Source: Arthrobacter sp. PM3
GTDB taxonomy: Bacteria; Actinomycetota; Actinomycetes; Actinomycetales; Micrococcaceae
Direction of reading: 5' to 3'
DNA: 64,000 bases
NCBI RefSeq assembly: GCF_003352915.1
Contig: NZ_CP022314.1
Location: 2,801,072 to 2,865,071, forward strand
The notes beneath the pieces were generated by a model, which saw nothing but the letters and a program-made list of their open reading frames with translations, was not told where the DNA came from and made no database searches. Both the position numbers and the translations under genes were made by a program. Shown here one piece after another: positions 1-64,000 of this stretch. Position 1 is the first letter of the stretch. Every line of letters begins with the position of its first letter.

Positions 1-40
1 GGAAGTCAGCCTTGAGGGCGGTGAGGGCCTGGACCTTCAC
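1..40 (-). CDS. IS3-family transposase OrfB, N-terminal fragment (cut by window edge)
   Basis: A GTG at 40 overlaps the TGA stop of the upstream OrfA (GTGA) and opens a frame reading V-K-V-Q-A-L-T-A-L-K-A-D-F to the window edge. In two-frame IS3-family elements OrfB carries the DDE integrase core, and it starts around the end of OrfA, sometimes through a programmed frameshift. Only 13 residues are visible, so the identity rests on position behind OrfA. Whether the element is intact lies outside the window. Confidence 0.55.
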   Translation of the reverse strand, partial: MKVQALTALKADF

Positions 41-537
41 CGTCGTTCCTGCGCCCTCAAGGCCCGCAATTTTCCCAGGTAAGCCACCTCCGCCCGCAAC
101 CGTTCGTTCTCCCGGCGCAGCCTCTCCAACTCCGCCCCCGGCCCGGGCTCCGGCTCCGGCGGCGGGGACCCGGGCCTCCCGGGCCTGCCGCCAGCCTTCG
201 GACGCAACGCATCGGCACCCTCGCGGCGATACGCAGCCGCCCAGTTCTTCAGCAACCCCGACGAGGACAACCCGGCCTCCGCCGCGAGAGCCTGGGCGGT
301 CTCACCCGCGATGAACCGCTCGACCAAGGCCAGCTTCAGCTCGAACGAGTACACCTGTTTCGTCTGCTTGGCCACCAGCACTCCTCGACCATGGATCCTC
401 CACCGCAGATACAGGCCCTTGACCGGCGAGCGAGCCACACCCATCACCCGCGCAGTCGCCGCATCCGCGATGCCCTTCTCAAACCACGCTACAGCGGCCT
501 CGCGCTGATCTTCAGACAACGGACTACGACCAAACAT
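37..537 (-). CDS. IS3-family transposase OrfA (helix-turn-helix subunit)
   Basis: This 166-aa protein resembles the OrfA subunit of IS3-family elements, which binds the element ends and is fused to OrfB by frameshifting. A first helix-turn-helix lies near residues 5-50 (LSEDQREAAVAWFEKG). A second lies near 65-110 (YSFELKLALVERFIAGE then ALAAEAGLSSSGLLKNW). A Pro-rich linker and a C-terminal leucine-zipper-like helix (LERLRRENERLRAEVAYLGK) follow. The ATG at 537 is chosen because AGGGGAG lies 7 bases upstream; an in-frame ATG at 579 falls between the element's terminal repeat and this site. Confidence 0.85.
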   Translation of the reverse strand: MFGRSPLSEDQREAAVAWFEKGIADAATARVMGVARSPVKGLYLRWRIHGRGVLVAKQTKQVYSFELKLALVERFIAGETAQALAAEAGLSSSGLLKNWAAAYRREGADALRPKAGGRPGRPGSPPPEPEPGPGAELERLRRENERLRAEVAYLGKLRALRAQERR

Positions 538-570
538 AAAACTGCTCCCCTGAAGTCGGAAATGAATATC

Positions 571-592
571 CCAGTCCAACTTCCGGGGACCA
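571..592. repeat. Terminal inverted repeat of the IS3-type element
   Basis: Read on the minus strand, the element begins TGGTCCCCGGAAGTTGGACT, with the TG start typical of IS3-family ends, and leads after about 35 bases into the OrfA ribosome-binding site. The same 22 bases occur without a transposase at 14511-14532. The other end of the element is outside the window, so a flanking target duplication could not be tested. Confidence 0.7.
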
Positions 593-876
593 CTTCACCT
601 TGGGTGGGGTGGGCATGTCCGCCGGGGGCGTTGAGCCAAGGGACATGTCCAGTGGGGGGTGCTCCAGCTAGTTGTGCAGCTGCACAGCACATTCCAGACC
701 GCATAGTGCGCGCATGCATAGACTTGCCCGTAAGCGCGGCAGTACCGTGGCAGTAATCCGCACGCCCGGGCCCACGGCAGCGAGCGTCGCCGCCGGGAGG
801 TCGTGCCGGCAAACCAGAGCCAAAAATCCAGTGGCAACCAACTGGATCCAACCGAATTGCTGACGAGGGAGTCGTT
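593..876. other. Intergenic region between the IS end and the dehydrogenase; two GRRCATGYYC decamers
   Basis: No convincing gene lies here. The first 60 bases hold decamers GGGCATGTCC (611-620) and GGACATGTCC (641-650) in a G-rich context that resembles the array at 14087-14558. The rest is the presumed promoter region of the downstream aldehyde dehydrogenase. I could not pick a convincing -35/-10 pair. Confidence 0.5.
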
Positions 877-2382
877 GTGACCGTAACTGCCCAGCCTATT
901 GTTTCCGCGGAGCGGGAGAGTGCCCTGCTGGCCTCTGTCCCGACGGGCCTGCTGATCAACGGTGAATGGCGCCCGGCCGTCTCCGGGAAGACGTTCGACA
1001 TCGAGGATCCCGCGACCGGCAAGGTGCTGCTGAGCATCGCCGACGCCGGTCCGGAGGACGGCAAGGCCGCCCTCGACGCCGCCGCCGCGGCGCAGGAGTC
1101 CTGGGCGAAGGTCCCGGCGCGGGAGCGCGGGGAGATCCTGCGCCGGGCGTTCGAACTGGTGACGGCCCGGGCGGAGGACTTCGCACTGCTGATGACCCTG
1201 GAGATGGGCAAGCCGCTGGCCGAGGCCCGCGGCGAGGTCACCTACGGTGCGGAGTTCCTGCGCTGGTTCTCCGAGGAGGCCGTCCGCGCCTTCGGCCGGT
1301 ACTCGGTGTCCCCGGACGGCAAGTCCCGCCTCCTGGTGACGAAGAAGCCGGTGGGCCCCTGCCTGCTGATCACGCCGTGGAACTTCCCGCTGGCCATGGC
1401 CACCCGGAAGATCGCCCCGGCCGTCGCCGCGGGCTGCACGATGGTGCTCAAGTCCGCGAACCTGACCCCGCTGACCTCGCAGCTGTTCGCCGCCGTCATG
1501 GTCGAGGCCGGGCTGCCGGCCGGGGTCCTGAACGTGATCCCGACCTCCACCGCCGGGGCCACGACCGGGCCGCTGATCAAGGACTCCCGGCTGCGGAAGC
1601 TGTCCTTCACCGGATCCACCGAGGTCGGCCGGCGGCTGCTTTCGGACGCGTCGGAAACGGTGCTGCGGACCTCGATGGAACTCGGCGGAAACGCCCCGTT
1701 CGTCGTGTTCGAAGACGCCGACGTCGATGCCGCCGTCGCCGGGGCGATGCTGGCGAAGCTGCGGAACATGGGCGAGGCCTGCACCGCGGCGAACCGGTTC
1801 ATCGTGCACGAGTCCGTCGCGGACGAGTTCGCGGAGAAGTTCGCCGCGAAGATGAAGGACATGACCACGGCCCGGGGCACCGAGGCCGACTCGAAGGTCG
1901 GTCCGCTGATCGATGCGAAGAGCCGGGACAAGGTCCACGAACTCGTCACCGACGCCGTGAACTCCGGCGCGGTCGCCGTGACCGGCGGCTCCGCCGTCGA
2001 GGGCCCGGGCTACTTCTACCAGCCGACCATCCTCAAGGGCGTCACCGAAGGCACCCGGATCCTGTCCGAGGAAATCTTCGGCCCCGTCGCCCCGATCATC
2101 ACCTTCAGCACCGAGGACGACGCCGTCCGGCTGGCGAACAACACCGAGTACGGGCTGGTGGCCTACGTCTTCACAAAGGACCTGAACCGGGGCATCCGGA
2201 TGGGTGAACGCCTCGAGACCGGCATGCTGGGCCTGAACGCCGGCGTGGTGTCCAACGCGGCCGCCCCCTTCGGCGGGGTCAAGCAGTCCGGCCTGGGCCG
2301 GGAAGGCGGCCTCGAAGGCATCGAGGAATACCTCTACACCCAGTACATCGGCATCGCCGACCCCTACGCCGACCAGGCCTAG
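877..2382 (+). CDS. gabD: NAD(P)-dependent succinate-semialdehyde dehydrogenase
   Basis: This 501-aa aldehyde dehydrogenase most likely oxidises succinate semialdehyde to succinate in the cytoplasm, the last step of 4-aminobutyrate breakdown. The fold markers are in order: ITPWNFPLAM near 165, the cofactor loop FTGSTEVG near 244, the general base Glu268 in MELGGN and the nucleophile Cys302 in GEACTAANR. The usual KPAxxTP segment is KSANLTP here. Start is GTG 877 behind AGGGAG. No aminotransferase or transporter gene lies beside it, so the substrate comes only from family resemblance. It converges on the next gene across a shared terminator. Confidence 0.8.
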   Translation: MTVTAQPIVSAERESALLASVPTGLLINGEWRPAVSGKTFDIEDPATGKVLLSIADAGPEDGKAALDAAAAAQESWAKVPARERGEILRRAFELVTARAEDFALLMTLEMGKPLAEARGEVTYGAEFLRWFSEEAVRAFGRYSVSPDGKSRLLVTKKPVGPCLLITPWNFPLAMATRKIAPAVAAGCTMVLKSANLTPLTSQLFAAVMVEAGLPAGVLNVIPTSTAGATTGPLIKDSRLRKLSFTGSTEVGRRLLSDASETVLRTSMELGGNAPFVVFEDADVDAAVAGAMLAKLRNMGEACTAANRFIVHESVADEFAEKFAAKMKDMTTARGTEADSKVGPLIDAKSRDKVHELVTDAVNSGAVAVTGGSAVEGPGYFYQPTILKGVTEGTRILSEEIFGPVAPIITFSTEDDAVRLANNTEYGLVAYVFTKDLNRGIRMGERLETGMLGLNAGVVSNAAAPFGGVKQSGLGREGGLEGIEEYLYTQYIGIADPYADQA

Positions 2383-2392
2383 GAACTACTCC

Positions 2393-2429
2393 GCCGGCCG
2401 CGGCCCCGCACCAGCGGACCGCGGCCGGC
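2393..2429. terminator. Bidirectional terminator between convergent genes
   Basis: An 11-bp perfect GC-rich stem (GCCGGCCGCGG with its complement at 2419-2429) around a 15-base loop lies between the dehydrogenase stop and the stop of the leftward transglutaminase gene. There is no U tract, which is common for actinobacterial terminators. Confidence 0.6.
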
Positions 2430-4957
2430 TAGCCCCGGCGCACCCGGCGGACGGCAGCGCGGATCCTCAGCCAGGATTCGGCAACGCCCCGCCGGGTGCG
2501 CTTTGCTGTCCGGGCGAGGGCCCCGCGGGACGCCGGCAGGGCCTGCCGCCAGCCGGAGAAGACCGACGGCGGCAGCCAGTCCGCACGCAGCCGGACCGGA
2601 AGCTTCGCATTGGACCGCAGTGCTGACTGCACCAGGGCAATTCTCGCCGCGGCGGCGGCAGCGTCGCCCGGAGCCGTGCTCCCCGGTTTCCGGGCCGGAC
2701 GGCCGTACCGCTCACGTTCGAAGTCCTCGGTCAGGGCTGCCGCGGCCCGCTGCCCGGGAGCGTCCGCGCCGCCGGGGCCGCCGGCGGGCGCGCCCAGCGC
2801 CCCGGAAGCACGCAGGCGCGCGGAGAAGTGCCGCGGCGTCTCGCTGGCCCCGGGCACCACGCCGTAGTCCGTGGCCAGATCCCGCAGTTCCGCCCAGGCC
2901 TGCAACGCCGGTCCGGGTGGCGCGCCGCCGTCGCCGCGGGACACCGTCCTGAGCCTGCGGCGCCGCACGGCGCTGCGCACCAGCCGCGGCGAGGCTGCCA
3001 GCAACGCCAGCAGCAGCACCACGGCGGCGCCGTAGAGCGCCTGGGCCGGGCGCGCATCCGAGGCACCCGGCGCCCCGGCCGCGGGAAGGGGGACCGGGGC
3101 GGTCGTGGGAACCGGCGCCGCGGTGGAACGCTCCCCGGGGGTTAAGGCGTCGTTGCGTTCATTGGTGCTGGCACCGCTGGGCGTGGCGGCCTCGGTGGCG
3201 TAGGCCGGGACGACGCCACGGGAGGGCGTCGGCTCAAACGGCACCCAGCCGATGCCCTGGAAGTACAGTTCCGGCCATGCATGCGCGTCCCGGGCATCGA
3301 CCTCGAACTCGGGCAACGGCCCCTGCCCGGAGACGGACACGGTGGCCCCTGTGGGGCGCCCCGGGGCATAGCCGACGGCGATTCTGCTCGGAATGCCCTC
3401 CAGCCGCGCCATCACGGCCATGGCCGAGGCGAAGTGAATGCAGTACCCGCTCTTCTGGGTCAGGAAGTCCGCGAGGACGGACAGGCCGTTCCCGTCATAG
3501 CCGCCCTGGACGGGGGACTGCAACGAGTAGGTGAAGTCGAGTGAACGCAGGTACTTCTGGATGGCCAAGGCTCGCCCGTACGGGGTGGCCGCTCCGGCCG
3601 TCACCGAAGCGGCGGTGGTCCGCACGATCTCCGGCACGTTCGAGGGCTGGCGGAGGAACTGCTCCGGGAGCCCGCGCGCCGGCCCGGCGGCCTCGGCCAG
3701 CAGCCCGGCGGTAATCTGCGGGGCGACGGACGTCACCACGTACTGCTGGTCGCGGGAGTTCGTGTCCAGCCCCTTGATGCTGAGCGTGGCAGGGTCCCAG
3801 GTCCAGCGCCCGGTCAGTCCGCTGACCGACTCCGGTGCGTACGGCGCCGGGAGATAGGGGCTCGTGTACTGGCCCGTGTTGACGGCCGTGACCACGCGAA
3901 GTTCCGTCGCGGCGCTCTCCACGCCGGCGTCGATCTTTCCGGTGCCCGGCCGCCGGGTGGACTCGCGGTCATCAGGGGCCCAGGAATCGCCGTCGAAGCT
4001 GTCCACCGTCACCGACCGCAAGTACGGCGTGGTCGGGGCGTTCGTGGCGAACGTGATCCGGCCGTTGCCGGCGGGGCTGCGCAGGCTGCTGCCCAGGGTG
4101 ATCATCGGATTCAGGCCGGCGGCGGCCCCGAAGGGGTTCAGCCTCGAACCCTGCGGAAACGTGCCCTGGTCGAAGCCCGGGATGACCAGCTGGGCGGCCA
4201 GTGTCACGGTCAGCGCCATGACGCCGGTGACCGCGCCGCGCCGGATTTGCCCGGGATCCCGGGCGGTGTCGGCACGGGTGCCGGCATCCGGCGCGAACCA
4301 GTGGCTGCAGCCCAGGATCAGGAGGAAGCCGACGGCGGCGCCGACGAAGCCCGGCACCCCCACACTTTGCGGCTTGATCATGGCCGGCACCACGAGGATC
4401 GCCAGGATCCCGAGCCCGCTGGTCGCCGGCAGTGCCAGTGGAAATGCCAGGGTGTCCACGAGGACCACCAGCAGCCCCAGTACCGCGCAGATCAGCATGA
4501 CAATGCCTGCGTTGGGAGCCACCGGGGTGCTCTCGGCCAGGACGGTCTCGCTCGCGCGCCGCAGGAATTTACCCAGGTAGCTCATGGTCTCGGCGGACGG
4601 AATGATCCCGGCGATGCTGTGCTGCCGGAAGAAGGTGAAGGTCAGGACCACCACGAGTGCCGCCAGCCCGCCGGACGCCACGAGCCAGGGCCGGGCCCGC
4701 AGGGACCGGAGCGCTGCCATGGCGAAGGCCACGGCAAGGACGGTGGTCAGCACGGGCGAGTACCAGGCCCAGCCGCGCAGGACGCCGTTGAGCCCAAGGG
4801 CGGCACCGGCGACGGCCGCGGCGACGGCGGCCCCCATCACCCAGGGCTGGGCGCCCGGGCGGCCGCGCCGGGCGGCCGGGCCGGGGGAGAGGACCACCGC
4901 CGGTTGGTCCGCGCCGGAATGTCCCGGACCGGTGCTGCGCTGCGGTGCGAGGGTCAT
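2429..4957 (-). CDS. Transglutaminase-like membrane protein (TgpA/DUF3488 type)
   Basis: This 842-aa membrane protein has a run of hydrophobic helices in the first 240 residues and an extracytoplasmic transglutaminase-like domain in the middle. The catalytic triad candidates are Cys in KSGYCIHFASAMAV, His in DARDAHAWPELYF and Asp just before it. One more membrane helix (LYGAAVVLLLALLAA) leads to a cytoplasmic C-terminal tail. Its ATG overlaps the stop of the DUF58 gene (ATGA), so it is the third gene of a moxR-DUF58-transglutaminase operon. Such trios are widespread; the substrate is unknown, and cell-envelope protein processing is an inference. Confidence 0.85.
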   Translation of the reverse strand: MTLAPQRSTGPGHSGADQPAVVLSPGPAARRGRPGAQPWVMGAAVAAAVAGAALGLNGVLRGWAWYSPVLTTVLAVAFAMAALRSLRARPWLVASGGLAALVVVLTFTFFRQHSIAGIIPSAETMSYLGKFLRRASETVLAESTPVAPNAGIVMLICAVLGLLVVLVDTLAFPLALPATSGLGILAILVVPAMIKPQSVGVPGFVGAAVGFLLILGCSHWFAPDAGTRADTARDPGQIRRGAVTGVMALTVTLAAQLVIPGFDQGTFPQGSRLNPFGAAAGLNPMITLGSSLRSPAGNGRITFATNAPTTPYLRSVTVDSFDGDSWAPDDRESTRRPGTGKIDAGVESAATELRVVTAVNTGQYTSPYLPAPYAPESVSGLTGRWTWDPATLSIKGLDTNSRDQQYVVTSVAPQITAGLLAEAAGPARGLPEQFLRQPSNVPEIVRTTAASVTAGAATPYGRALAIQKYLRSLDFTYSLQSPVQGGYDGNGLSVLADFLTQKSGYCIHFASAMAVMARLEGIPSRIAVGYAPGRPTGATVSVSGQGPLPEFEVDARDAHAWPELYFQGIGWVPFEPTPSRGVVPAYATEAATPSGASTNERNDALTPGERSTAAPVPTTAPVPLPAAGAPGASDARPAQALYGAAVVLLLALLAASPRLVRSAVRRRRLRTVSRGDGGAPPGPALQAWAELRDLATDYGVVPGASETPRHFSARLRASGALGAPAGGPGGADAPGQRAAAALTEDFERERYGRPARKPGSTAPGDAAAAAARIALVQSALRSNAKLPVRLRADWLPPSVFSGWRQALPASRGALARTAKRTRRGVAESWLRIRAAVRRVRRG

Positions 4958-6390
4958 CGCCGGCCTCCTGCGCCGCGGCGGAGATCGGACGTGGCGGACA
5001 GGACCGGGCCGGCCTGGTCGAAGGCTGCCCAGGCTTCGGGCAGCGGGGTCCGGGCGGACACTGCCACGGCGCGCCAGCCGCCCAGCCGCAGCGCCTCCAA
5101 GACCTCAGGCATGTCGTCGGATCCGTGGACCGGATCCGTGACCAGCAGGGCGAAGGCGCTCGGCCCGAACGCGGCCGCCGGCGACAGCGCCCGGGCCTCG
5201 GCCGGGGTCAGGTGGCCCAGGAGCGCCAGGACAGGTCCGCGCTGCCGGTGGGCGGAGAGTTTGTCCATCAGGGCGTCATCGAAGGCGTGCGCCCCGGCCC
5301 CGCCGCTTGTCCCGGCGGCGGGAGCCGTGCCGGGCACCCGGGGACGGTGCAGGTGGTTGTGGTGCGCGCCGGAGAGTTGGATGGCGGCGAGGCTTTCGGC
5401 TACGGATTGCAGTCCTGCGGCCCCGCTGAATTCCTCTGCCTCGGGCTCGGGGGCGGAGGGCGACAGCCGGAAGGCAGGCGCGCCCGCGGTGTCCAGGAAG
5501 CGCAGGGAGTAGTTGCGCTCCGCGAGGTGGGCGCCGATTGACATCGCCGCGGTAACGACCCATTCGAACCCCTCGCAGGTCACCAGCTCATGGCCATCCT
5601 TCTCTCCGGTCCCGGGCCGAAAGACGCCGTGGGGGTAGGCGGCGAGCCGCTGGTCCAGGATGATGGTCGCCTCGGGGGTCGTGACGGATTCTTCCTGCCG
5701 CACCATGAGGGACCCGTGGCGTGCGGTGGCGGCCCAGTGCACCCGGCGCATGGGATCCCCGTGGCGGTATTCGCGGGTCATGACGTCGTCGTCGCTTGGA
5801 TTGGCACGGATCCGGGTGGCGGTGACGCCGTCGTACCCGCGGGCACCGGCCAGCCCCGTCTCGGGAAGCTCCACGGCCGCGGGCGTCACGGTGAGGAGGT
5901 CGCCGCCGTCAATCGCGTGCCGGTGGAAAGACAACCCGAACGGATCGCTGAACTCTGCGGTGACCGGCCCGATCAGGAACTGGCCGCGCTTGGCGGAGCG
6001 CAGGTGGTACTCGTAGCGGCTGGTTCCGCCGGCCGCGGCCCGGGCCGGGAACCGGAAAACGGGGGATTCGCCGAACCGGGCCGGCAGGTGCTCCTCCATG
6101 ACCGCATGGCCTGTCCCCGACCCGGTCCGCGCGACGGCCAGCCGCACCGTGGTGCGCGCCGACGTCTCGACCGGGGACGGGCTGAATTCGCGGTAGACCC
6201 TGAAGCTGGGCTTCAGCATGCGCGTCCCGGCCAGGGACAGCAGCGGCAGGACCAGCAGGAACACGGCCAGCGCCAGCAGGTCACGGCGCCCCATGATCTG
6301 GGCCGCCAGCAGAAAAACCGCACCCGCGCCGATCAGGCCCCAGCCGCGGGTGCTGAAAATGTGTCCGGGGAGCCGGTCCCTCAACGCCAC
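4954..6390 (-). CDS. DUF58 domain protein
   Basis: This 478-aa protein has two hydrophobic segments near residues 15-55 (GLIGAGAVFLLAAQIMG and LLALAVFLLVLPLLSLAG). A beta-rich middle and a DUF58 domain with the hallmark YRHGDPMRRVHWAATARHG near residues 210-230 follow. DUF58 proteins usually have a von Willebrand-A-like fold and work with MoxR AAA ATPases. It sits between moxR (14-base gap) and the transglutaminase gene (4-base overlap), so co-expression is near certain. Its molecular role is not established; assembly or export of an envelope factor with MoxR is an inference. Confidence 0.85.
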   Translation of the reverse strand: MALRDRLPGHIFSTRGWGLIGAGAVFLLAAQIMGRRDLLALAVFLLVLPLLSLAGTRMLKPSFRVYREFSPSPVETSARTTVRLAVARTGSGTGHAVMEEHLPARFGESPVFRFPARAAAGGTSRYEYHLRSAKRGQFLIGPVTAEFSDPFGLSFHRHAIDGGDLLTVTPAAVELPETGLAGARGYDGVTATRIRANPSDDDVMTREYRHGDPMRRVHWAATARHGSLMVRQEESVTTPEATIILDQRLAAYPHGVFRPGTGEKDGHELVTCEGFEWVVTAAMSIGAHLAERNYSLRFLDTAGAPAFRLSPSAPEPEAEEFSGAAGLQSVAESLAAIQLSGAHHNHLHRPRVPGTAPAAGTSGGAGAHAFDDALMDKLSAHRQRGPVLALLGHLTPAEARALSPAAAFGPSAFALLVTDPVHGSDDMPEVLEALRLGGWRAVAVSARTPLPEAWAAFDQAGPVLSATSDLRRGAGGRR

Positions 6391-6404
6391 GGCTGGACCG
6401 CGTC

Positions 6405-7550
6405 CTAGCGCGGGTTCGGCAGTTTGGGCGCCGGTGCGGCGGCCAGCGGGGAGGCCTTCCGGCCGTCTCCATGGGCTGACGCCGCCACCTCCGGGTTCAC
6501 CGGGATCCCGGCGATGATGGTCCGGATGACGCTGTGCGGTGTCTCGCCCGCGCTGGACGCTTTCCGGTCCACGATGATCCGGTGGGCGAGGACGGCCTCG
6601 GCGACACTGACGATGTCGTCCGGCAGCACGAAGTCCCGGCCCTCCAGCGCGGCCGTGGCTTTGGCGGCACGCAGGAGCTGCAGCATGGACCGGGGGCTGG
6701 CGCCGAGCCGGAGCAGCCCGCTCTCCCGCGTGGCACGTCCGAGCGCCACCGTGTATTCCTTGATGGACCGTGACACGTAGACCTGCTGCACGGTCGCGAT
6801 CATCGCGGCCACCTCAGCGGCCGTGACTACCGCAGTGACGCTTGCCAGGGGCGAGGACGCCTGGTGGGTTTCGAGCATTTCGATCTCGGATTCGGTGTCC
6901 GGGTAACCCATGGAAATCCGGGCCATGAAGCGGTCCCGCTGCGCTTCCGGCAGCGGGTAGGTGCCTTCCATCTCAATGGGGTTCTGGGTGGCCACCACCA
7001 TGAACGGCTCATCCAGCCGGTAGGACGTGCCGTCCACCGTGACCTGGTGCTCCTCCATGCATTCGAGCAGGGCCGACTGGGTCTTGGCGGAGGCCCGGTT
7101 GATCTCGTCCCCGATGACGATGTTGGCGAAAACGGCGCCGTGGCGGAATTCGAAAGAGCGGGTCGCCTGGTTGAAGACTGACACTCCCGTGACGTCGGAC
7201 GGCAGCAGGTCCGGGGTGAACTGGATCCGGCTGACGGAGCAGTCAATGCTGCGGGCCAGGGTCTTGGCGAGCAGGGTCTTGCCCACCCCGGGGACGTCTT
7301 CCAGGAGCAGGTGGCCCTGGGCGAGGAGCACGGTCAGGGCCAGCCTTGCCGCATCGGCTTTGCCGTCGATCACCGTGTTGATGGCCGTAAGGATCCGCGT
7401 GCTGGCCGAATGGAAGGCCTCCGCGTCCATGGCGTCCTGGACCCGCGGCGCGGGCCGGTGCCCGGCCGAATCCGGCTCTGTGGCAGGGAGGCCCGGGAAG
7501 TCCTGGCCTCCGGGGAGGACGTCGTCGAGGGAAGTGCGGTGGTAATCCAT
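6405..7550 (-). CDS. moxR: MoxR-family AAA+ ATPase
   Basis: This 381-aa AAA+ ATPase is likely a chaperone-like partner of the two downstream membrane proteins. Walker A is EDVPGVGKT (84-92), Walker B with sensor region is IVIGDEINRA (144-153), and the MoxR insert MEEHQVTVDG and sensor 1 VVATQNPIE follow. The C-terminal lid carries GASPRSMLQLLRAAKA. The frame stays open far upstream to 8660, but that part lies under tatD. ATG 7550 is preferred because GAAAGG precedes it and family alignment begins near residue 40. An extra acidic, Pro-rich 40-residue N-terminus is not conserved in the family. Confidence 0.88.
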   Translation of the reverse strand: MDYHRTSLDDVLPGGQDFPGLPATEPDSAGHRPAPRVQDAMDAEAFHSASTRILTAINTVIDGKADAARLALTVLLAQGHLLLEDVPGVGKTLLAKTLARSIDCSVSRIQFTPDLLPSDVTGVSVFNQATRSFEFRHGAVFANIVIGDEINRASAKTQSALLECMEEHQVTVDGTSYRLDEPFMVVATQNPIEMEGTYPLPEAQRDRFMARISMGYPDTESEIEMLETHQASSPLASVTAVVTAAEVAAMIATVQQVYVSRSIKEYTVALGRATRESGLLRLGASPRSMLQLLRAAKATAALEGRDFVLPDDIVSVAEAVLAHRIIVDRKASSAGETPHSVIRTIIAGIPVNPEVAASAHGDGRKASPLAAAPAPKLPNPR

Positions 7551-7641
7551 CGGCAGCCTTTCAGCCCTGGTAGTCCCCGGAACGGACCGGCAACAGCAGC
7601 CGGGCTCCGCGGTCGGGTTCGCCTGTCTCCTTACGGGGAAA

Positions 7642-7674
7642 TAACAGAGTACTAACAGACTACTAACACAACTG
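7642..7674 (-). promoter_or_regulatory. 11-bp direct repeats upstream of the moxR operon
   Basis: On the plus strand TAACAGAGTAC (7642-7652) and TAACAGACTAC (7653-7663) are adjacent 11-mers differing at one base, followed by a partial third copy (TAACACAACTG). An 11-base period is typical of sites for OmpR/PhoB-type winged-helix regulators. The block lies about 90-125 bases upstream of the moxR start and 55-85 bases upstream of tatD, so it could serve either gene. Confidence 0.45.
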
Positions 7675-7715
7675 CCGGGCCTGACAGAGAGTTCCGGGGA
7701 ATTCTGGCCGCCCGA

Positions 7716-7721
7716 TAGGGT
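7716..7721 (+). promoter_or_regulatory. -10 box for a probable leaderless tatD transcript
   Basis: TAGGGT ends 6 bases before the ATG at 7728, so transcription would begin at or next to the start codon. GGAGG at 7722-7726 is too close to the ATG (1 base) to work as a normal ribosome-binding site. Confidence 0.5.
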
Positions 7722-7727
7722 GGAGGA

Positions 7728-8615
7728 ATGCTCAATCCCCTCACCCCCATGCCATTCCGGTCGCCCGGAAATGACGGCACCGGCCGCGGCGGGTATCCGC
7801 CCGCACCGGAACCGCTGCCCGTCCCGGTCATGGACAACCACACGCATCTGGACTTTCCCAATGACGGGCCGTCCGTGAGCGTGCGGGACGCCCTCGACAC
7901 CGCTGCGGCCGTGGGCGTCCAGGGTGCCGTGCAAGTGGGCTGCGACCTCGAATCGTCCCGGTTCACGGTCAAAGCCGTGGAGCTTGACCCGCGGCTGCTC
8001 GGCGCCGTCGCCCTGCACCCCAATGATGCCCCGGACTACGCGCGCCGCGGCGAACTGGAGGACGCCCTGGCCGAAATCGAGGCCCTCGCCGCCCACCCGC
8101 GCATCCGGGCAATCGGCGAGACGGGCCTCGACTTTTTCCGGACCGAAGGGGAGGGGCTGGCCCACCAGCGCTACTCCTTCCGTCGCCACATCGACATCGC
8201 CAAACGGCTCGGCCTCACGCTGCAGATCCACGACCGCGACGCGCACGACGACGTCGTCCAGGTCCTGCGCGAGGAAGGCGCCCCGGAGCGCGTGGTGTTC
8301 CATTGTTTCTCCGGCGGCGAGGAACTCGCCAGGACGTGCAACGCCGAGGGCTGGTACATGTCGTTTGCCGGAACCGTGACGTTCAAGAACGCCGTGAACC
8401 TGCGGGCTGCCCTGGCCATCGCGGAGCCGGAACGGATCCTGGTCGAAACCGACGCGCCGTTCCTCACCCCGCACCCGCACCGCGGCCGTCCCAACGCGAG
8501 CTACATGGTTCCCTACACCGTCCGGGCCATGGCGGATGTGACTGGAAAAGACCTGTCGGCGCTGTGCGCGCAAATCGCCGAAAACTCCTTGCGGGCCTAC
8601 GGATCCTGGGCCTGA
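7728..8615 (+). CDS. tatD: TatD-family metal-dependent DNase
   Basis: This 295-aa cytoplasmic hydrolase is probably a Mg-dependent 3'-5' exonuclease or DNase of the TatD family (TIM barrel). Metal ligands are visible in order: HxH in MDNHTHLDF near residue 37, Glu in GETGLDFF, His in LQIHDRDAHDD, His in HCFSGG and Asp in ETDAPFL. It is about 30 residues longer than usual because of a Pro-rich N-terminus; a later ATG at 7749 is possible. It begins the block tatD-rpfB-ksgA-ispE, an order familiar from actinobacteria. Confidence 0.88.
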   Translation: MLNPLTPMPFRSPGNDGTGRGGYPPAPEPLPVPVMDNHTHLDFPNDGPSVSVRDALDTAAAVGVQGAVQVGCDLESSRFTVKAVELDPRLLGAVALHPNDAPDYARRGELEDALAEIEALAAHPRIRAIGETGLDFFRTEGEGLAHQRYSFRRHIDIAKRLGLTLQIHDRDAHDDVVQVLREEGAPERVVFHCFSGGEELARTCNAEGWYMSFAGTVTFKNAVNLRAALAIAEPERILVETDAPFLTPHPHRGRPNASYMVPYTVRAMADVTGKDLSALCAQIAENSLRAYGSWA

Positions 8616-8919
8616 ACGTCCCGGACGGGACCCCGCCGTCGATATACCGGGTATGCACAATTTCTTGGCTGCTTTATAACGCTACGGTTACAGTGGTCAA
8701 CTATTAGCCGGGGTCGGGGAAGGCCTACGGATAATTTCAGCCAAGCAGGGCGTGCATCGTGGCCAACGAACCACATGCGCGCTCTCGTTTTGGGTGAGGC
8801 AGTGCATGCATCTTTCGTGACGTTTCGGACCCTGTCCGGAACCGCCCTTGGCGCGCTCACGGGAGGTGGCCGCATGCACCTATCCCCGTGCCCGGAAGGT
8901 CCAAGAGATTCGGGCAATC
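8616..8919 (+). promoter_or_regulatory. Long 5' region of rpfB
   Basis: These 304 bases have no credible gene. They begin with lower-GC sequence (about 8641-8740) containing the near palindrome ATACCGGGTAT (8644-8654), suitable for a promoter. About 180 bases of probable leader follow before the rpfB start. Resuscitation-factor genes in actinobacteria are often preceded by c-di-AMP (ydaO/yuaA-type) riboswitches, but I could not match that consensus here. A TTG start at 8848 would extend rpfB into this region and is considered unlikely. Confidence 0.4.
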
Positions 8920-10062
8920 GTGGTCAAGTTCTTCACATCGGACGGCAAGATCAGCTTCGTCAAAGTTGGTGCGCAGCTCGTGGTGCTCGTGGCACTCGTG
9001 CTGGGCCTGGTGGCCTTTGTCGGCAACAACAAGACGATCACACTCAACGTGGACGGCAGAGTCAGCTCCGTCCAGACCTTCGGCGGGACCGTCGGACAGG
9101 TCGTTAAGAGTGCCAAGGTTGAACTGCAGCCGGCCGACCGGGTGTCGCCGTCGGTGGACACCAATGTGCAGGACGGATCAGTCATCAACGTCAACCTCGC
9201 CAAGGCCGTCAAGGTCAGCCTGGACGGCGCCGAACGGACCATCAACACCACCTCGCCCACCGTTGAAGGGCTCGTGACCGAGCTCGGCGTGGCCAGCGCC
9301 TCGCAGGTGTCGGTGCCGAAGGACGCCCAGCTGGCCGTTTCCGGCTCCTTCGTCGAGATCACGACGCCGAAGACCGTCAGCATCGTCGCGGACGGCAAGG
9401 CGGCGAAGACCACGACGACCGAGGCCACCGTGGCCAAGGTGCTCGAGGACGCCGGAGTGTCCCTCGGGGCCAGTGACCGCGTCTCCCAGCCCGGGAACGC
9501 GCCGGTGGTCAATGACATGGTCATCAAGGTTTCCCGCGTCGACGTCAGCAAGACGGCCACTACCACCGAGCCCGTCGCGTACGACACACTCACCACCGAG
9601 AGCGCCGACATGTTCAAGGGCGAGAAGACCGTCACCCAGGCCGGCGTCGCCGGCTCCACCACCAAGAGCTTCAAGCTGGTCCTCGTGGACGGCCGCGAGG
9701 CCTCCCGGACCCTGGTGTCCGAGACCGTCAACGCCCAGCCGGTCACCGAGAAAGTCACCGTGGGTACCAAGGAAAAGCCCAAGCCCGCCAACACCGGCGC
9801 GGCCGCCCCGGCCATGATGAACCAGGGCATGTGGGACAAGATCGCGCAGTGCGAGTCCGGCGGCAACTGGTCGATCAACACGGGCAACGGCTACTACGGC
9901 GGCCTGCAGTTCGACATCCGGACCTGGCTCGGCTCCGGCGGCGGCGCCTACGCCCCGAACGCCAGCCTCGCCACCAAGGCCCAGCAGATTGACATCGCCA
10001 ACCGCGTTTACGCCCAGCGCGGCCTCGGCCCCTGGGGCTGCGGCTGGGCCGCCTCCAGCTAG
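8920..10062 (+). CDS. rpfB: Resuscitation-promoting factor RpfB
   Basis: This 380-aa secreted or membrane-anchored muralytic enzyme cleaves peptidoglycan and promotes exit from dormancy in actinobacteria. A membrane helix (VVLVALVLGLVAFVG, about residues 17-31) is followed by repeated DUF348-type modules (ITLNVDG, VKVSLDG and VSIVADG each begin one) and a G5 domain. The C-terminal 75 residues are the lysozyme-like Rpf domain, with the catalytic Glu in QCESGGNW and closing Cys in PWGCGW. GTG 8920 is chosen because it leaves a short charged N-terminus before the helix. A strong terminator follows. Confidence 0.88.
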   Translation: MVKFFTSDGKISFVKVGAQLVVLVALVLGLVAFVGNNKTITLNVDGRVSSVQTFGGTVGQVVKSAKVELQPADRVSPSVDTNVQDGSVINVNLAKAVKVSLDGAERTINTTSPTVEGLVTELGVASASQVSVPKDAQLAVSGSFVEITTPKTVSIVADGKAAKTTTTEATVAKVLEDAGVSLGASDRVSQPGNAPVVNDMVIKVSRVDVSKTATTTEPVAYDTLTTESADMFKGEKTVTQAGVAGSTTKSFKLVLVDGREASRTLVSETVNAQPVTEKVTVGTKEKPKPANTGAAAPAMMNQGMWDKIAQCESGGNWSINTGNGYYGGLQFDIRTWLGSGGGAYAPNASLATKAQQIDIANRVYAQRGLGPWGCGWAASS

Positions 10063-10105
10063 CACGCCCTGCCGGCGGGTGAACGCCGGCCAACCTCCGC
10101 CCGCT

Positions 10106-10134
10106 CTCCGCGGCGGCTGACCACAGCCGCGGAG
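10106..10134 (+). terminator. GC-rich hairpin after rpfB
   Basis: CTCCGCGGC pairs with GCCGCGGAG (9 bp, 11-base loop) 44 bases after the rpfB stop. It may assist the stronger hairpin immediately downstream. Confidence 0.4.
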
Positions 10135-10138
10135 ACCG

Positions 10139-10177
10139 CACAGGCCGGGTCCGGATCCCTTCCGGACCCGGCCTGTG
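10139..10177 (+). terminator. Strong terminator of rpfB
   Basis: A perfect 17-bp stem starting CACAGGCCGGGTCC closes on a 5-base loop (TCCCT), 18 bases before the ksgA -10 box. It separates rpfB transcription from ksgA. Confidence 0.8.
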
Positions 10178-10194
10178 GCGTACCGGCGCCGGGA

Positions 10195-10200
10195 TAGGAT
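10195..10200 (+). promoter_or_regulatory. -10 box for a probable leaderless ksgA transcript
   Basis: TAGGAT is followed by exactly 6 bases (ACCTAG) and the GTG start at 10207, with no Shine-Dalgarno sequence between. Confidence 0.6.
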
Positions 10201-10206
10201 ACCTAG

Positions 10207-11106
10207 GTGACTGAACCGAGCCCCGACGCCCCCGAAAGCCTGCCGGCAGCGGCGCCCGCACCGCTGATGGGCGCCTCCGACATCCGCCGGCTCGCAGAGG
10301 AAATCGGTGTGCGGCCCACGAAGACCCTGGGCCAGAACTTCGTGATCGACGGCAACACCATCCGGCGCATCGTGGCCGCCGCGGACATCCGGGCCGGGGA
10401 GACGGTCCTCGAGGTCGGCCCCGGGCTCGGCTCGCTGACCCTGGGCCTGCTGGATGCCGCCGGGACCGTCGTCGCCGTCGAAATCGATCCCGTCCTCGCC
10501 GGGCGCCTGCCGGACACGGTCCGCCAGTGGCGCCCGCAGGCGGCGGAAGACTTCCACCTCGTCCTGGCCGACGCCATGAAAGTCACGGAACTGCCGGCGG
10601 AACCCACCGCGCTCGTGGCGAACCTGCCCTACAACGTCGCCGTTCCGGTGGTCCTGCACCTGCTGCAGCACTTCCCGAGCCTGCAGCACGGCCTCGTCAT
10701 GGTCCAGGACGAGGTCGCCGACCGGCTCGCGGCGGGCCCGGGGTCCAAGACCTACGGCGTGCCCTCGGTCAAGGCCGCCTGGTACAGCAGCATGCGCAAG
10801 GCCGGGGTGATCGGCATGAACGTATTCTGGCCGGCGCCCAAGATCCACTCCGGACTCGTCGCCTTCACCCGCCGGGAACCGCCCGTCACAACGGCCACCC
10901 GCGAACAGGTATTCGCGGTGGTCGACGCCGCCTTCGCGCAGCGCCGCAAGACCCTGCGGGCGGCCCTGGCCGGCTGGGCCGGCAGCGCCGCCGAGGCCGA
11001 ACGCTGCCTGCGCGCCGCCGGCGTCGATCCCGCCGCCCGCGGTGAAGTCATCGACATCGAGGCCTTTGCCCGGATCGCCGAAGCCCACGGCCGGCCCGGC
11101 TCCTGA
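10207..11106 (+). CDS. rsmA: 16S rRNA dimethyladenosine transferase KsgA/RsmA
   Basis: This 299-aa SAM-dependent methyltransferase dimethylates two adjacent adenines near the 3' end of 16S rRNA during small-subunit assembly. [16 protein letters not shown] (about 37-52) is the family N-terminal signature. Motif I is [15 protein letters not shown], and the catalytic [10 protein letters not shown] replaces the usual NPPY. The C-terminal helical domain contains RRKTLRAAL. It follows the rpfB terminator and precedes ispE by 82 bases; both appear to have their own leaderless promoters. Confidence 0.95.
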
Positions 11107-11176
11107 GTTCCGTGACGCCGACGGCAGGGGTGTCCCCGGGCGCCGTCCCGTGCTTGGAGCCCGGGCCGGGATGCCA

Positions 11177-11182
11177 TAGCGT
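11177..11182 (+). promoter_or_regulatory. -10 box for a probable leaderless ispE transcript
   Basis: TAGCGT is followed by 6 bases (GGAGCC) and the ATG at 11189. GGAG is present but too close to the start to be a standard ribosome-binding site. Confidence 0.55.
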
Positions 11183-11188
11183 GGAGCC

Positions 11189-12151
11189 ATGAACGCAGTG
11201 AGAGGGCGCTTTGCCGCGAGGACTGTCCGGGTCAAGGCTCCGGGCAAGGTCAATGTCTCACTGGACGTCGGACCCTTGCGGCCGGACGGCTACCACTCGG
11301 TTGCCAGCGTCTACCTGGCGGTCTCGCTCTACGAGGAGGTCGCCGCCACCAGCACCGACACCGGCGGGATCACCGTCAGCATCAGCGACGCCAGCACTTT
11401 GGACCTGGACGGCGTGGACATCCCGCTCGACCACCGGAACCTCGCCTACAAGGCGGCGGCGATCATGGCCGACGTCTCCGAGCACGCGACCGGCGTCCAC
11501 CTGGAAATCACCAAACGCGTGCCCGTGGCCGGCGGCATGGGCGGCGGCTCCGCCGACGCCGCCGCCACCCTGCTGGCCTGCGACGCGCTGTGGAACAGCG
11601 GCCTGTCCCGAGATGAGCTCGCCCACCTCGCGGCCGAGCTCGGCGCCGACGTGCCGTTCGCGCTCCTGGGCGGCACCGCCGTCGGCCTCGGCGTGGGCGA
11701 CGACCTCTCCCCGGCCCTCGTCAAGGCCCAGACCGACTGGGTCCTGGTCACGGCCGACTTCGGCCTGTCCACCCCGGAGGTCTTCCGGACCCTGGACCGG
11801 CTGCGCGCCGCGGAGGGCGTGGCCGCGGACGAGCCGGTCGCCGTCGACCCCGGTGTTCTCACGGCGTTGCGCAGCGGCGACGCCGATGCCCTCAGCAGGG
11901 TCCTGGTCAACGACCTCCAGCGCGCCTCGATCGAACTGGCCCCGAACCTGCGGGACACCCTGGGGTGCGGGGAGGCCTGCGGCGCGGTCGCGGGAATCGT
12001 CTCCGGCTCCGGACCCACCGTCGCGTTCCTGGCGCACAGCGCCGCCGCCGCCGCCGGACTCGCCGAGGACCTCCGGCACCACGGACTCGACGCCATGGCC
12101 GTCCACGGCCCGGTGCCCGGGGCCCGCATCATCTCCGATACGCTCCTTTAG
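11189..12151 (+). CDS. ispE: 4-diphosphocytidyl-2-C-methyl-D-erythritol kinase IspE
   Basis: This 320-aa GHMP-family kinase phosphorylates the 2-hydroxyl of CDP-methylerythritol in the non-mevalonate isoprenoid pathway. Markers are VKAPGKVNVSLDVGPLRPDGYH (split: VKAPGKVNVSLDV then RPDGYH, about 12-34), the ATP loop PVAGGMGGGSADAAATL near 111-127, and SGSGPTVAFL near the C-terminus. Length is normal for the family. The product feeds the undecaprenyl and menaquinone lipid supply. The ABC-F gene starts 81 bases downstream and is probably co-transcribed. Confidence 0.95.
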   Translation: MNAVRGRFAARTVRVKAPGKVNVSLDVGPLRPDGYHSVASVYLAVSLYEEVAATSTDTGGITVSISDASTLDLDGVDIPLDHRNLAYKAAAIMADVSEHATGVHLEITKRVPVAGGMGGGSADAAATLLACDALWNSGLSRDELAHLAAELGADVPFALLGGTAVGLGVGDDLSPALVKAQTDWVLVTADFGLSTPEVFRTLDRLRAAEGVAADEPVAVDPGVLTALRSGDADALSRVLVNDLQRASIELAPNLRDTLGCGEACGAVAGIVSGSGPTVAFLAHSAAAAAGLAEDLRHHGLDAMAVHGPVPGARIISDTLL

Positions 12152-12231
12152 GAGCTTTTCCGCTCCCACGGCAACACATCACCGAACCACCGCACCGAAT
12201 CCCAGCACCGAATCCCCAGAAAGCAGTTCCA

Positions 12232-14061
12232 GTGGCACACCTGCTCGGCGGCGAGAACCTCACGGTCTCGTATGCAACCCGGACCGTCCTTGACGGCGTA
12301 ACCCTTGGCCTGGAAGAAGGCGACCGGATCGGCATGGTGGGCCGCAACGGCGACGGCAAGTCGACCCTCATGCGCCTGCTCGCGATGCGGGCCACCCCGG
12401 ACTCGGGCCGGGTCACCAAGCGCGGCGACGTCAACATCGGCTACCTGGACCAGAGCGACGTCCTCGACGGCGACCTCACGGTCGGCGCGGCCATTGTGGG
12501 GGACAAAGCGGACCATGAATGGGCCGCCAACCCCAAGATCCGCGAAGTCATGGGCGGCCTGGTGTCCGACGTCGACTGGCACGCCAACGTGCACGCGCTT
12601 TCCGGCGGGCAGAAGCGGCGGGTGGCCCTGGCCAAGCTGCTGATCGAGGACCACGACGTCATCATGCTCGACGAGCCCACCAACCACCTTGACGTCGAAG
12701 GCGTCGCGTGGCTGGCCCGGCACCTGAAGACCCGCTGGCGGGCCAACCAGGGCGCGTTCCTCGTGGTCACGCACGACCGCTGGTTCCTCGACGAAGTCTG
12801 CAACAAGACCTGGGAAATCCATGACGGCGTCATGGACCCGTTCGAGGGCGGTTACGCGGCCTACGTCCTGGCCCGGGCCGAGCGCGACCGGATGGCCGCC
12901 GTCGTCGAAGGCAAACGCCAGCAGCTGGTCAAGAAGGAGCTCGCCTGGCTGCGCCGCGGCGCCCCGGCCCGGACCTCCAAGCCCAAGTTCCGGATCGAGG
13001 CCGCGAACGCCCTGATTGAGGACGTCCCGGAACCGCGCGACTCCATGGCGCTGAGCAAGATGGCCACGGCCCGGCTCGGCAAGGACGTCCTGGACCTGGA
13101 AAACGTGTCCCTGGACCTGCTGGGCGGCGAGTCCGGGCAGAAACTCTTCGACAACATCACGCTGCGTCTCGCGCCGGGCGAGCGGCTGGGCCTCGTGGGC
13201 GTCAACGGCGCGGGCAAGACCACCCTGCTGAAGCTGCTCAACGGCGAGATCCAGCCCACCTCGGGCAAGGTCAAGCGGGGCAAGACCGTGGTCACCGCCG
13301 TCCTGACCCAGGAGGTCAAGGAGCTCGACGACGTCTCGGACCTGCGCGTGATCGAGGTGATCGAGCGCGAGAAGCGTTCTTTCAACGTCGGCGGCAAGGA
13401 GTTCACCGCCGGCCAGCTCGTGGAGCAGTTGGGCTTCACCAACCAGAAGCAGTGGACCCAGGTCAAGGATCTCTCCGGCGGCGAACGCCGGCGCCTGCAG
13501 CTGCTGCGGCTCCTGGTCGGCGAACCCAACGTGCTGATGCTCGACGAACCGACCAACGACCTCGACACGGACACCCTGGCCGCCGTCGAGGACGTCCTGG
13601 ACGGCTGGCCCGGCACCCTGGTGGTGGTCAGCCACGACCGATACCTGCTCGAACGCGTCACCGACCACCAGATGGCGCTCCTGGGCGACGGGAAGCTCCG
13701 CGGGTTGCCCGGCGGCGTCGACCAGTACCTGGAACTGCGCGGGTCGGCGCTGGCCGGCTCCACGGTGGCCGGCGGCGGCAACCCCGTCACAGCTGCCGGC
13801 GGGGGACCCGCACCGGCCGCCTCCGGCCCTTCGGAGGCGGAGAAGCGGGAGGCCCGCAAGGCCAAGAACCGGATCGAGCGCCAGCTGGGCAAGCTCCAGC
13901 AGCAGGAAGAGAAGATCCACGCGCAGATGACGGCCGGGGCCGGGGACGCCAGCAAGTTCGACGAGCTCGCCGAACTCAACCGGAAACTCCAGGACCTCGT
14001 CGGGGAACGCGAAGACCTCGAACTCGAATGGCTCGAAGCGGTCGAGCTGCTGGGGGAGTAG
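12232..14061 (+). CDS. ABC-F family ATPase (Uup-like)
   Basis: This 609-aa protein has two ABC ATPase domains and no membrane segment, the mark of ABC-F proteins that act on ribosomes. Domain 1 has Walker A GRNGDGKST (about 36-44), signature LSGGQKRR and Walker B VIMLDEPTNHLD. Domain 2 has GVNGAGKTT, LSGGERRR and VLMLDEPTNDLD. An Arg/Lys-rich linker (VKKELAWLRRGAPARTSK) joins them. A charged C-terminal coiled coil (EKREARKAKNRIERQL onward, about 540-609) is typical of Uup. GTG 12232 is chosen by homology to the AHLLGGENLTVSY start. It could equally be an antibiotic-resistance ABC-F. Confidence 0.88.
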   Translation: MAHLLGGENLTVSYATRTVLDGVTLGLEEGDRIGMVGRNGDGKSTLMRLLAMRATPDSGRVTKRGDVNIGYLDQSDVLDGDLTVGAAIVGDKADHEWAANPKIREVMGGLVSDVDWHANVHALSGGQKRRVALAKLLIEDHDVIMLDEPTNHLDVEGVAWLARHLKTRWRANQGAFLVVTHDRWFLDEVCNKTWEIHDGVMDPFEGGYAAYVLARAERDRMAAVVEGKRQQLVKKELAWLRRGAPARTSKPKFRIEAANALIEDVPEPRDSMALSKMATARLGKDVLDLENVSLDLLGGESGQKLFDNITLRLAPGERLGLVGVNGAGKTTLLKLLNGEIQPTSGKVKRGKTVVTAVLTQEVKELDDVSDLRVIEVIEREKRSFNVGGKEFTAGQLVEQLGFTNQKQWTQVKDLSGGERRRLQLLRLLVGEPNVLMLDEPTNDLDTDTLAAVEDVLDGWPGTLVVVSHDRYLLERVTDHQMALLGDGKLRGLPGGVDQYLELRGSALAGSTVAGGGNPVTAAGGGPAPAASGPSEAEKREARKAKNRIERQLGKLQQQEEKIHAQMTAGAGDASKFDELAELNRKLQDLVGEREDLELEWLEAVELLGE

Positions 14062-14293
14062 CCCGCCTGCTGGCCGCCCCCGCGGGGGACATGCTCAGTG
14101 TGCCGCCCCACGCATGGACATGCTCCCCGCAGCCCTCGTATCCCTTGGGACATGCTCAGTGTGCCGCGGCGCGGCTGGGCATGCTCCCCGCAGTCCTTAG
14201 TCCTCCCGGGGCATGCTCCTCTTTTGAAGCGAAGAATGAGCATGTCCCGCGGAGTGCCCGAAACCCTCAGAGCATGTCCAGCCGGGCGGACAA

Positions 14294-14324
14294 GGAGTGG
14301 ACATAGGGGCGCTATGTCCACTCC
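14294..14324. repeat. Perfect 13-bp inverted repeat inside the decamer array
   Basis: GGAGTGGACATAG pairs with CTATGTCCACTCC across a 5-base loop (GGGCG). The stem sits where the next decamers would be expected (29 bases after the one at 14270), so it may be a diverged decamer pair. It could also serve as terminator for the flanking convergent genes. Confidence 0.7.
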
Positions 14325-14481
14325 CCGAGGGCAAGGATGAGCATGTCCCGAGTGCAGGGATGAGCATGTCCCGCGGGCAGGGATGAGCATGTCCCGCGGA
14401 GCGGCTGAAGCCCAGGGGGCATGTCCGGCGGCAAAGGCCAGGGACAGGCATGGTGGTCCTATGTCCATTCCCCGGGGTGTT

Positions 14482-14532
14482 ACTGCTCCCAGGGAGTCGG
14501 AATGAGTATCCCAGTCCAACTTCCGGGGACCA
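14482..14532. mobile_element. Solo IS3-type element end (remnant)
   Basis: About 51 bases match the end of the IS element at 541-592 with a few differences. This includes an identical 22-base terminal repeat at 14511-14532 and the ACTGCTCCC and AGTCGGAA stretches that precede OrfA there. No transposase reading frame follows. It looks like a leftover or captured IS end, or a related small non-autonomous element. Confidence 0.65.
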
Positions 14533-14594
14533 GTTCCGGGCCAGGGGAGGGCATGTCCCACTGGGGGGTGGGGCCGGGGCCCGCGCCCGGAACC

Positions 14595-15281
14595 CTAGTC
14601 CTGGCTGCGCAACTCCGGGTCCTTCTGCAGACCGGTCAGGCCGTTCCAGGCCAGATTGACCAGGTGGGCGGCGACCTCGCGCTTGTCCGGGGTACGGCTG
14701 TCCTGCCACCACTGCCCGGTCATCGCGACCATCCCCACGAGCATCTGGGCGTACATGGCTCCGTCGGCCGGGCTGAAGCCGCGGCGGGCGAGTTCGTCTT
14801 CGAGGATGTGTTCCACCCGGGCCGCCACCTGTGAGAGCAGGGTCGAGAAGGCGCCCTCCGGCTGGGACGGCGGGGCGTCGCGCATGAGGATCCGGAATCC
14901 GTCGGTCCGGTCCTCGATGTACGTCAGCAGGGCCAGGGCGGCCCGCTCCACCAGGACACGGGGTTTGGCTTCCTCGGACAGGGCCTCGTTGATGGAGGTC
15001 AGCAGGATGTGGAATTCGTAGTCCACCACCTGCGTGTACAGGCCCTCCTTCGAGCCGAAGTGCTCGTAGATCACCGGCTTGGAGACGCCCGCGGTGGCGG
15101 CTATTTCCTCAATGGTGGTGCCGTCTAGGCCGCGGAGTGCGAAGAGTCCGCGGCCGATGCCGATTAGCTGGGTGCGGCGCTGCGGGCCCGTCATCCGGGG
15201 CCGGGGAGCGTGGCCGGGGGCACGCCCGGGCCGCCCGTTGCCGGTGTCCGCCCCGCCGGATGCGCCTGCAATGTTGCTCAC
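14595..15281 (-). CDS. TetR-family transcriptional regulator
   Basis: This 228-aa protein has an N-terminal TetR DNA-binding domain: RRTQLIGIGRGLFALRG, then TTIEEIAATAGVSKPVIYEHF, the recognition helix. A long helical C-terminal ligand domain of unknown specificity follows. GTG 15281 is preferred over an in-frame start at 15314, because the shorter start lies 6 bases after CATGAT (a possible -10 box). The gene is isolated between the repeat array and tRNA-Gln, so its target cannot be deduced from neighbours; the convergent ABC-F gene is one candidate. Confidence 0.85.
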   Translation of the reverse strand: MSNIAGASGGADTGNGRPGRAPGHAPRPRMTGPQRRTQLIGIGRGLFALRGLDGTTIEEIAATAGVSKPVIYEHFGSKEGLYTQVVDYEFHILLTSINEALSEEAKPRVLVERAALALLTYIEDRTDGFRILMRDAPPSQPEGAFSTLLSQVAARVEHILEDELARRGFSPADGAMYAQMLVGMVAMTGQWWQDSRTPDKREVAAHLVNLAWNGLTGLQKDPELRSQD

Positions 15282-15440
15282 AGCTCCATCATGCCCTACC
15301 CCGGCCCGCCGCACGGCCGGTGACCGTCCGCGGGAAACAGCCCGGCCGCCTCACAGCCGGTGCTGCGGGCGCTGAGTCGCACGAGCATCGACCTTCGTGG
15401 CAGAATTGGTTCTCGTGCCCCAGGTCAACCCAGGGCACGG

Positions 15441-15512
15441 TCCGCTCTGGTGTAACGGCAGCACCCCGGCCTTTGGAGCCGTGGAGTATAGGTTCGAATC
15501 CTATGGGCGGAA
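15441..15512 (+). tRNA. tRNA-Gln (anticodon TTG)
   Basis: The acceptor strand TCCGCTC (15441-15447) pairs with GGGCGGA (15505-15511) with one G-U pair. The T arm is ATAGG TTCGAAT CCTAT, and the anticodon loop CTTTGGA gives TTG, decoding CAA (and CAG by wobble). There is no encoded CCA. It lies 43 bases upstream of glmU. Confidence 0.93.
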
Positions 15513-15554
15513 CTGGCGAGACACACTGCGCAACCAAGCAAGGAGAGCCAACAC

Positions 15555-17054
15555 GTGAGCCCCGAGAACACCGGCCCAGCCGCCGTGATCGTCCTAGCTG
15601 CAGGGGCCGGCACCCGGATGAAATCCCGCACGCCGAAGATCCTTCACGAGATCGGCGGGCGGTCCCTGGTGGGTCACGCGCTCAACGCCGCCCGCAGCAT
15701 CGACCCCCGCGAGCTGGCCCTGGTGGTCCGGCATGAACGCGACCTCGTGGCCGCCCACGTCACCGCCCTCGATCCGAAGGCCCTGATCGTGGACCAGGAC
15801 GACGTCCCCGGCACCGGACGCGCGGTCGAAGCCGCCCTGGAGGCCCTCGACGCCCAAGGCCCGCTGAGCGGAACGGTGGTGGTCACCTACGGCGACGTGC
15901 CCCTGCTTACCGGTGAACTGCTGGCCGAGCTCGTTGCCGTCCACGAGGCCGACGACAACGCTGTCACCGTCCTCACTGCCGTCCTCGACGACGCCACCGG
16001 CTACGGCCGCATCCTCCGTGCCGGCGACGGAACCGTCACGGGCATCCGCGAACACAAGGACGCCACCGAGGCCGAACGCGGAATCCGCGAAATCAACTCC
16101 GGCATCTACGCCTTCGACGCCGCCGTTTTGCGCGACGCGCTGGTCCACATCACCACCGACAACGCGCAGGGCGAAAAGTATCTGACCGATGTCCTGGCCC
16201 TGGCCCGTGCCGCGGGCGGCCGTGTCGCCGCCGTCGTCACCGCGGACCGCTGGCAGGTCGAAGGCGCCAACGACCGCGTCCAGCTCTCGGCCCTCGGCGC
16301 CGAACACAACCGCCGCACGGTCGAGGCCTGGATGCGCGCCGGCGTCACCGTCGTCGACCCCGCCACCACGTGGATCGACTCCACGGTGACGCTCGACGAG
16401 GACGTGCGCCTCCTGCCCAACACCCAGCTGCATGGCGCCACCACGGTGGCGCGCGACGCCGTCGTCGGCCCCGACACGACCCTCAGCGATGTCACGGTAG
16501 GGGAGGGCGCCAAGGTGGTTCGCACGCACGGCTCCGGCTCCACGATCGGGGCGCGTGCCAGCGTCGGCCCCTTCACCTACCTGCGCCCCGGCACCGTCCT
16601 GGGCGAGACCGGCAAGATCGGTGCGTTCTACGAGACCAAGAACGTCACGATCGGCCGCGGCTCCAAGCTGTCCCACCTCGGTTACGCCGGGGACGCCGAA
16701 ATCGGCGAGAACACCAACATCGGCTGCGGCAACATCACGGCCAATTACGACGGCGAGAAGAAGCACCGCACGGTGATCGGCTCCGGCGTGCGCACCGGTT
16801 CCAACACTGTGTTCGTGGCCCCGGTCACTGTGGGCGACGGCGCCTACAGCGGCGCCGGCGCCATCATCCGCCAGGACGTCCCGGCCGGTGCCCTCGCCCT
16901 TTCTTTGGCCAAGCAGCGCAACGCGGAAGGCTGGGTGGCGGCGAACCGCCCCGGCTCCTTGTCCGCCGCCCTGGCCCAGTCCGCCGCCGCAACAGCCGCC
17001 GCAGGCGTCGCCCCGACTTCCTCCACTACTCCGGCACCAACAGAAGAGGGCTAG
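15555..17054 (+). CDS. glmU: Bifunctional UDP-GlcNAc pyrophosphorylase / glucosamine-1-phosphate N-acetyltransferase GlmU
   Basis: This 499-aa enzyme acetylates glucosamine-1-phosphate and couples the product to UTP, giving UDP-GlcNAc for peptidoglycan. The N-terminal uridylyltransferase has LAAGAGTRMKS (about 14-24), DDVPGTGRAVE and TYGDVPLLTG. The C-terminal left-handed beta helix holds the acetyltransferase with KLSHLGYAGDAEIGENTNIG and GCGNITANYDG. The GTG start is preceded by AAGGAG. A Pro/Ala-rich tail of about 35 residues extends past the usual end. prs begins 5 bases after the stop, so they form an operon. Confidence 0.96.
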   Translation: MSPENTGPAAVIVLAAGAGTRMKSRTPKILHEIGGRSLVGHALNAARSIDPRELALVVRHERDLVAAHVTALDPKALIVDQDDVPGTGRAVEAALEALDAQGPLSGTVVVTYGDVPLLTGELLAELVAVHEADDNAVTVLTAVLDDATGYGRILRAGDGTVTGIREHKDATEAERGIREINSGIYAFDAAVLRDALVHITTDNAQGEKYLTDVLALARAAGGRVAAVVTADRWQVEGANDRVQLSALGAEHNRRTVEAWMRAGVTVVDPATTWIDSTVTLDEDVRLLPNTQLHGATTVARDAVVGPDTTLSDVTVGEGAKVVRTHGSGSTIGARASVGPFTYLRPGTVLGETGKIGAFYETKNVTIGRGSKLSHLGYAGDAEIGENTNIGCGNITANYDGEKKHRTVIGSGVRTGSNTVFVAPVTVGDGAYSGAGAIIRQDVPAGALALSLAKQRNAEGWVAANRPGSLSAALAQSAAATAAAGVAPTSSTTPAPTEEG

Positions 17055-17059
17055 CAATC

Positions 17060-18040
17060 ATGAGCGAAATTACGGCACACGGCGAAAAGAAGCTGGTGCT
17101 GGCCGCGGGGCGGGCGCACCCTGAGCTGGCGAAGGAAATCGCGAAGGAGCTGGGCACCGAGCTGCTGCCGCTGGACGCGTACGATTTCGCCAACGGGGAA
17201 ATCTACGTTCGCGCCGGCGAAAGCGTCCGCGGCACCGACGCCTTCGTGATCCAGGCCCACCCGGCCCCGCTGAACAACTGGCTCATGGAACAGCTGATCA
17301 TGATCGATTCGCTCAAGCGGGCCTCCGCCAAGCGCATCACCGTGGTGTCCCCGTTCTACCCCTACGCCCGGCAGGACAAGAAGGGCCGCGGCCGCGAACC
17401 GATCTCCGCGCGCCTGGTCGCCGACCTCTACAAGACCGCCGGGGCCGACCGGATCATGAGCGTGGACCTGCACACTTCGCAGATCCAGGGCTTCTTCGAC
17501 GGCCCCGTGGACCACCTCATGGCCATCCCGCTCCTGGCCGACTACATCCGCACCCGCGTCGGCTCGGACAACATCACCGTCGTCTCCCCGGACACCGGCC
17601 GCGTCCGCGTCGCCGAACAGTGGGCCGAACGCCTCGGCGGCGCCCCGCTGGCGTTCGTGCACAAGAGCCGCGACCTGACGGTCCCCAACCAGGCCGTGTC
17701 CAAGACGGTCGTGGGCCAGATCGAGGGCCGCACCTGTGTACTGATCGACGACATGATCGACACCGGCGGAACCATCTCCGGCGCCGTCCAGGTGCTCAAG
17801 AACGCCGGCGCCAAGGATGTCATCATCGCCGCGACGCACGCCGTGTTCTCCGACCCGGCGGCCCGCCGGCTGTCCGAGTCCGGTGCCCGCGAGGTCGTGG
17901 TGACCAACACGCTGCCGATCTCCGCGGACAAGCGCTTCCCGCAGCTGACGGTGCTGTCCATCGCGCCGCTGATCGCGCGCGCCGTCCGTGAAGTGTTCGA
18001 CGACGGCTCCGTCACCAGCCTGTTCGACGGCCAGGCCTGA
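17060..18040 (+). CDS. prs: Ribose-phosphate pyrophosphokinase
   Basis: This 326-aa enzyme transfers pyrophosphate from ATP to ribose-5-phosphate, making PRPP for nucleotide, His and Trp synthesis. Signature segments are SPFYPYARQDKKGRGREPIS near 97-116, the metal site VDLHTSQIQGFF, the flexible KSRD loop, and the PRPP loop VLIDDMIDTGGT near 231-242. ATG 17060 follows AGAGGG in the glmU tail; the frame is open upstream inside glmU but that is not coding. It ends before a hairpin terminator. Confidence 0.96.
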   Translation: MSEITAHGEKKLVLAAGRAHPELAKEIAKELGTELLPLDAYDFANGEIYVRAGESVRGTDAFVIQAHPAPLNNWLMEQLIMIDSLKRASAKRITVVSPFYPYARQDKKGRGREPISARLVADLYKTAGADRIMSVDLHTSQIQGFFDGPVDHLMAIPLLADYIRTRVGSDNITVVSPDTGRVRVAEQWAERLGGAPLAFVHKSRDLTVPNQAVSKTVVGQIEGRTCVLIDDMIDTGGTISGAVQVLKNAGAKDVIIAATHAVFSDPAARRLSESGAREVVVTNTLPISADKRFPQLTVLSIAPLIARAVREVFDDGSVTSLFDGQA

Positions 18041-18043
18041 TCC

Positions 18044-18071
18044 CTGCCCGTCCCGCGCTGCCCGTCCCGCG
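18044..18071. repeat. 14-bp tandem duplication after prs
   Basis: CTGCCCGTCCCGCG occurs twice without a gap (18044-18057 and 18058-18071). It lies between the prs stop and its terminator. Confidence 0.6.
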
Positions 18072-18079
18072 CTGCCGGT

Positions 18080-18104
18080 GGGCCCGGTTTCAGAAACCTG
18101 GCCC
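18080..18104 (+). terminator. Terminator of glmU-prs
   Basis: GGGCCCGGTTTC and GAAACCTGGCCC form a 12-bp stem with one mismatch and a very tight loop, 40 bases after the prs stop. Confidence 0.6.
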
Positions 18105-18323
18105 GCCGCTGGTAGGGTTGTACCGAAACCTTGGCGAGGGAGAGCGCCGGTAAGCCGTATACATACTGTATACACGGCCGCCGGGCTGCTGGTCTCCGTT
18201 ATCGACTGGGTCTGAATCTCCTTCTGAAGGGCAGCTGCACGGCAGCCCGGCGTTGAAGGTCGCAAACAGACCTCCGCCCTTGCTGACCACCGTTTAGCTT
18301 GAAATGCCACGAGGAGTTACCCC
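18105..18323 (+). promoter_or_regulatory. Promoter and structured leader of rplY
   Basis: A stretch at 18156-18180 with two GTATAC palindromes separated by 5 bases (GTATAC ATACT GTATAC) marks a probable control region. Downstream, AAGGGC (18227-18232) can pair with GCCCTT (18276-18281), enclosing a hairpin AGGTC/GACCT (18257-18273). The latter loop is GCAAACA. Ribosomal-protein leaders often fold like this for feedback control, but I could not match a named family. Confidence 0.4.
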
Positions 18324-18941
18324 ATGTCTGAGCAGAAGCTCGCAGCAGAAGTCCGCACCGAATTCGGCAAGGGCTACGCCCGCCGCGCCCGCATGGCCAA
18401 CCTGATCCCGGCCGTCATCTACGGCCACGGCGCCGAGCCGATCCACATCACCCTGCCGGCGAAGGCCACCACCCTGGCGGTCCGCGTCCCCAACGCCCTG
18501 CTCACCCTGGACATCAACGGTGAACAGCACCTGGCCCTGGTCAAGGACATCCAGCGCAACCCGATCAAGCAGATCGTCGAGCACCTGGACCTCCTGACCG
18601 TCCGCACCGGCGAGAAGGTCACCGTTGACGTCCCCGTCCACGTGACCGGCGAAGCCGCCCCGGGCACCGTCCAGAACCTCGAACTGACGGTTGTTTCCGT
18701 CGAAGCCGAGGCAACCCACCTGCCGACCGCCATCGAGGTCAGCATCGAAGGCCGCGGCGCCGGCGAGCACGTCCACGCCTCCGACCTCGTCCTGCCGAAG
18801 GGCGTTGCCCTGCTGGCCGACCCCGAGGCCCTGGTTGTCAACATCTCCGAGGCTGTCGAAATCGTCGAAGAGGGCGAAGAAGCCGGCGAGGAAGCCGCTG
18901 AGGCTCCCGCCGCCGCGGAATCCGAAGCAGCAGCCGAGTAA
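18324..18941 (+). CDS. rplY: 50S ribosomal protein L25/Ctc (long form)
   Basis: This 205-aa protein is the Ctc-type L25, binding 5S rRNA. The N-terminal L25 domain (about 1-92) includes EFGKGYARRARMANLIPAVI and VKDIQRNPIKQIVEHLDLL. The TL5-like C-terminal beta domain (about 98-180) is followed by a very acidic Glu/Ala-rich tail, usual in actinobacteria. Start ATG lies 8 bases after GAGGAG. A long leader suggests regulated expression. Confidence 0.93.
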   Translation: MSEQKLAAEVRTEFGKGYARRARMANLIPAVIYGHGAEPIHITLPAKATTLAVRVPNALLTLDINGEQHLALVKDIQRNPIKQIVEHLDLLTVRTGEKVTVDVPVHVTGEAAPGTVQNLELTVVSVEAEATHLPTAIEVSIEGRGAGEHVHASDLVLPKGVALLADPEALVVNISEAVEIVEEGEEAGEEAAEAPAAAESEAAAE

Positions 18942-18960
18942 TTTCTGCGCATTCACCGGT

Positions 18961-18985
18961 GGCCGGGTCCCTGAGGGGCCCGGCC
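18961..18985 (+). terminator. Terminator of rplY
   Basis: GGCCGGGTCCC and GGGGCCCGGCC form an 11-bp stem with one mismatch, 20 bases after the rplY stop. Confidence 0.55.
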
Positions 18986-19054
18986 GCCGTCGTCTGACGA
19001 CCCGTTCCGCCCTGCGCGTCCCGCCCCGACCCGGGCCTACCGAAGGACTGATCC

Positions 19055-19642
19055 ATGACCGACACCTGGCTGATCGTAGGCCTTGGCAATCCCGGACCCG
19101 AGTACAGCCACAACCGGCATAACGTCGGCCAGATGGTCCTGGACGAGCTCGCCGCGCGCGCCGGGGGCGGCTTCAAATCACACAAATCCCGTGCCCAGGT
19201 CCTCGAAGGCCGCCTGGGTATCGGCGGGCCCCGGGTGGTGCTGGCCAAGCCGCTTTGCTATATGAACGTCTCCGGCGGCCCGGTCTCGGCGCTGGCACAG
19301 TTCTACGGGATCGACCCCGCCCACGTCATCGCCGTCCACGACGAGATCGACATTCCCTTCGACACCGTGAAGCTGAAGCTCGGCGGCGGGGAAGGCGGCC
19401 ACAACGGGCTGCGCGACATCTCCAAGGCCCTGGCCACCAAGGACTACCTGCGCGTGCGGGTGGGCGTCGGACGTCCGCCGGGCCGGATGGACACCGCCGA
19501 CTTCGTCCTGCGTGATTTTTCCGCCCCGGAGAAGAAGGACCTGCCCTTCCTCATCGATTCAGCCGCCGACGCCGTCGAGCTTCTGGTCAAGGACGGCCTG
19601 CTCGCGGCCCAGCAGAAGTTCCACCCCGCCAAAGCGCAGTGA
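19055..19642 (+). CDS. pth: Peptidyl-tRNA hydrolase
   Basis: This 195-aa enzyme releases peptides from prematurely dissociated peptidyl-tRNA. The hallmarks are [18 protein letters not shown] (about 8-25, with catalytic His), [13 protein letters not shown] with the conserved Asn, VHDEIDIPF, and [12 protein letters not shown]. Start ATG follows AAGGA. Location behind rplY is common in bacteria. It ends 183 bases before the first LAL regulator. Confidence 0.96.
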
Positions 19643-19825
19643 ACCCGCCACAACCCGGTAAACAGGGCCCGGACCCCACCAAGATGTCCGAATAATGGGT
19701 TTCCGTTCCAAGAATCCGGCATTCCGGTTATGATCTGTCTACTCTCACGTCGGGGGATAGGGATACGCTACTTCTAAGTGGGCAGTCTGGGGTTGCTGTC
19801 TACAAAGCGGTACGAAGGAAACTAC
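19643..19825 (+). promoter_or_regulatory. Promoter region of the first LAL regulator pair
   Basis: This 183-base gap has lower GC than its surroundings. TACGCT (19764-19769) inside ACGCTACT fits an actinobacterial -10 box, giving a leader of about 50 bases. The same eight bases ACGCTACT recur upstream of the small ORF and sugar transferase (31019-31026). No clear -35 was found. Confidence 0.4.
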
Positions 19826-22570
19826 ATGTCGAGGGATTCGCTGGGCTGGGGGAATGTTTCCACTACATTGGCACCCGCCGAAGAAGAACATGCCGCCGGT
19901 CCGGTCGCGAGGCACGGATGGTCCGGCCTGGCACGCAGCGCCGACGCCGAGCGCGTCCGGACGGAACTGCTGGCGCAGGACCGGATGGGCGTCGTTATCA
20001 CCGGCGACCGCGGTGTCGGCAAGACGCTGGTCGGCCGGACTGCCCTCGCGGGATTCGGCCCCGAGGTCTACACCATCCAGCTCCGGAGTTCAGGACCCGG
20101 GACGGCCACGCCCTACGGCTGCCTCGCTTTCACCCTGGCGCGGCTCCCGCAGAGCTCCCTGGGCTCGCCGACAGCCATCCTGCACGGCATCACCTCACTG
20201 ATCCGCGACGACGCGGCCGGCCGTCAGTGCGTTATCCTGCTCGACAACGCGGGGGCGCTGGATGAACTGAGCACCGGTGTCCTGCTGAACCTGCTGCAGA
20301 CCCGCACCGCCCGGCTCATCGCGACGGCCCAGCGCACCACGGACCTTCCGCCGGACTTCTACTGGCTCATCACCTCCGGCCAGCTTGCCGAGGTGCGGCT
20401 GGCAAACCTGACCGAACTTGAAACGCTGGAGGTCCTCCAGTCGGCCCTCGGCCACCGCGTCTCGACCGCCCTGGCAAGCCAGCTGCACCAGCTGGTCGGC
20501 GGCAGCCCGACCCTCCTGCAGGCCGTCGTGTCCGAACAGATCGAACGCGGCAACCTCGTCCTGTCCGGGTCCGTCTGGACCCTGGTGGACGAGGTTGTAC
20601 TGGACGGACGGACCGCGCTGGAAGATATCGTCCGGGCCAGGTACGCCCGGGAGACACCTGAGGCGCGGGAAGTCATCGATGTCCTCTCCTGCGCACGCAC
20701 GCTCCCGCTGTCCCGGCTCGCCAGGATGTACAGCCCCGGCGTCATTGCCGACATGGAGGAAGCCGGCCAGATCGTCGTCGACCGCACGGACCGGCACCTG
20801 GTCACCCTCGGCGACCGCTACCTGGGCGACATCGTCCGCAACTGGCTGAGCGTTGAACGCCGCCTGGAACTCCGGGACAAGGTCCCCGGGCACCAGAAAC
20901 ATGAACTGGACGAGCTGACCGTCGAGGACCTGCTGGCGTACGCGGCGTGGACCCACGACTGCCACGCCCAGCTCGCCCCTGCCCACGCACTGGCGGCAGC
21001 CAGTGCCGCCGTCAAGCTCTTCGACCCGAAATTCGCCCTCAAATGCGCCGGCAGCCTGTCGCCGTCGGATACCGAGTGGGCCGCCGGCCAGCTCCAAAAA
21101 TCGGCGGCCTATCTCCAGCTCGGCCTGCCCCTGCAGGCGATGTCCGCGCTGGACGATGTCTCCGAGCAGCAGGTCAGGGACCTCACAGCCGAAGGCTTTG
21201 CCGACTTCATTGCCGCGAAGGCCGACTGCATGGCCTGGCTGGAGGATCGTTCCGGCAAGGTCCCCGAACTCCTCCGGCAGGCCAGGGTGCGGCTCCAGGA
21301 GCTCAGCCTGGACGAGCCGCCGGCCGACCCCGCCGCGCTGTCCCGGGCCGGGCTGGGCCTGGACCTGTGCGAGTTCAACTACCTGTCCTTCATCGGGGAC
21401 TACGAGCCCATGATGGAGCGGCTCACCACGGCGGCCACGACCGACATCCCGGGCGCCGATCCCGCGCACCGGCTCCGGTCCGCCATCATCCTGATGGAGG
21501 CCCTGTCCATGACGGGCCGGGAGCTGGATGCGAAGAAACTCATGCGCGAGGTCGGCGGCCAGCTGGGCGAATGGTCCCACGTGCCGCGCTTCCGTGAAAA
21601 CTTCGCCTGGCGTTCCTACAACGTCCTGCTCCTGTCCGGCCTGTGGCGCCAGGCCATCGACATGCTCAAGGACGCCAGCGGCCGGGCCGGGCACGGGCTG
21701 CATTCGGGCAGCGCCGCCACCGACCTCGCCGTCGGGCTTGCCTACGTGTATGCCGGCCGCGGCTACATGGCGCTGGACCCGCTGTTGGCCGCCATCGCCC
21801 AGCTGGAGGTCCGGGCGAGCCTGCAGTCCCTGCGCCAGGCCTACGCAGCGACCGCCTTTGCGTATGCCCAGACCGGCAACTCCGTCCAGGCCACCATCTA
21901 CCTGGACCGCGCCCGCTCGGCCGATGGCCCGGCCCGGTTCACGGTGAGCAGCTCGACGGAGTTCTGCATGGACATGGCCTCGCGGTGGCTCGGCGACCCC
22001 GAGGCCAAAGACCGGCTGGTGCGGTCCGCGGAGGCGCATTTCCGGAAGGGGCGCTACACCCTGGCCGGCATCTGCATGCTCGGAGCCACAGTCAACGGAA
22101 CAGCCAAGGACTTCATCTTCATGGAGGAGATCGCCGGGCTGAGGCAGGGCCCGCTGTCCGAACTGTCCCGCACGGTCGCCGTCGGCAGCCGGAAGAAGGA
22201 TGCCGCGGTGATGCTCGAAGCCGCCGAACAGGCCGCGGCACTGGAGCTGGACGCCGTCCAGGCCCGCTGCGCGGCGCTCGCGTTCGACTTCGCCAAGGGC
22301 GCCGGACTGACCGCCAGCGCCAACGCCGCATACAGCATGCTCGAAAGCCTCTCGGAGTCGGTTCCGATGCTGCCCGTCATGCCCCGGAACAAGGGGCCGC
22401 TGCTCACCGACCGGGAGCGGCAGATCGCCGCCCTGGCCGGAAACGGGGTCTCGAACAAGGACATCGCCCTGGAAGTCGGCATTTCGGTCAGAACAGTGGA
22501 GGGACACCTGTACCAGGTGTTTACGAAGCTCGGCGTATCTTCGCGAAGTGATCTGCTTGGACTCATCTAG
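19826..22570 (+). CDS. LuxR-family regulator with STAND-type ATPase (LAL type), copy 1
   Basis: This 914-aa protein is a large ATP-dependent regulator of the LAL/MalT kind: N-terminal ATPase, helical repeat sensor and LuxR DNA-binding domain. Walker A is GDRGVGKT (60-67) and Walker B VILLDNA (136-142). The middle 350-840 is TPR-like and helical. The last 65 residues hold the LuxR helix-turn-helix, LTDRERQIAALAGNG then SVRTVEGHLYQVFTKLG. ATG 19826 follows GAAGGA and is preferred over GTG 19778. The next LAL gene overlaps its end by 23 bases. The inducer and target genes are unknown. Confidence 0.85.
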   Translation: MSRDSLGWGNVSTTLAPAEEEHAAGPVARHGWSGLARSADAERVRTELLAQDRMGVVITGDRGVGKTLVGRTALAGFGPEVYTIQLRSSGPGTATPYGCLAFTLARLPQSSLGSPTAILHGITSLIRDDAAGRQCVILLDNAGALDELSTGVLLNLLQTRTARLIATAQRTTDLPPDFYWLITSGQLAEVRLANLTELETLEVLQSALGHRVSTALASQLHQLVGGSPTLLQAVVSEQIERGNLVLSGSVWTLVDEVVLDGRTALEDIVRARYARETPEAREVIDVLSCARTLPLSRLARMYSPGVIADMEEAGQIVVDRTDRHLVTLGDRYLGDIVRNWLSVERRLELRDKVPGHQKHELDELTVEDLLAYAAWTHDCHAQLAPAHALAAASAAVKLFDPKFALKCAGSLSPSDTEWAAGQLQKSAAYLQLGLPLQAMSALDDVSEQQVRDLTAEGFADFIAAKADCMAWLEDRSGKVPELLRQARVRLQELSLDEPPADPAALSRAGLGLDLCEFNYLSFIGDYEPMMERLTTAATTDIPGADPAHRLRSAIILMEALSMTGRELDAKKLMREVGGQLGEWSHVPRFRENFAWRSYNVLLLSGLWRQAIDMLKDASGRAGHGLHSGSAATDLAVGLAYVYAGRGYMALDPLLAAIAQLEVRASLQSLRQAYAATAFAYAQTGNSVQATIYLDRARSADGPARFTVSSSTEFCMDMASRWLGDPEAKDRLVRSAEAHFRKGRYTLAGICMLGATVNGTAKDFIFMEEIAGLRQGPLSELSRTVAVGSRKKDAAVMLEAAEQAAALELDAVQARCAALAFDFAKGAGLTASANAAYSMLESLSESVPMLPVMPRNKGPLLTDRERQIAALAGNGVSNKDIALEVGISVRTVEGHLYQVFTKLGVSSRSDLLGLI

Positions 22571-25250
22571 GGGCACGGCGGGGCCCCCCGGCACCGAGGC
22601 TAACCACGCCTTGACCGGGAGGTCTGAAGATTTGAAGTCGGCCGTCGAGTCGCTTCAGGGCGGCAGCCACGTGGCCGTGTTCGTCCTCGGCGACAGCGGG
22701 ACGGGGAAGTCCAGGCTCATCGAAGCCGTGGTGGCCGAGCTCGCCGCCGAAGTGACACCGGTGCGGATCCACGGCAGCGCGTCCCTGACGAATGTCCCCT
22801 ACGGTGTCCTGGGGCCCTTCATCGTCGGGTTGCCGGTCCAGGACGCGACATCGCAGCTGGCCGTGCTGCGCACCCTGTGGTCGCATTTGGAAGAAGAGAA
22901 ACGGGCCACCCAGAAGCCGCTCCTGCTCATCGTCGACGACGCCCACGACCTCGACGAGGCGACGGCGGGCATCCTGGCGGAGCTGGCCGCGGCCGGCTGG
23001 GCGAAACTGCTCGTGGGAGCGGCGGCCCGCCCGGGGCTGCCGGAGCCGCTCCTGCAGCTGTGGTTCGAAGGCATCGCCGAGCGGCATGACCTCCGGCCGC
23101 TGACCCTCGCGCAGACCACCGAAATGCTCGAAGGCGAGCTCGGCGCGCAAGTCCTGCCCAACGTCGCTGAGATCCTCTGGGAGGCTTCCGGCGGGAACCC
23201 GATGCTCCTCAACGGGCTCCTCGACGACGCCCGGAAGGACGGGACGCTGCTCCGGCAGAACGGCGTCTGGCTCTTCACCCGGCACCTGAACAGCCACGGC
23301 GACCGGCTGACCGACGTCGTGCGCCGCCAGCTGCTGCTCCGCTCGCCGGAAGAACGACAGGCGCTGAACCTGGTGGCGCTGGCCGAGCCGGTCGCCCGGG
23401 ACCTGATCGAGTCCGTCGCCGGCGAAGCGGCCGTGGAATCGCTGATCGAGAGCGAACTGATCCGGGTGAGCGACTCGCCGCCCGGCGAACTTCGGCTGTG
23501 GCATACCGTGTACGGCGACACCCTCCGGAACCTGATCTCGCCGGCGCGGAGCCTGCAGCTGAGGCAGAGCCTGCTGCGGCGCATGGACAGCGAACCAACG
23601 TCCGCCGAAGGACTGCTGCGCCATGTGAGCTGGTCGATCGAATGCGGGGCCGAAGTCGAGGACCGGCAGCTCCTGCGGGCCGCGGTGCTCGCCAGCCGGC
23701 TCTACGAGGACGAACTCGCCCGCAAGGCCGCGGGCCTGGTCAAGGACCCGGACCTGCAGATGGCGGCCCGTGCCGTGATCGCGCGGACCCGCTACAACTC
23801 CTCCGACTACGTTGCGGCATGGGAAATCCTCGACGCCGATTTCGGCCAGGGCAACACGCTGCCCAGCCTGCTGGCCGGCTCACTGCTCTGGGCCGCGGTC
23901 ATGTCCGCGCTCGGACATGAACCGGACGAGATCATGAAACGGGCCCGGACGCTGCAGCATGCCGGCGAGCGTCTGGCCGAGGCCCGGCCGGACACCGCGC
24001 AGGACGTCCTCGCCGCCGTCGCCGAACGACTGGACACCATGGAAGCCATGGTGCTGGCCATCGCAGGCGACTACACCAAGGCACCCGCGGACGCGGAGCT
24101 GCCGCCGCCGGCGAACAACCTCCAGGCGGCCTTCCGGCTGACCCTCGACGCGGAGCGGCTCCTGGCCGCCGGCAAGGGCCTGAGCTCGTTTGCCGTGATG
24201 TCCCAGGCCGTGGAAGCTGCCGGGACCGACCACGACGAGCTGTACTTCCTCACGGATTTCCTCGTGGTCCGATCGGCTGCCGCGGCGGTCCAGGCCGGAG
24301 ACTGGCAGGCAGCCGAAACCCTCCTGGCCGGTTTCGTCGCCGGGTCCGGGCCGAGCCTGATCTCTTTCGGCGGGGGAGTCCACGCCGCCCACGGCATCAT
24401 CCTGCTGTACCAGGGCAAAGCCGCCCAGGCACTTCACACCCTGGGTGCCGCGCTCGAAGCGCTGCGCCTGACCGACCCCCAGCAGCTGTTCGCCCTCACG
24501 GCGGCCATGGCCTTCGCCGCCGCCGCGGAAGTCGGCGCCCAGACCAAAGCCGAACTGTTCCTCGCCGACTACGAGACCGCCCCGGCGGCGTTGCCGCGTT
24601 ACATGCGCTCCCTCGCCGCGATGGCCGTGGTCTACGGCAAGGCCCGGCTCGGGAACTACCCCGGTGCGATCGAGGAACTGAAACGGCTCGGACGCCCCGA
24701 TCAGGCGACGGACACGGCCGGCCTCGAACTCGACGCGCTGGCCCTGTGCCTGGCGCTGGGGGACACGGACGCGGCCCCGCGGCTGCTGGAACTGCAGCCC
24801 GGGCTCGAAGGTCCGAGGGCTGCCGCGATCTGCGCCTACGCGGCGGCCATCAGCACGGACAATGCCGCGGACCACCTGGACGCTGCGAAGACGTGTGAAG
24901 CCGCCGAGCTGTGGACCTTCGCCGCGCTTGCCTATGACGCAGCGGCGCACGCCTACCGGGCCGCGGGCGACACCCTGCGCGAGCGCATGGCCAACTCCCA
25001 GCGCAGGAGGTGCCTGGACCGGGCGGATGATCTTCCCGGCGAGGACACGGCCAAGAGTGACGACTCGCTGGGCATCCTGACGCGCCGCGAACGCGACATT
25101 GTGGCGCTCGCGGTGCGGGGCCTGACCGACCGGCAGATCGCCGCCGAACTGCAGGTGTCCGTGCGCACGGTTGAGGGCCACCTCTACCGCAGCTACGCCA
25201 AGCTGAACGTGAAGGGCCGCGAACAGCTCCCCGGGATCGGCCCCCGCTAG
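22548..25250 (+). CDS. LuxR-family regulator with STAND-type ATPase (LAL type), copy 2
   Basis: This 900-aa protein has the same plan as copy 1. LTGRSEDLKSAVESL (22-36) is the usual LAL lead-in, Walker A is GDSGTGKS (48-55), Walker B LLLIVDDAHDLDE. A long helical middle follows, then a LuxR domain at the end, LTRRERDIVALAVRG and SVRTVEGHLYRSYAKLN. The GTG at 22548 lies inside copy 1, which suggests translational coupling. A TTG at 22632 with GGGAGG upstream is an alternative, but would remove the conserved lead-in. Its DNA-recognition helix is nearly identical to that of copies 1 and 3. Confidence 0.84.
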   Translation: MICLDSSRGTAGPPGTEANHALTGRSEDLKSAVESLQGGSHVAVFVLGDSGTGKSRLIEAVVAELAAEVTPVRIHGSASLTNVPYGVLGPFIVGLPVQDATSQLAVLRTLWSHLEEEKRATQKPLLLIVDDAHDLDEATAGILAELAAAGWAKLLVGAAARPGLPEPLLQLWFEGIAERHDLRPLTLAQTTEMLEGELGAQVLPNVAEILWEASGGNPMLLNGLLDDARKDGTLLRQNGVWLFTRHLNSHGDRLTDVVRRQLLLRSPEERQALNLVALAEPVARDLIESVAGEAAVESLIESELIRVSDSPPGELRLWHTVYGDTLRNLISPARSLQLRQSLLRRMDSEPTSAEGLLRHVSWSIECGAEVEDRQLLRAAVLASRLYEDELARKAAGLVKDPDLQMAARAVIARTRYNSSDYVAAWEILDADFGQGNTLPSLLAGSLLWAAVMSALGHEPDEIMKRARTLQHAGERLAEARPDTAQDVLAAVAERLDTMEAMVLAIAGDYTKAPADAELPPPANNLQAAFRLTLDAERLLAAGKGLSSFAVMSQAVEAAGTDHDELYFLTDFLVVRSAAAAVQAGDWQAAETLLAGFVAGSGPSLISFGGGVHAAHGIILLYQGKAAQALHTLGAALEALRLTDPQQLFALTAAMAFAAAAEVGAQTKAELFLADYETAPAALPRYMRSLAAMAVVYGKARLGNYPGAIEELKRLGRPDQATDTAGLELDALALCLALGDTDAAPRLLELQPGLEGPRAAAICAYAAAISTDNAADHLDAAKTCEAAELWTFAALAYDAAAHAYRAAGDTLRERMANSQRRRCLDRADDLPGEDTAKSDDSLGILTRRERDIVALAVRGLTDRQIAAELQVSVRTVEGHLYRSYAKLNVKGREQLPGIGPR

Positions 25251-25497
25251 GTTCCGCAGCCGCATGTGGCGGGCCGTATTCCGGGCTTCCGGGAGGACAC
25301 GGCCGGGGACACCTGAAACCGGTTTTCCGACTACTTGGTTTCGACCCCGCAGCCGTGCCGGTCCAACTGAGTACAGGTACGTAGAGGGGGCCGAATACTC
25401 GCCCGGTATTCGAGTACTACTTACGCATACGGAAAATTCGCGCGGTCAATACCGTAGATGTATCACCGCTCACACTTTGACTGCGAAGGTCTCTCAT
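25251..25497 (+). promoter_or_regulatory. Promoter region of the second LAL pair, with inverted repeat
   Basis: This 247-base gap becomes AT-richer towards its end. CGAATAC (25392-25398) and GTATTCG (25406-25412) form a perfect 7-bp inverted repeat with a 7-base spacer, a possible operator. The flanking GTACTACTTACGCATAC (25414-25430) resembles the minus strand of 30971-30987. The leader would be about 60 bases. Confidence 0.4.
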
Positions 25498-28239
25498 ATG
25501 TTCCAGCAAGACGCCAGCTTGCCTGCGGGCAGCGGCCATACCGAAGCGTCATTTCCGGCGACGAGAAACGGCTACGGCCGCAACAAAGACAGACCTTTCA
25601 CGCGCCAGGAAGTCGTTGCCGAGGTGGTCGAAACTCTGACCTCGGGCTCCGGCTGCGGCATCGTCCTCGTGGGCGACCACGGGGCTGGCAAGTCCTTCAT
25701 CGCCCAGCGCGCCCTCGAGCAGCTCGGCGACGAGTACATGGTGGTCCAGGTCAGAGGCAGCTCGATTTCCTCCAAGCTGCCGTACGGCGCCCTCAGTGTG
25801 CTTCTGAACGACCTCGACGCCTCGCACCTGGAACACCCTCTGATGGTGCTGCGCGGGCTGACCCAGCTGCTGCACAGCAAAGCCGACGGACGCAGGGTGG
25901 TCCTCTTCGTCGACAACGCCCATGACCTCGACGAGCTCTCCAGCATGATGGTGGCCCAGTTGAGCGCGGGGGCACACGTCACGCTGCTGGCTGCGTGCGT
26001 GGACATGCCCCATGTTGGCGGTGACATCATGGGCCTCTGGAAAGACGACATGCTCCGGCGGGTCGACCTTGGACCGTTCGACTTCACCGAGACGGCAGCA
26101 ACGCTGCACCACGAATACGGGGGACGGTTCTCCCTGACCGCGGCCCGGGCGCTTTGGAGCGCAAGCGGGGGCAACGCCCTCTTCCTCCATTCCCTGGCCC
26201 GGGAACAGATCAAGCTCGGCACCGTGCTCCGCCAGGATGGCGTCTGGTTCCTGGGCAACGGCCCCATCGCCCTGACGGGTGAGATCCGCGACGTCGTGAA
26301 GGCGCGCCTCAACCGGCTCGGGGCCGGCCAGCGCGACGTCTTCGAACTGCTGGCCCTCGCCGGCGGCGTCCCGCTGCAGACCCTCATGCTGATCGCCAAC
26401 CCCCAGGACATGGACGCACTCCAGGAGCGGTCACTGATCCGGGTCACACACGAACACCCGCCGATGGTGAGCGTGGCCAACCCGGTAACCGCCGGCATCG
26501 TCGCCAGCGTCGTCCCCCCGGGCCGCAGCGCCGAACTCCGCCGCCGGCTGACGGCTGTCGTCCAGGAATCGGATGCTCTGGACGCCGGTGGTTCCACCGG
26601 CGTCGCCTGGGCACTGGACTGCGGGGAACAGGTGAGCCCCGAAGTGGCCCTTGCTGCGGCCCATACCGCCAACAGTGCGTCCGACCCCGTCGCGGCCCTT
26701 CGGTTCGTCGAGGAGATCGAGGGAAACGACCCCGCCGTCCCGATGGCCATCGAAGCGCTGAAAGCCCACATCTCGGTCAACAACGAGGAGTCCGCCCGCC
26801 GGGTCCTGGAGACGCTGGACGAGGCTGGCCCCGGGGAGGTCCCGCTGGGCGAGTGGACCGTCCTGCAGCTCCTGCGCGCTGAGCTGGACAAGCGTAGCCA
26901 CGCCCCGGCAGCCGATCCCCAGGCACGGCTCCGGGAGCTCGCGGAACGGCTGGCCACGGAGCCAGCCGGGGACAGCCCCGCTGTTCGGACAGCCCGGGAG
27001 CAGCTGCGCGTGGCCGACGCCGAACTCGCCGCGTTCCAGGGCCGCTACGCCGATGTCCTGGCCGTCACCGACGGCATGGACACCGCCGACCTTGGCAGCG
27101 AATCCAGGATTGTGGCCTCCAGCCTGCGCTGCGAGGCCCTGGCCGTCACCGGCAACGTGGTGCAGGCCCTGGCCTTGGGCAAGCAGGTCCTGGCCGCCGC
27201 CGCCGGCGTCCGGCTCACGGACCGGGCCGCCCGTGAGATCCGCGGAAGGTTTCTGCTGCTCCTGCTCCTCTCGGCCAAGTACCGGGAGGCCTCGGCTTTC
27301 CTTGACGAGACCTACAGCGGCGGCGAACCACAGACCCGGCTCGGCGGGATGTTCGAGATCGGGCACGGTGTTATCGACCTGCACGCCGGGCACCTCGACG
27401 ACGCCCTGTCCCGGCTCCAGGCCGGCCGCTGGCAGCTCCGGGCGCTGGACCCGGACACGCTGGCCGGCCTGGCCACGGCGGTCTGCGCCTACGCCGCAGC
27501 ACTCCAAGGCGAAGAAGAGGCTGCTGGCCTCCTGCTCGCCGACCTCGCCCAGCCGCGGCCGGCCGCAGCCTGGCTGGTGGAACGGCTGACACGCTACTTC
27601 GAACTCTCAGCCCAGGCCGAGCTCGGTCAACGTTCCCTGTCGATCCGGGCGCTCACCGCCGAGGCGGACCGCGACACGGAATCCTCGGCCCTGGCCCCGG
27701 CGCTCCTGTTCCTGTCCGCCGCGTCCCGGCTGGAAGACCGCCAGACGGGCCAGAAACTGGGCGCCCTCAGCGACCGGGTCGCCGGACAGTTCGCGTCACT
27801 GTGCTCGCGGCTGGCCGAGGGCATGCGGGAGGCCGACAGTGAACGGCTGCTTGCGGCGTCCAAGGACGCCGAGGCCGCAGGGAACGCAGTGTTCGCCAGG
27901 GACGCGGCCCGCAAAGCCGTCAGTTGCGCCAACGACGCCGGCAACCGGATCGCGCTGCGGATCGCCCAGCGGGCGCAGCAGTCACTCGATGACAAGTTCG
28001 GCAGCCCGAAGAACGGCCTGCACTCGCTGACAACCTCGACTCTGACGGCAAGGGAATGCGAAGTGGCGGTCAGGGCCGCCGCCGGCACGTCAAACCGCAA
28101 GATCGCCGAACAGATGCACGTCTCGGTCCGCACAGTGGAGGGCCACCTCTACCAGGTGTATTCGAAGCTGCATGTGGCCAGCCGATCGGAACTCAAAGAT
28201 GTCATCTCAACTCCGGCAGACAGCGCCCGGCTCGGCTGA
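25498..28239 (+). CDS. LuxR-family regulator with STAND-type ATPase (LAL type), copy 3
   Basis: This 913-aa protein has Walker A GDHGAGKS (59-66), Walker B VVLFVDNAHDLDE near 138-150, a helical middle, and a C-terminal LuxR domain, LTARECEVAVRAAAG and SVRTVEGHLYQVYSKLH. ATG 25498 follows GAAGG by 8 bases; the frame is open upstream to 25264 without a ribosome-binding site. Sequence similarity to copies 1 and 2 extends through the ATPase (for example the SxLPYGxL segment after strand 2), which points to duplication. Copy 4 follows after 59 bases. Confidence 0.85.
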   Translation: MFQQDASLPAGSGHTEASFPATRNGYGRNKDRPFTRQEVVAEVVETLTSGSGCGIVLVGDHGAGKSFIAQRALEQLGDEYMVVQVRGSSISSKLPYGALSVLLNDLDASHLEHPLMVLRGLTQLLHSKADGRRVVLFVDNAHDLDELSSMMVAQLSAGAHVTLLAACVDMPHVGGDIMGLWKDDMLRRVDLGPFDFTETAATLHHEYGGRFSLTAARALWSASGGNALFLHSLAREQIKLGTVLRQDGVWFLGNGPIALTGEIRDVVKARLNRLGAGQRDVFELLALAGGVPLQTLMLIANPQDMDALQERSLIRVTHEHPPMVSVANPVTAGIVASVVPPGRSAELRRRLTAVVQESDALDAGGSTGVAWALDCGEQVSPEVALAAAHTANSASDPVAALRFVEEIEGNDPAVPMAIEALKAHISVNNEESARRVLETLDEAGPGEVPLGEWTVLQLLRAELDKRSHAPAADPQARLRELAERLATEPAGDSPAVRTAREQLRVADAELAAFQGRYADVLAVTDGMDTADLGSESRIVASSLRCEALAVTGNVVQALALGKQVLAAAAGVRLTDRAAREIRGRFLLLLLLSAKYREASAFLDETYSGGEPQTRLGGMFEIGHGVIDLHAGHLDDALSRLQAGRWQLRALDPDTLAGLATAVCAYAAALQGEEEAAGLLLADLAQPRPAAAWLVERLTRYFELSAQAELGQRSLSIRALTAEADRDTESSALAPALLFLSAASRLEDRQTGQKLGALSDRVAGQFASLCSRLAEGMREADSERLLAASKDAEAAGNAVFARDAARKAVSCANDAGNRIALRIAQRAQQSLDDKFGSPKNGLHSLTTSTLTARECEVAVRAAAGTSNRKIAEQMHVSVRTVEGHLYQVYSKLHVASRSELKDVISTPADSARLG

Positions 28240-28298
28240 GACCGGCACGTTCGACGGCGGCTGCCCGGCATCCGCCGGGGCCGGCAGGAAGAACGACG

Positions 28299-30908
28299 AT
28301 GGAAAGCCTGGCTGAGACCGGCCCGCTGGTCGAGCGCTCGGCGCTCGTCAAGGAACTGGTGCGTTGCCTGCAGGACGGCACCAAGTCCGGTGCCCTCGTC
28401 ATCGGCGGGGCCGGCACGGGCAAGACCGCGGTTGTCAAAGCAGCCATCCGCGAACTCGGAACCCGCAGCCACGTGATCCGGCTGACAGCCACCCCGGCGC
28501 TGGCCGCTGTCCCTTTCGGGGCGCTGGCTCCGTACCTGTCCACGCTCCCCGACCGCGAACTCGACTCCTATGCCGCGGTCGTGGAGGCCCTGGCGGGCAG
28601 CCTGAAAGCCGAGGCGATCCGGCCCCTCTTTGTGATCGACGACGCCCATTGCCTGGACCAGGGGACCATCCGGCAGCTCGCGCAGGCCGCGGCCACCGGC
28701 GCAGCCGGGATCCTGGCAACCTGCCTGCCCGGACCGATGATTGCCGAAGAATTCCTGTCACTCTGGGACGACGGCATCGTCGCCAAGTTCGACCTCGACC
28801 CGCTGAGCCGGACCGGGACCCACCAGTTGTGCGAGCAGGTCCTGCGGGCCGACGTCTCGCCCTGGGTCAGTGCGCTGTTTCACGACGCGGCCGACGGCAA
28901 CCCGCTCATGCTCATGTCCCTGATCCAGCATGCCCGCGCCAGCGGTGCACTGGGCTTCCGGCACGGGGTGTGGTTCCTGCTGGCCAACCCCGAAATGGCT
29001 GGGGTCCCGGCCGCCGACGTTGTTGACCGGCAACTGCGCTCCATGACCCCGGAGGAAAAGACGGCCGCCACGATTGTTGCCCTGGCCGGACCGCTCTCCC
29101 TGGCCCAGATCCTGCGGATCAGCGGCCCGAAAGCTGTCGATGCCCTGGACACGGCCGGCATCATCGCCGTCTCGGCCGGGCATGACCGGCTGGTCCGGCC
29201 CGCGAGCCCCATGGTCGGCGAGATCATCCGCCACCGGGTCCCGGCCGGCCGGAGTTCAGCCCTGCGCTCCAGCGTCCTGGCGCTGCCCTCGGCCCGTACG
29301 GCGGCCCCGGGAGCGGCCCTGAACCGGCTGCGCTGGTCTCTCGACTGCGGTGTGGAAATCCCGCCGTCCCAGCTGTTGCAGGCCGCCGTTGCCGCGAACA
29401 CCGCCTTGGACCCGGTGACCGCGGCCCGGGCAGCGCGGGCCGTTCGGGATACCCGGTACCTCTCCGAGGCCCGGATCCAGCTGGCGTACTCGCACTTCAT
29501 CCTCGGGCGCACGGCGGCCGCGGCGGCGTGCCTGGAGTCCGCCGGGCCGCTGCCGGCCGGCAGACCCCCCTTATTGGCCGCACTGCTCGCGGCCCGGCTC
29601 GGGTCCGCAGCGCCGCCCCGGCCCTGGGGTGATCAGATCCGGGATGATCAGCTCCGGGACGGGACGGCCGTGGCGGAACTGGCCGCCGGTCTCCTCACCC
29701 GCACCTGGGACGGCCGGTTCGTAACGGCCGGACCAGTGCTCAGCGACCTCATCCGCGCTGCCGGCACCGACCCTGAAATCCGGGTGCCGGCCGTGTCCGT
29801 CCTCGCCGAAGTGCTGACCGCGCAGGGCCGGCTGCGGGCCGGGCTGCGCCTGGACGGGGAGGCCTGGAGCGGGGCCAGCAGCGCGAGCACGGCGCTTCCC
29901 CTGGTCTACGAGGACCTTGTGGTCCGGCACTGCCTGAACCTGATCCGGGCCGGCGACTGGGACGGCGTCGGCCGGGCCCTGGACGAATACGCGGCCCGCG
30001 AGCCCGGACGGCTCCTGTATAGCGGCGGCATGCTCCACCTCATGCGCGGATACTCCAGGCTGCGCCAGGGCAGGATGCGCGAAAGCCTGGCCGAAGTGCG
30101 CCTGGGCGTAGAGGAACTCACTATCGCCGACCCGCTGAACCTGCTGCCGTTTGCGCACGCCGTCGCTGCGTACGCGGCCGCCGCCGTCGGAAGCCACGAG
30201 GAGGCCGGAGAACATGTCCTGGCCTTCCGGCATTCGGCATACGGGGAACCAAAGACCCTGCAGCTGCTGGCGGAAGCGTACTGCCGGGCCGCGGCGCCCG
30301 GGGACGATCCGGTCGGGAGCGGCGCGGAAGCCTTGGCCCGGCTGGCGGACGAGGCCCTGCACGAAGGCCTGCGGGGCGTTGAAACCGACATCCGGCGGCT
30401 CGCGTTCCGCAGCGGCGACACTTCAGGGGCGGAATCCCTCGCCCTCAGCAGCAGTGCCGTGGACGGCCCGGAGGCACGCCTGCTCGAAACCTACGCGCGG
30501 GCGGTGTCGGCTTCCGACGCCGTCGACCTCATCGGGATCAGCGACGACGCGCTCAACGGCGGCCACGGGCTCCTGGCGCTTGAAGCCGCCCAGCAGGCCG
30601 AGCGGATCCTGGCCGACGACCCGGAACGGTGGAGGCTGACTGCGGTCCAGCGGCGAGTCCACCACCGCCTCGTGGAGGCCGGAATGTCGGCGCGGCTGGA
30701 GATCGTCCACAGCGATCACGGTGCCGCCCTGACCACCCGCGAGGCCGAAGTCCTGGAACTGGTGTCCGGCGGGGCAACGAACGCCGAGATTGCCGCTGCC
30801 CTGTGTGTGTCGCAACGGACCGTGGAGGGGCACTTGTCCCGCATCTTCGCCAAGCTCGGTGTCGGCCGGCGCACCGACCTTCTGGACCTGGGCACCGTTC
30901 AGCCCTGA
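28299..30908 (+). CDS. LuxR-family regulator with STAND-type ATPase (LAL type), copy 4
   Basis: This 869-aa protein is the last and most diverged of the four. Walker A is GGAGTGKT (36-43), Walker B PLFVIDDAHCLDQ. The middle is helical, and the C-terminal LuxR domain reads LTTREAEVLELVSGG and SQRTVEGHLSRIFAKLG. ATG 28299 follows AGGAAG. The frame is open upstream into copy 3, which is not coding. Its recognition helix differs slightly from copies 1-3 (SQRTVEGHLSR versus SVRTVEGHLYx). Probably co-transcribed with copy 3. Confidence 0.85.
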   Translation: MESLAETGPLVERSALVKELVRCLQDGTKSGALVIGGAGTGKTAVVKAAIRELGTRSHVIRLTATPALAAVPFGALAPYLSTLPDRELDSYAAVVEALAGSLKAEAIRPLFVIDDAHCLDQGTIRQLAQAAATGAAGILATCLPGPMIAEEFLSLWDDGIVAKFDLDPLSRTGTHQLCEQVLRADVSPWVSALFHDAADGNPLMLMSLIQHARASGALGFRHGVWFLLANPEMAGVPAADVVDRQLRSMTPEEKTAATIVALAGPLSLAQILRISGPKAVDALDTAGIIAVSAGHDRLVRPASPMVGEIIRHRVPAGRSSALRSSVLALPSARTAAPGAALNRLRWSLDCGVEIPPSQLLQAAVAANTALDPVTAARAARAVRDTRYLSEARIQLAYSHFILGRTAAAAACLESAGPLPAGRPPLLAALLAARLGSAAPPRPWGDQIRDDQLRDGTAVAELAAGLLTRTWDGRFVTAGPVLSDLIRAAGTDPEIRVPAVSVLAEVLTAQGRLRAGLRLDGEAWSGASSASTALPLVYEDLVVRHCLNLIRAGDWDGVGRALDEYAAREPGRLLYSGGMLHLMRGYSRLRQGRMRESLAEVRLGVEELTIADPLNLLPFAHAVAAYAAAAVGSHEEAGEHVLAFRHSAYGEPKTLQLLAEAYCRAAAPGDDPVGSGAEALARLADEALHEGLRGVETDIRRLAFRSGDTSGAESLALSSSAVDGPEARLLETYARAVSASDAVDLIGISDDALNGGHGLLALEAAQQAERILADDPERWRLTAVQRRVHHRLVEAGMSARLEIVHSDHGAALTTREAEVLELVSGGATNAEIAAALCVSQRTVEGHLSRIFAKLGVGRRTDLLDLGTVQP

Positions 30909-31018
30909 CACCGGACCCCCGCCGCAGCGGCGGCTGCGTACCGTCCGGGTGGACCGGGGGACCGGCGGGAGTATCCCCAAGTAGTGCCCGTCAAATCGGT
31001 CCCGCAGAAGTCGGGTAA

Positions 31019-31063
31019 ACGCTACTCGTGTGTGGAACCGGTCCGGGCGATTGACTTAAGTCA
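31019..31063 (+). promoter_or_regulatory. Putative control region of the small ORF and sugar transferase
   Basis: ACGCTACT (31019-31026) repeats the eight bases found before LAL copy 1. A perfect 12-bp palindrome TGACTTAAGTCA lies at 31052-31063, about 30 bases before the small ORF, and could be an operator. The region is AT-rich for this genome. Confidence 0.45.
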
Positions 31064-31093
31064 GTCCCACGAACAACTCACAAAGGTCTCAGA

Positions 31094-31393
31094 ATGAGGA
31101 ACTTCAGGTCGGTACTCGACCGCGGGCACGACCTGCAGACTAGCGTGGCATCAAATAGCATCTTGCTTGCTGAGGCAGCCACTGCCACCATTAGAGGTGG
31201 TCGTGGCATAAATTCAATACACCGAACTCCTTCAGTGGATTCGCACGGGGCCGCAGCCGGCAGCCGTGCGCCAAGGTCGGAGCCGGCGGCGTCAGAGCCT
31301 TCTGAGACCGAGGCTCTCCCCCCAGCCGCCGTCGGCTCCCTTAATCGGTCTACACCCGGGTCCGGCCCGCTCAAAAGTGAGGATCCGGCATGA
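31094..31393 (+). CDS. Small ORF of unknown function upstream of the sugar transferase
   Basis: A 99-aa frame starts at ATG 31094 behind AAAGG. Its TGA overlaps the ATG of the sugar transferase (ATGA at 31390-31393), which favours real, coupled translation. It resembles no family I know: a basic N-terminus (MRNFRSVLDRGHDLQ), then a Ser/Ala/Pro/Glu-rich tail without membrane segment or Cys. Third codon positions are GC-rich only in the first 15 codons and mixed later, unlike the neighbours. It may be a leader peptide or just structured untranslated RNA. Confidence 0.4.
   Translation: MRNFRSVLDRGHDLQTSVASNSILLAEAATATIRGGRGINSIHRTPSVDSHGAAAGSRAPRSEPAASEPSETEALPPAAVGSLNRSTPGSGPLKSEDPA
31178..31207 (+). 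other. Hairpin within the small ORF
   Basis: GCCACTGCCACC and GGTGGTCGTGGC form a 12-bp stem with two adjacent mismatches around a 6-base loop (ATTAGA). It could be an RNA control structure in the leader of the sugar transferase. Confidence 0.4.
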
Positions 31394-32973
31394 GCGCCGT
31401 CGACGAGCGGCGCAGGGGATACCGGCCCCGGGGAATCCGCTTGACGCGCCGGCCGGCCGCGGTTTTGGCTTCCAGCGCCGGGCCCCTCGCCCGGCCGTGG
31501 GGCACCGTCGACTCCGGCGTGAACGCGCAGGCCGCGCGCGTGGACTCCGGACAGTCCTGGGCCAAGCGCTACCGGCGGTGGCTGCGGATCACCGACGCAG
31601 TCATTGTGGCGGTCACCGTTGCTGCCGCGTACGCCTTCCGGTTTGAGGAAGTCGGGCCCTTCCCGGTCCATGCGGGCGCAAGCGGCTCGTATCTGGCGGT
31701 CAGCATTGCCGTTGTCTTGGCCTGGGTTCTGGCGCTTGAAGTGCACCGCACCCGCGAGGAGACAGTCCTGGGCATCGGCTCGGAGGAATACAAGCGGGTC
31801 CTGGATGCCACCCTGGGCGTCTTCGGGGGCATCGCCATTATCGTTATCCTTCTGGGCATCGACGTGGTGCGCAGCTACTTTGCCCTCGCGTTGCCGGCCG
31901 GGGCACTCCTGCTCCTGGTCAACCGCTGGCAATGGCGGGCGTGGCTGAACCGTCAGAGAGTTTTCGGGCACTACCTCTCCAAGGTGATCGTGGTGGGCGC
32001 ACCTGCCGACGTCGAGTACGTCATCCGGCAGTTCGGCAAGGTTTCGGGCGCCGCGTACGAAGTCGTGGGCGCGGCGTTGCCGGCCGGTTCCTCCGAGAAA
32101 CACCTGCAGATTTCTGCGGCCCGGATTCCGGTGCTGTGCGATGTCGATTCGGTGGCGGGGAAGGTCGCCGAGACGGGGGCCAACGCGGTGGTAGTGGCCG
32201 GGCCGCTCGAAGGCGGAACCCGGGCCATCCGGCAGCTGGGCTGGGCACTGGAAGGCACCCGGGCCGGCCTCGTCCTGGCCTCCAGCTTGACCGACGTCGC
32301 GGGCCCGCGGATCCACTGGCGGCCCGTGGAAGGCCTGCCCCTCATGCACGTGGAGCTGCCCCGGTTCACCGGCGTCAAGCACACGCTCAAACGCCTCGTG
32401 GACATTCTGGCATCCGCCGCGGCACTGCTGATCCTCTCACCGTTGCTCGGTGCGCTGGCCTGGATCATCGTCCGCGACAGCAAGGGGCCGGTGTTCTTCC
32501 GCCAGGAGCGGGTGGGACGCAACGGCAAACGGTTCAAGATGGTCAAGTTCCGTTCCATGGTCACGACCGCCGAACAGGACCTGGCCGGGCTGCGGCACCT
32601 CAACGAAGGTGCCGGGCTCCTGTTCAAGCTCAAGAATGATCCGCGGATCACCGCCTGCGGCCACTGGCTCAGGAAGTACTCCCTGGACGAGCTTCCGCAG
32701 TTCTGGAACGTGCTGAAGGGGGACATGAGCCTCGTCGGACCGCGGCCGCAGTTGCCCGGTGAAGTCGACGGCTATGAGGGCGACGTGAGCCGGCGGCTGC
32801 TGATCAAGCCGGGCATCACGGGCCTGTGGCAAATCAACGGCCGGTCCAACCTGGATTGGGATGAGAGCGTCCGCTGGGACCTCTACTACGTGGAGAACTG
32901 GTCTTTGACCGGAGACATCATGATCCTCTGGCGCACGTTCAGAGTCGTCCTGCATCCGGTGGGAGCGTACTAG
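31390..32973 (+). CDS. Exopolysaccharide priming sugar transferase (polyprenyl-phosphate hexose-1-phosphate transferase)
   Basis: This 527-aa membrane enzyme should move a sugar-1-phosphate from a UDP-sugar to undecaprenyl phosphate, the first step of an exopolysaccharide or glycan. Several hydrophobic segments lie at about 70-190, then a Rossmann-like domain (SKVIVVGAPADVEYVI). The C-terminal sugar-transferase domain (about 335-527) has KRLVDILASAAALL, FRQERVGRNGKRFKMVKFRS, SLVGPRPQLPGEV and WQINGRSNLDWDE. It overlaps the small ORF by 4 bases. No other polysaccharide genes are beside it; downstream is sufS. Confidence 0.9.
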   Translation: MSAVDERRRGYRPRGIRLTRRPAAVLASSAGPLARPWGTVDSGVNAQAARVDSGQSWAKRYRRWLRITDAVIVAVTVAAAYAFRFEEVGPFPVHAGASGSYLAVSIAVVLAWVLALEVHRTREETVLGIGSEEYKRVLDATLGVFGGIAIIVILLGIDVVRSYFALALPAGALLLLVNRWQWRAWLNRQRVFGHYLSKVIVVGAPADVEYVIRQFGKVSGAAYEVVGAALPAGSSEKHLQISAARIPVLCDVDSVAGKVAETGANAVVVAGPLEGGTRAIRQLGWALEGTRAGLVLASSLTDVAGPRIHWRPVEGLPLMHVELPRFTGVKHTLKRLVDILASAAALLILSPLLGALAWIIVRDSKGPVFFRQERVGRNGKRFKMVKFRSMVTTAEQDLAGLRHLNEGAGLLFKLKNDPRITACGHWLRKYSLDELPQFWNVLKGDMSLVGPRPQLPGEVDGYEGDVSRRLLIKPGITGLWQINGRSNLDWDESVRWDLYYVENWSLTGDIMILWRTFRVVLHPVGAY

Positions 32974-33163
32974 GGCGTGCCACCCCTGTCCGGTGGCCGT
33001 CCGCTGGGCTCCCGGACCGGATAAGAGGCCGCGCGCAGCGGCCGCGCTGGAGGTCTGCGGGAACGTGGGATAATTAGGTCGAATCTGTGTGACGTATTTC
33101 CGGCGGCCGGCTTCCCGGCCGCCGCGGTACGCCCCATCGAACGCCGATCCAGGAGTCCCCGCC

Positions 33164-34471
33164 ATGGTTGCCACCCCAGCCCATCTCCGCCGCTCTGCCG
33201 TCGCGCTCGGAAACGAGGAGGTTCTGAGGATCCGCAATGACTTTCCGATCCTGCAGCAGCACGTCAACGGCAAACAGCTCGTCTACCTGGACTCCGGGGC
33301 CACCTCGCAGAACCCGCTCAGCGTGCTCGAGGCCGAGCAGGAATTCTACGAGCAGCGCAACTCGGCGGTCCACCGCGGGGCGCACCATCTCGCCGTCGAG
33401 GCCACCGAGGTGTTTGAGAACGCCCGGGAAACCGTAGCGTCCTTCATCGGAGCGCAGTGGGACGAACTCATCTGGACCTCCAATGCCACGGAGGGCCTGA
33501 ACCTGCTCACCTACTCCTTCCTCAACGCCTCGCTCCCCGGAGCGGGCCCCGATGCCGCCCGTTTCGCCCTGGCGCCGGGCGACGAACTCGTGGTCACCGA
33601 AATGGAGCACCACGCCAACCTGATCCCGTGGCAGGAGCTCGCCGCCCGGACCGGCGCCGTCCTGAAGTTCATCCCCATTGACGACTCCGGCGCCCTGGAC
33701 CTGGACGCCGCGGCCGGCATCATCGGGCCCCGGACCCGCGTGCTGGCATTCACCCACGCCTCCAATGTCCTCGGCACCATCAACCCGGTGGCTGCCCTGG
33801 TTGCCCTGGCCCGCTCAGCCGGGGCGTTAGTGGTGCTTGACGCGTGCCAGTCCGCGCCGCACCTGCCCCTGGATGTCAAAGCGCTCGACGTCGACTTCGC
33901 CGTGTTCTCCGGGCATAAGATGCTGGCCCCCACCGGAATCGGCGGCCTCTACGGCCGCTCCGAGCTGCTCAACGCTATGCCGCCGTTTTTGACCGGCGGC
34001 TCCATGATCACCACCGTCACGATGGAACGGGCCGGCTTCCTGCCGAGCCCGCAGCGGTTCGAGGCCGGAACCCAGCGCATTTCCCAGGCCGTGGCCCTGG
34101 CTGCGGCGGTGAACTACCTGAGCGAAACCGGGATCGGCCGCATTCACGCGTGGGAGGCCGAACTCGGCCAGCGCCTCGTGCAGGGCCTGGCGTCCATCCC
34201 CGGCATTCGCGTGCTCGGCCCCGCCGCGGGGGAGGACCGCATCGGCCTGGCGGCCTTCGACGTCGCCGGCGTCCACGCGCACGACGTCGGCCAGTACCTG
34301 GACAGCCGGAGCATCGCCGTTCGGGTGGGGCACCACTGCGCCCAGCCGCTGCACCGCCGGCTCGGCCTGACGGCCACCACCCGCGCCAGCACCTACCTGT
34401 ACAACACCACGGACGATGTGGACGCGTTCCTCAATGCGGTCGCCGACGTCCGTGCCTACTTCCAAGCCTAG
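33164..34471 (+). CDS. sufS: Cysteine desulfurase SufS
   Basis: This 435-aa PLP enzyme takes sulfur from cysteine for iron-sulfur clusters. The Schiff-base Lys is in FSGHKMLAPTGIGGLYG, the PLP-binding His in MEHHANLIPW, and the active Cys near the end in RVGHHCAQPLHRR. The ATG at 33164 has AGGAG 8 bases upstream and is preferred over an upstream in-frame start at 33089. A GGATAAT-like -10 lies at about 33068. sufU follows after 11 bases. The SufBCD scaffold genes are not here. Confidence 0.94.
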   Translation: MVATPAHLRRSAVALGNEEVLRIRNDFPILQQHVNGKQLVYLDSGATSQNPLSVLEAEQEFYEQRNSAVHRGAHHLAVEATEVFENARETVASFIGAQWDELIWTSNATEGLNLLTYSFLNASLPGAGPDAARFALAPGDELVVTEMEHHANLIPWQELAARTGAVLKFIPIDDSGALDLDAAAGIIGPRTRVLAFTHASNVLGTINPVAALVALARSAGALVVLDACQSAPHLPLDVKALDVDFAVFSGHKMLAPTGIGGLYGRSELLNAMPPFLTGGSMITTVTMERAGFLPSPQRFEAGTQRISQAVALAAAVNYLSETGIGRIHAWEAELGQRLVQGLASIPGIRVLGPAAGEDRIGLAAFDVAGVHAHDVGQYLDSRSIAVRVGHHCAQPLHRRLGLTATTRASTYLYNTTDDVDAFLNAVADVRAYFQA

Positions 34472-34482
34472 GACGGACCTCC

Positions 34483-34938
34483 ATGAGTCTTGACCAGCTT
34501 TACCAGCAGATCATCCTGGAACACTCCAAAGCCCGTCACGGCAGCGGCCTGGACGCTGCCGCGGCGCCGGCGGGTGCCGCTACCGGCCAGTCGCACCAAC
34601 TGAATCCGACGTGCGGGGACGAGATCACGGTCCGGGTGTCCGTGGCCGGCGGGAAAGTCAGCGAGCTGCGCTGGGACGGGGAGGGCTGCTCGATCTCGAT
34701 GGCCTCGGCGTCCGTGCTGACGGACCTCGCCGAGGGCATGGCGGTCGAGGAACTGCGGACGGTGATCGACAGTTTCCGCGAGGTGCTGCGCTCGCGCGGC
34801 AAGATCCCGGCCGACCCGGAGCTGCTGGGCGACGCCGCGGCGTTCGAGGGCGTGTCCCGGTACGCCGCACGGGTCAAGTGCGCCATGCTCTCCTGGGTGG
34901 CTGCTGAGGACGCCCTCGGCCAGGCACTGACGGCCTGA
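34483..34938 (+). CDS. sufU: SufU-type iron-sulfur sulfur-transfer protein
   Basis: This 151-aa IscU-like protein is the zinc-bound sulfur acceptor that activates SufS in Gram-positive bacteria. The three Cys are in LNPTCGDEITV, GEGCSISMAS and RVKCAMLSW, with the Asp of the CGD motif present. The region between the second and third Cys has the insertion typical of SufU rather than IscU. The ATG at 34483 sits behind GGACGGACC; the frame runs open upstream inside sufS but is not coding there. Confidence 0.93.
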   Translation: MSLDQLYQQIILEHSKARHGSGLDAAAAPAGAATGQSHQLNPTCGDEITVRVSVAGGKVSELRWDGEGCSISMASASVLTDLAEGMAVEELRTVIDSFREVLRSRGKIPADPELLGDAAAFEGVSRYAARVKCAMLSWVAAEDALGQALTA

Positions 34939-35045
34939 CGGCGGGCGCTCAAGGCGCACGTTGTCACGGGCGGTCCCCGGGGAGGGACCTTGGGCACGCC
35001 GGCGGCGGTGACCGCCGGCGTGCCGGTCGCTATGCGTGCCGGATG

Positions 35046-35267
35046 CTAAGCGAGCAGCCCGGCGATGCCGATTACCGCCGTCGCCGCCCCCAGCACCATG
35101 GAGATGCTGACGAGGACCACATGGACGGTCAGGAATCGCGTGGCCTTGCCGTCGGCGTCGCGGGCGCGCGGGTCCTTCATGACCCGGCGCAGGAACTGCG
35201 GCCAGACCACCAGGGACCAGACCCCGGCGATGATCAGGACGACGGCAGGGAACGCGGGCAGCTGCAC
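35046..35267 (-). CDS. SCO4848-family small membrane protein
   Basis: This 73-aa protein has two membrane helices (AVVLIIAGVWSLVVWPQFL, and VLVSISMVLGAATAVIGIAG) joined by a charged loop KDPRARDADGKATRF. The W-x-F-x-x-x-x-KDPR pattern matches actinobacterial SCO4848-like proteins of unknown function. Start is GTG 35267, 4 bases after the stop of the DUF2505 gene, so it is the third gene of the leftward trio. Confidence 0.75.
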   Translation of the reverse strand: MQLPAFPAVVLIIAGVWSLVVWPQFLRRVMKDPRARDADGKATRFLTVHVVLVSISMVLGAATAVIGIAGLLA

Positions 35268-35271
35268 GGCG

Positions 35272-35769
35272 TTAGTGGCTTTCGAGCCAGGCCTGCGCCT
35301 GCTGGGACTGCAGGTTCAGGGCCTTGCCGACCATCGGTTCGGCAGCGTCGGCGATCTTGCCGCCGAGGAACGGTACCGAGGAGGTCACGTTGCCTTCAAG
35401 CTCGATCCGGGTGCTGCCGCCGTCGGACACGAGGCGCTGGACAGCGCTGACATCCAGCGGTGCGCCGGCGACCTTGAGCGAGATCCTGCTCTGCCGGGAG
35501 CCGTCGGCTGCCGGGGCCTCCCAGTCCTCCAGCTGGGTCACCTTGAGGCTTTCGCCGACAATCTTCCGGGCAAGGTCCGGCATCCGGGTGGTCGGGATGG
35601 TCCGCACGGTAGTGGTGCTGAACGCGCCGGCGGGATCGCCGTCGACGGCGAAGGATTCGAGGCTGCCGCCGACGAGTTCGCTCGTGTGGCGCAGGAAGTC
35701 TTCATTGACGAAAACCGCTGCCACGCGGTCGACGGCGTGCGGGACAGTGGTGGATGCACTCAGGGCCAT
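35272..35769 (-). CDS. DUF2505 family protein
   Basis: This 165-aa soluble protein has the alpha/beta make-up of START/SRPBCC-like DUF2505 proteins, common in actinobacteria and of unknown function. It starts MALSASTTVPHAVDRVAAVF and ends in a helical segment (KALNLQSQQAQAWL). It lies 48 bases after the epimerase-like gene and 4 bases before the SCO4848-like gene, probably one operon. No catalytic residues are evident. Confidence 0.8.
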   Translation of the reverse strand: MALSASTTVPHAVDRVAAVFVNEDFLRHTSELVGGSLESFAVDGDPAGAFSTTTVRTIPTTRMPDLARKIVGESLKVTQLEDWEAPAADGSRQSRISLKVAGAPLDVSAVQRLVSDGGSTRIELEGNVTSSVPFLGGKIADAAEPMVGKALNLQSQQAQAWLESH

Positions 35770-35817
35770 AGGGGGGTCCTCCGTGGTGTGGAAGTGGACG
35801 ATTCGGGCTCCAACATC

Positions 35818-37329
35818 CTACGTGGTGCGCCGGGCAGGTTCCGATTCGAGCCTCTCCAGGTCTCGGGCGGCGGCCGTGATATTCCGTGACATGGCCGGAA
35901 AAATGACGCTGTGGAACGGCAGCACGGCCAGCCAGTAGAGGCGGCCGCTGAGGCCTTTCGGGAAGAAGATGGCGCGCTGCCGGTACCGGCTGCCGGCGCC
36001 CTCCGGCTCGACGGCGAGCTCCAGCCAGGCCCGGCCGGGGGCCCGCATTTCGGCGCGCAGCCGCAGCAGCCGGCCGCGGTCGATCCGCTCCACCCGCCAC
36101 CAGTCCACCACCTCGCCCTCCGCCAGCAGGTGCGGGTGCCGGCGTCCGCGCAGCAGTCCCGCCCCGCCGGTGAGCTTGTCCAGCCAGCCGCGCACCTGCC
36201 AGGCCAGCGGCAGCGAATACCAGCCGTTCCGGCCGCCGATGCCCTCAATGACGGTCCAGACGTACCGGGGATCCACGTCGCTGGTGAAGCTGCGCTCATC
36301 CAGGAACACCGTGTGCCCGGCCCAGTCCGGGTCGCTGGGCAGGGGATCGGCGTCGGCGCCGGCGCTCGCCCAGGTGGTTTCGACCTGGCCGTCGCGTTCC
36401 TTGCCCAGTGCCAGCGCCACGGCCCGCCGGTACGGCGTCAGTCCGCCCTCCGGCACCGGGATGTAGGCATCGATGTCATGTTCCCGGGAGACCGCATCGT
36501 GCTGGAGCGACTCCACGAGCGGCAGGGACATGGACAGCGGGATCGGGGTGGTCAGGGCCACCCACAGCCCGGCAAGCCTGGGGGCGGGCACCGGAAGCGC
36601 CAGGACCACCCGGTGCGGCAGGCCGGCCTCGGCCGCGTATTCCTTCATCATGCCCGCGTAGCTGAGCACCTCCCGGCAGCCGATGTCGAACGTCCGGTTG
36701 ATGGGTCCTTCCAGCGACGCGGCGGCCACGAGGTAGTACAGGACGTCGCGGACCGCAATCGCCTCGATCTTGTTGCGCACCCAGCTGGGGGCCGGCATCA
36801 GCGGGAGGGTCTCGGACAGGTGCCGGATCATTTCGAACGACGCCGAGCCCGAGCCGATCACGACGCCGGCCTGGAACACCACGGCGTCCACCGGGCTGGC
36901 CAGGAAGACGTTCCCCACGGCTTCGCGGGACCGCATGTGGGTGGACAGCCTGGCCCCGGCCGGGTGCAGGCCGCCGAGGTACACGATCCGGTCCACGCCG
37001 GCCGCGGCAGCCGCCCCGGCGACGGTCCCGGCCATGGCCTTTTCCTTCGCCTCGAACCCGGCGCCGGCGGCCATGGAATGCACCAGGTAGTACAGGACGT
37101 CGACGCCGGCCAGCGCCTCGCGCAGGGCCGCGCCGTCGTCCAGGCTGCTCTGGATGACCTCGACGTCCTCCAGCCACGGCACGCCCGCGATCTTGGCCGG
37201 CGTCCGGACCAGAACCTTGACGCGGTGCCCGGCCTCGAGCAGGCGGGGGACCAGGCGGCCGCCGATGTAGCCGGTGGCGCCGGTGACCAGCACCGTCTTT
37301 GGATTCGCTGCTATGGGGACGCCGTTCAT
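35818..37329 (-). CDS. NAD(P)-binding epimerase-like protein with DUF2867 domain
   Basis: This 503-aa protein joins an extended short-chain dehydrogenase/NmrA-like domain (about 1-290, with VTGATGYIGGRLVPRLL near 14-28) to a DUF2867 domain (about 320-490, containing FLDERSFTSDVDPRYVW and RLYWLAVLPFHSVIFP). The YxxxK pair of classic dehydrogenases is not obvious, so it may bind nucleotide without catalysis. ATG 37329 follows AGGAG. It leads a leftward trio and diverges from mfd. The function is unknown. Confidence 0.82.
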   Translation of the reverse strand: MNGVPIAANPKTVLVTGATGYIGGRLVPRLLEAGHRVKVLVRTPAKIAGVPWLEDVEVIQSSLDDGAALREALAGVDVLYYLVHSMAAGAGFEAKEKAMAGTVAGAAAAAGVDRIVYLGGLHPAGARLSTHMRSREAVGNVFLASPVDAVVFQAGVVIGSGSASFEMIRHLSETLPLMPAPSWVRNKIEAIAVRDVLYYLVAAASLEGPINRTFDIGCREVLSYAGMMKEYAAEAGLPHRVVLALPVPAPRLAGLWVALTTPIPLSMSLPLVESLQHDAVSREHDIDAYIPVPEGGLTPYRRAVALALGKERDGQVETTWASAGADADPLPSDPDWAGHTVFLDERSFTSDVDPRYVWTVIEGIGGRNGWYSLPLAWQVRGWLDKLTGGAGLLRGRRHPHLLAEGEVVDWWRVERIDRGRLLRLRAEMRAPGRAWLELAVEPEGAGSRYRQRAIFFPKGLSGRLYWLAVLPFHSVIFPAMSRNITAAARDLERLESEPARRTT

Positions 37330-37595
37330 GGAAGGCTCCTGTCGTTGCGCCTACAAGGCATTCGGAGTGCGGGCCGCCGCGGACGGCTCCCGGCCGGACC
37401 GCAATCCGGCCGGCAGCCGTGCCGGCGGTCCTGCCAGCCTAGCCGCGATGGCCGGGAGTGTCTGCCGGCCGCCGGCCGCCGAAGCCGGGTCCGGGCTGCC
37501 ACGGCTGCGGGGTAGGCTTGGAAGACCCGGGATTCCGACGAATTCCGGCTATTTGTGTTGCCTGCACGTCCGTGATCACCTCAGGAGCAACAGCC
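37330..37595. promoter_or_regulatory. Divergent promoter region, epimerase-like gene and mfd
   Basis: This 266-base gap separates divergent genes. On the mfd side, TAGGCT (37512-37517) fits a -10 box and would give a leader of about 70 bases with AGGAG before the ATG. No clear operator was found. Confidence 0.4.
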
Positions 37596-40500
37596 ATGAG
37601 CCTCAACGGCCCGTCCCTCACCGGTCTGCGCCGCGTCCTCGCCGAGGACCGCAACTACACCCGCGTCCGGGCCGAGGCCTCCCGCGGCTTCGCCGGCCGC
37701 AGCGAGGACTACCAGATCAGCGCGCCGGCCGGCCTGCGGGCCACGCTGCTCGCGGAAGTGGCCGACGGCCTGGCGGCGCCGGCCGATGACAATGCGGCCG
37801 GCGCAGGCTCCGGCCCGGCCCCGGTGGTCCTGGCCGTCACGGCCACTGGCCGGGAAGCCGAGGACCTGGCCGAGGCGCTACGCGCCTACCTGCCGGCCGC
37901 CGCCGTCGCCGAGTTCCCCAGCTGGGAAACGCTCCCGCACGAACGGCTCTCCCCACGATCGGACACGGTGGGCCGCCGGCTGTCCGTGCTCCGCCGCCTG
38001 GCTCACCCCGACGCCGCCGGCGCCCTGCGCGTCGTCGTGGCCCCGGTCCGCGCCGTGGTCCAGCCGATCGTGGCGGGCCTGGGCGACCTCGTTCCGGTGA
38101 CGTTGAAGGTCGGCCAGGACGTGCCCTTCAGCGACGTCGTGAAGAACCTCGCGGCCGCCGCCTACGCCCGGGTGGACATGGTCACGCGGCGCGGCGAATT
38201 CGCGGTCCGCGGCGGCATGCTGGACGTCTTCCCGCCCACCGAGGACCACCCGATCAGGGTTGAGTTCTTCGGCGACGAGGTCGAGCAGATGCGCTGGTTC
38301 GCCGTCGCCGACCAGCGCTCCCTCACCGCACCCGGCATCCACCATCCCACCGAGCTCCACGCCCCGCCCTGCCGCGAAATCCTCATCACGCCGTCCGTCA
38401 TGTCCCGCGCGGCAACGCTGAAGGCCCAGATGTCCGCCGCAGCCGACATGCTGGAGAAGATCGCCGGCGGCATCGCTGTCGAGGGCATGGAATCGCTGGC
38501 ACCGGTGCTCGTCGACGCCATGGTCCCGTTCCTGGACCAGCTCCCGTCCGGGTCCGTCGCGGTCGTGATCGAGCCCGAAAAGGTCCGCACCCGGGCCCAC
38601 GACCTCGCCGCCACGAACGAGGAATTCCTCGAGGCGGCCTGGTCCACAGCCTCCGACGGCGGGACGGCGCCCCTCGACTTGAGCTCGGCCGCTTCCGAGG
38701 CCCTGCACTCGGCCAGCTTCCGGTCCCTGGCCGAAACCCGCACCACGGCCCTGGCTCACGGGGTCTCCTGGTGGTCCATCACCTCGCTGGCCTCGGACGA
38801 GGACCTGCTGCCCGACGTCGACGTGCTGAACCTGCACGCCCGCGAACCGCGCGGCTACCAGGGCGACGTGGCCGAAATGATGGACTTCATCGGCTCCCGG
38901 GTCCGGGACCAGTGGCGGATCGTGGTGGTCACTGAGGGCCCCGGGCCGGCCCAGCGGCTGGCCGAGCTGTTCCACGACAACGACATCCCGTGCGCCCGGG
39001 TGGACACGCTCGACGCCGAGCCGCAGGCCGGCCTGATCGAGGTGACCACGGCCGCCGTCGGACGCGGTTTTGTCCTGGACGGGCTCAAGCTGGCGCTGCT
39101 GACCGAGGCGGACCTGCTGGGTCGGACGTCCGCCGGGTCCACGAAGGACATGCGCCGGATGCCCTCAAAACGGCGGAACGCCGTGGACCCGCTGCAGCTT
39201 GTGGCCGGGGATTTCGTGGTCCACGAACAGCACGGGATCGGCCGGTTCGTGGAGCTGATCCAGCGCAAGGTCTCCGGCGGCGGAGACGGCGTGCGCGAAT
39301 ACCTGGTCCTGGAATACGCCCCGTCCAAACGCGGCGCCCCCGGCGACCGGCTCTTCGTTCCCACCGACCAGCTGGACCAGGTCACCCGCTACGTCGGCGG
39401 GGACGCCCCGGCGCTGAGCAAGATGGGCGGCGCGGACTGGGCGAGCACCAAGTCCAAGGCCCGCAAGGCCGTCAAGGAGATCGCCGGCGAACTGATCCGG
39501 CTTTACTCGGCCCGTATGGCCTCCCGAGGCCATGCGTTCGCGCCGGACACGCCGTGGCAGCGCGAACTGGAGGAAGCCTTCCCCTACGTGGAGACCCCGG
39601 ACCAGCTGACAACCATCAACGAGGTCAAGGCCGACATGGAGCGCGAGATCCCGATGGACCGGCTGATCTCCGGCGACGTCGGCTACGGCAAGACCGAGAT
39701 CGCCGTCCGCGCCGCATTCAAGGCCGTCCAGGACGGCAAGCAGGTGGCGGTGCTGGTGCCCACCACGCTGCTGGCCCAACAGCACTACGAGACCTTCACC
39801 GAACGGTTCTCCGGCTTCCCGCTCCGGGTCAAGCCGCTCTCGCGCTTCCAGGGCGCCAAGGAAGCCAAGGAAACCGCCGACGGGGTCAAATCCGGCGCGG
39901 TGGATGTGGTGATCGGCACGCACCGGCTGCTGTCCAAGGACTTCGCGTTCAAGGACCTGGGCCTGGTGATCGTGGATGAGGAACAGCGTTTCGGTGTCGA
40001 GCACAAAGAGGCGCTGAAGAAAATGCGGACCAACGTGGACGTCCTGGCCATGAGCGCCACCCCGATTCCCCGGACCCTGGAGATGTCCCTAACCGGCATC
40101 CGCGAAACGTCCACCCTGGCCACCCCGCCGGAGGAACGCCACCCGGTTCTGACGTACGTGGGCCCGTACACGGACAAGCAGACTTCCGCCGCCATCCGCC
40201 GCGAGCTCATGCGCGAAGGTCAGGTGTTCTTCGTCCACAACCGGGTCTCCACCATCGACAGCACCGCGGCGAAGATCCGCGAACTGGTTCCCGAGGCCCG
40301 GGTGGAAGTGGCGCACGGCAAAATGTCCGAGAGCCGGCTCGAACAGATCATCGTGGACTTCTGGGAAAAGCGCTTCGACGTCCTGGTATGCACCACCATC
40401 ATCGAGACCGGGCTGGACATCTCCAACGCCAACACCCTGATCGTGGACGGGGCGGACAAATACGGGCTCTCCCAGCTGCACCAGCTGCGCGGGCGTGTGG

Positions 40501-41258
40501 GCCGCGGCCGGGAACGGGCCTACGCCTACTTCCTGTACCCCTCGGAGAAACCCCTGGGCGAGGTGGCGCTGGAACGGCTCAAGGCCGTCGCAACGCACAA
40601 CGAACTCGGCGCCGGCATGCAGCTGGCCATGAAGGACCTAGAAATCCGCGGCGCGGGCAACCTGCTCGGCGGCGAGCAGTCCGGCCACATCCAGGGCGTC
40701 GGGTTCGACCTCTACATCCGGCTGGTGGGCGAGGCCGTGTCCGAGTACCGGGGCGAGGCCGAAGAGAAGGCCGCCGAGATGAAGATCGAACTGCCCGTCA
40801 ACGCCCACCTGCCGCACGACTACGTGCCCGGCGAGCGGCTGCGCCTGGAAGCCTACCGGAAGCTGGCGTCCGCGGTGACAAACGAGGCGATCGACGAGGT
40901 CCTCGCCGAGCTCGTGGACCGCTACGGGGAGCTGCCGCTGCCGGCGAAGAACCTGATCGACGTCGCCCGCTTCCGGGTGGGCGCCCGCGAAGCCGGGCTG
41001 TCCGACGTCGCGCTGCAGGGCAACTTCATCAAGTTCTCCCCGGCGCAGCTGCCGGAGTCCAAGCTCATGCGGCTCACCAGGATGTACCCGGGCGCGCAGG
41101 CGAAGCCTGCCCTGGACGCCGTGCTCATCCCGAAGCCCAAGACCGCCAGGATCGGCGGCAGGGACCTTCAGGACGCCGAAATCCTCGAGTGGGCCAACGG
41201 CGTGATCCGCAACATCTTCTCCGACTCGCCTGCAGCGGCGACACCGGCGGTGAAATAG
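37596..41258 (+). CDS. mfd: Transcription-repair coupling factor Mfd
   Basis: This 1220-aa ATP-dependent translocase removes stalled RNA polymerase and recruits nucleotide-excision repair. The UvrB-like N-terminal part includes FPSWETLPHERLSPRSDTVG. The RNA-polymerase interaction domain starts near GDFVVHEQHGIGRF. Helicase motifs follow: SGDVGYGKTEIAVRAAF (Walker A), VDEEQRFGV (motif II), MSATPIPRTLEMSL (III) and QLRGRVGRGRERAYAY (VI). A C-terminal TRCF domain closes it. ATG 37596 follows AGGAG; an in-frame start at 37458 is less likely. Confidence 0.95.
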   Translation: MSLNGPSLTGLRRVLAEDRNYTRVRAEASRGFAGRSEDYQISAPAGLRATLLAEVADGLAAPADDNAAGAGSGPAPVVLAVTATGREAEDLAEALRAYLPAAAVAEFPSWETLPHERLSPRSDTVGRRLSVLRRLAHPDAAGALRVVVAPVRAVVQPIVAGLGDLVPVTLKVGQDVPFSDVVKNLAAAAYARVDMVTRRGEFAVRGGMLDVFPPTEDHPIRVEFFGDEVEQMRWFAVADQRSLTAPGIHHPTELHAPPCREILITPSVMSRAATLKAQMSAAADMLEKIAGGIAVEGMESLAPVLVDAMVPFLDQLPSGSVAVVIEPEKVRTRAHDLAATNEEFLEAAWSTASDGGTAPLDLSSAASEALHSASFRSLAETRTTALAHGVSWWSITSLASDEDLLPDVDVLNLHAREPRGYQGDVAEMMDFIGSRVRDQWRIVVVTEGPGPAQRLAELFHDNDIPCARVDTLDAEPQAGLIEVTTAAVGRGFVLDGLKLALLTEADLLGRTSAGSTKDMRRMPSKRRNAVDPLQLVAGDFVVHEQHGIGRFVELIQRKVSGGGDGVREYLVLEYAPSKRGAPGDRLFVPTDQLDQVTRYVGGDAPALSKMGGADWASTKSKARKAVKEIAGELIRLYSARMASRGHAFAPDTPWQRELEEAFPYVETPDQLTTINEVKADMEREIPMDRLISGDVGYGKTEIAVRAAFKAVQDGKQVAVLVPTTLLAQQHYETFTERFSGFPLRVKPLSRFQGAKEAKETADGVKSGAVDVVIGTHRLLSKDFAFKDLGLVIVDEEQRFGVEHKEALKKMRTNVDVLAMSATPIPRTLEMSLTGIRETSTLATPPEERHPVLTYVGPYTDKQTSAAIRRELMREGQVFFVHNRVSTIDSTAAKIRELVPEARVEVAHGKMSESRLEQIIVDFWEKRFDVLVCTTIIETGLDISNANTLIVDGADKYGLSQLHQLRGRVGRGRERAYAYFLYPSEKPLGEVALERLKAVATHNELGAGMQLAMKDLEIRGAGNLLGGEQSGHIQGVGFDLYIRLVGEAVSEYRGEAEEKAAEMKIELPVNAHLPHDYVPGERLRLEAYRKLASAVTNEAIDEVLAELVDRYGELPLPAKNLIDVARFRVGAREAGLSDVALQGNFIKFSPAQLPESKLMRLTRMYPGAQAKPALDAVLIPKPKTARIGGRDLQDAEILEWANGVIRNIFSDSPAAATPAVK

Positions 41259-41261
41259 GCC

Positions 41262-42092
41262 GTGATGGGAGGACATCACGCCGCGTCCGGGGCCGCGGCG
41301 TGGGTGGCCATTGCCTCGACCGGGCCGTATGCCCTGGGCTGGTACCCGCTGGACCCCACCGGAATCGTGATCGGCGCCATGGCGACGGCGGGGACCGCGC
41401 TGGTCTGCGACTGGGACCACCGCACCAGCACAGTGGCGCATGCACTGCCGCCGCTGTCCAACCTGGTGGCCCGCGGCATTGAGAATGTCAGCGGGGGCCA
41501 CCGGCAGGGCACTCACTCGGTGCTGGGTGCGGCGTTCTTCGTGCTGCTCGCCACGATCGCCGGGCAGCTGCAGCTGCAGACCCCGTGGGGGCTGCTGTCG
41601 GTGGGGGCCGGGCTGCTGTGCATGTTCATGATCAACATTGCCGCGAAAGCCCTCAAACTCTTCCGCAAGTCCGGCTGGATCAGCAACTGGGTCTTCGCGC
41701 TGGTCATGGCCGGGCTGGTGACGTGGTTTGCGCCGCACCAGTGGACCTGGCTGCCGGTCTCGATGCTCACCGGGGTGCTGGTCCACATCGTGGGCGACAT
41801 GATCACCACCGGGGGAGTGCCGCTGCTGTGGCCGATCGTGATCAAGCCGCCGAAAGTCCTGCGGAAACTGCCGCTGCTGAAAAACATCTGGAAAGCCAAC
41901 GGGGCGTTCTCCATCCCGCTGCTGGGCCGGGCCGGCTCGCGGCGGGAGTGGCTGGTCCTCATCCCGGTCAGCGGCTACGCGATGGTGGGGATGTTCGGCG
42001 CGGGCCTGGCCGTGGCCCAAGCGCATTTCCCGGCCGCCCTGGCGCTCGGCAACGGCCTGATCAGGAGCCTGTTCACGCTGGTGCCCGGCTAG
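41262..42092 (+). CDS. YdjM-type membrane metal-dependent hydrolase
   Basis: This 276-aa integral membrane protein has about five hydrophobic segments and the metal-binding pattern of the DUF457/YdjM family: GGHHAASG at the N-terminus, DWDHRTSTVAH, GGHRQGTHSVLG, and HIVGDMITTGGVPLLWP. Family members resemble membrane phospholipases, but activity here is unproven. It starts GTG 41262 (or ATG 41265) 3 bases after mfd stops, so co-transcription with mfd is likely. Confidence 0.8.
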   Translation: MMGGHHAASGAAAWVAIASTGPYALGWYPLDPTGIVIGAMATAGTALVCDWDHRTSTVAHALPPLSNLVARGIENVSGGHRQGTHSVLGAAFFVLLATIAGQLQLQTPWGLLSVGAGLLCMFMINIAAKALKLFRKSGWISNWVFALVMAGLVTWFAPHQWTWLPVSMLTGVLVHIVGDMITTGGVPLLWPIVIKPPKVLRKLPLLKNIWKANGAFSIPLLGRAGSRREWLVLIPVSGYAMVGMFGAGLAVAQAHFPAALALGNGLIRSLFTLVPG

Positions 42093-42245
42093 GCTGCATG
42101 GGCGCCCGGCGCCGTTACTTTCCGGTTGTGCGGCGGTACCCTAGGCCGCATGGAGGTGCATCCTGAGCCACAGGGTCACCCAGGGTGCCACTTCTCCTGA
42201 CATCAAGGATGCACGTCTGGACCGGTAGGGAACCTGGGAGTAGCA

Positions 42246-42755
42246 ATGAAACCGATGACAGTGGTGTGGACGGCGGCTGCGACCGCCGCGACGGCGGCGG
42301 CCGGCGCAGTGGCGACGGATCCGAATGCCGGGTGGTATCGGCGGCTGCGCAAACCTGACTGGCAGCCGCCCGCCATCGCGTTTCCTGTGGTCTGGACAGC
42401 CCTTTACGCGGACATCGCCGTGAGTTCCGCCGTCGCGCTGGACACCAGCGATGCACCGGACACCCCCGCCCGCACAACCCGACGGCGGGAAATAGCCGCC
42501 TACCGGGGTGCTCTGGCGGCAAACCTCATCCTCAATGCGTCTTGGAGTTGGCTCTTCTGGCGCGGCCGCCGGCCGTGGCTGGCGGCGGCAGAGTGCGCCG
42601 TGCTGACAGCGAGCAGCGCCGACCTGGTGCGCCGGACGTACAAGCTGAACCGCAGCGCCGGCACGGCCCTTGCCCCCTACGCCGTGTGGTGCGGATTCGC
42701 CACCGCTTTGTCAGCGGCAATCGCGAAGCTCAACCCCCGGACGGCCGCCCGCTAG
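42246..42755 (+). CDS. tspO: TspO/MBR family protein
   Basis: This 169-aa membrane protein of the TspO/peripheral benzodiazepine receptor family binds tetrapyrroles and may affect porphyrin handling or stress signalling. It has five hydrophobic stretches and the family pattern WYRRLRKPDWQPPAIAFPVVWT, here with fewer Trp than usual, plus NLILNASWSWLFWRGRRPW. ATG 42246 follows GGGAG. A strong bidirectional terminator separates it from the convergent unit. Confidence 0.85.
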   Translation: MKPMTVVWTAAATAATAAAGAVATDPNAGWYRRLRKPDWQPPAIAFPVVWTALYADIAVSSAVALDTSDAPDTPARTTRRREIAAYRGALAANLILNASWSWLFWRGRRPWLAAAECAVLTASSADLVRRTYKLNRSAGTALAPYAVWCGFATALSAAIAKLNPRTAAR

Positions 42756-42775
42756 GTCCGGCGCCGCCGGACGTC

Positions 42776-42824
42776 CCTTAACTGACTGAAGCCCCGGATG
42801 GTCCGGAGCTTCAGTCAGTTAAGG
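42776..42824. terminator. Bidirectional terminator between tspO and the deoC unit
   Basis: A perfect 17-bp stem (CCTTAACTGACTGAAGC and its complement at 42808-42824) with a 15-base loop lies between the convergent genes. The stem is AT-richer than most in this genome. Confidence 0.75.
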
Positions 42825-42829
42825 AACGC

Positions 42830-43054
42830 TTAGTTTTCGCCGGCCGAATCCGAACGGCCCAGCACGGTCTGCGGGATCCAGAAGGCGAGGGCGAAGAGGA
42901 CGAGGCAGACAGCCATCGGCCAGGGGTTGTCCAGCGTGAGGAAGGACAGCGAGTAGATCGCGCCCAGGAACAGGACGATCATCGGCACGAACAGGGCGAT
43001 GCTGGAGCCGAGGCTGTTCTCGACTTGCCGGGTCTTGGTGTTGTTGCTGGACAT
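42830..43054 (-). CDS. Small membrane protein of unknown function
   Basis: This 74-aa protein has a hydrophilic N-terminus (MSSNNTKTRQVENSLG) and two membrane helices (SIALFVPMIVLFLGAIY and WPMAVCLVLFALAFWIPQ). ATG 43054 lies behind GAGGAGG. It is the downstream partner of deoC (53-base gap). Such small two-helix proteins are common in this group; I do not recognise a named family. Confidence 0.65.
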   Translation of the reverse strand: MSSNNTKTRQVENSLGSSIALFVPMIVLFLGAIYSLSFLTLDNPWPMAVCLVLFALAFWIPQTVLGRSDSAGEN

Positions 43055-43107
43055 TCGTTCCTCCTCGGCCCCGGGGGGCTCAAAACTGTGGGCGCTGCCG
43101 GCGCGGG

Positions 43108-43821
43108 TCAGTACGCGGACGAACCCTGTTCACCCGTGACAATCGCGATGCCGGAGCTGGCGCCAATACGTGTTGCACCTGCAGCAATCATAGCCTGTGC
43201 GTCAGCCAGGGAACGCACACCGCCGGAGGCCTTGACACCCAGGTCCGGGCCCACGGTGCGGCGCATCAGGGCGATGTCCGCGGCGGTGGCCCCGCCGCCG
43301 TTGAAACCGGTGGAGGTCTTCACGAAATCCGCCCCGGCCTCCACGGCAGCCTCGCAGGCGAGGACCTTCTGCTCATCGCTCAGCAGCGCCGTTTCGATGA
43401 TGACTTTCAGGATGGCGCCGCCTTCATGGACGGGCTCCGCGACGGCTGCGATGTCATCGATCAAGGTGCCCTTGTCGTTGGCGCGGGCCGCGGCGATGTT
43501 GATGACCATGTCGACCTCTTCGGCGCCGTCCAGGACGGCGCCGCGGGCCTCGAACGCCTTGACATCGCTCGGGGTTGCGCCCAGCGGGAAGCCGACCACG
43601 GAGCAGGTCAGCACGCCGGAGCCTTTGAGGGCGGTCTTGACGGTCTTGACCCAGACCGGGTTCACGCAGACGGACTTGAAGTGGTACTCGGCCGCCTCGG
43701 CGCAGACCTTGAGGATTTCGGCTTCGCTGGCCTCCGGCTTGAGCAGCGTGTGGTCGATGTAGGAGGCAATGCCGGCTGCGGTCCCGGCAGCGGCACCTTC
43801 AGTGGCGGCTTCGTGGCTCAT
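43108..43821 (-). CDS. deoC: Deoxyribose-phosphate aldolase
   Basis: This 237-aa class I aldolase cleaves deoxyribose-5-phosphate into glyceraldehyde-3-phosphate and acetaldehyde. [10 protein letters not shown] (about 22-31) is the family start motif, the Schiff-base Lys lies in [10 protein letters not shown], and a second Lys in [14 protein letters not shown] 43821 follows AAAGGGA and is preferred over an in-frame start at 43935. The catabolic partner purine nucleoside phosphorylase is 9 kb away in this window. Confidence 0.93.
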
Positions 43822-43980
43822 GGTGGTCCCTTTCCTGGCGGGCCGGGACGCGGCGGTCCTTGCCCGGGCCTTGCGGGCCTGTGGGCCCTGTCGGCGCCGC
43901 ACGGTTCGCGGCTTATCAGGTGACCATCTTGCCACAGGAAAGGGCCCGGCGGACGCTGCCGCCGGGCCCGTCCGCGCTAA

Positions 43981-44886
43981 TCAGGCGGCCTCGGCCAGGG
44001 GAGTGCCGAGGGTGGCCTGCAGCAGCTGCGAGGCGCACACCGACGCCGCGGAACCGGAGGCCACCAGCAGTCCCAGCCGGACGCCGTCGTACGCTGCCGC
44101 GTCCCCGATCGCCCAGATGCCCGGCACCGAGGTGCGGAAGTCCTGGCCGATGACGATGCCGCCGCCGGGCGCCGTGGCGAGCCCGGCCGTGGCGGCGAGT
44201 TCGTCACGGGCGATCCGGTCCTCGGCAAGGATCACGAGGTCACCGGTCATGCTGGAGCCGTCCTCGAAGACAATGCCGGAGGCCGGCAGGACCGACCCGG
44301 CGAGGGTGGGAACAACCGCGGCGGGCCGCACGGTGGTGCGGACCGGGCGGACGCCGCGGGCCCGGAGGACGGCCTCGGCCTGCCCGGCGGCGGAACCGGT
44401 GCCGACCAGGATGCCCAGGGGGCGCCGGCCCAGGACCCGGGTGACGTCTTTGACGGCCTCACCCAGCCGGGCGGCGTCGTCGATCGTGGAGTAGCTCAGG
44501 CACCGTCCGGCGCCTTCCACCGGGGTCTCGGCCGGGGCGGAGCCGGTGGCGATGACGAGCTCGTCGTAGCTGAATTCCATGCCGTCGGCGGTGGTCACGC
44601 GGCGGTTCCCGGCGTCGATGTAGCTGGCCGGCTGGCCGAAACGGACGGACACCTGGGGCAGGACAGCGAGCTCCAGCAGTTCCTCAGGCGCATCGTCACG
44701 GTTGCTGAGTACCGTGATCGTGCCGGCGAACGGGGTCCGGGTGAGCTGGCGGACCAGGGCCTGGGCGGCCGGGCCGGCGCCGGCGATGACGATCCTGGGC
44801 CGCGCGGCCGGAGCGTGTGCGGTGGTGGTCGCGGCGGCCGCCGGGGAGGAGGTGAAGGAGGTGGGGGACAATGCCGGTGCGGACAT
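43981..44886 (-). CDS. Small FAD/NAD(P)-dependent oxidoreductase linked to nitrite assimilation
   Basis: This 301-aa flavoprotein has the two-dinucleotide-fold design of NirB-type reductase modules. FAD loop is IVIAGAGPAAQALVRQL (about 32-48), ATGSAP follows, then the NAD site LGILVGTGSAAGQAEAVL and FAD-closing GIWAIGDAAAY. It lacks iron-sulfur motifs and is shorter than typical NirB or rubredoxin reductases. ATG 44886 follows AAAGGG. Its promoter carries half-sites like those of nirB and nirD, which ties it to nitrogen control. A role as electron donor is inference. Confidence 0.8.
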   Translation of the reverse strand: MSAPALSPTSFTSSPAAAATTTAHAPAARPRIVIAGAGPAAQALVRQLTRTPFAGTITVLSNRDDAPEELLELAVLPQVSVRFGQPASYIDAGNRRVTTADGMEFSYDELVIATGSAPAETPVEGAGRCLSYSTIDDAARLGEAVKDVTRVLGRRPLGILVGTGSAAGQAEAVLRARGVRPVRTTVRPAAVVPTLAGSVLPASGIVFEDGSSMTGDLVILAEDRIARDELAATAGLATAPGGGIVIGQDFRTSVPGIWAIGDAAAYDGVRLGLLVASGSAASVCASQLLQATLGTPLAEAA

Positions 44887-44941
44887 GTGCAGGCCCTTTC
44901 GCTGGGTGGCCGTGATGTGGCCGGTGTGCTTGATGAACCCC

Positions 44942-44984
44942 AGCGTAGGCGCCCGATTTTTCCGGGGTGTTTCCCGGGTGTTGC
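44942..44984 (-). promoter_or_regulatory. Promoter with GlnR-like box upstream of the flavoprotein gene
   Basis: On the minus strand the region reads GCAAC-N6-GAAAC-N6-GAAAA (44984 down to 44958), then exactly 10 bases, then the -10 box TACGCT (44947-44942). The predicted start of transcription is about 50 bases before the ATG. The half-sites fit the GTnAC/GAAAC pattern with an 11-base period. The same geometry recurs at nirB and nirD. Confidence 0.6.
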
Positions 44985-45076
44985 CGCCCCTGGCCTGCCT
45001 GTTCGCCAGTATTTACCGGCCGGTAATGCCGTGCGTCACACCTTCGCGGCGGGCGGGAACGGCGGGCGTGAACAAA

Positions 45077-45141
45077 GCAACGCGGGGTCACTTAGCGTCC
45101 ATAAATCACGGTGGGATGGGCGCTAGGTGACCCCGCGTTGC
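45077..45141 (-). terminator. Long hairpin ending the nirB-cobA-nnaR operon
   Basis: Arms 45077-45097 and 45121-45141 (starting GCAACGCGGGGTCAC) pair over 21 bases with one mismatch, leaving a 23-base AT-richer loop. The hairpin begins 1 base after the nnaR stop. It is unusually long for a terminator, so a small inverted-repeat insertion is possible. Confidence 0.6.
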
Positions 45142-45142
45142 G

Positions 45143-46330
45143 TTAGACCCGGATCCGGTAGCCGCGCTTGACCACGGTTTCGACCAGCCGGGTGTCCGGC
45201 AGCGCGGAACGGAGCCGGCTGACGGTCATGTCCAGGGCATGCACGGAGCCGCGCAGTTCCAGCAGCTCGGACAGCGCCTCGCGGGAGAGCACCGCCCCGC
45301 CGGCGCCGATCAGTGCGCGCAGCAGCAACAGCGGCGCCGGTGCCATCTCGACGGGTTCGCCGTTGATCCGCAGCGACCGGCCGCGCAGTTCGACGCTGCC
45401 GGAGATGGTGTCCAGCCGGCGCACGTGGTTCAGGGCCAGATGCTCGCAGACCAGCCGGATCAGCGCGCCCATCCGGAACCGTTCCGGGATCAGCGGGTGC
45501 AGTCCGGCGTCCAGCAGCGGCTGCGCGGTGATGGGCCCGACGACGGCGGTTGCCACGGTGGTCTTCAGGCTCTCCACGAGCTGCTTGTAGACGCCCATCT
45601 CGTGGGCCGTGCTCCACATCGCGTCCACGGCGGGGGCGCTGGTGAAGGTCAGGACGTCCAGGTTGCCGCTGCAGGCGGCCTCGATGAGCTTGGGCAGCCG
45701 GTCGGCGCCGTCCGGTTTGACCCAGCGGTATGGGGTGACCGTGAGGACCGTGGCGCCGGACATGCGCAGGCGCTCCAGCTGCCGGACATCGGTGTAGCCG
45801 TGCAGCTGCACGGCGACCGTCTTGCCGCGCACGCCCTCGGCAAGGAGCATGTCCACCAGGGTGGAGGTGGTTTCGTCGCTGCTGATCCCGACGTCGGCGA
45901 GCCCGGCCGCACGCACGGCGCCGCGTGCTTTGGGGCCGCGGACGAACATGCGCGTCGCGGAGAGGGTCTCCAGCAGCTGCTCGCCGATGCCGAACGTGTC
46001 CGCCGCCTCGCACCAGCGGCGCATGCCGTACGCGGTGGTGGCGATGCAGAGGTCCGGCTTGGCGGCGATGATGGCGCGCGTGTCATCGATCAGGCTCTGG
46101 TCCTCTCGGACCGGGGCGATCTTCAGCGCCGGGGCGTGAAGCACCTCCGCACCGCGGCGCTCCAGGGCCTCGATGAGGTCCTGGGAGCGGCGGTGCGAGG
46201 TGACGCCGATCCGGAAGCCGTCCAGGGGCAGGTCCTTCTCGGCCCCGTCGTCGGCGGGCTCCGGCGCGCCTGAAGTTACGGGGGTGCCGGGCTCCGGGAA
46301 GGCGGCGGCGATGGCATTGAGTGCGCTCAT
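45143..46330 (-). CDS. nnaR: NnaR-type regulator: uroporphyrinogen-III synthase-like domain fused to winged helix
   Basis: This 395-aa protein joins a HemD-like domain (about 35-285, starting GFRIGVTSHRRSQDLIEALERRG in two parts: GFRIGVTSH and RRSQDLIEAL) to an OmpR-type winged helix (about 305-395: ELRGRSLRINGEPVEMAPAP, LSREALSELL, VHALDMTVSRLRSALP, VVKRGYRIRV). Homologues named NnaR in Streptomyces and mycobacteria co-activate nitrate/nitrite genes with GlnR. The gene lies 8 bases after cobA in the nirB operon. Whether the HemD part still makes or senses tetrapyrrole is unknown. Confidence 0.85.
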   Translation of the reverse strand: MSALNAIAAAFPEPGTPVTSGAPEPADDGAEKDLPLDGFRIGVTSHRRSQDLIEALERRGAEVLHAPALKIAPVREDQSLIDDTRAIIAAKPDLCIATTAYGMRRWCEAADTFGIGEQLLETLSATRMFVRGPKARGAVRAAGLADVGISSDETTSTLVDMLLAEGVRGKTVAVQLHGYTDVRQLERLRMSGATVLTVTPYRWVKPDGADRLPKLIEAACSGNLDVLTFTSAPAVDAMWSTAHEMGVYKQLVESLKTTVATAVVGPITAQPLLDAGLHPLIPERFRMGALIRLVCEHLALNHVRRLDTISGSVELRGRSLRINGEPVEMAPAPLLLLRALIGAGGAVLSREALSELLELRGSVHALDMTVSRLRSALPDTRLVETVVKRGYRIRV

Positions 46331-46338
46331 GAGAATCC

Positions 46339-47373
46339 CTATGCTTCCAGCAGTGATGCGGCCAGCCGGTCGAGTTCGGCCGTGGCCTCGGCGCAGCCCC
46401 GGTTGGCTTCGGCTATCCGGACGACTTCGCCGATCACCAGGACCGCCGGGTTGCTGCAGCCGGCTGCTGCGGAGGTGATGGTGCCCAGCTCGGCGATTGT
46501 GGTGCGCTGGCCGGGGCGGTAGCCGCGCTCCACCACGGCCATCGGCATGTCGGTGCGCATCCCGGCCCGGCGGAGCCCGGCGGCCAGGTGGTGCAGGGTG
46601 CCGATGCCCATCAGGACAACAATGGTACCGCCGAGCCCGGCCAGGTGCTTCAGTTCGTTCTCGCTCAGCGGCGCATGGCCGGACACCACGGTGAACATGT
46701 GGCTGACCTCGCGGTGGGTGACGGGGATCCCGGCGGCGGCCGGCACCGAGATGGCGCTCGTCACTCCGGACACCACGCGCACCGGGACCCCGGCGGCGAC
46801 GCAGGACGCGACTTCCTCGCCGCCGCGGCCGAAGACGTACGGGTCACCGCCCTTGAGCCGGACCACGTTGTTGCCCGCCAGCGCGCTTTCCACCATGAGC
46901 TTTTCGATGTCGGCCTGGCTGACCTTGTGGTGGCCCGGCTTCTTGCCCACGTCCACCAGCTCCGCCGACGTCAGGGACGGCAGCTCCTGGTAGGGGGCCA
47001 GCCGGTCGTAGAAGACGACGTCGGCGTCCCGCAGTGCGTTGACGGCGGCCACGGTCAGCAGCTCCGTGGTGCCGGGGCCGCCGCCCACCAGGGTGACGTG
47101 ACCGGCCGGTCCCGCGGCGGGCTCCGCCGAGACCGGGATGCCGGCCGCGCGGCAGCGTTCCAGCAGAGCGTCCCACCCGGGCTGGCCGTCGTCGACGGCG
47201 GCGACCAGGAACGGCCGCTCCGGCAGGTCCCCGTCGAGTCCGGCGCCCTGCGGAGTGCTGAGGCGGTACACGACCGCGCCGGCGGCCTCGTAGCGGCGCA
47301 CGGCCTGGCGGGCGGCGGTTTCGGAACCGGTGACGAGGACATCCCGGCCGGTGAGATCGATGCTGAGCTGCAT
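46339..47373 (-). CDS. cobA: Uroporphyrinogen-III C-methyltransferase with degenerate CysG-like N-terminus
   Basis: This 344-aa enzyme methylates uroporphyrinogen III twice to precorrin-2, the path to siroheme for NirB. The C-terminal 250 residues are the methyltransferase: VTLVGGGPGTTELLTV, VFYDRL, RLKGGDPYVFGRGGEE, SGVTSAISVPAAAGIPVTHR. The first 95 residues resemble the dehydrogenase part of CysG but are shortened, and the usual GGGxVA loop reads VTGSETAARQ. ATG 47373 lies 2 bases after the nirB stop, so it is second in the operon. Ferrochelatase and a functional dehydrogenase must come from elsewhere. Confidence 0.88.
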   Translation of the reverse strand: MQLSIDLTGRDVLVTGSETAARQAVRRYEAAGAVVYRLSTPQGAGLDGDLPERPFLVAAVDDGQPGWDALLERCRAAGIPVSAEPAAGPAGHVTLVGGGPGTTELLTVAAVNALRDADVVFYDRLAPYQELPSLTSAELVDVGKKPGHHKVSQADIEKLMVESALAGNNVVRLKGGDPYVFGRGGEEVASCVAAGVPVRVVSGVTSAISVPAAAGIPVTHREVSHMFTVVSGHAPLSENELKHLAGLGGTIVVLMGIGTLHHLAAGLRRAGMRTDMPMAVVERGYRPGQRTTIAELGTITSAAAGCSNPAVLVIGEVVRIAEANRGCAEATAELDRLAASLLEA

Positions 47374-47375
47374 GG

Positions 47376-50051
47376 TTAGACACCACTTTCGATGGCTTCG
47401 CCGGTGGAGAGTCCGGCGGCCCGGACAGGGATGGTCGTGGCGATCAGCGTGGCGCCCTTTTCCTCGGCCGTGGCCGGGCGCATCTGGCCGCGCTCGTCCG
47501 GGACGAAGGTGATGGAGTCGTCCTTCTGGTCCGGGGCGTTGACGAAGGAGCGGAACCGGCGCAGGCGCTCGGGGTCCTTGAGGGTGTCGGCCCACTCGTC
47601 GATGTAGGTGTCGACATGCTTGGCCATGGCGGCCTCGAGTTCCTCGGCGATGCCCAGGGTGTCCTTGACGACGACGTCCTCGACGTGCTTGATGCCGCCG
47701 TCGAGCTCCTCCTGCCAGCGTGCGGTGCGCTGGAGGCGGTCGGCGGTGCGGATGTAGTACATGAAGTAGCGGTCGATGTACTTGATCAGCGTCTCGTCGT
47801 CGAGGTCCTTGGCGAGCAGTTGGGCGTGGGCCGGGGTGGCGCCGCCGTTACCGCCGACGTACAGGTTCCAGCCGTCCGCGGTGGCGATCACGCCGACGTC
47901 CTTGCCGCGGGCCTCGGCGCATTCGCGGGCGCAGCCGGAGACGCCCATCTTGAGTTTGTGCGGGCTGCGGAGGCCGCGGTAGCGCAGTTCGAGCGCGATG
48001 GCCATGGCGACCGAGTCCTGGACGCCGAAGCGGCACCAGGTGGAGCCGACACAGGACTTCACGGTGCGCAGGCTCTTGCCGTAGGCCTGGCCGGATTCGA
48101 AGCCGGCGTCCACCAGTTCCTTCCAGATTTCCGGGAGCTGCTCCAGCCGGGCGCCGAACATGTCGATGCGCTGGCCGCCGGTGATCTTGGTGTAGAGGCC
48201 GTATTTCTCGGCCACGGCGGCGATCACGCCGAGCTTCTTCGGGGTGATCTCGCCGCCGGCGATGCGGGGGACCACCGAATAGGTACCGTCCTTCTGCATG
48301 TTGGCCAGGGCGCGGTCGTTGGTGTCCTGCAGCGTGCCGCGGCCGGCGTCGAGGACGTAGGCGCTGTTCTGGCTGGCGAGGATGTTGGCGATGGTCGGCT
48401 TGCAGATGTCGCAACCCGCGCCGGTGCCGTACTTGGCCATGATCTCTTCGAACGAGGTCAGTTCCAGGACCCGGATCGCGTCGAAGAGTTCCTGCCGGGA
48501 CAGTTCGATGTGTTCGCAGAGGGCCTTGGAGACCTCGACGCCGGACTTGGTCAGCTCGGTTTCCAGCAGCTTCTTGAGCATCGGCACGCACGAGCCGCAC
48601 TGGGTGCCGGCGCGGGTGCAGCCCTTGAGCTCGCCGAGTTCCTGGACGGGGGCGTTGCGCTCGCAGGCGCCGCAGCCGTTGATGGCGTCGCGGATGGTCC
48701 CGGCCGTCACGTTGTTGCAGGAGCACAGGGTGGCGTCGTCCGGGAGTTCCGTTTCCGGGGCGTCCCCGCCGCCGGCGGCGGTGAGGTAGGCGCCCGGTTC
48801 GGCGGCGAGCTCGCGGCCCAGCATGGGGCGCAGGGACGTGTAGGGGGCGGCGTCGCCGACGAAGATGCCGCCGAGGAGGGTCTTCGCGTCGTCGGTGGTG
48901 ACGATCTTCTGGTAGACGCCGCGGGCGGGGTCGGCGTAGACGATTTCCAGGGAGTGCTCGGTCCGGGCGAACGCGTCGCCGAAGCTGGCCACGTCCACGC
49001 CGGAAAGCTTGAGTTTGGTGGCGGTGTCGAACCCGGGGAACGTCGCCTCGCCGCCGTGCAGCCGGTCGGCGACGATTTCGGCCATGGTGTTGGCCGGGGC
49101 CACGAGGCCCAGGCACATGCCGCCGAAGTTCGCGACCTCGCCGATCGCCCAGATGCCGGGGATCTCCGTTTCGCAGCTGTCGGAAATGACGACGCCGCCG
49201 CGCGGGCCCAGCTCAAAGAGCTGCTTGGCGCCCTCAGGGGCCCGGAAGAGCTCGTCGCGGGGTTTGACGCCGATGGCGACGATCACGATGTCGGCGTCGA
49301 TGATCCGGCCGTCGGCCATGAGGACGCCGGTGACCTGGCCGTCGTCGTCGGAAAGGACCTCGGAGGGGAACACGCCGCCGTGGACGGTGAAGCCCTTTGC
49401 CTCGATCAGGCGGCCGAGGGCCTGGCCGGCGCCCTCGTCCAGCTGGGTGTTCATGAGCCACGGCGAACCGTTGATGACCACGGGAACAGCGCCGAGCTGC
49501 TCGGTGCCTGCGGCGGATTCCAGGCCCAGGAGGCCGCCGCCGATCGTTACGGCGATGACCTTGCGGCCCAGCTTCCTGGTGAGGTCCGCGATGGCCTTAT
49601 TAATGGACCGGACGTCCTCAAGGGTGCGGTAGACATGGGTGAGTTCGGCGCCGGGGATGGGCAGCCGGGCCGCGTCGGAGCCCGTGGCGACGACGAGCTC
49701 GTCGAAGGGGTAGACGGTTCCTGCGGCGGTGGTGACGGTCTTGCCGGCGGCATCGATGCTGGTGACGCGCTCGCCGGTCTTGAGCTCCAGGGCGCCGTGG
49801 TCCCACATGGACGCCTCGCCCAGGGTGAGGTCGACGTCGGCGTCGGTGAGCGCCTTGCTCAGCGCGACGCGGTCGTAGGGGAGGTGGGCTTCCTCGGTGA
49901 GGACGGTGACGTGCCAGCCGTCGAGGCCGCGGGCGTGCATGGCATCGGCGAAACGATGGGCTGCAGGGCCGCCGCCGGCGACGACGACGCGTCGCGGGGT
50001 GGCGGCGCTGGCTGCGCCAAGGTTCTGGTGGCTTGAAGTCTGTCCGGTCAC
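47376..50051 (-). CDS. nirB: Assimilatory nitrite reductase, large subunit NirB
   Basis: This 891-aa cytoplasmic enzyme reduces nitrite to ammonium with NAD(P)H. The N-terminal FAD/NAD module has VVVAGGGPAAHRFADAM and IGGGLLGLESA. Then a BFD-like [2Fe-2S] region with CSCNNVTAGTI and CGACERNAP, CGSC, a second Cys-rich segment (GAGCDICKPTI), and the siroheme/[4Fe-4S] domain with SCVGSTWCRFG and GVSGCARECAEARG. GTG 50051 is chosen because AAAGG precedes it; an in-frame ATG at 50099 has no ribosome-binding site and sits close to the -10 box. It is first gene of nirB-cobA-nnaR. Confidence 0.93.
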   Translation of the reverse strand: MTGQTSSHQNLGAASAATPRRVVVAGGGPAAHRFADAMHARGLDGWHVTVLTEEAHLPYDRVALSKALTDADVDLTLGEASMWDHGALELKTGERVTSIDAAGKTVTTAAGTVYPFDELVVATGSDAARLPIPGAELTHVYRTLEDVRSINKAIADLTRKLGRKVIAVTIGGGLLGLESAAGTEQLGAVPVVINGSPWLMNTQLDEGAGQALGRLIEAKGFTVHGGVFPSEVLSDDDGQVTGVLMADGRIIDADIVIVAIGVKPRDELFRAPEGAKQLFELGPRGGVVISDSCETEIPGIWAIGEVANFGGMCLGLVAPANTMAEIVADRLHGGEATFPGFDTATKLKLSGVDVASFGDAFARTEHSLEIVYADPARGVYQKIVTTDDAKTLLGGIFVGDAAPYTSLRPMLGRELAAEPGAYLTAAGGGDAPETELPDDATLCSCNNVTAGTIRDAINGCGACERNAPVQELGELKGCTRAGTQCGSCVPMLKKLLETELTKSGVEVSKALCEHIELSRQELFDAIRVLELTSFEEIMAKYGTGAGCDICKPTIANILASQNSAYVLDAGRGTLQDTNDRALANMQKDGTYSVVPRIAGGEITPKKLGVIAAVAEKYGLYTKITGGQRIDMFGARLEQLPEIWKELVDAGFESGQAYGKSLRTVKSCVGSTWCRFGVQDSVAMAIALELRYRGLRSPHKLKMGVSGCARECAEARGKDVGVIATADGWNLYVGGNGGATPAHAQLLAKDLDDETLIKYIDRYFMYYIRTADRLQRTARWQEELDGGIKHVEDVVVKDTLGIAEELEAAMAKHVDTYIDEWADTLKDPERLRRFRSFVNAPDQKDDSITFVPDERGQMRPATAEEKGATLIATTIPVRAAGLSTGEAIESGV

Positions 50052-50101
50052 GGTGGGCCTTTCGCATGGGCCGCAGACGGTGCTCTGCAGCTTGTCCATC
50101 C

Positions 50102-50155
50102 AGACTAGGGAGAGGGAATTTCGCTTCAGTTTCCCGTTTGTTTCGTGATCTTAAC
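50102..50155 (-). promoter_or_regulatory. nirB promoter with four-half-site GlnR-like box
   Basis: On the minus strand: GTTAA-N6-GAAAC-N6-GAAAC-N6-GAAAT (50155 down to 50118), 10 bases, then -10 box TAGTCT (50107-50102). Transcription would begin near 50095, giving a leader of about 44 bases. GlnR boxes of actinobacteria are described as GTnAC-N6-GAAAC repeats with 11-base periodicity; two of four half-sites here are exact GAAAC. No good -35 is seen, as expected for an activated promoter. Confidence 0.7.
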
Positions 50156-50169
50156 TTCTGCATCACGAA
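50142..50169. promoter_or_regulatory. Inverted repeat between nirB and nirD
   Basis: TTCGTGAT (50142-50149) and ATCACGAA (50162-50169) are perfect 8-bp arms with a 12-base spacer. It overlaps the distal half-sites of the nirB box and lies between the two divergent promoters. It may bind a second regulator that acts on both. Confidence 0.5.
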
Positions 50170-50195
50170 TGCATTTCCGGCCGCGTGAGCTCTCT

Positions 50196-50249
50196 TTTAC
50201 GTCCCCGACACATTGACTGCACCCGCTTGTTACACCCCGGCCCTAGCTT
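50196..50249 (+). promoter_or_regulatory. nirD promoter with 11-bp periodic half-sites
   Basis: On the plus strand: TTTAC-N6-GACAC-N6-TGCAC-N6-GTTAC (50196-50233), 10 bases, then TAGCTT (50244-50249) as -10 box. All four half-sites end in AC and one is a full GTnAC match. The distance to the -10 box is the same as at nirB and at the flavoprotein gene. The leader to the nirD ATG is about 55 bases. Confidence 0.55.
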
Positions 50250-50310
50250 GGAGATGTGGCCGCACAGGCGGTCCTGCCCGGAATGAACGGGCATGTTGAG
50301 AGGGGCCGAA

Positions 50311-50688
50311 ATGACCGCAGTACTTGAAGTTGAGGAACGCGCGTTCCAGGAAGATGGCGACACCGCTGCCGGCTGGCACGGCGTGTGCGCCGTGGCGGAC
50401 CTGGAACCCGGCTGGGGCGAGGCCGCACTGATTTCCGGCCGCCAGGTCGCCCTGTTCCGCACCGTGGCCGGTGAGGTTTTCGCCGTCGCCCAGGAAGATC
50501 CGGCCACCGGCGCCCACGTCATGGCGCGGGGCATCACAGGATCCCGCGGTGCGCGCCCCACCATCGCCTCGCCGCTGCACAAGGAGGTCTATGACCTCGC
50601 CACGGGCGAATGCCTCACCGCCCCCGACCTCCGGATCGCCACATTCGCCACCAGGGTCGTGGACGGCCGCATCGAGGTGCGGCTCTAA
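50311..50688 (+). CDS. nirD: Assimilatory nitrite reductase, small subunit NirD
   Basis: This 125-aa protein has the Rieske-like fold of NirD, the partner of NirB. It shows WHGVCAVADLEPGWGEAALI near 27-46, FRTVAGEVFAVAQEDPATGA and ASPLHKEVYDLATGECL. As in other NirD proteins, the Cys/His ligands of true Rieske centres are absent. ATG 50311 follows GAGAGGGG; an in-frame ATG at 50293 is less well placed. It is divergent from nirB, whereas nirB and nirD are usually adjacent and co-directional. Confidence 0.92.
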   Translation: MTAVLEVEERAFQEDGDTAAGWHGVCAVADLEPGWGEAALISGRQVALFRTVAGEVFAVAQEDPATGAHVMARGITGSRGARPTIASPLHKEVYDLATGECLTAPDLRIATFATRVVDGRIEVRL

Positions 50689-50714
50689 GGCGCCCCACCC
50701 GCGAGACGCCTCCG

Positions 50715-52454
50715 CTAGAGGCCCAGGGCTTCGCGGACGTCGGCGAGCACGCTGTCCAGCGCGGCGCGGGCCTCGGCCCGGGCCGCCGGCAGTTCGGCCG
50801 CCGAGCCGGCGCTGCGGATGACTTCGAGGTAGCACTTGAGTTTCGGTTCCGTGCCGCTGGGCCGGATGATGACGCGGGTGAGATCCTTCGTCAGGTACAG
50901 CAGGCCCTCGGTAGGCGGCAGCTGCTCGCTGCCCGCGGCCAGGTCCGTGACGGTCTCGACGCCGGAGCCGCCGAAGGACTCGGGCGGGCTCACCCGCAGC
51001 CGGTTCATCATGGCATCCAGCAGGCCGAGATCGGCCACCCGGATGCTGAGCTGGTCGCTCGTGTGCAGTCCGTGCACCAGGTAGAGCTCGTCCAGGGTGT
51101 CAAAGATCGTCTTGCCCTCGGCCTTGGCCGCGGCGGCGAGTTCGGCGATCAGGACCGCGGCCGAAATGCCGTCCTTGTCGCGCACCAGGGACGGGGCAAC
51201 GCAGTAGCCCAGCGCCTCCTCGTAGCCGTAGACCAGCCCCGGAACACGGGCGATCCACTTGAACCCGGTCAACGTTTCCTCATGGGCGTAGCCTGCCGCG
51301 GCGGCAATCCTCGCCAGCAGCCGCGAGGACACGATCGAATTGGCGAACACTCCCGCCGGCGGCTCGCCGGCGGCGGCCAGCCGCGCCACGACATGGGCGC
51401 CCAGCAGGGCGCCGACCTCATCGCCGCGCAGCATGCGCCACGCGCCGGTGGCAGGGTCCTTCGCCGCCACCGCTGCCCGGTCGGCGTCGGGGTCGTTGGC
51501 GATCACGAGGTCCGCGTCCTCGCGTGCCGCCGTCTCGAGGGCAAGGTCCAGGGCGCCGGGCTCTTCCGGGTTGGGGAAATTCACGGTGGGGAAGTCCGGG
51601 TCCGGCTGTGCCTGTTCGGCGACCAGCATGACGTCGGTGAACCCGGCGGCGTTCAGCACGGCCGCCGCCGTGTCCCCGCCCACGCCGTGCATGGGCGTCA
51701 GGACGATCTTCAGCCCGCGGGCCGGGAAGCGCCCGGGCGCCGCGAGGGCGGCGACGGCGGCCTCGTAGTCGGCGGCGATGGAGGGATCCAGCACGGTCCA
51801 GCCGTCCGTGGCCAGGGCCACGGTGTCCAGGGCGCCGACGGCGTCGATCTCCGCCGCGATCAGGGCGTCGTAGGGCGCCACGATCTGGGCGCCGCGGCCG
51901 CTTTCCTCGACGGCATGCCGGCCCAGGTACACCTTGTAGCCGTTGTCCTGCGGCGGGTTGTGGCTGGCGGTGACCATCACGCCGCCGTCGCAGTCCAGGG
52001 CGCGCACCGCGTAGGCGAGCAGCGGCGTGGGCAGGGCGGCCGGCATCAGGAACGTCTCGACGCCGGCGGCGGTGAGGATCGCGGCGGTTTCCGCGGCGAA
52101 AATGTCGGAGTTGTGGCGGGCATCGAAGCCGACGACGGCGCGCGGCCGGGTGCCGGGGGAGGCCTGCCCGACGGCGCCGGTGAGGAAGGCGGTAAAACCG
52201 GCTGCGGCGCGGCGCACCACCACGCGGTTCATGCGGTTCGGGCCCGGGCCGAGGGCCGCACGCAGCCCGGCGGTGCCGAACTGCAGGGTGCCGCTGAAGC
52301 TGTCGGCCAGCTCCTGCCGGGCCGCCGCGACGCCGTCATCGGTGAGGCGGATCAACTCGGACAGGGCGGCGGCAGTGGCAGGGTCCGGGTCCTGGTCTGC
52401 CCAGTCGCGGGCGTCGCTCAGGAGTCGGGCGAGGTCGGCATCAGAAGACGTCAT
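50715..52454 (-). CDS. Phosphohexomutase (phosphomannomutase/phosphoglucomutase family)
   Basis: This 579-aa alpha-D-phosphohexomutase interconverts hexose 1- and 6-phosphates, supplying sugar nucleotides or glycogen. The early GTAGLRAALGPGPNRMN is typical of the long PMM/PGM group. The phosphoserine loop is VTASHNPPQDNGYK, the metal loop ANDPDADRAAV, and the phosphate-binding tail PSGTEPKLKCYLEV. ATG 52454 lies 7 bases after TAGTTT, so a leaderless mRNA is likely. It diverges from the Rrf2 gene. Which hexose is preferred cannot be told from sequence. Confidence 0.9.
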   Translation of the reverse strand: MTSSDADLARLLSDARDWADQDPDPATAAALSELIRLTDDGVAAARQELADSFSGTLQFGTAGLRAALGPGPNRMNRVVVRRAAAGFTAFLTGAVGQASPGTRPRAVVGFDARHNSDIFAAETAAILTAAGVETFLMPAALPTPLLAYAVRALDCDGGVMVTASHNPPQDNGYKVYLGRHAVEESGRGAQIVAPYDALIAAEIDAVGALDTVALATDGWTVLDPSIAADYEAAVAALAAPGRFPARGLKIVLTPMHGVGGDTAAAVLNAAGFTDVMLVAEQAQPDPDFPTVNFPNPEEPGALDLALETAAREDADLVIANDPDADRAAVAAKDPATGAWRMLRGDEVGALLGAHVVARLAAAGEPPAGVFANSIVSSRLLARIAAAAGYAHEETLTGFKWIARVPGLVYGYEEALGYCVAPSLVRDKDGISAAVLIAELAAAAKAEGKTIFDTLDELYLVHGLHTSDQLSIRVADLGLLDAMMNRLRVSPPESFGGSGVETVTDLAAGSEQLPPTEGLLYLTKDLTRVIIRPSGTEPKLKCYLEVIRSAGSAAELPAARAEARAALDSVLADVREALGL

Positions 52455-52461
52455 AGGAACC

Positions 52462-52467
52462 AAACTA
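52462..52467 (-). promoter_or_regulatory. -10 box for a probable leaderless phosphohexomutase transcript
   Basis: On the minus strand TAGTTT (52467-52462) is followed by 7 bases and the ATG at 52454. No Shine-Dalgarno sequence is visible. Confidence 0.5.
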
Positions 52468-52548
52468 TCGCCAATCGGGCGCGATCCCGCCCCTGACAAC
52501 CGGGAGCCGGGGTTTCAGTTGCATCACGCCCGCCCACGGCCGGGGCCC

Positions 52549-52578
52549 TTGACACCTAAATTTCCGGACACGTAGCGT
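52549..52578 (+). promoter_or_regulatory. Promoter of the Rrf2 regulator gene, leaderless
   Basis: TTGACA (52549-52554), an 18-base spacer and TAGCGT (52573-52578) form a good housekeeping promoter. The ATG at 52586 lies 7 bases after the -10 box. Confidence 0.65.
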
Positions 52579-52585
52579 CTGGAAT

Positions 52586-53065
52586 ATGAAGATGGGCCGA
52601 GGGGTCGAATGGGCCGTGCACAGCTGCGTCAACATGGCCTGGACACCCCCGGGCGAGCCGGTGAACAGCGCCCGGCTCGCGGAGTACTACCGGCTTCCCG
52701 CCGCCTATTTGAACAAGCAGTTCCAGTCTTTGGTCCGGGCCGGGGTCCTGGACTCCGTCTCGGGTCCCCGCGGCGGCTTCCTGTTGGCGCGCAGGCCGGA
52801 GAACATCTCCGTGCTGGACATCGTCCTGGCCCTGGAGGGGGCCGAGCCGGCCTTCCGGTGTGAGGCGATCCTGGGGAATGTCCCGGAGCCGGCCCGGGAG
52901 GGGGACTTCACCCGGTCATGCCTTATTTCGCAGACGATGCGCCAGGCGGAGCTCGCGTGGCGGCAGGCGCTGGCGCGGCAGAGCATCGCCGGGATCGCCG
53001 ACTCCATGGAGCGGCGGTTCCCGGCGGACAAGGCGAAGGTCTTGGACTACCTGGCGGCGGAGTAG
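52586..53065 (+). CDS. Rrf2-family transcriptional regulator
   Basis: This 159-aa protein has the Rrf2 winged helix at the N-terminus (GRGVEWAVHSCVNMAW, VNSARLAEYYRLPAAYLNKQFQ and GVLDSVSGPRGGFLLAR). Rrf2 proteins often sense redox or nitric oxide through a [2Fe-2S] cluster bound by three Cys. Here only two Cys lie in the usual window (FRCEAIL and RSCLIS), so the cluster may be absent or altered. The gene stands alone; the divergent mutase or itself are possible targets. Confidence 0.85.
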   Translation: MKMGRGVEWAVHSCVNMAWTPPGEPVNSARLAEYYRLPAAYLNKQFQSLVRAGVLDSVSGPRGGFLLARRPENISVLDIVLALEGAEPAFRCEAILGNVPEPAREGDFTRSCLISQTMRQAELAWRQALARQSIAGIADSMERRFPADKAKVLDYLAAE

Positions 53066-53121
53066 CCGCGGAAGCAGTCCAGGACCCGGTATCAGCCCAG
53101 GTCCCGGGATCAATCCAGGAC

Positions 53122-53138
53122 GACCACGGGCCGTGGTC
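53122..53138. terminator. Short hairpin between convergent Rrf2 and PNP genes
   Basis: GACCACG and CGTGGTC pair (7 bp, 3-base loop), overlapping the last bases of the purine nucleoside phosphorylase gene. It is a modest terminator candidate for both directions. Confidence 0.4.
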
Positions 53139-53955
53139 AGAGTTTGGCGATGATCTCCGCGAGGAGCTTGGAAATGCGCGGCCCGGCGGCCTCGCCGGCC
53201 TCCAGGACTTCCTCGTGGCTCAGCGGCACGGGGCTGATCCCGGCCGCGAGGTTGGTCACGAGCGAGACCCCGAAGACCTCCATGCCGGCGTGCCGGCCGG
53301 CAATGGCCTCAAGCGCGGTGGACATGCCCACCAGTGACGCGCCGATCCGCTTGGCGTACTGCACTTCGGCGGGTGTCTCGTAGTGCGGGCCGGTGAACTG
53401 GGCGTACACGCCTTCCTGGAGTGAGGGGTCCACCTCGCGGGCCAGGCCGCGGATGCGGGCGGAGTACAGGTCCGTCAGGTCCACGAACGTGGCGCCCTCC
53501 AGGGGCGACGTGGCGGTGAGGTTGATGTGGTCGCTGATCAGCACCGGGGTGCCCGGGGCCCAGTCCTCGTTGAGGCCGCCGCAGCCGTTGGTCAGCACCA
53601 GCGTCTTGCAGCCGGCGGCCGCGGCGGTGCGGACACCGTGCACGACGGCCCGGACGCCCTTGCCCTCGTAGTAGTGCGTGCGGGCACCCAGGACCAGGGC
53701 TCGCTTGCCTTCTTTGGTCAGGACGGAGCGGATGGTGCCCACGTGCCCCACTACAGACGGTGCGGAGAAGCCGGGGATTTCGGCGGCCGACAGGGTGGCG
53801 GTGGTCTCGCCGATCAGCTCGGCGGCGTCGCCCCAGCCCGAGCCGAGGACCAGGGCGACGTCGTGGGTGTCGACTCCCGTCTCTTCGGCGATGTAGTCAG
53901 CGGCGGCGCGGGCGGCGTCGAAGGGGTCCTTGTTGAGGAATTCTGTTGTGCTCAC
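53137..53955 (-). CDS. Purine-nucleoside phosphorylase
   Basis: This 272-aa enzyme of the trimeric PNP family cleaves purine nucleosides with phosphate for salvage. It has ALVLGSGWGDAAELIGET (about 33-50, phosphate site), VVGHVGTIRSVL, LVLTNGCGGLNEDW, the base-specific region GPHYETPAEVQYAKRIGASLVGMST split around Glu and Met, and VTNLAAGIS near the end. Start GTG 53955 is 6 bases after TAGCTT (53967-53962, minus strand), another leaderless arrangement. It diverges from the LpdA-like gene. Confidence 0.9.
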   Translation of the reverse strand: MSTTEFLNKDPFDAARAAADYIAEETGVDTHDVALVLGSGWGDAAELIGETTATLSAAEIPGFSAPSVVGHVGTIRSVLTKEGKRALVLGARTHYYEGKGVRAVVHGVRTAAAAGCKTLVLTNGCGGLNEDWAPGTPVLISDHINLTATSPLEGATFVDLTDLYSARIRGLAREVDPSLQEGVYAQFTGPHYETPAEVQYAKRIGASLVGMSTALEAIAGRHAGMEVFGVSLVTNLAAGISPVPLSHEEVLEAGEAAGPRISKLLAEIIAKL

Positions 53956-53961
53956 CGGTAC

Positions 53962-53967
53962 AAGCTA
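53962..53967 (-). promoter_or_regulatory. -10 box for a probable leaderless purine-nucleoside phosphorylase transcript
   Basis: On the minus strand TAGCTT is followed by 6 bases (GTACCG) and the GTG start at 53955. Confidence 0.5.
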
Positions 53968-54051
53968 CCGTGCGCCCCGCCTGCTGCCCAGCACCGCGCC
54001 GCGGCCCCGATTCTTGGTGGCTCCGGTTCGGATGGTGGACAATGGTGGATT

Positions 54052-55467
54052 GTGACTACGCATCCTGACTTCAGCTCACCCCGCATCGCAATTCTCGGCG
54101 GAGGGCCGGGCGGCTACGAAGCCGCCATGGTCGCCGCCTCGCTGGGGGCGCAGGTCACCATCATCGAACGTGCCGGACTCGGCGGATCCGCGGTGCTGAC
54201 CGACGTCGTGCCGTCCAAGACCCTGATCGCGACGGCGGACCTGATGACCCGCGTGGGTGAGGCGGGGGAGCTGGGGGTCAAGTTCGACGTCGACGGCGGC
54301 GACTTTGCCCCTGCGATGCGCGCGGACCTCAAGCACATCAACGACCGCCTGCTGCGCCTGGCGCGGAAGCAGTCGGAGGACATCCAGTCCGGGCTGGAGC
54401 ACCAGAACGTCCGCATCCTGATTGGCTCAGGCCGGCTGCTGGACAACCACACCATCGAGGTTCTGACCGCCGACGGCACCGAGACCGTGGAGGCCGACAC
54501 CATCCTGGTCGCGGTCGGAGCCCACCCGCGCGAGCTGCCCACCGCACGTCCGGACGGTGAACGCATCCTGAACTGGGCGCAGATCTACAACATGGACGAG
54601 CTCCCCGAAGAGCTGATCGTGGTCGGCTCCGGCGTCACGGGCGCGGAATTCGCCTCGGCCTATAACGGCCTGGGGTCCAAGGTTACCCTGATTTCCAGCC
54701 GCGACCGGGTGCTCCCGGGCTCGGATACCGACGCTGCCGAGGTCCTTGAGGGCGTCTTCGAACGTCGCGGCCTGACGGTGCTCTCCCGTGCCCGCGCCGA
54801 GACCGTGGAGCGGACGGCCGACGGCGTTGTGGTCACCCTCGGCGACGGCTCGACCGTGACCGGCAGCCACTGCCTGGTCTGCGTCGGCTCCATCCCCAAC
54901 ACTGCCGGGATCGGCCTGGAGGAGGCCGGCGTCGCGCTCACCGAGAGCGGCCACATCAAGGTCGACGGCGTCTCCCGCACCACCGCGCCGAACATCTACG
55001 CCGCGGGCGACTGCACCGGAGTCCTCGCCCTGGCCTCCGTGGCCGCGATGCAGGGCCGGATCGCCGTGGCGCACTTCCTGGGCGACGCCGTCATGCCGAT
55101 CAAGCTGCACCAGGTCGCGTCCAACATCTTCACCTCGCCCGAGATCGCCTCCGTGGGTGTGTCCGAGGCCGAGATCGAGTCCGGTAAGTACCAGGCGGAC
55201 ATCATTAAGCTGTCGCTGCGCAGCAACGCCCGGGCCAAGATGCGCAACCACCGCGACGGCTTCGTCAAGATCTTCGCCCGCAAGGGCTCCGGCACCGTGA
55301 TCGGCGGCATCGTGGTGGGCCCGAACGCCTCTGAACTCATCTTCGCGGTCTCCATCGCTGTGACCCAGAAGCTGCACGTCGACGACGTCGCCAGCACCTT
55401 CACCGTGTACCCGTCGCTGAGCGGCTCCATTTCCGAAGCCGCCCGCCGGCTTCACGTGCACATGTAG
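54052..55467 (+). CDS. LpdA-like NAD(P)H-quinone dehydrogenase lacking the redox disulfide
   Basis: This 471-aa flavoprotein has the lipoamide-dehydrogenase fold: FAD loop ILGGGPGGYEAAMVA (about 14-28), NAD loop VVGSGVTGAEFASAY, YAAGDCTGV and a C-terminal dimer domain with VTQKLHVDD. The paired Cys of true lipoamide dehydrogenases (GxxCLNxGCxPSK) are missing: GLGGSAVLTDVVPSK. This matches the mycobacterial LpdA group, which reduces quinones. GTG 54052 is chosen by homology to the Rossmann start; the frame is open upstream over the PNP gene. A terminator follows. Confidence 0.88.
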   Translation: MTTHPDFSSPRIAILGGGPGGYEAAMVAASLGAQVTIIERAGLGGSAVLTDVVPSKTLIATADLMTRVGEAGELGVKFDVDGGDFAPAMRADLKHINDRLLRLARKQSEDIQSGLEHQNVRILIGSGRLLDNHTIEVLTADGTETVEADTILVAVGAHPRELPTARPDGERILNWAQIYNMDELPEELIVVGSGVTGAEFASAYNGLGSKVTLISSRDRVLPGSDTDAAEVLEGVFERRGLTVLSRARAETVERTADGVVVTLGDGSTVTGSHCLVCVGSIPNTAGIGLEEAGVALTESGHIKVDGVSRTTAPNIYAAGDCTGVLALASVAAMQGRIAVAHFLGDAVMPIKLHQVASNIFTSPEIASVGVSEAEIESGKYQADIIKLSLRSNARAKMRNHRDGFVKIFARKGSGTVIGGIVVGPNASELIFAVSIAVTQKLHVDDVASTFTVYPSLSGSISEAARRLHVHM

Positions 55468-55492
55468 GAACGCGGCACGTAGCAGAGAATCA

Positions 55493-55527
55493 GAAGGAAC
55501 CGGCCTCTTCAGGAGGCCGGTTCCTTC
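55493..55527 (+). terminator. Terminator of the LpdA-like gene
   Basis: A perfect 15-bp stem (GAAGGAACCGGCCTC and its complement at 55513-55527) with a 5-base loop lies 26 bases after the stop. Confidence 0.8.
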
Positions 55528-55561
55528 GCCTTAACCGGGGCGGCCGCGACATCGAGCCGCA

Positions 55562-55595
55562 TTTACAATCTGACATTATTTGCATATATTGTCAG
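55562..55595 (+). promoter_or_regulatory. Promoter and TetR operator of the TetR-SDR-SRPBCC operon
   Basis: TTTACA (55562-55567), 17 bases and TATATT (55585-55590) form a consensus-like promoter, with the GTG start 6 bases later (leaderless). A 26-bp near palindrome from CTGACA (55570-55575) to TGTCAG (55590-55595), 11 of 13 pairs matching, covers the -10 box. Binding there would block RNA polymerase, so autorepression is likely. Confidence 0.7.
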
Positions 55596-55596
55596 A

Positions 55597-56169
55597 GTGA
55601 GCGATCGTTCAAACGAAATCATCGACGCCGCTTATGTGTGCTTCACCCGCCACGGGACGCGCCGGACGACGATGCACGACCTGGCGGACCAGGCCGGCAT
55701 TTCCCGGCCGGCGCTGTACCAGTACTTCCGCAGCAAGGATGACGTCTTCCGCTCGCTGGTGGCCCGTCTGCTGGACGGTGCGCTTTCCGCCTCCCAGCGG
55801 GCAGCGGAGACTGAGGGGCGGCCCGAGGACCGTCTGGCCGGAATTCTGTTGGCGAAGCTCGATCTCGTGATGCAGATCTGGCGTGACAGCCCGGCGCACG
55901 CGGCCGAGCTCCTCAGTGTCGACACCCGGGTCTCAGCCGAGGTGCTCGGGCGTTACGAGGAGTCCATGCACGGCCTGCTCGCCCGGACGCTCCAGGAGGT
56001 TTACCCGGCGGCCGACGCCCGGGAAGCGGCCGAGATCCTCCTGGCCTTCACCCGGGGCCTGGAGGCGGGAGTCGCCGACCCCGACGCCCTGCCCGACCGC
56101 CTGCGCCGGGGCGTCAGCATTTTCGTCGCCGGCTTCAACACCCTTACTTTCGCAAAGGAACAACCATGA
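55597..56169 (+). CDS. TetR-family regulator of the adjacent dehydrogenase operon
   Basis: This 190-aa repressor has a clear TetR DNA-binding domain (IIDAAYVCFTRHG then TTMHDLADQAGISRPALYQYF) and a helical ligand domain of unknown specificity. It starts at GTG 55597 directly behind the operator/-10 element. Its TGA overlaps the ATG of the dehydrogenase gene (ATGA), so regulator and enzymes are translated from one mRNA. The operator makes self-repression the simplest model. Confidence 0.9.
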   Translation: MSDRSNEIIDAAYVCFTRHGTRRTTMHDLADQAGISRPALYQYFRSKDDVFRSLVARLLDGALSASQRAAETEGRPEDRLAGILLAKLDLVMQIWRDSPAHAAELLSVDTRVSAEVLGRYEESMHGLLARTLQEVYPAADAREAAEILLAFTRGLEAGVADPDALPDRLRRGVSIFVAGFNTLTFAKEQP

Positions 56170-57002
56170 CCACCGCTGTACTGATTACCGGCGCGTCTTC
56201 CGGTATTGGCCGCGCGAGCGCCGAACGGCTGCTCGCCCGGCCCGGGTTCACCGTCTACGCCACGGCGCGCAATCCGTCGGCGATTGCCGATCTTGAGGCG
56301 GCCGGGGCCAGGGTCCTGGCGCTCGACGTCACGGACGCGGCGTCCATGGCCGCCGGCGTGCGGACCGTGGAGGAACAGCACGGCAGCGTCGGCGCCCTCA
56401 TCAACAACGCCGGCTACGGCGAGTACGGGACCATCGAGGAGGCAGACCTGGACGCGGTCCGGCAGCAGTTCGAGACCAACGTCTTTGGCTTTTCCCGCAT
56501 GATCCAACTGGTCCTGCCGGGGATGCGGGCGGCCGGCGCCGGCCGGATCATCAACATCGGCTCCATGGGTGGCAGGGTCACCTTCCCCGTCGGCGGCTAC
56601 TATCACGCCACCAAGTACGCCGTGGAGGCCATCACGGACGCGCTCCGCTTCGAGGCCGCGCCGTTCGGCATCCGGACCTCGTTGATCGCTCCGGGCCTGA
56701 TCCGCACGGGCTTTGGCGCCACCGCCTCACGGACCCTGGCCGCCTCCGGGGATGCGGCAGGCCCGTATGCGGCCCTGAGGGCCGCCGCGGACGAGCAGAT
56801 GGCCACTTCCTATGCTTCGCCGGTTCTCGCCGCCGAACCCGACGCCGTCGCGAGCGCGGTCGAGCACGCCGTGACGTCGCGGCGACCCCGGCCCCGATAC
56901 ACCGTCACCCCGGCCGCAAAAGCCATTGTCCAGTCCCGCCGATTCCTGGGGTCAGGCCTCTTCGACGCCTACCTCCGCCTGCAGTTCAGGAGCAGCAAAT
57001 GA
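56166..57002 (+). CDS. Short-chain dehydrogenase/reductase
   Basis: This 278-aa classical SDR has the NAD(P) motif TGASSGIG (about 8-15), NNAGYG, the catalytic Ser in INIGSMGGRVTF and the YxxxK pair in YYHATKYAVEAI. The Arg-containing TARNPSA after strand 2 suggests NADPH. The substrate is unknown. It overlaps both neighbours by 4 bases, so the TetR-SDR-SRPBCC trio is tightly coupled. Confidence 0.9.
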   Translation: MTTAVLITGASSGIGRASAERLLARPGFTVYATARNPSAIADLEAAGARVLALDVTDAASMAAGVRTVEEQHGSVGALINNAGYGEYGTIEEADLDAVRQQFETNVFGFSRMIQLVLPGMRAAGAGRIINIGSMGGRVTFPVGGYYHATKYAVEAITDALRFEAAPFGIRTSLIAPGLIRTGFGATASRTLAASGDAAGPYAALRAAADEQMATSYASPVLAAEPDAVASAVEHAVTSRRPRPRYTVTPAAKAIVQSRRFLGSGLFDAYLRLQFRSSK

Positions 57003-57496
57003 ACCCCACCGCCGACTGGCCCGCGGGCTTCGAACCCGCCACGACGCGGGTCTACGCCTACAACCAGATCCACACCCGGCTCACCCCGGAGCAGCTCTGG
57101 CCGGTGCTCATCGACGCAACCCGGTGGCCCGCCTGGTACCGCAACGCCAAGGACGTGGTGATCGACGGCGGCACGGCGGAACTGGGTGCCGCCTCCCGGT
57201 TCACCTGGACCACGTTCGGCCTCCGGGTCGCCAGCACGGTGCGCGAATTCGAACCCTGCACCCGGCTGGGCTGGGAGGGCGCCGGCCGCGGGTCCACCGG
57301 CTACCACCGATGGGACCTGCAGCGCACGGACAACGGCGGCACGCTGATCGTGACCGAGGAAGTCCAGGGCGGAATCTTCGCCACGCTGCTGGGCCCGGTG
57401 GTCAAGCGCAGCATCGAAAAGCAGCACCAGCACTGGCTGGAGAAGCTGCTGGAAACCGCGGCAGCGCGGGCGGACGCGGCAGGGACGGGGGCCTGA
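56999..57496 (+). CDS. SRPBCC (START-like) ligand-binding protein
   Basis: This 165-aa protein has the pattern of SRPBCC/polyketide-cyclase-like proteins: RLTPEQLWPVLIDATRWPAWYRNAK near the N-terminus (WPVLIDATRWPAWY being the hallmark), then RFTWTTFGLRVASTVREF, and a long C-terminal helix. These bind hydrophobic ligands. Overlap with the dehydrogenase gene suggests that both act on, or respond to, the same compound. No terminator was seen before the convergent aldehyde dehydrogenase, 8 bases away. Confidence 0.82.
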   Translation: MNPTADWPAGFEPATTRVYAYNQIHTRLTPEQLWPVLIDATRWPAWYRNAKDVVIDGGTAELGAASRFTWTTFGLRVASTVREFEPCTRLGWEGAGRGSTGYHRWDLQRTDNGGTLIVTEEVQGGIFATLLGPVVKRSIEKQHQHWLEKLLETAAARADAAGTGA

Positions 57497-57504
57497 AAAG
57501 GGGC

Positions 57505-58962
57505 CTAGAACGGGTATGGGGCGATGTCCGGACGCATGGTGAGCCACTGGATTTCGGTGAACGACTCCATGTTGGCGTGATGGCCGCCGATCCGTGAGCC
57601 GTTGCCGGAGTTCTTCGTGCCGCCGAAGGGGGAGTTCGCCTCGTCAGAGACGGTCTGTTCGTTGATGTGCACCTTCCCCGAGTCCAGCCGGTCGGCGATC
57701 GTCATGGCCAGGCCCACGTCGCCCAGGATGCCGATGGAGAGCCCGTACTCGTTGTCATTGGCCAGCGCCACGGCCTCGTCCACGGTGGAGAACTTCATCA
57801 CCGGCGCCACCGGGCCGAAGATCTCGTCCTTCCAGGCCGGGCTGTCCGTGCTCAGGTCCACCAGCACGGCGGGCCGGTAGAAGCGTCCGTCGTGGGTTCC
57901 CCCCGCGGCCAGCCGGGCACCGGCCTGCACCGCGTCCTGGACAATCCCGTCCACCCGCTGCAGCTGCCGGTCGTCGATGACCGGGCCGAGCGCCACGGTG
58001 CCGCTCTTCGGGTCACCCACCGGCAGGTGGGCGGCCTTCTCGGACAGGGCCGCGACGTAGTCGTCGTAGACGTCCTCGTGCACGATGTGCCGCCCGGCCG
58101 CCATGCAGATCTGGCCCTGGTGCATGAACGAACCGAACGCCGCGGCCGAGGCCGCCCTGGCGATGTCCACCCCGGGCAGCACGATCAGCGCGTTGTTGCC
58201 GCCCAGCTCCAGGTGGGCGCGCTTGAGCAGCCGGCCGGCGGTCTCGCCGATCTTCCGGCCGGCCGCCGTCGACCCCGTGAAGGCAATCACGCGCACCTCC
58301 TCGGCTTCGACGACGGCGGTGCCGATCTCCGCGCCGCCGGGCAGCAGTGCGAGCAGCCCCGGCGGCAGGCCTGCCTCCTCGAAGATCCGGATCACGCTCA
58401 CGCCGCCGCACACCGTGGTCCGCGGGTCCGGCTTGAGCAACACGGCGTTGCCGAGGGCCAGGGCGGGGGCGACTGCGCGGATGGACAGGATCAGCGGGAA
58501 GTTGAACGGGGCGATCACGGACACGACGCCGACCGGCCGGCGCCGGGCGAAGGACCACCGGTTCTCGTTGGAAGTGAGCACGTCCCCGGCGGGCAGTGAG
58601 GGCAGCGCGGAGGCCTCGTAGCATTCGTTGGCGGCGATGTGCGTTTCCAGCCCGGCCTTGGGCGGGATGCCTCCGGATTCGCGGACGATCCAGTCCTGGA
58701 TTTCGGCGGCGTGTTCCTCCCAGAGCTGGCCGGCGCGGCGCAGGACGGCGGCCCGTTCCTCCGGATTGCGGGCCGCCCACTCCTTCTGCGCCTTCGCCGC
58801 GGCGGTGGCGGCCTCGCGGACGTCATCGACCGAGGCAACGCCGTAGCTGCCCAGCTGCCCGCCGGTGGCCGGTTCGACGACGGGGCTGCTCCCGCCGCCG
58901 CCGGTGCGCCAGCCGTTGAGGTAAATCTTGCCCTCCCAGAGGGCGGAGTCGAACAGGGACAT
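57505..58962 (-). CDS. Aldehyde dehydrogenase (benzaldehyde/vanillin dehydrogenase-like)
   Basis: This 485-aa NAD(P)-dependent aldehyde dehydrogenase has APFNFPLILSIRAVAPAL near 150, AFTGSTAAGRKIGE, the general base in LELGGNNALI and the nucleophile Cys in QGQICMAAGRHIV. ELGGNN and QICMAAGR fit the aromatic-aldehyde group, but substrate choice is inference. ATG 58962 follows AAAGGA. The frame is open further upstream without a ribosome-binding site. It converges with the TetR-SDR-SRPBCC operon, which could act on a related compound. Confidence 0.88.
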   Translation of the reverse strand: MSLFDSALWEGKIYLNGWRTGGGGSSPVVEPATGGQLGSYGVASVDDVREAATAAAKAQKEWAARNPEERAAVLRRAGQLWEEHAAEIQDWIVRESGGIPPKAGLETHIAANECYEASALPSLPAGDVLTSNENRWSFARRRPVGVVSVIAPFNFPLILSIRAVAPALALGNAVLLKPDPRTTVCGGVSVIRIFEEAGLPPGLLALLPGGAEIGTAVVEAEEVRVIAFTGSTAAGRKIGETAGRLLKRAHLELGGNNALIVLPGVDIARAASAAAFGSFMHQGQICMAAGRHIVHEDVYDDYVAALSEKAAHLPVGDPKSGTVALGPVIDDRQLQRVDGIVQDAVQAGARLAAGGTHDGRFYRPAVLVDLSTDSPAWKDEIFGPVAPVMKFSTVDEAVALANDNEYGLSIGILGDVGLAMTIADRLDSGKVHINEQTVSDEANSPFGGTKNSGNGSRIGGHHANMESFTEIQWLTMRPDIAPYPF

Positions 58963-59097
58963 TCGGTGTCCTTTCGGCGTTCCGGACGGCGGGCGTCCGG
59001 CAGGTGGGATGGTCCGGGGGTCAGTCCCGTCCATCACATGCCGTCCGGACGCCGCCGTCAAGAGCCGAAGCGGGACAGGTGTCCTCCGCCGGGGCAC

Positions 59098-59760
59098 CTA
59101 CCGCCCGAACTTCCTCCATTGTCCTTCGGAAACCACCTCGACGGAGCCGTCGACGACCTTGATAGCGGTCTGTTCGTCAATGGCGTAGGCGGGGCCGCCG
59201 ATGTCGGCGGCCCACCGCTCGGCGTGGGCCAGGGTGTTGGTCGGGAACGCGTCCAGGTGCGGGAAGATCGAAAAGTCCACCACCCCCAGGGTCCGATCGT
59301 CGGATGCGGACGGCCACTCGACGAAGTATTCCCCGATCCGGGGCGTCATCACCATGCTTCCGGCGCTCACTCCCACCCATACAGTGCCGGGCAGTGACGG
59401 CAGCAGCTCGGCCAGCCCGGACTCCCGCATCCAATGGGACAGGTAGGTCGCGTCGCCGCCGTCGACCAGGAGCACGTCGGCCTCACGAACCCAGGGGACC
59501 CAGCGGTCCGCGCCGATGGTGGGCAGCGCGGTGAGCTCGAGGACGCCGAGCGACGCCCATCCCAGGCCGGACAGGTGCCGGGAGCCGGGCTCGGCGGCCA
59601 GGAGGCCCAGCACCGATGCCGGTCCACACATCGGGTGACCCCACTGCGCTGTCGGGACGACCAGAGCGCGGCACTCGGCGACCGGTTTGTCGAGAAGCTG
59701 CACGAGCGCGGCATGAATGCTCGGGTTCGTCACGCCGCCTGAGGTAAGCAAGAGCTTCAA
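59098..59760 (-). CDS. Peptidase S51 family protein (dipeptidase E-like)
   Basis: This 220-aa protein resembles S51 peptidases (alpha-aspartyl dipeptidase PepE, cyanophycinase). The N-terminus is KLLLTSGGVTNPSI, then VDGGDATYLSHWMRESG with the oxyanion region, and the nucleophile Ser lies in VGVSAGSMVM. A His is present in DFSIFPHLDAFP, the usual catalytic spot. The start is TTG 59760 with GGAGG 5 bases upstream, a rare codon but well supported. Confidence 0.82.
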   Translation of the reverse strand: MKLLLTSGGVTNPSIHAALVQLLDKPVAECRALVVPTAQWGHPMCGPASVLGLLAAEPGSRHLSGLGWASLGVLELTALPTIGADRWVPWVREADVLLVDGGDATYLSHWMRESGLAELLPSLPGTVWVGVSAGSMVMTPRIGEYFVEWPSASDDRTLGVVDFSIFPHLDAFPTNTLAHAERWAADIGGPAYAIDEQTAIKVVDGSVEVVSEGQWRKFGR

Positions 59761-59819
59761 AGGTGCCTCCAGAGTCCCCGCGTGGATGGTGGATGTGCCG
59801 GTGCCCGCCGTTCGGCTTC

Positions 59820-60113
59820 TTACAGTTCGGCGCCGCCGTGCAGGCCGTCGTCGCTGCTGTCGCCCGCGCGTGACCCTTCCGCGTCCTCCGGCGGCAGGTC
59901 CATGTTCCCGCGTCCTTCCAACATCGTCGGCCCGCCCGCGTGAATGTCGTAGCGCTCGGGCCGGATCCCGTGGGACTGCTCCTCGACCAGGGCCTGCTCT
60001 TCGCTGAACCGGATGGCGTTGGCCTCGTCGCCCGCGTCGCCGGGGATGTCCTCGCGGAGCTTTGACGGGTCCGGAACCACAAAGCCGTCGCCGTTGTTTC
60101 CGTTGTCAGTCAT
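59820..60113 (-). CDS. Hypothetical acidic protein
   Basis: This 97-aa hydrophilic protein (MTDNGNNGDGFVVPDP at the start) is rich in Asp, Glu and Gly, without membrane segments or Cys, and probably partly disordered. ATG 60113 follows GAAAGGA. A TATGCT -10-like box lies about 50 bases upstream on the minus strand. I recognise no family. Confidence 0.55.
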   Translation of the reverse strand: MTDNGNNGDGFVVPDPSKLREDIPGDAGDEANAIRFSEEQALVEEQSHGIRPERYDIHAGGPTMLEGRGNMDLPPEDAEGSRAGDSSDDGLHGGAEL

Positions 60114-60298
60114 GGGGTCGTCCTTTCAAGAGAGGCTGTCCGTTACATGGTAAGCATACTTTTCATTCCGGGCGCCAGGAGTGCGTCGTGCACGCGCACG
60201 GATGAACGCGGTGTAAATTCTCACCGCCCAACCTGCATTTTGGCCCGTGCCCGGCCCTAGGATGAGTCTCGTCATCCGCACTCATCCAAGGGGACTAC

Positions 60299-60775
60299 AT
60301 GAGCTATCCGCAGCAGCCGAATGCGTTTCCCGCCCAGACCGCCGGTGAGCCGCCGCTTTGGGCTCCGCTCTACGGCGCCAGCCTCCAGCAGGCCGTCCAG
60401 CGGTTCTTCAAGAAGTACGCCACGTTCTCCGGCCGGGCCAGCCGCAGTGAGTACTGGTGGTGGGCCCTGGTGGCGTTCGTCGTCGGCATCATCATCAACA
60501 TCATCACGAGCACCGGAATGACCACCACCCCGTCCGGCGCCGCCATTCTGGGCCCGAGCGCCGTCGTCGGAATCGTCCTGGCTGTCATCTGGGGCCTGGC
60601 GACCATTGTTCCCTCCCTGGCCCTCCTGGCCCGGCGCCTGCATGACGTCAACCTGAGCGCCTGGCTGATCCTGGTCATCCTGGTGCCGTTCCTCGGCGGA
60701 CTGGCGCTCCTGGTGATGACCATCCTGCCGTCCAACCCGGCCGGCCAGAGGTTCGACCAGCCATCCGGGTACTAG
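60299..60775 (+). CDS. DUF805 family membrane protein
   Basis: This 158-aa membrane protein has the DUF805 pattern: GRASRSEYWWWALVAFVVGIIINII, a second helix pair (VVGIVLAVIWGLATIVPSLAL), ARRLHDVNLSAWLIL and a last helix. The function is unknown; family members are widespread. ATG 60299 follows AAGGGG, and TAGGAT at 60259-60264 may be the -10 box. Its stop codon lies inside the terminator stem. Confidence 0.87.
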   Translation: MSYPQQPNAFPAQTAGEPPLWAPLYGASLQQAVQRFFKKYATFSGRASRSEYWWWALVAFVVGIIINIITSTGMTTTPSGAAILGPSAVVGIVLAVIWGLATIVPSLALLARRLHDVNLSAWLILVILVPFLGGLALLVMTILPSNPAGQRFDQPSGY

Positions 60776-60802
60776 CCCGGCACGTCCCGTGCCGGGCTAG
60801 TA
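60770..60802. terminator. Terminator overlapping the DUF805 stop codon
   Basis: A perfect 15-bp stem (TACTAGCCCGGCACG and its complement at 60788-60802) closes on a 3-base loop and contains the TAG stop of the DUF805 gene. Confidence 0.8.
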
Positions 60803-60894
60803 CCGCCGGGCAGTTCCGTGACCGCCTACGGTCGCGGGGCTGCCCGGGGGCGTTAGACCCTAGAACGGCCTCCCCGCCGCGCCCACACTGAGTC

Positions 60895-61443
60895 ATGGCC
60901 AACATCTATGTTCCGTACGGGACCGTTGAAGGACAGACCGCCCAGATTGCGGACTACATTGCCGAACTGATCCGGGCGCACGGACACCAGGCCGAGGCGG
61001 CGGACCTCAAGCACTCCGGCACCGCCCTCCCGGCCGGCTACGACGGCGTGATCGTGGCCGCCTCGGTTCACATGGGCAAGCACGAGGGGCACGTCGCCGA
61101 GTTCGTGAAGAAGAACCGCGCCGAACTCGAGCGCCTGCCCTCCGCCCTGGTTTCGGTCAGCCTCGCCGCGCACGGGGACCATGAGAACGCGGAAGGCTAT
61201 GTGACGAAGTTCGAGGAGGACACGGGCTGGCGGCCCTCACACGTCGGTCTGTTCGCCGGCGCGCTGCTCTACACCCACTACGGGTTCATCAAGAAGCACA
61301 TGATGAAAAAGATCGCCGGCGACAAGGGCTCCCTGGACACCGACACGTCCCGGGACTACGTCTACACCGAGTGGGACGGCGTCCAGCGCTTCACCGAGGA
61401 CTATCTGGCCTGGCTGGCCAAGCAGCGTCAGGCGCAGGCGTAG
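60895..61443 (+). CDS. Flavodoxin-domain protein (HemG-like)
   Basis: This 182-aa flavodoxin-like protein resembles HemG, the menaquinone-linked protoporphyrinogen oxidase. FMN phosphate loop is YGTVEGQTAQIADYI (about 8-22), then VIVAASVHMGKH with the SVH signature and FAGALLYTHYGFIKKHMMKKIAG. It may instead be a general flavodoxin-type reductase. No good ribosome-binding site was found before ATG 60895. Its 3' end overlaps the convergent gene by 16 bases. Confidence 0.82.
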   Translation: MANIYVPYGTVEGQTAQIADYIAELIRAHGHQAEAADLKHSGTALPAGYDGVIVAASVHMGKHEGHVAEFVKKNRAELERLPSALVSVSLAAHGDHENAEGYVTKFEEDTGWRPSHVGLFAGALLYTHYGFIKKHMMKKIAGDKGSLDTDTSRDYVYTEWDGVQRFTEDYLAWLAKQRQAQA

Positions 61444-62117
61444 GGCGGAACGGAATCGCCGGGGGCAAACGGCGTGAACCACTGATCAAAACCGAGGTTT
61501 CCGGCGGGGGCCGGAGCTTCGGCGTCGTCGGAGTACAGCGCAGTGCTCTCGGCGTCCTCCAGCAGGACTTCCTCGACGCCGGCCCGCCAGTCCTCCGGCA
61601 GGTCCAGTTCGTAGATGTCCTCGGTGATGGCGGCCTGGTCCAGCAGGCAGCGCACGGCCAGTTCCGCGGCGAGGCAGCCGGGGGCGGTCCAGCCGCGGAC
61701 CAGCGACGCCGTGACATCGGCGGCGACGGCGATGAACTTCTGGGTGAACTTCGCGTCATAGCCGGAGGCGAACTGCGGCGGCAGCGAGGACAGGACCGAG
61801 GTCCCGGCGATGTCGGCAGCGGTGATTTCCTCGAGCGTGCCCAGCGTTCCCAGGTCACGGAACAGCTGGTCGATCAGAATGCCGGACGAGTTCCAGAGGA
61901 GGCCGGCCAGCAGGCGGGTCCGGCGCACGGACTCCTCGCGGCCCTCCGGTGAGGCGGCCGCCATTTCCTCGAGGTCTTCCGGATCGAACTGGAGCCGCTG
62001 CTCGGCCGTCATGTCGTCCGGGTGCGGGTCAAGCCCGAGTAGTTCCAGGCTCAGGCCGGTGAGTTTCCCGGCGTCGGCCAGCAGTTCTTCGGTGATGTCG
62101 TCGTCGTCGGCGCTCAT
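61428..62117 (-). CDS. Hypothetical acidic protein
   Basis: This 229-aa soluble, acidic protein starts MSADDDDITEELLADAG and is mostly helical. It has no membrane segment and no motif I recognise. The start ATG lies 7 bases after TAGCAT (62130-62125, minus strand), again leaderless. Coding use and length support a real gene. The function is unknown. Confidence 0.65.
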   Translation of the reverse strand: MSADDDDITEELLADAGKLTGLSLELLGLDPHPDDMTAEQRLQFDPEDLEEMAAASPEGREESVRRTRLLAGLLWNSSGILIDQLFRDLGTLGTLEEITAADIAGTSVLSSLPPQFASGYDAKFTQKFIAVAADVTASLVRGWTAPGCLAAELAVRCLLDQAAITEDIYELDLPEDWRAGVEEVLLEDAESTALYSDDAEAPAPAGNLGFDQWFTPFAPGDSVPPYACA

Positions 62118-62124
62118 GGTCCCG

Positions 62125-62130
62125 ATGCTA
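62125..62130 (-). promoter_or_regulatory. -10 box for a probable leaderless transcript
   Basis: On the minus strand TAGCAT is followed by 7 bases (CGGGACC) and the ATG at 62117. Confidence 0.5.
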
Positions 62131-62184
62131 CCCGCCGGCCGCCTGCGGCCCGATTCGCGTTACGCGGCCTTAGGTGCGCCGGGT

Positions 62185-62817
62185 TTAGGCGGCGGCCGCC
62201 CGGTGGTCTTCGGACGCACTGCCTGCGCCGATCATTTTGGCCGCGACGAGGTAGCAGATGCCCGAGATCAGGGGGACGACGCTGGCCGCGGTGAGCGAGG
62301 CGAGCGGGCCGGACCGTGCGATCAGCGTGATGAGCAGCGGCAGCACGCCCAGGCCGACCAGCAGCCAGCCGGCCAGTGCGGTGCGTTTCAGGCCGAGCAC
62401 GGCGGCCGGGAACGCCAGCGTGATGACACTGACGGCGATGACGGGCCCGTTGTCGCTGAGGAAGCTGCGCAGGGCCGTGGGGTCGAACGCGAGCCAGAGG
62501 CACGCGGCGATGAACGCGGAGGACAGCGCCAGAAGAAGGGGGGAGGTGACAGCGGGCCAGAACCACGCCGAAACCGCGAGGATGAGCATCGGGACCACCC
62601 AGGCGAGGGTCAGCAGCAGCCCGGCATTTCCGCCCGGATCCTGCATGGCGTAGCTGGCGGTGAAGACGCCGGCGAGGACCGTGAACACGGCCATGACGCC
62701 CGCCCCGGTCCGCGTCAGCACCGTGGCGCGCTGGTGGGGCTCCCGGCTCCTCGTCAGGAGCAGCACGACGGCGATCACAACCACTGCGCCGAGGGCCAAA
62801 AAGACCGAAACGTTCAT
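62185..62817 (-). CDS. Integral membrane protein of unknown function
   Basis: This 210-aa protein has about six membrane helices, beginning VFLALGAVVVIAVVLLL and including LLLTLAWVVPMLILAVSAW and VIAVSVITLAFPAAVLG. The loops are short and there are no conserved motifs. ATG 62817 follows AGGAGG. It stands alone between two short genes. Confidence 0.7.
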   Translation of the reverse strand: MNVSVFLALGAVVVIAVVLLLTRSREPHQRATVLTRTGAGVMAVFTVLAGVFTASYAMQDPGGNAGLLLTLAWVVPMLILAVSAWFWPAVTSPLLLALSSAFIAACLWLAFDPTALRSFLSDNGPVIAVSVITLAFPAAVLGLKRTALAGWLLVGLGVLPLLITLIARSGPLASLTAASVVPLISGICYLVAAKMIGAGSASEDHRAAAA

Positions 62818-62954
62818 GGGATGCCTCCTGCAGACGAACGGGGCCTACCTTCAGTACACGCCTGTCCCGGTGCCGGTGCAAAGGGGAGAAAGGCCCGCAA
62901 TCGGGGAGCAAAAAGCCCTATCTCCGAGCGTGTCGCATGTGCCATAGTGGCGAT

Positions 62955-63296
62955 ATGTTCGTTTTCGTGATAATAGCGATCGTGCTGCTGGCCTTGTTTT
63001 GGCAATACATCTTGGCTGCGTTCGGAATTTGGGTGTTCGTGCTCATTATGCGCGCCGTTATCAACTGGACGGTGGTCGACTCGAAGCCGGATTACCGCCG
63101 GAGGCCCGTTCCGGGCCGCCCTGTGGCCAGACCCGTGCAGGCCCGGCCCGTGCCCGTAGCCCGGAAGGCAGCCAATCCCCAGCCGGCCCGCGAGCTGCCG
63201 GCGCCGGACTACCTGCCGAGGTGGACGGCCAGGCGCCGGCTGGATGCCGGCCGCGAGCATGCCCAGTGGCAGAAGGCTTTCGACAGCGCAGCCTAG
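62955..63296 (+). CDS. Hypothetical protein with N-terminal membrane helix
   Basis: This 113-aa protein has one or two N-terminal membrane helices (FVIIAIVLLALFWQYILAAFG, about 5-25, then WVFVLIMRAVI) and a basic Pro/Arg-rich cytoplasmic tail with Pro-Val repeats (RPVPGRPVARPVQARPVPVA). ATG 62955 is preferred over 62937 because CATAGT lies 6 bases upstream as a -10 box. The function is unknown. Confidence 0.55.
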   Translation: MFVFVIIAIVLLALFWQYILAAFGIWVFVLIMRAVINWTVVDSKPDYRRRPVPGRPVARPVQARPVPVARKAANPQPARELPAPDYLPRWTARRRLDAGREHAQWQKAFDSAA

Positions 63297-63357
63297 TGGG
63301 ATCCGTCTGGCCGCTGGTGCCGAGAGCGCTCGCGCCGCAAGGCGTCATGGCTGCCCG

Positions 63358-64000
63358 TCAGGCAACCGCCCCCTGAAAGTGGGCCTCGATGATTCCCCTG
63401 ATGTCGTCGTGGCAGCCGCCGCAGCCGGTGCCGGCGCGGGTGGCCTCGGATACTTCGGGGACGGTTGAGCAGCCCTCCGAGGCCGCCGCGGCAATGGCCG
63501 TCCCGCTGACCCCAGCGCAGCGGCACACCGTGCGTGCGGGGTCTGCGGCGCCGGGGGCGGCCAGCTGGTCGGGCCCGTCCAGGCGCAGCAGGAGGGAGCG
63601 GTCTGCGGGGAGTTCGGCGCCGCGTTCGAACAGCTGCACGAGCTCGGCGGAGGTGCGCGGCATGCCCACGGCCACAAGGCCCTCCAGGACACCGGCGCGG
63701 GTGGTCATCTTGACGTAGCGGCCGTGCTCGGGATCGGCCCACTGGGCAATCTGCAACCGTGGACGGCCGTTCATGGCACCCGCGGTCAGGGCTTCCTCGT
63801 CCCACGGCTCGGCGGACACGTCACCGGCCACAGCCATGTTCATGCCGCGGGCCTTGAGCACGATCACCCCCGGCAGTTCGGCTGCAAGCGCGGGCAACGC
63901 TTCAGCCTCGGCAGGCGAACCGGACGCCAGCAGGGTCAGATATTCTGCGAGCCATTCGGCCTGCCGCCAGCCCGGGCCCACCAGGCCGGAGGGGCCGCGC
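63358..64000 (-). CDS. FAD-dependent oxidoreductase with C-terminal [2Fe-2S] BFD domain (5' part cut by window edge)
   Basis: The visible 213 residues are the C-terminal part of a NirB/NasC-type electron-transfer flavoprotein; the frame stays open to the window edge. QAEWLAEYL and the region after it match the end of the FAD module. A BFD-like [2Fe-2S] domain (CRCAGVSGTAI, then GTGCGGCHDDI) lies at the C-terminus. Such proteins donate electrons to assimilatory nitrate or nitrite reductase, which would fit the nirBD locus 13 kb away. The identity is uncertain without the N-terminus. Confidence 0.75.
   Translation of the reverse strand, partial: RGPSGLVGPGWRQAEWLAEYLTLLASGSPAEAEALPALAAELPGVIVLKARGMNMAVAGDVSAEPWDEEALTAGAMNGRPRLQIAQWADPEHGRYVKMTTRAGVLEGLVAVGMPRTSAELVQLFERGAELPADRSLLLRLDGPDQLAAPGAADPARTVCRCAGVSGTAIAAAASEGCSTVPEVSEATRAGTGCGGCHDDIRGIIEAHFQGAVA

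Follow-up and report, generated by a model that had tools for sequence, protein, structure and literature searches.

Predicted GlnR Arrays at a Fixed Distance from the -10 Box in the nirB, nirD and Flavoprotein Promoters of Arthrobacter sp. PM3, with a Shared NnaR-Type Palindrome between the Nitrite Reductase Genes

The Nitrite Reductase Locus and Its Promoters

The stretch of DNA analysed here (the window, 64,000 nucleotides) comes from a genome of 4.35 Mb in one contig and carries the genes for both subunits of nitrite reductase, nirB and nirD, in divergent orientation (Table 1). On the minus strand nirB is followed, with gaps of 2 and 8 bases, by a cobA-type gene and a putative nnaR, and the three appear to form one transcript with nnaR in last place. 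The nnaR product joins a HemD domain to an OmpR-type winged helix; an initial annotation of the same DNA had already read such a helix into the gene, and the PF00486 match bears it out. The NF005568 equivalog itself carries the name uroporphyrinogen-III synthase, and the name NnaR would rest on this pair of domains and on the place of the gene beside nirB. As for nirB, its true start is probably GTG 50051, since the listed ATG (50099) lies just two bases past the -10 box; on inspection, GAAAGG is seen ahead of this GTG.

Upstream of nirB, nirD and a small flavoprotein gene lie arrays of five-base half-sites repeated every 11 bases. The initial annotation had described all three, and its coordinates and half-site counts are confirmed by direct reading, as is its claim that exactly 10 bases separate the end of each array from a TANNNT box. 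At the three promoters, the -35 region is poor (by eye). Within this genome, the nirD array is the weakest of the three.

Table 1. Genes, arrays and palindromes of the nitrite reductase locus (window coordinates)
Feature	Position	Strand	Basis
Flavoprotein, 301 aa	43981..44886	-	PF07992; TIGR02374 match below cut-off
Flavoprotein -10 box TACGCT, 10 bases past array	44942..44947	-	sequence and conservation
Flavoprotein array, predicted GlnR sites: GCAAC-n6-GAAAC-n6-GAAAA (half-sites 44984-44980, 44973-44969, 44962-44958)	44958..44984	-	sequence and conservation
Palindrome TTACCGGCCGGTAA, upstream of flavoprotein array	45013..45026	.	like words in 28 of 30 loci
nnaR (putative), HemD domain and OmpR-type winged helix	45143..46330	-	PF02602, PF00486, NF005568
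cobA-type uroporphyrinogen-III C-methyltransferase	46339..47373	-	TIGR01469
nirB, nitrite reductase large subunit	47376..50099	-	NCBIfam TIGR02374
nirB -10 box TAGTCT, 10 bases past array	50102..50107	-	sequence and conservation
nirB array, predicted GlnR sites: GTTAA-n6-GAAAC-n6-GAAAC-n6-GAAAT (half-sites 50155-50151, 50144-50140, 50133-50129, 50122-50118)	50118..50155	-	sequence and conservation
NnaR-type palindrome, CAC (50164-50166)-N18-GTG (50185-50187)	50162..50189	.	published-motif match
nirD array: TTTAC-n6-GACAC-n6-(TGCAC)-n6-GTTAC (half-sites 50196-50200, 50207-50211, 50218-50222, 50229-50233)	50196..50233	+	sequence and conservation
nirD -10 box TAGCTT, 10 bases past array	50244..50249	+	sequence and conservation
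nirD, nitrite reductase small subunit, divergent from nirB	50311..50688	+	TIGR02378

Conservation in the Genus

The strongest evidence that the arrays are real is their conservation. A search with NirD, in which weak Rieske-type matches (E 1e-6 and worse) were left out of the counts, gave a match in 97 of 101 genomes of the genus, and from these 97 genomes 104 nirD upstream regions were taken. In 101 of the 104 loci, the first half-sites of the nirB and nirD arrays are exactly 40 bp apart; the three exceptions are L069, with a one-base change of register, L122, where extra sequence widens the gap to 57, and L138. A nirB array on the strand opposite nirD is present upstream in 103 of the 104, the locus with the register change and the one with the longer gap included. 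Over 99 distinct aligned sequences, the four nirB half-sites and nirD half-sites 1, 2 and 4 hold 1.6-2 bits per base, and the T, the A and the final T of both -10 boxes are invariant at 2 bits, while most spacer bases of the arrays carry less information than the half-sites.

nirD half-site 3 stands apart from this pattern, at 0.3-1.5 bits per base compared with 1.8-2 at the other three nirD half-sites. All four nirD half-sites of the initial annotation are there in this genome, but the third is not conserved in the genus and is unlike the motif in most loci of the wider family, and it was rejected as a real site. Without it, the nirD promoter reads as an a-site and a b-site followed by a gap and a second b-site, an arrangement also met upstream of the amt genes discussed below.

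Could such similarities be due to chance, or simply to close kinship between the genomes compared? The nirD array is after all the weakest here, its third half-site is not kept, and related genomes share sequence by descent. Yet shuffled sequence yields just 0-0.01 such sites per 64 kb, half-sites and spacing hold while the spacers diverge, arrays are also present in further genera of the family, and the last nirD half-site, GTTAC in this genome, is GAAAC in nearly all the relatives listed. Taken as an account of all three promoters, chance or kinship is therefore extremely improbable.

Pattern Searches in the Window and the Genome

The shuffling test compared the window with 100 dinucleotide shuffles of its 64 kb, using a template made of known GlnR half-sites followed by N10-TANNNT. 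With template weights that were chosen with the arrays already in view, nirB scores 27 on the four-box template, above every shuffled site (the best shuffled four-box site reaches 26); the flavoprotein scores 22 on the three-box template, a value matched by no shuffled site; and the nirD score of 25 (four-box template) corresponds to 0.01 shuffled sites per window.

The pattern GNNAC-n6-GAAAC-n6-GAAA matches exactly at two places in the 4.35-Mb genome, the nirB and flavoprotein promoters. With at most one mismatch it has 19 matches, against 6 for a backward control, and a second box pattern has 6, against 3 for its control. The box patterns alone are thus mildly specific, and it is n10-TANNNT together with conservation that separates the sites. 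The initial annotation had regarded equally good arrays in front of unrelated genes as evidence against its reading. A single such array with n10-TANNNT is present among the 19 + 6 pattern matches: at 1327393(+) (L022, about 1501-1550), CTTAC-GAAAC-GAAAC-n10-TAGCCT precedes a GNAT acetyltransferase gene with no clear role in nitrogen metabolism. This array lies between a glutamate dehydrogenase gene and the GNAT gene, and it is possibly a further GlnR target, or possibly a chance match. At 905270(-) (L169), a good four-box array precedes a trehalose-phosphatase gene, whose role in nitrogen metabolism is likewise not evident, with no TANNNT at n10.

GlnR and Its Other Candidate Targets

The half-sites resemble the GlnR boxes of Streptomyces and Mycobacterium, given as gTnAc-n6-GaAAc and Gn2AC-n6-GnAACA (excerpts of PMC10704036 and PMC3662644). 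As far as these excerpts go, the likeness extends to 5-bp half-sites, an 11-bp period, GAAAC as a strong b-site, and glnA, amtB and nirB as targets. The arrays described here differ in that they keep one and the same distance to the -10 box at several targets and in several genera, and in their composition, which is a-b-gap-b at nirD and amt and a-b-b at the flavoprotein gene.

The initial annotation had proposed GlnR as the binding protein, and several observations support it. Outside the window, the genome encodes a GlnR orthologue of 232 amino acids, whose best PDB relatives are 8hig and 8hih (E about 1e-75), which we take to be GlnR complexes; the E value against 4o1h, listed as GlnR, is 1.9e-25. 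Similar arrays precede glnA (GTAAC-GAAAC-GACAC-GAAAT-n10-TAGGGT) and three of the four amt genes. At the latter, GTAAC-n6-GCAAN-n17-GAAAC-n10 is followed by TAGCGT, GACACT or GACGAT, so that the box at n10 is TANNNT in one case and GANNNT in two. In the 1.5 kb scanned upstream of the fourth amt gene, no array rises above background; the same holds for three molybdopterin-oxidoreductase genes, candidates for nitrate reductase, over the 1.5 kb preceding the domain match. (One of these three lies just beyond the window. A separate feature of the glnA region, L030, is the word TCACACTGTGGA, which occurs twice upstream of the array.) Both glnA and amt belong to the classical targets of GlnR (PMC10704036, PMC3662644, in excerpt). 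More indirectly, independent RNA-seq of Arthrobacter sp. M7-15 has nirBD, amtB and glnA higher on nitrate than on ammonium, and its authors propose GlnR as the regulator (PMC12010642). Because the same layout precedes glnA and the amt genes, class-II-type activation by GlnR would be the best reading of the arrays.

The sequence of an array cannot by itself name the protein that binds it, since MtrA, another OmpR-type regulator, also binds GlnR-like boxes (excerpts of PMC6277429 and PMC13189361). The arrays might thus be bound mainly by a different regulator of this type, with MtrA the likeliest (or PhoP), leaving GlnR a secondary or competing role. The genome has 15 Trans_reg_C matches, and according to excerpts of three articles the MtrA and GlnR motifs are nearly identical, MtrA being present at the mycobacterial nirB promoter and at Streptomyces GlnR sites (PMC6277429, PMC13189361, PMC11162112). 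Set against this, glnA, amt and nir, the classical GlnR set, are among the genes with matching arrays here, and MtrA is described in the excerpt as a repressor there (PMC11162112), whereas a fixed 10-bp distance to the -10 box suits an activator. We regard a main role for MtrA or PhoP as unlikely, and GlnR remains the preferred candidate.

The NnaR-Type Palindrome between nirB and nirD

In the 40-bp gap between the nirB and nirD arrays sits a palindrome of the NnaR type. Its centre, 50175.5, is the mirror axis of the whole region: on both sides, the first half-site is 20.5 and the first base of the -10 box 68.5 positions away. The palindrome is imperfect. Its nirB-side half reads GTGAT, and in 11 of the first 30 genus loci GTTAG or GATAG takes the place of GTGAG on the nirD side. 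Comparable sites are known from Streptomyces coelicolor, Mycobacterium smegmatis and Mycobacterium abscessus, where motifs of the CTCAC-N16-GTGAG type lie near a GlnR box (PMC6277429, PMC11162112, both in excerpt); the site described here shares with them both the palindrome and its place beside GlnR sites at nir genes. The initial annotation had suggested a joint site for GlnR and NnaR. An NnaR-type palindrome is indeed present at nir, but it abuts the arrays without overlapping them, and none was found at the equivalent place of the flavoprotein promoter.

Since GTG and the 8 bases that follow it make 11, each predicted NnaR half precedes its array by one helical step. The gap of 8 is kept in the genus in 102 of 103 loci on the nirB side and in 101 of 103 on the nirD side, in the family in 15 of 20 on the nirD side and 8 of 20 on the nirB side (half-site score at least 6), and at 7 of 13 loci of the class, all with ties between half-site offsets resolved towards 8, which slightly favours the lattice reading. 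Where the two arrays of a family locus are far apart, GTGA remains at 8 on the nirD side (5 of 6 loci); where they are close, the inner spacer of the palindrome ranges from 16 to 19. The NnaR and GlnR sites therefore seem to share one helical lattice, and the position of NnaR would be set by the lattice of GlnR.

If NnaR shares the register of the arrays, might it fill both nir arrays alone? It carries an OmpR-type winged helix, and its half-site GTGA falls on the 11-bp lattice of the arrays. Such a role is nevertheless very unlikely, as inspection by eye of the corresponding place at the flavoprotein, glnA and amt arrays showed no such palindrome, the words GTGA and GAAAC differ, and the published NnaR motifs are of the CTCAC-N-GTGAG type. 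GlnR on the arrays with NnaR on the palindrome is thus the reading retained.

Beyond the Genus

At the cut-off used, NirB is found in 68 of 149 family genomes, and 20 genomes from 16 other genera were compared. In all 20, tblastn places nirD upstream of nirB and in divergent orientation. The two arrays are 38-41 bp apart in 11 of them, two of which have the nirD -10 box one base further away, and 85-163 bp apart in 6; in the remaining 3, both arrays were not properly found.

The picture thins out in the class, where NirB occurs in 101 of 197 genomes. Among 60 nirB upstream regions (one of only 400 bases), just 13 hold an array scoring at least 22 and 13 a flanked CAC-N18-GTG; most of the others hold neither. 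At the 13 CAC-N18-GTG loci, TANNNT begins exactly 56 bases after GTG in 6, from four families, a distance which reproduces the 8 + 38 + 10 layout described above. Apart from one locus at 55 and one at 72, the rest of the range 20-99 is empty.

A Model for Activation and Its Relation to Known Systems

As a whole, the data are very probably best explained by three nitrogen-regulated promoters activated by GlnR, with help from NnaR at nir. GlnR protomers, which are OmpR-type winged helices, would occupy the half-sites head to tail at intervals of 11 bp, and the last protomer, 10 bp before the -10 box, would take the place of a -35 element and recruit RNA polymerase in the manner of a class-II-type activator. 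At nirB and nirD, two such arrays would point outward from one NnaR-type palindrome. Since a single palindrome lies between both arrays, both promoters could be served by one NnaR dimer, which would keep the nitrite reductase subunits in step; and since nnaR would be the last gene of the nirB-cobA-nnaR transcript, its expression could form a positive feedback. Binding, activation and cooperation by GlnR and NnaR are all predicted here from the DNA. In S. coelicolor, NnaR is described as binding cooperatively with GlnR at the nirB promoter (excerpt of PMC10704036).

A bolder version of this model is plausible, although we lean slightly against it. NnaR and GlnR might form one continuous mixed array on the 11-bp lattice, in which an NnaR protomer heads each GlnR filament, held in place by the register of GlnR rather than by its own palindrome. 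The pair of NnaR protomers would then couple the two opposed filaments of nirB and nirD, so that both subunits would be switched on together.

How much of this is new? The feature is explained by a known system, and control of nir by GlnR and NnaR is already known. What this locus adds is the head-to-head layout, the register-locked NnaR halves and a putative, genus-specific flavoprotein target. The literature searched, whose coverage is partial, contained no description of mirror-image arrays with a shared palindrome and register-locked NnaR halves, and an earlier description is possible. Among class-II-type promoters of the OmpR family, PhoB pho boxes also consist of 11-bp direct repeats that end a fixed distance before the -10 box, with a poor -35. 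In M. smegmatis the spacing of the NnaR site to the GlnR motif is fairly conserved, according to an excerpt of PMC6277429. Unlike the known NnaR sites, the one described here is a single palindrome between the mirror-image arrays of divergent genes, with a distance to the arrays of one 11-bp step and a spacer of variable length in the family. A further parallel is offered by the SARP activators, which also have an OmpR-type DNA-binding domain and whose 11-bp direct repeats lie 8 bp before the -10 box at promoters with a poor -35 (excerpt of PMC10936776). As at these SARP/AfsR boxes, the arrays end a fixed distance before the -10 box, and the proximal protomer would replace the -35 element; the differences are another activator, another half-site, and a distance of 10 bp, with half-sites defined as in Table 1.

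The one-turn step between NnaR and the arrays bears on how NnaR helps GlnR in actinobacteria, and makes a geometric claim that can be tested. The constant 10 bp to the -10 box would make GlnR-activated targets in the family predictable by a simple rule.

The Flavoprotein Gene and Its Promoter

This rule already points to the flavoprotein, whose gene is present in all 101 sampled genus genomes (split or partial in three). At E 1e-30 it is found in 8 of 149 family genomes and 2 of 197 class genomes, every one of them belonging to the same genus, so that among the genomes sampled the gene is genus-specific; its named close relatives are from Arthrobacter, Pseudarthrobacter and Paenarthrobacter, which places the organism in that group. 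By sequence, the protein and the N-terminal part of NirB are related, and our guess is that it serves nitrate or nitrite assimilation as an NADH-linked electron donor.

The array upstream of the gene is present in all of the best-matching 30 of the 101 genus loci (own genome included), a few with single-base variants; these 30 include loci from three genomes with no NirD match (G018, G024 and G072, the last only 83% complete). In a second set of named genomes, made of the 32 loci out of 80 with at least 67% identity and overlapping in part with the 101, it is present in 31; the exception has its -10 box one base nearer, at 9. No CAC-N18-GTG was found by eye at the equivalent place of this promoter in the window sequence. 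With a predicted GlnR array and without this NnaR-type site, the flavoprotein gene would therefore answer nitrogen limitation without NnaR.

A palindrome of another kind, the TTACC-N4-GGTAA type, precedes the flavoprotein array. In L163 and L166 it stands about 22 bases further away from the array, and it was not found in L146 and L152, where only some 50 bases upstream of the array are covered. It is not called an NnaR site here, because its sequence is different and its distance to the array shifts in two loci.

In L138 (G031), one of the three exceptions to the 40-bp gap, nirD stands divergently beside the flavoprotein gene instead of nirB, and the only array found is that of the flavoprotein side. 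Finally, a 15-bp inverted repeat, GCAACGCGGGGTCAC ... GTGACCCCGCGTTGC, occupies positions 45077-45141, 3' of nnaR, and is probably a terminator hairpin between nnaR and the flavoprotein gene; similar words recur upstream of the flavoprotein gene in L152 and L161.
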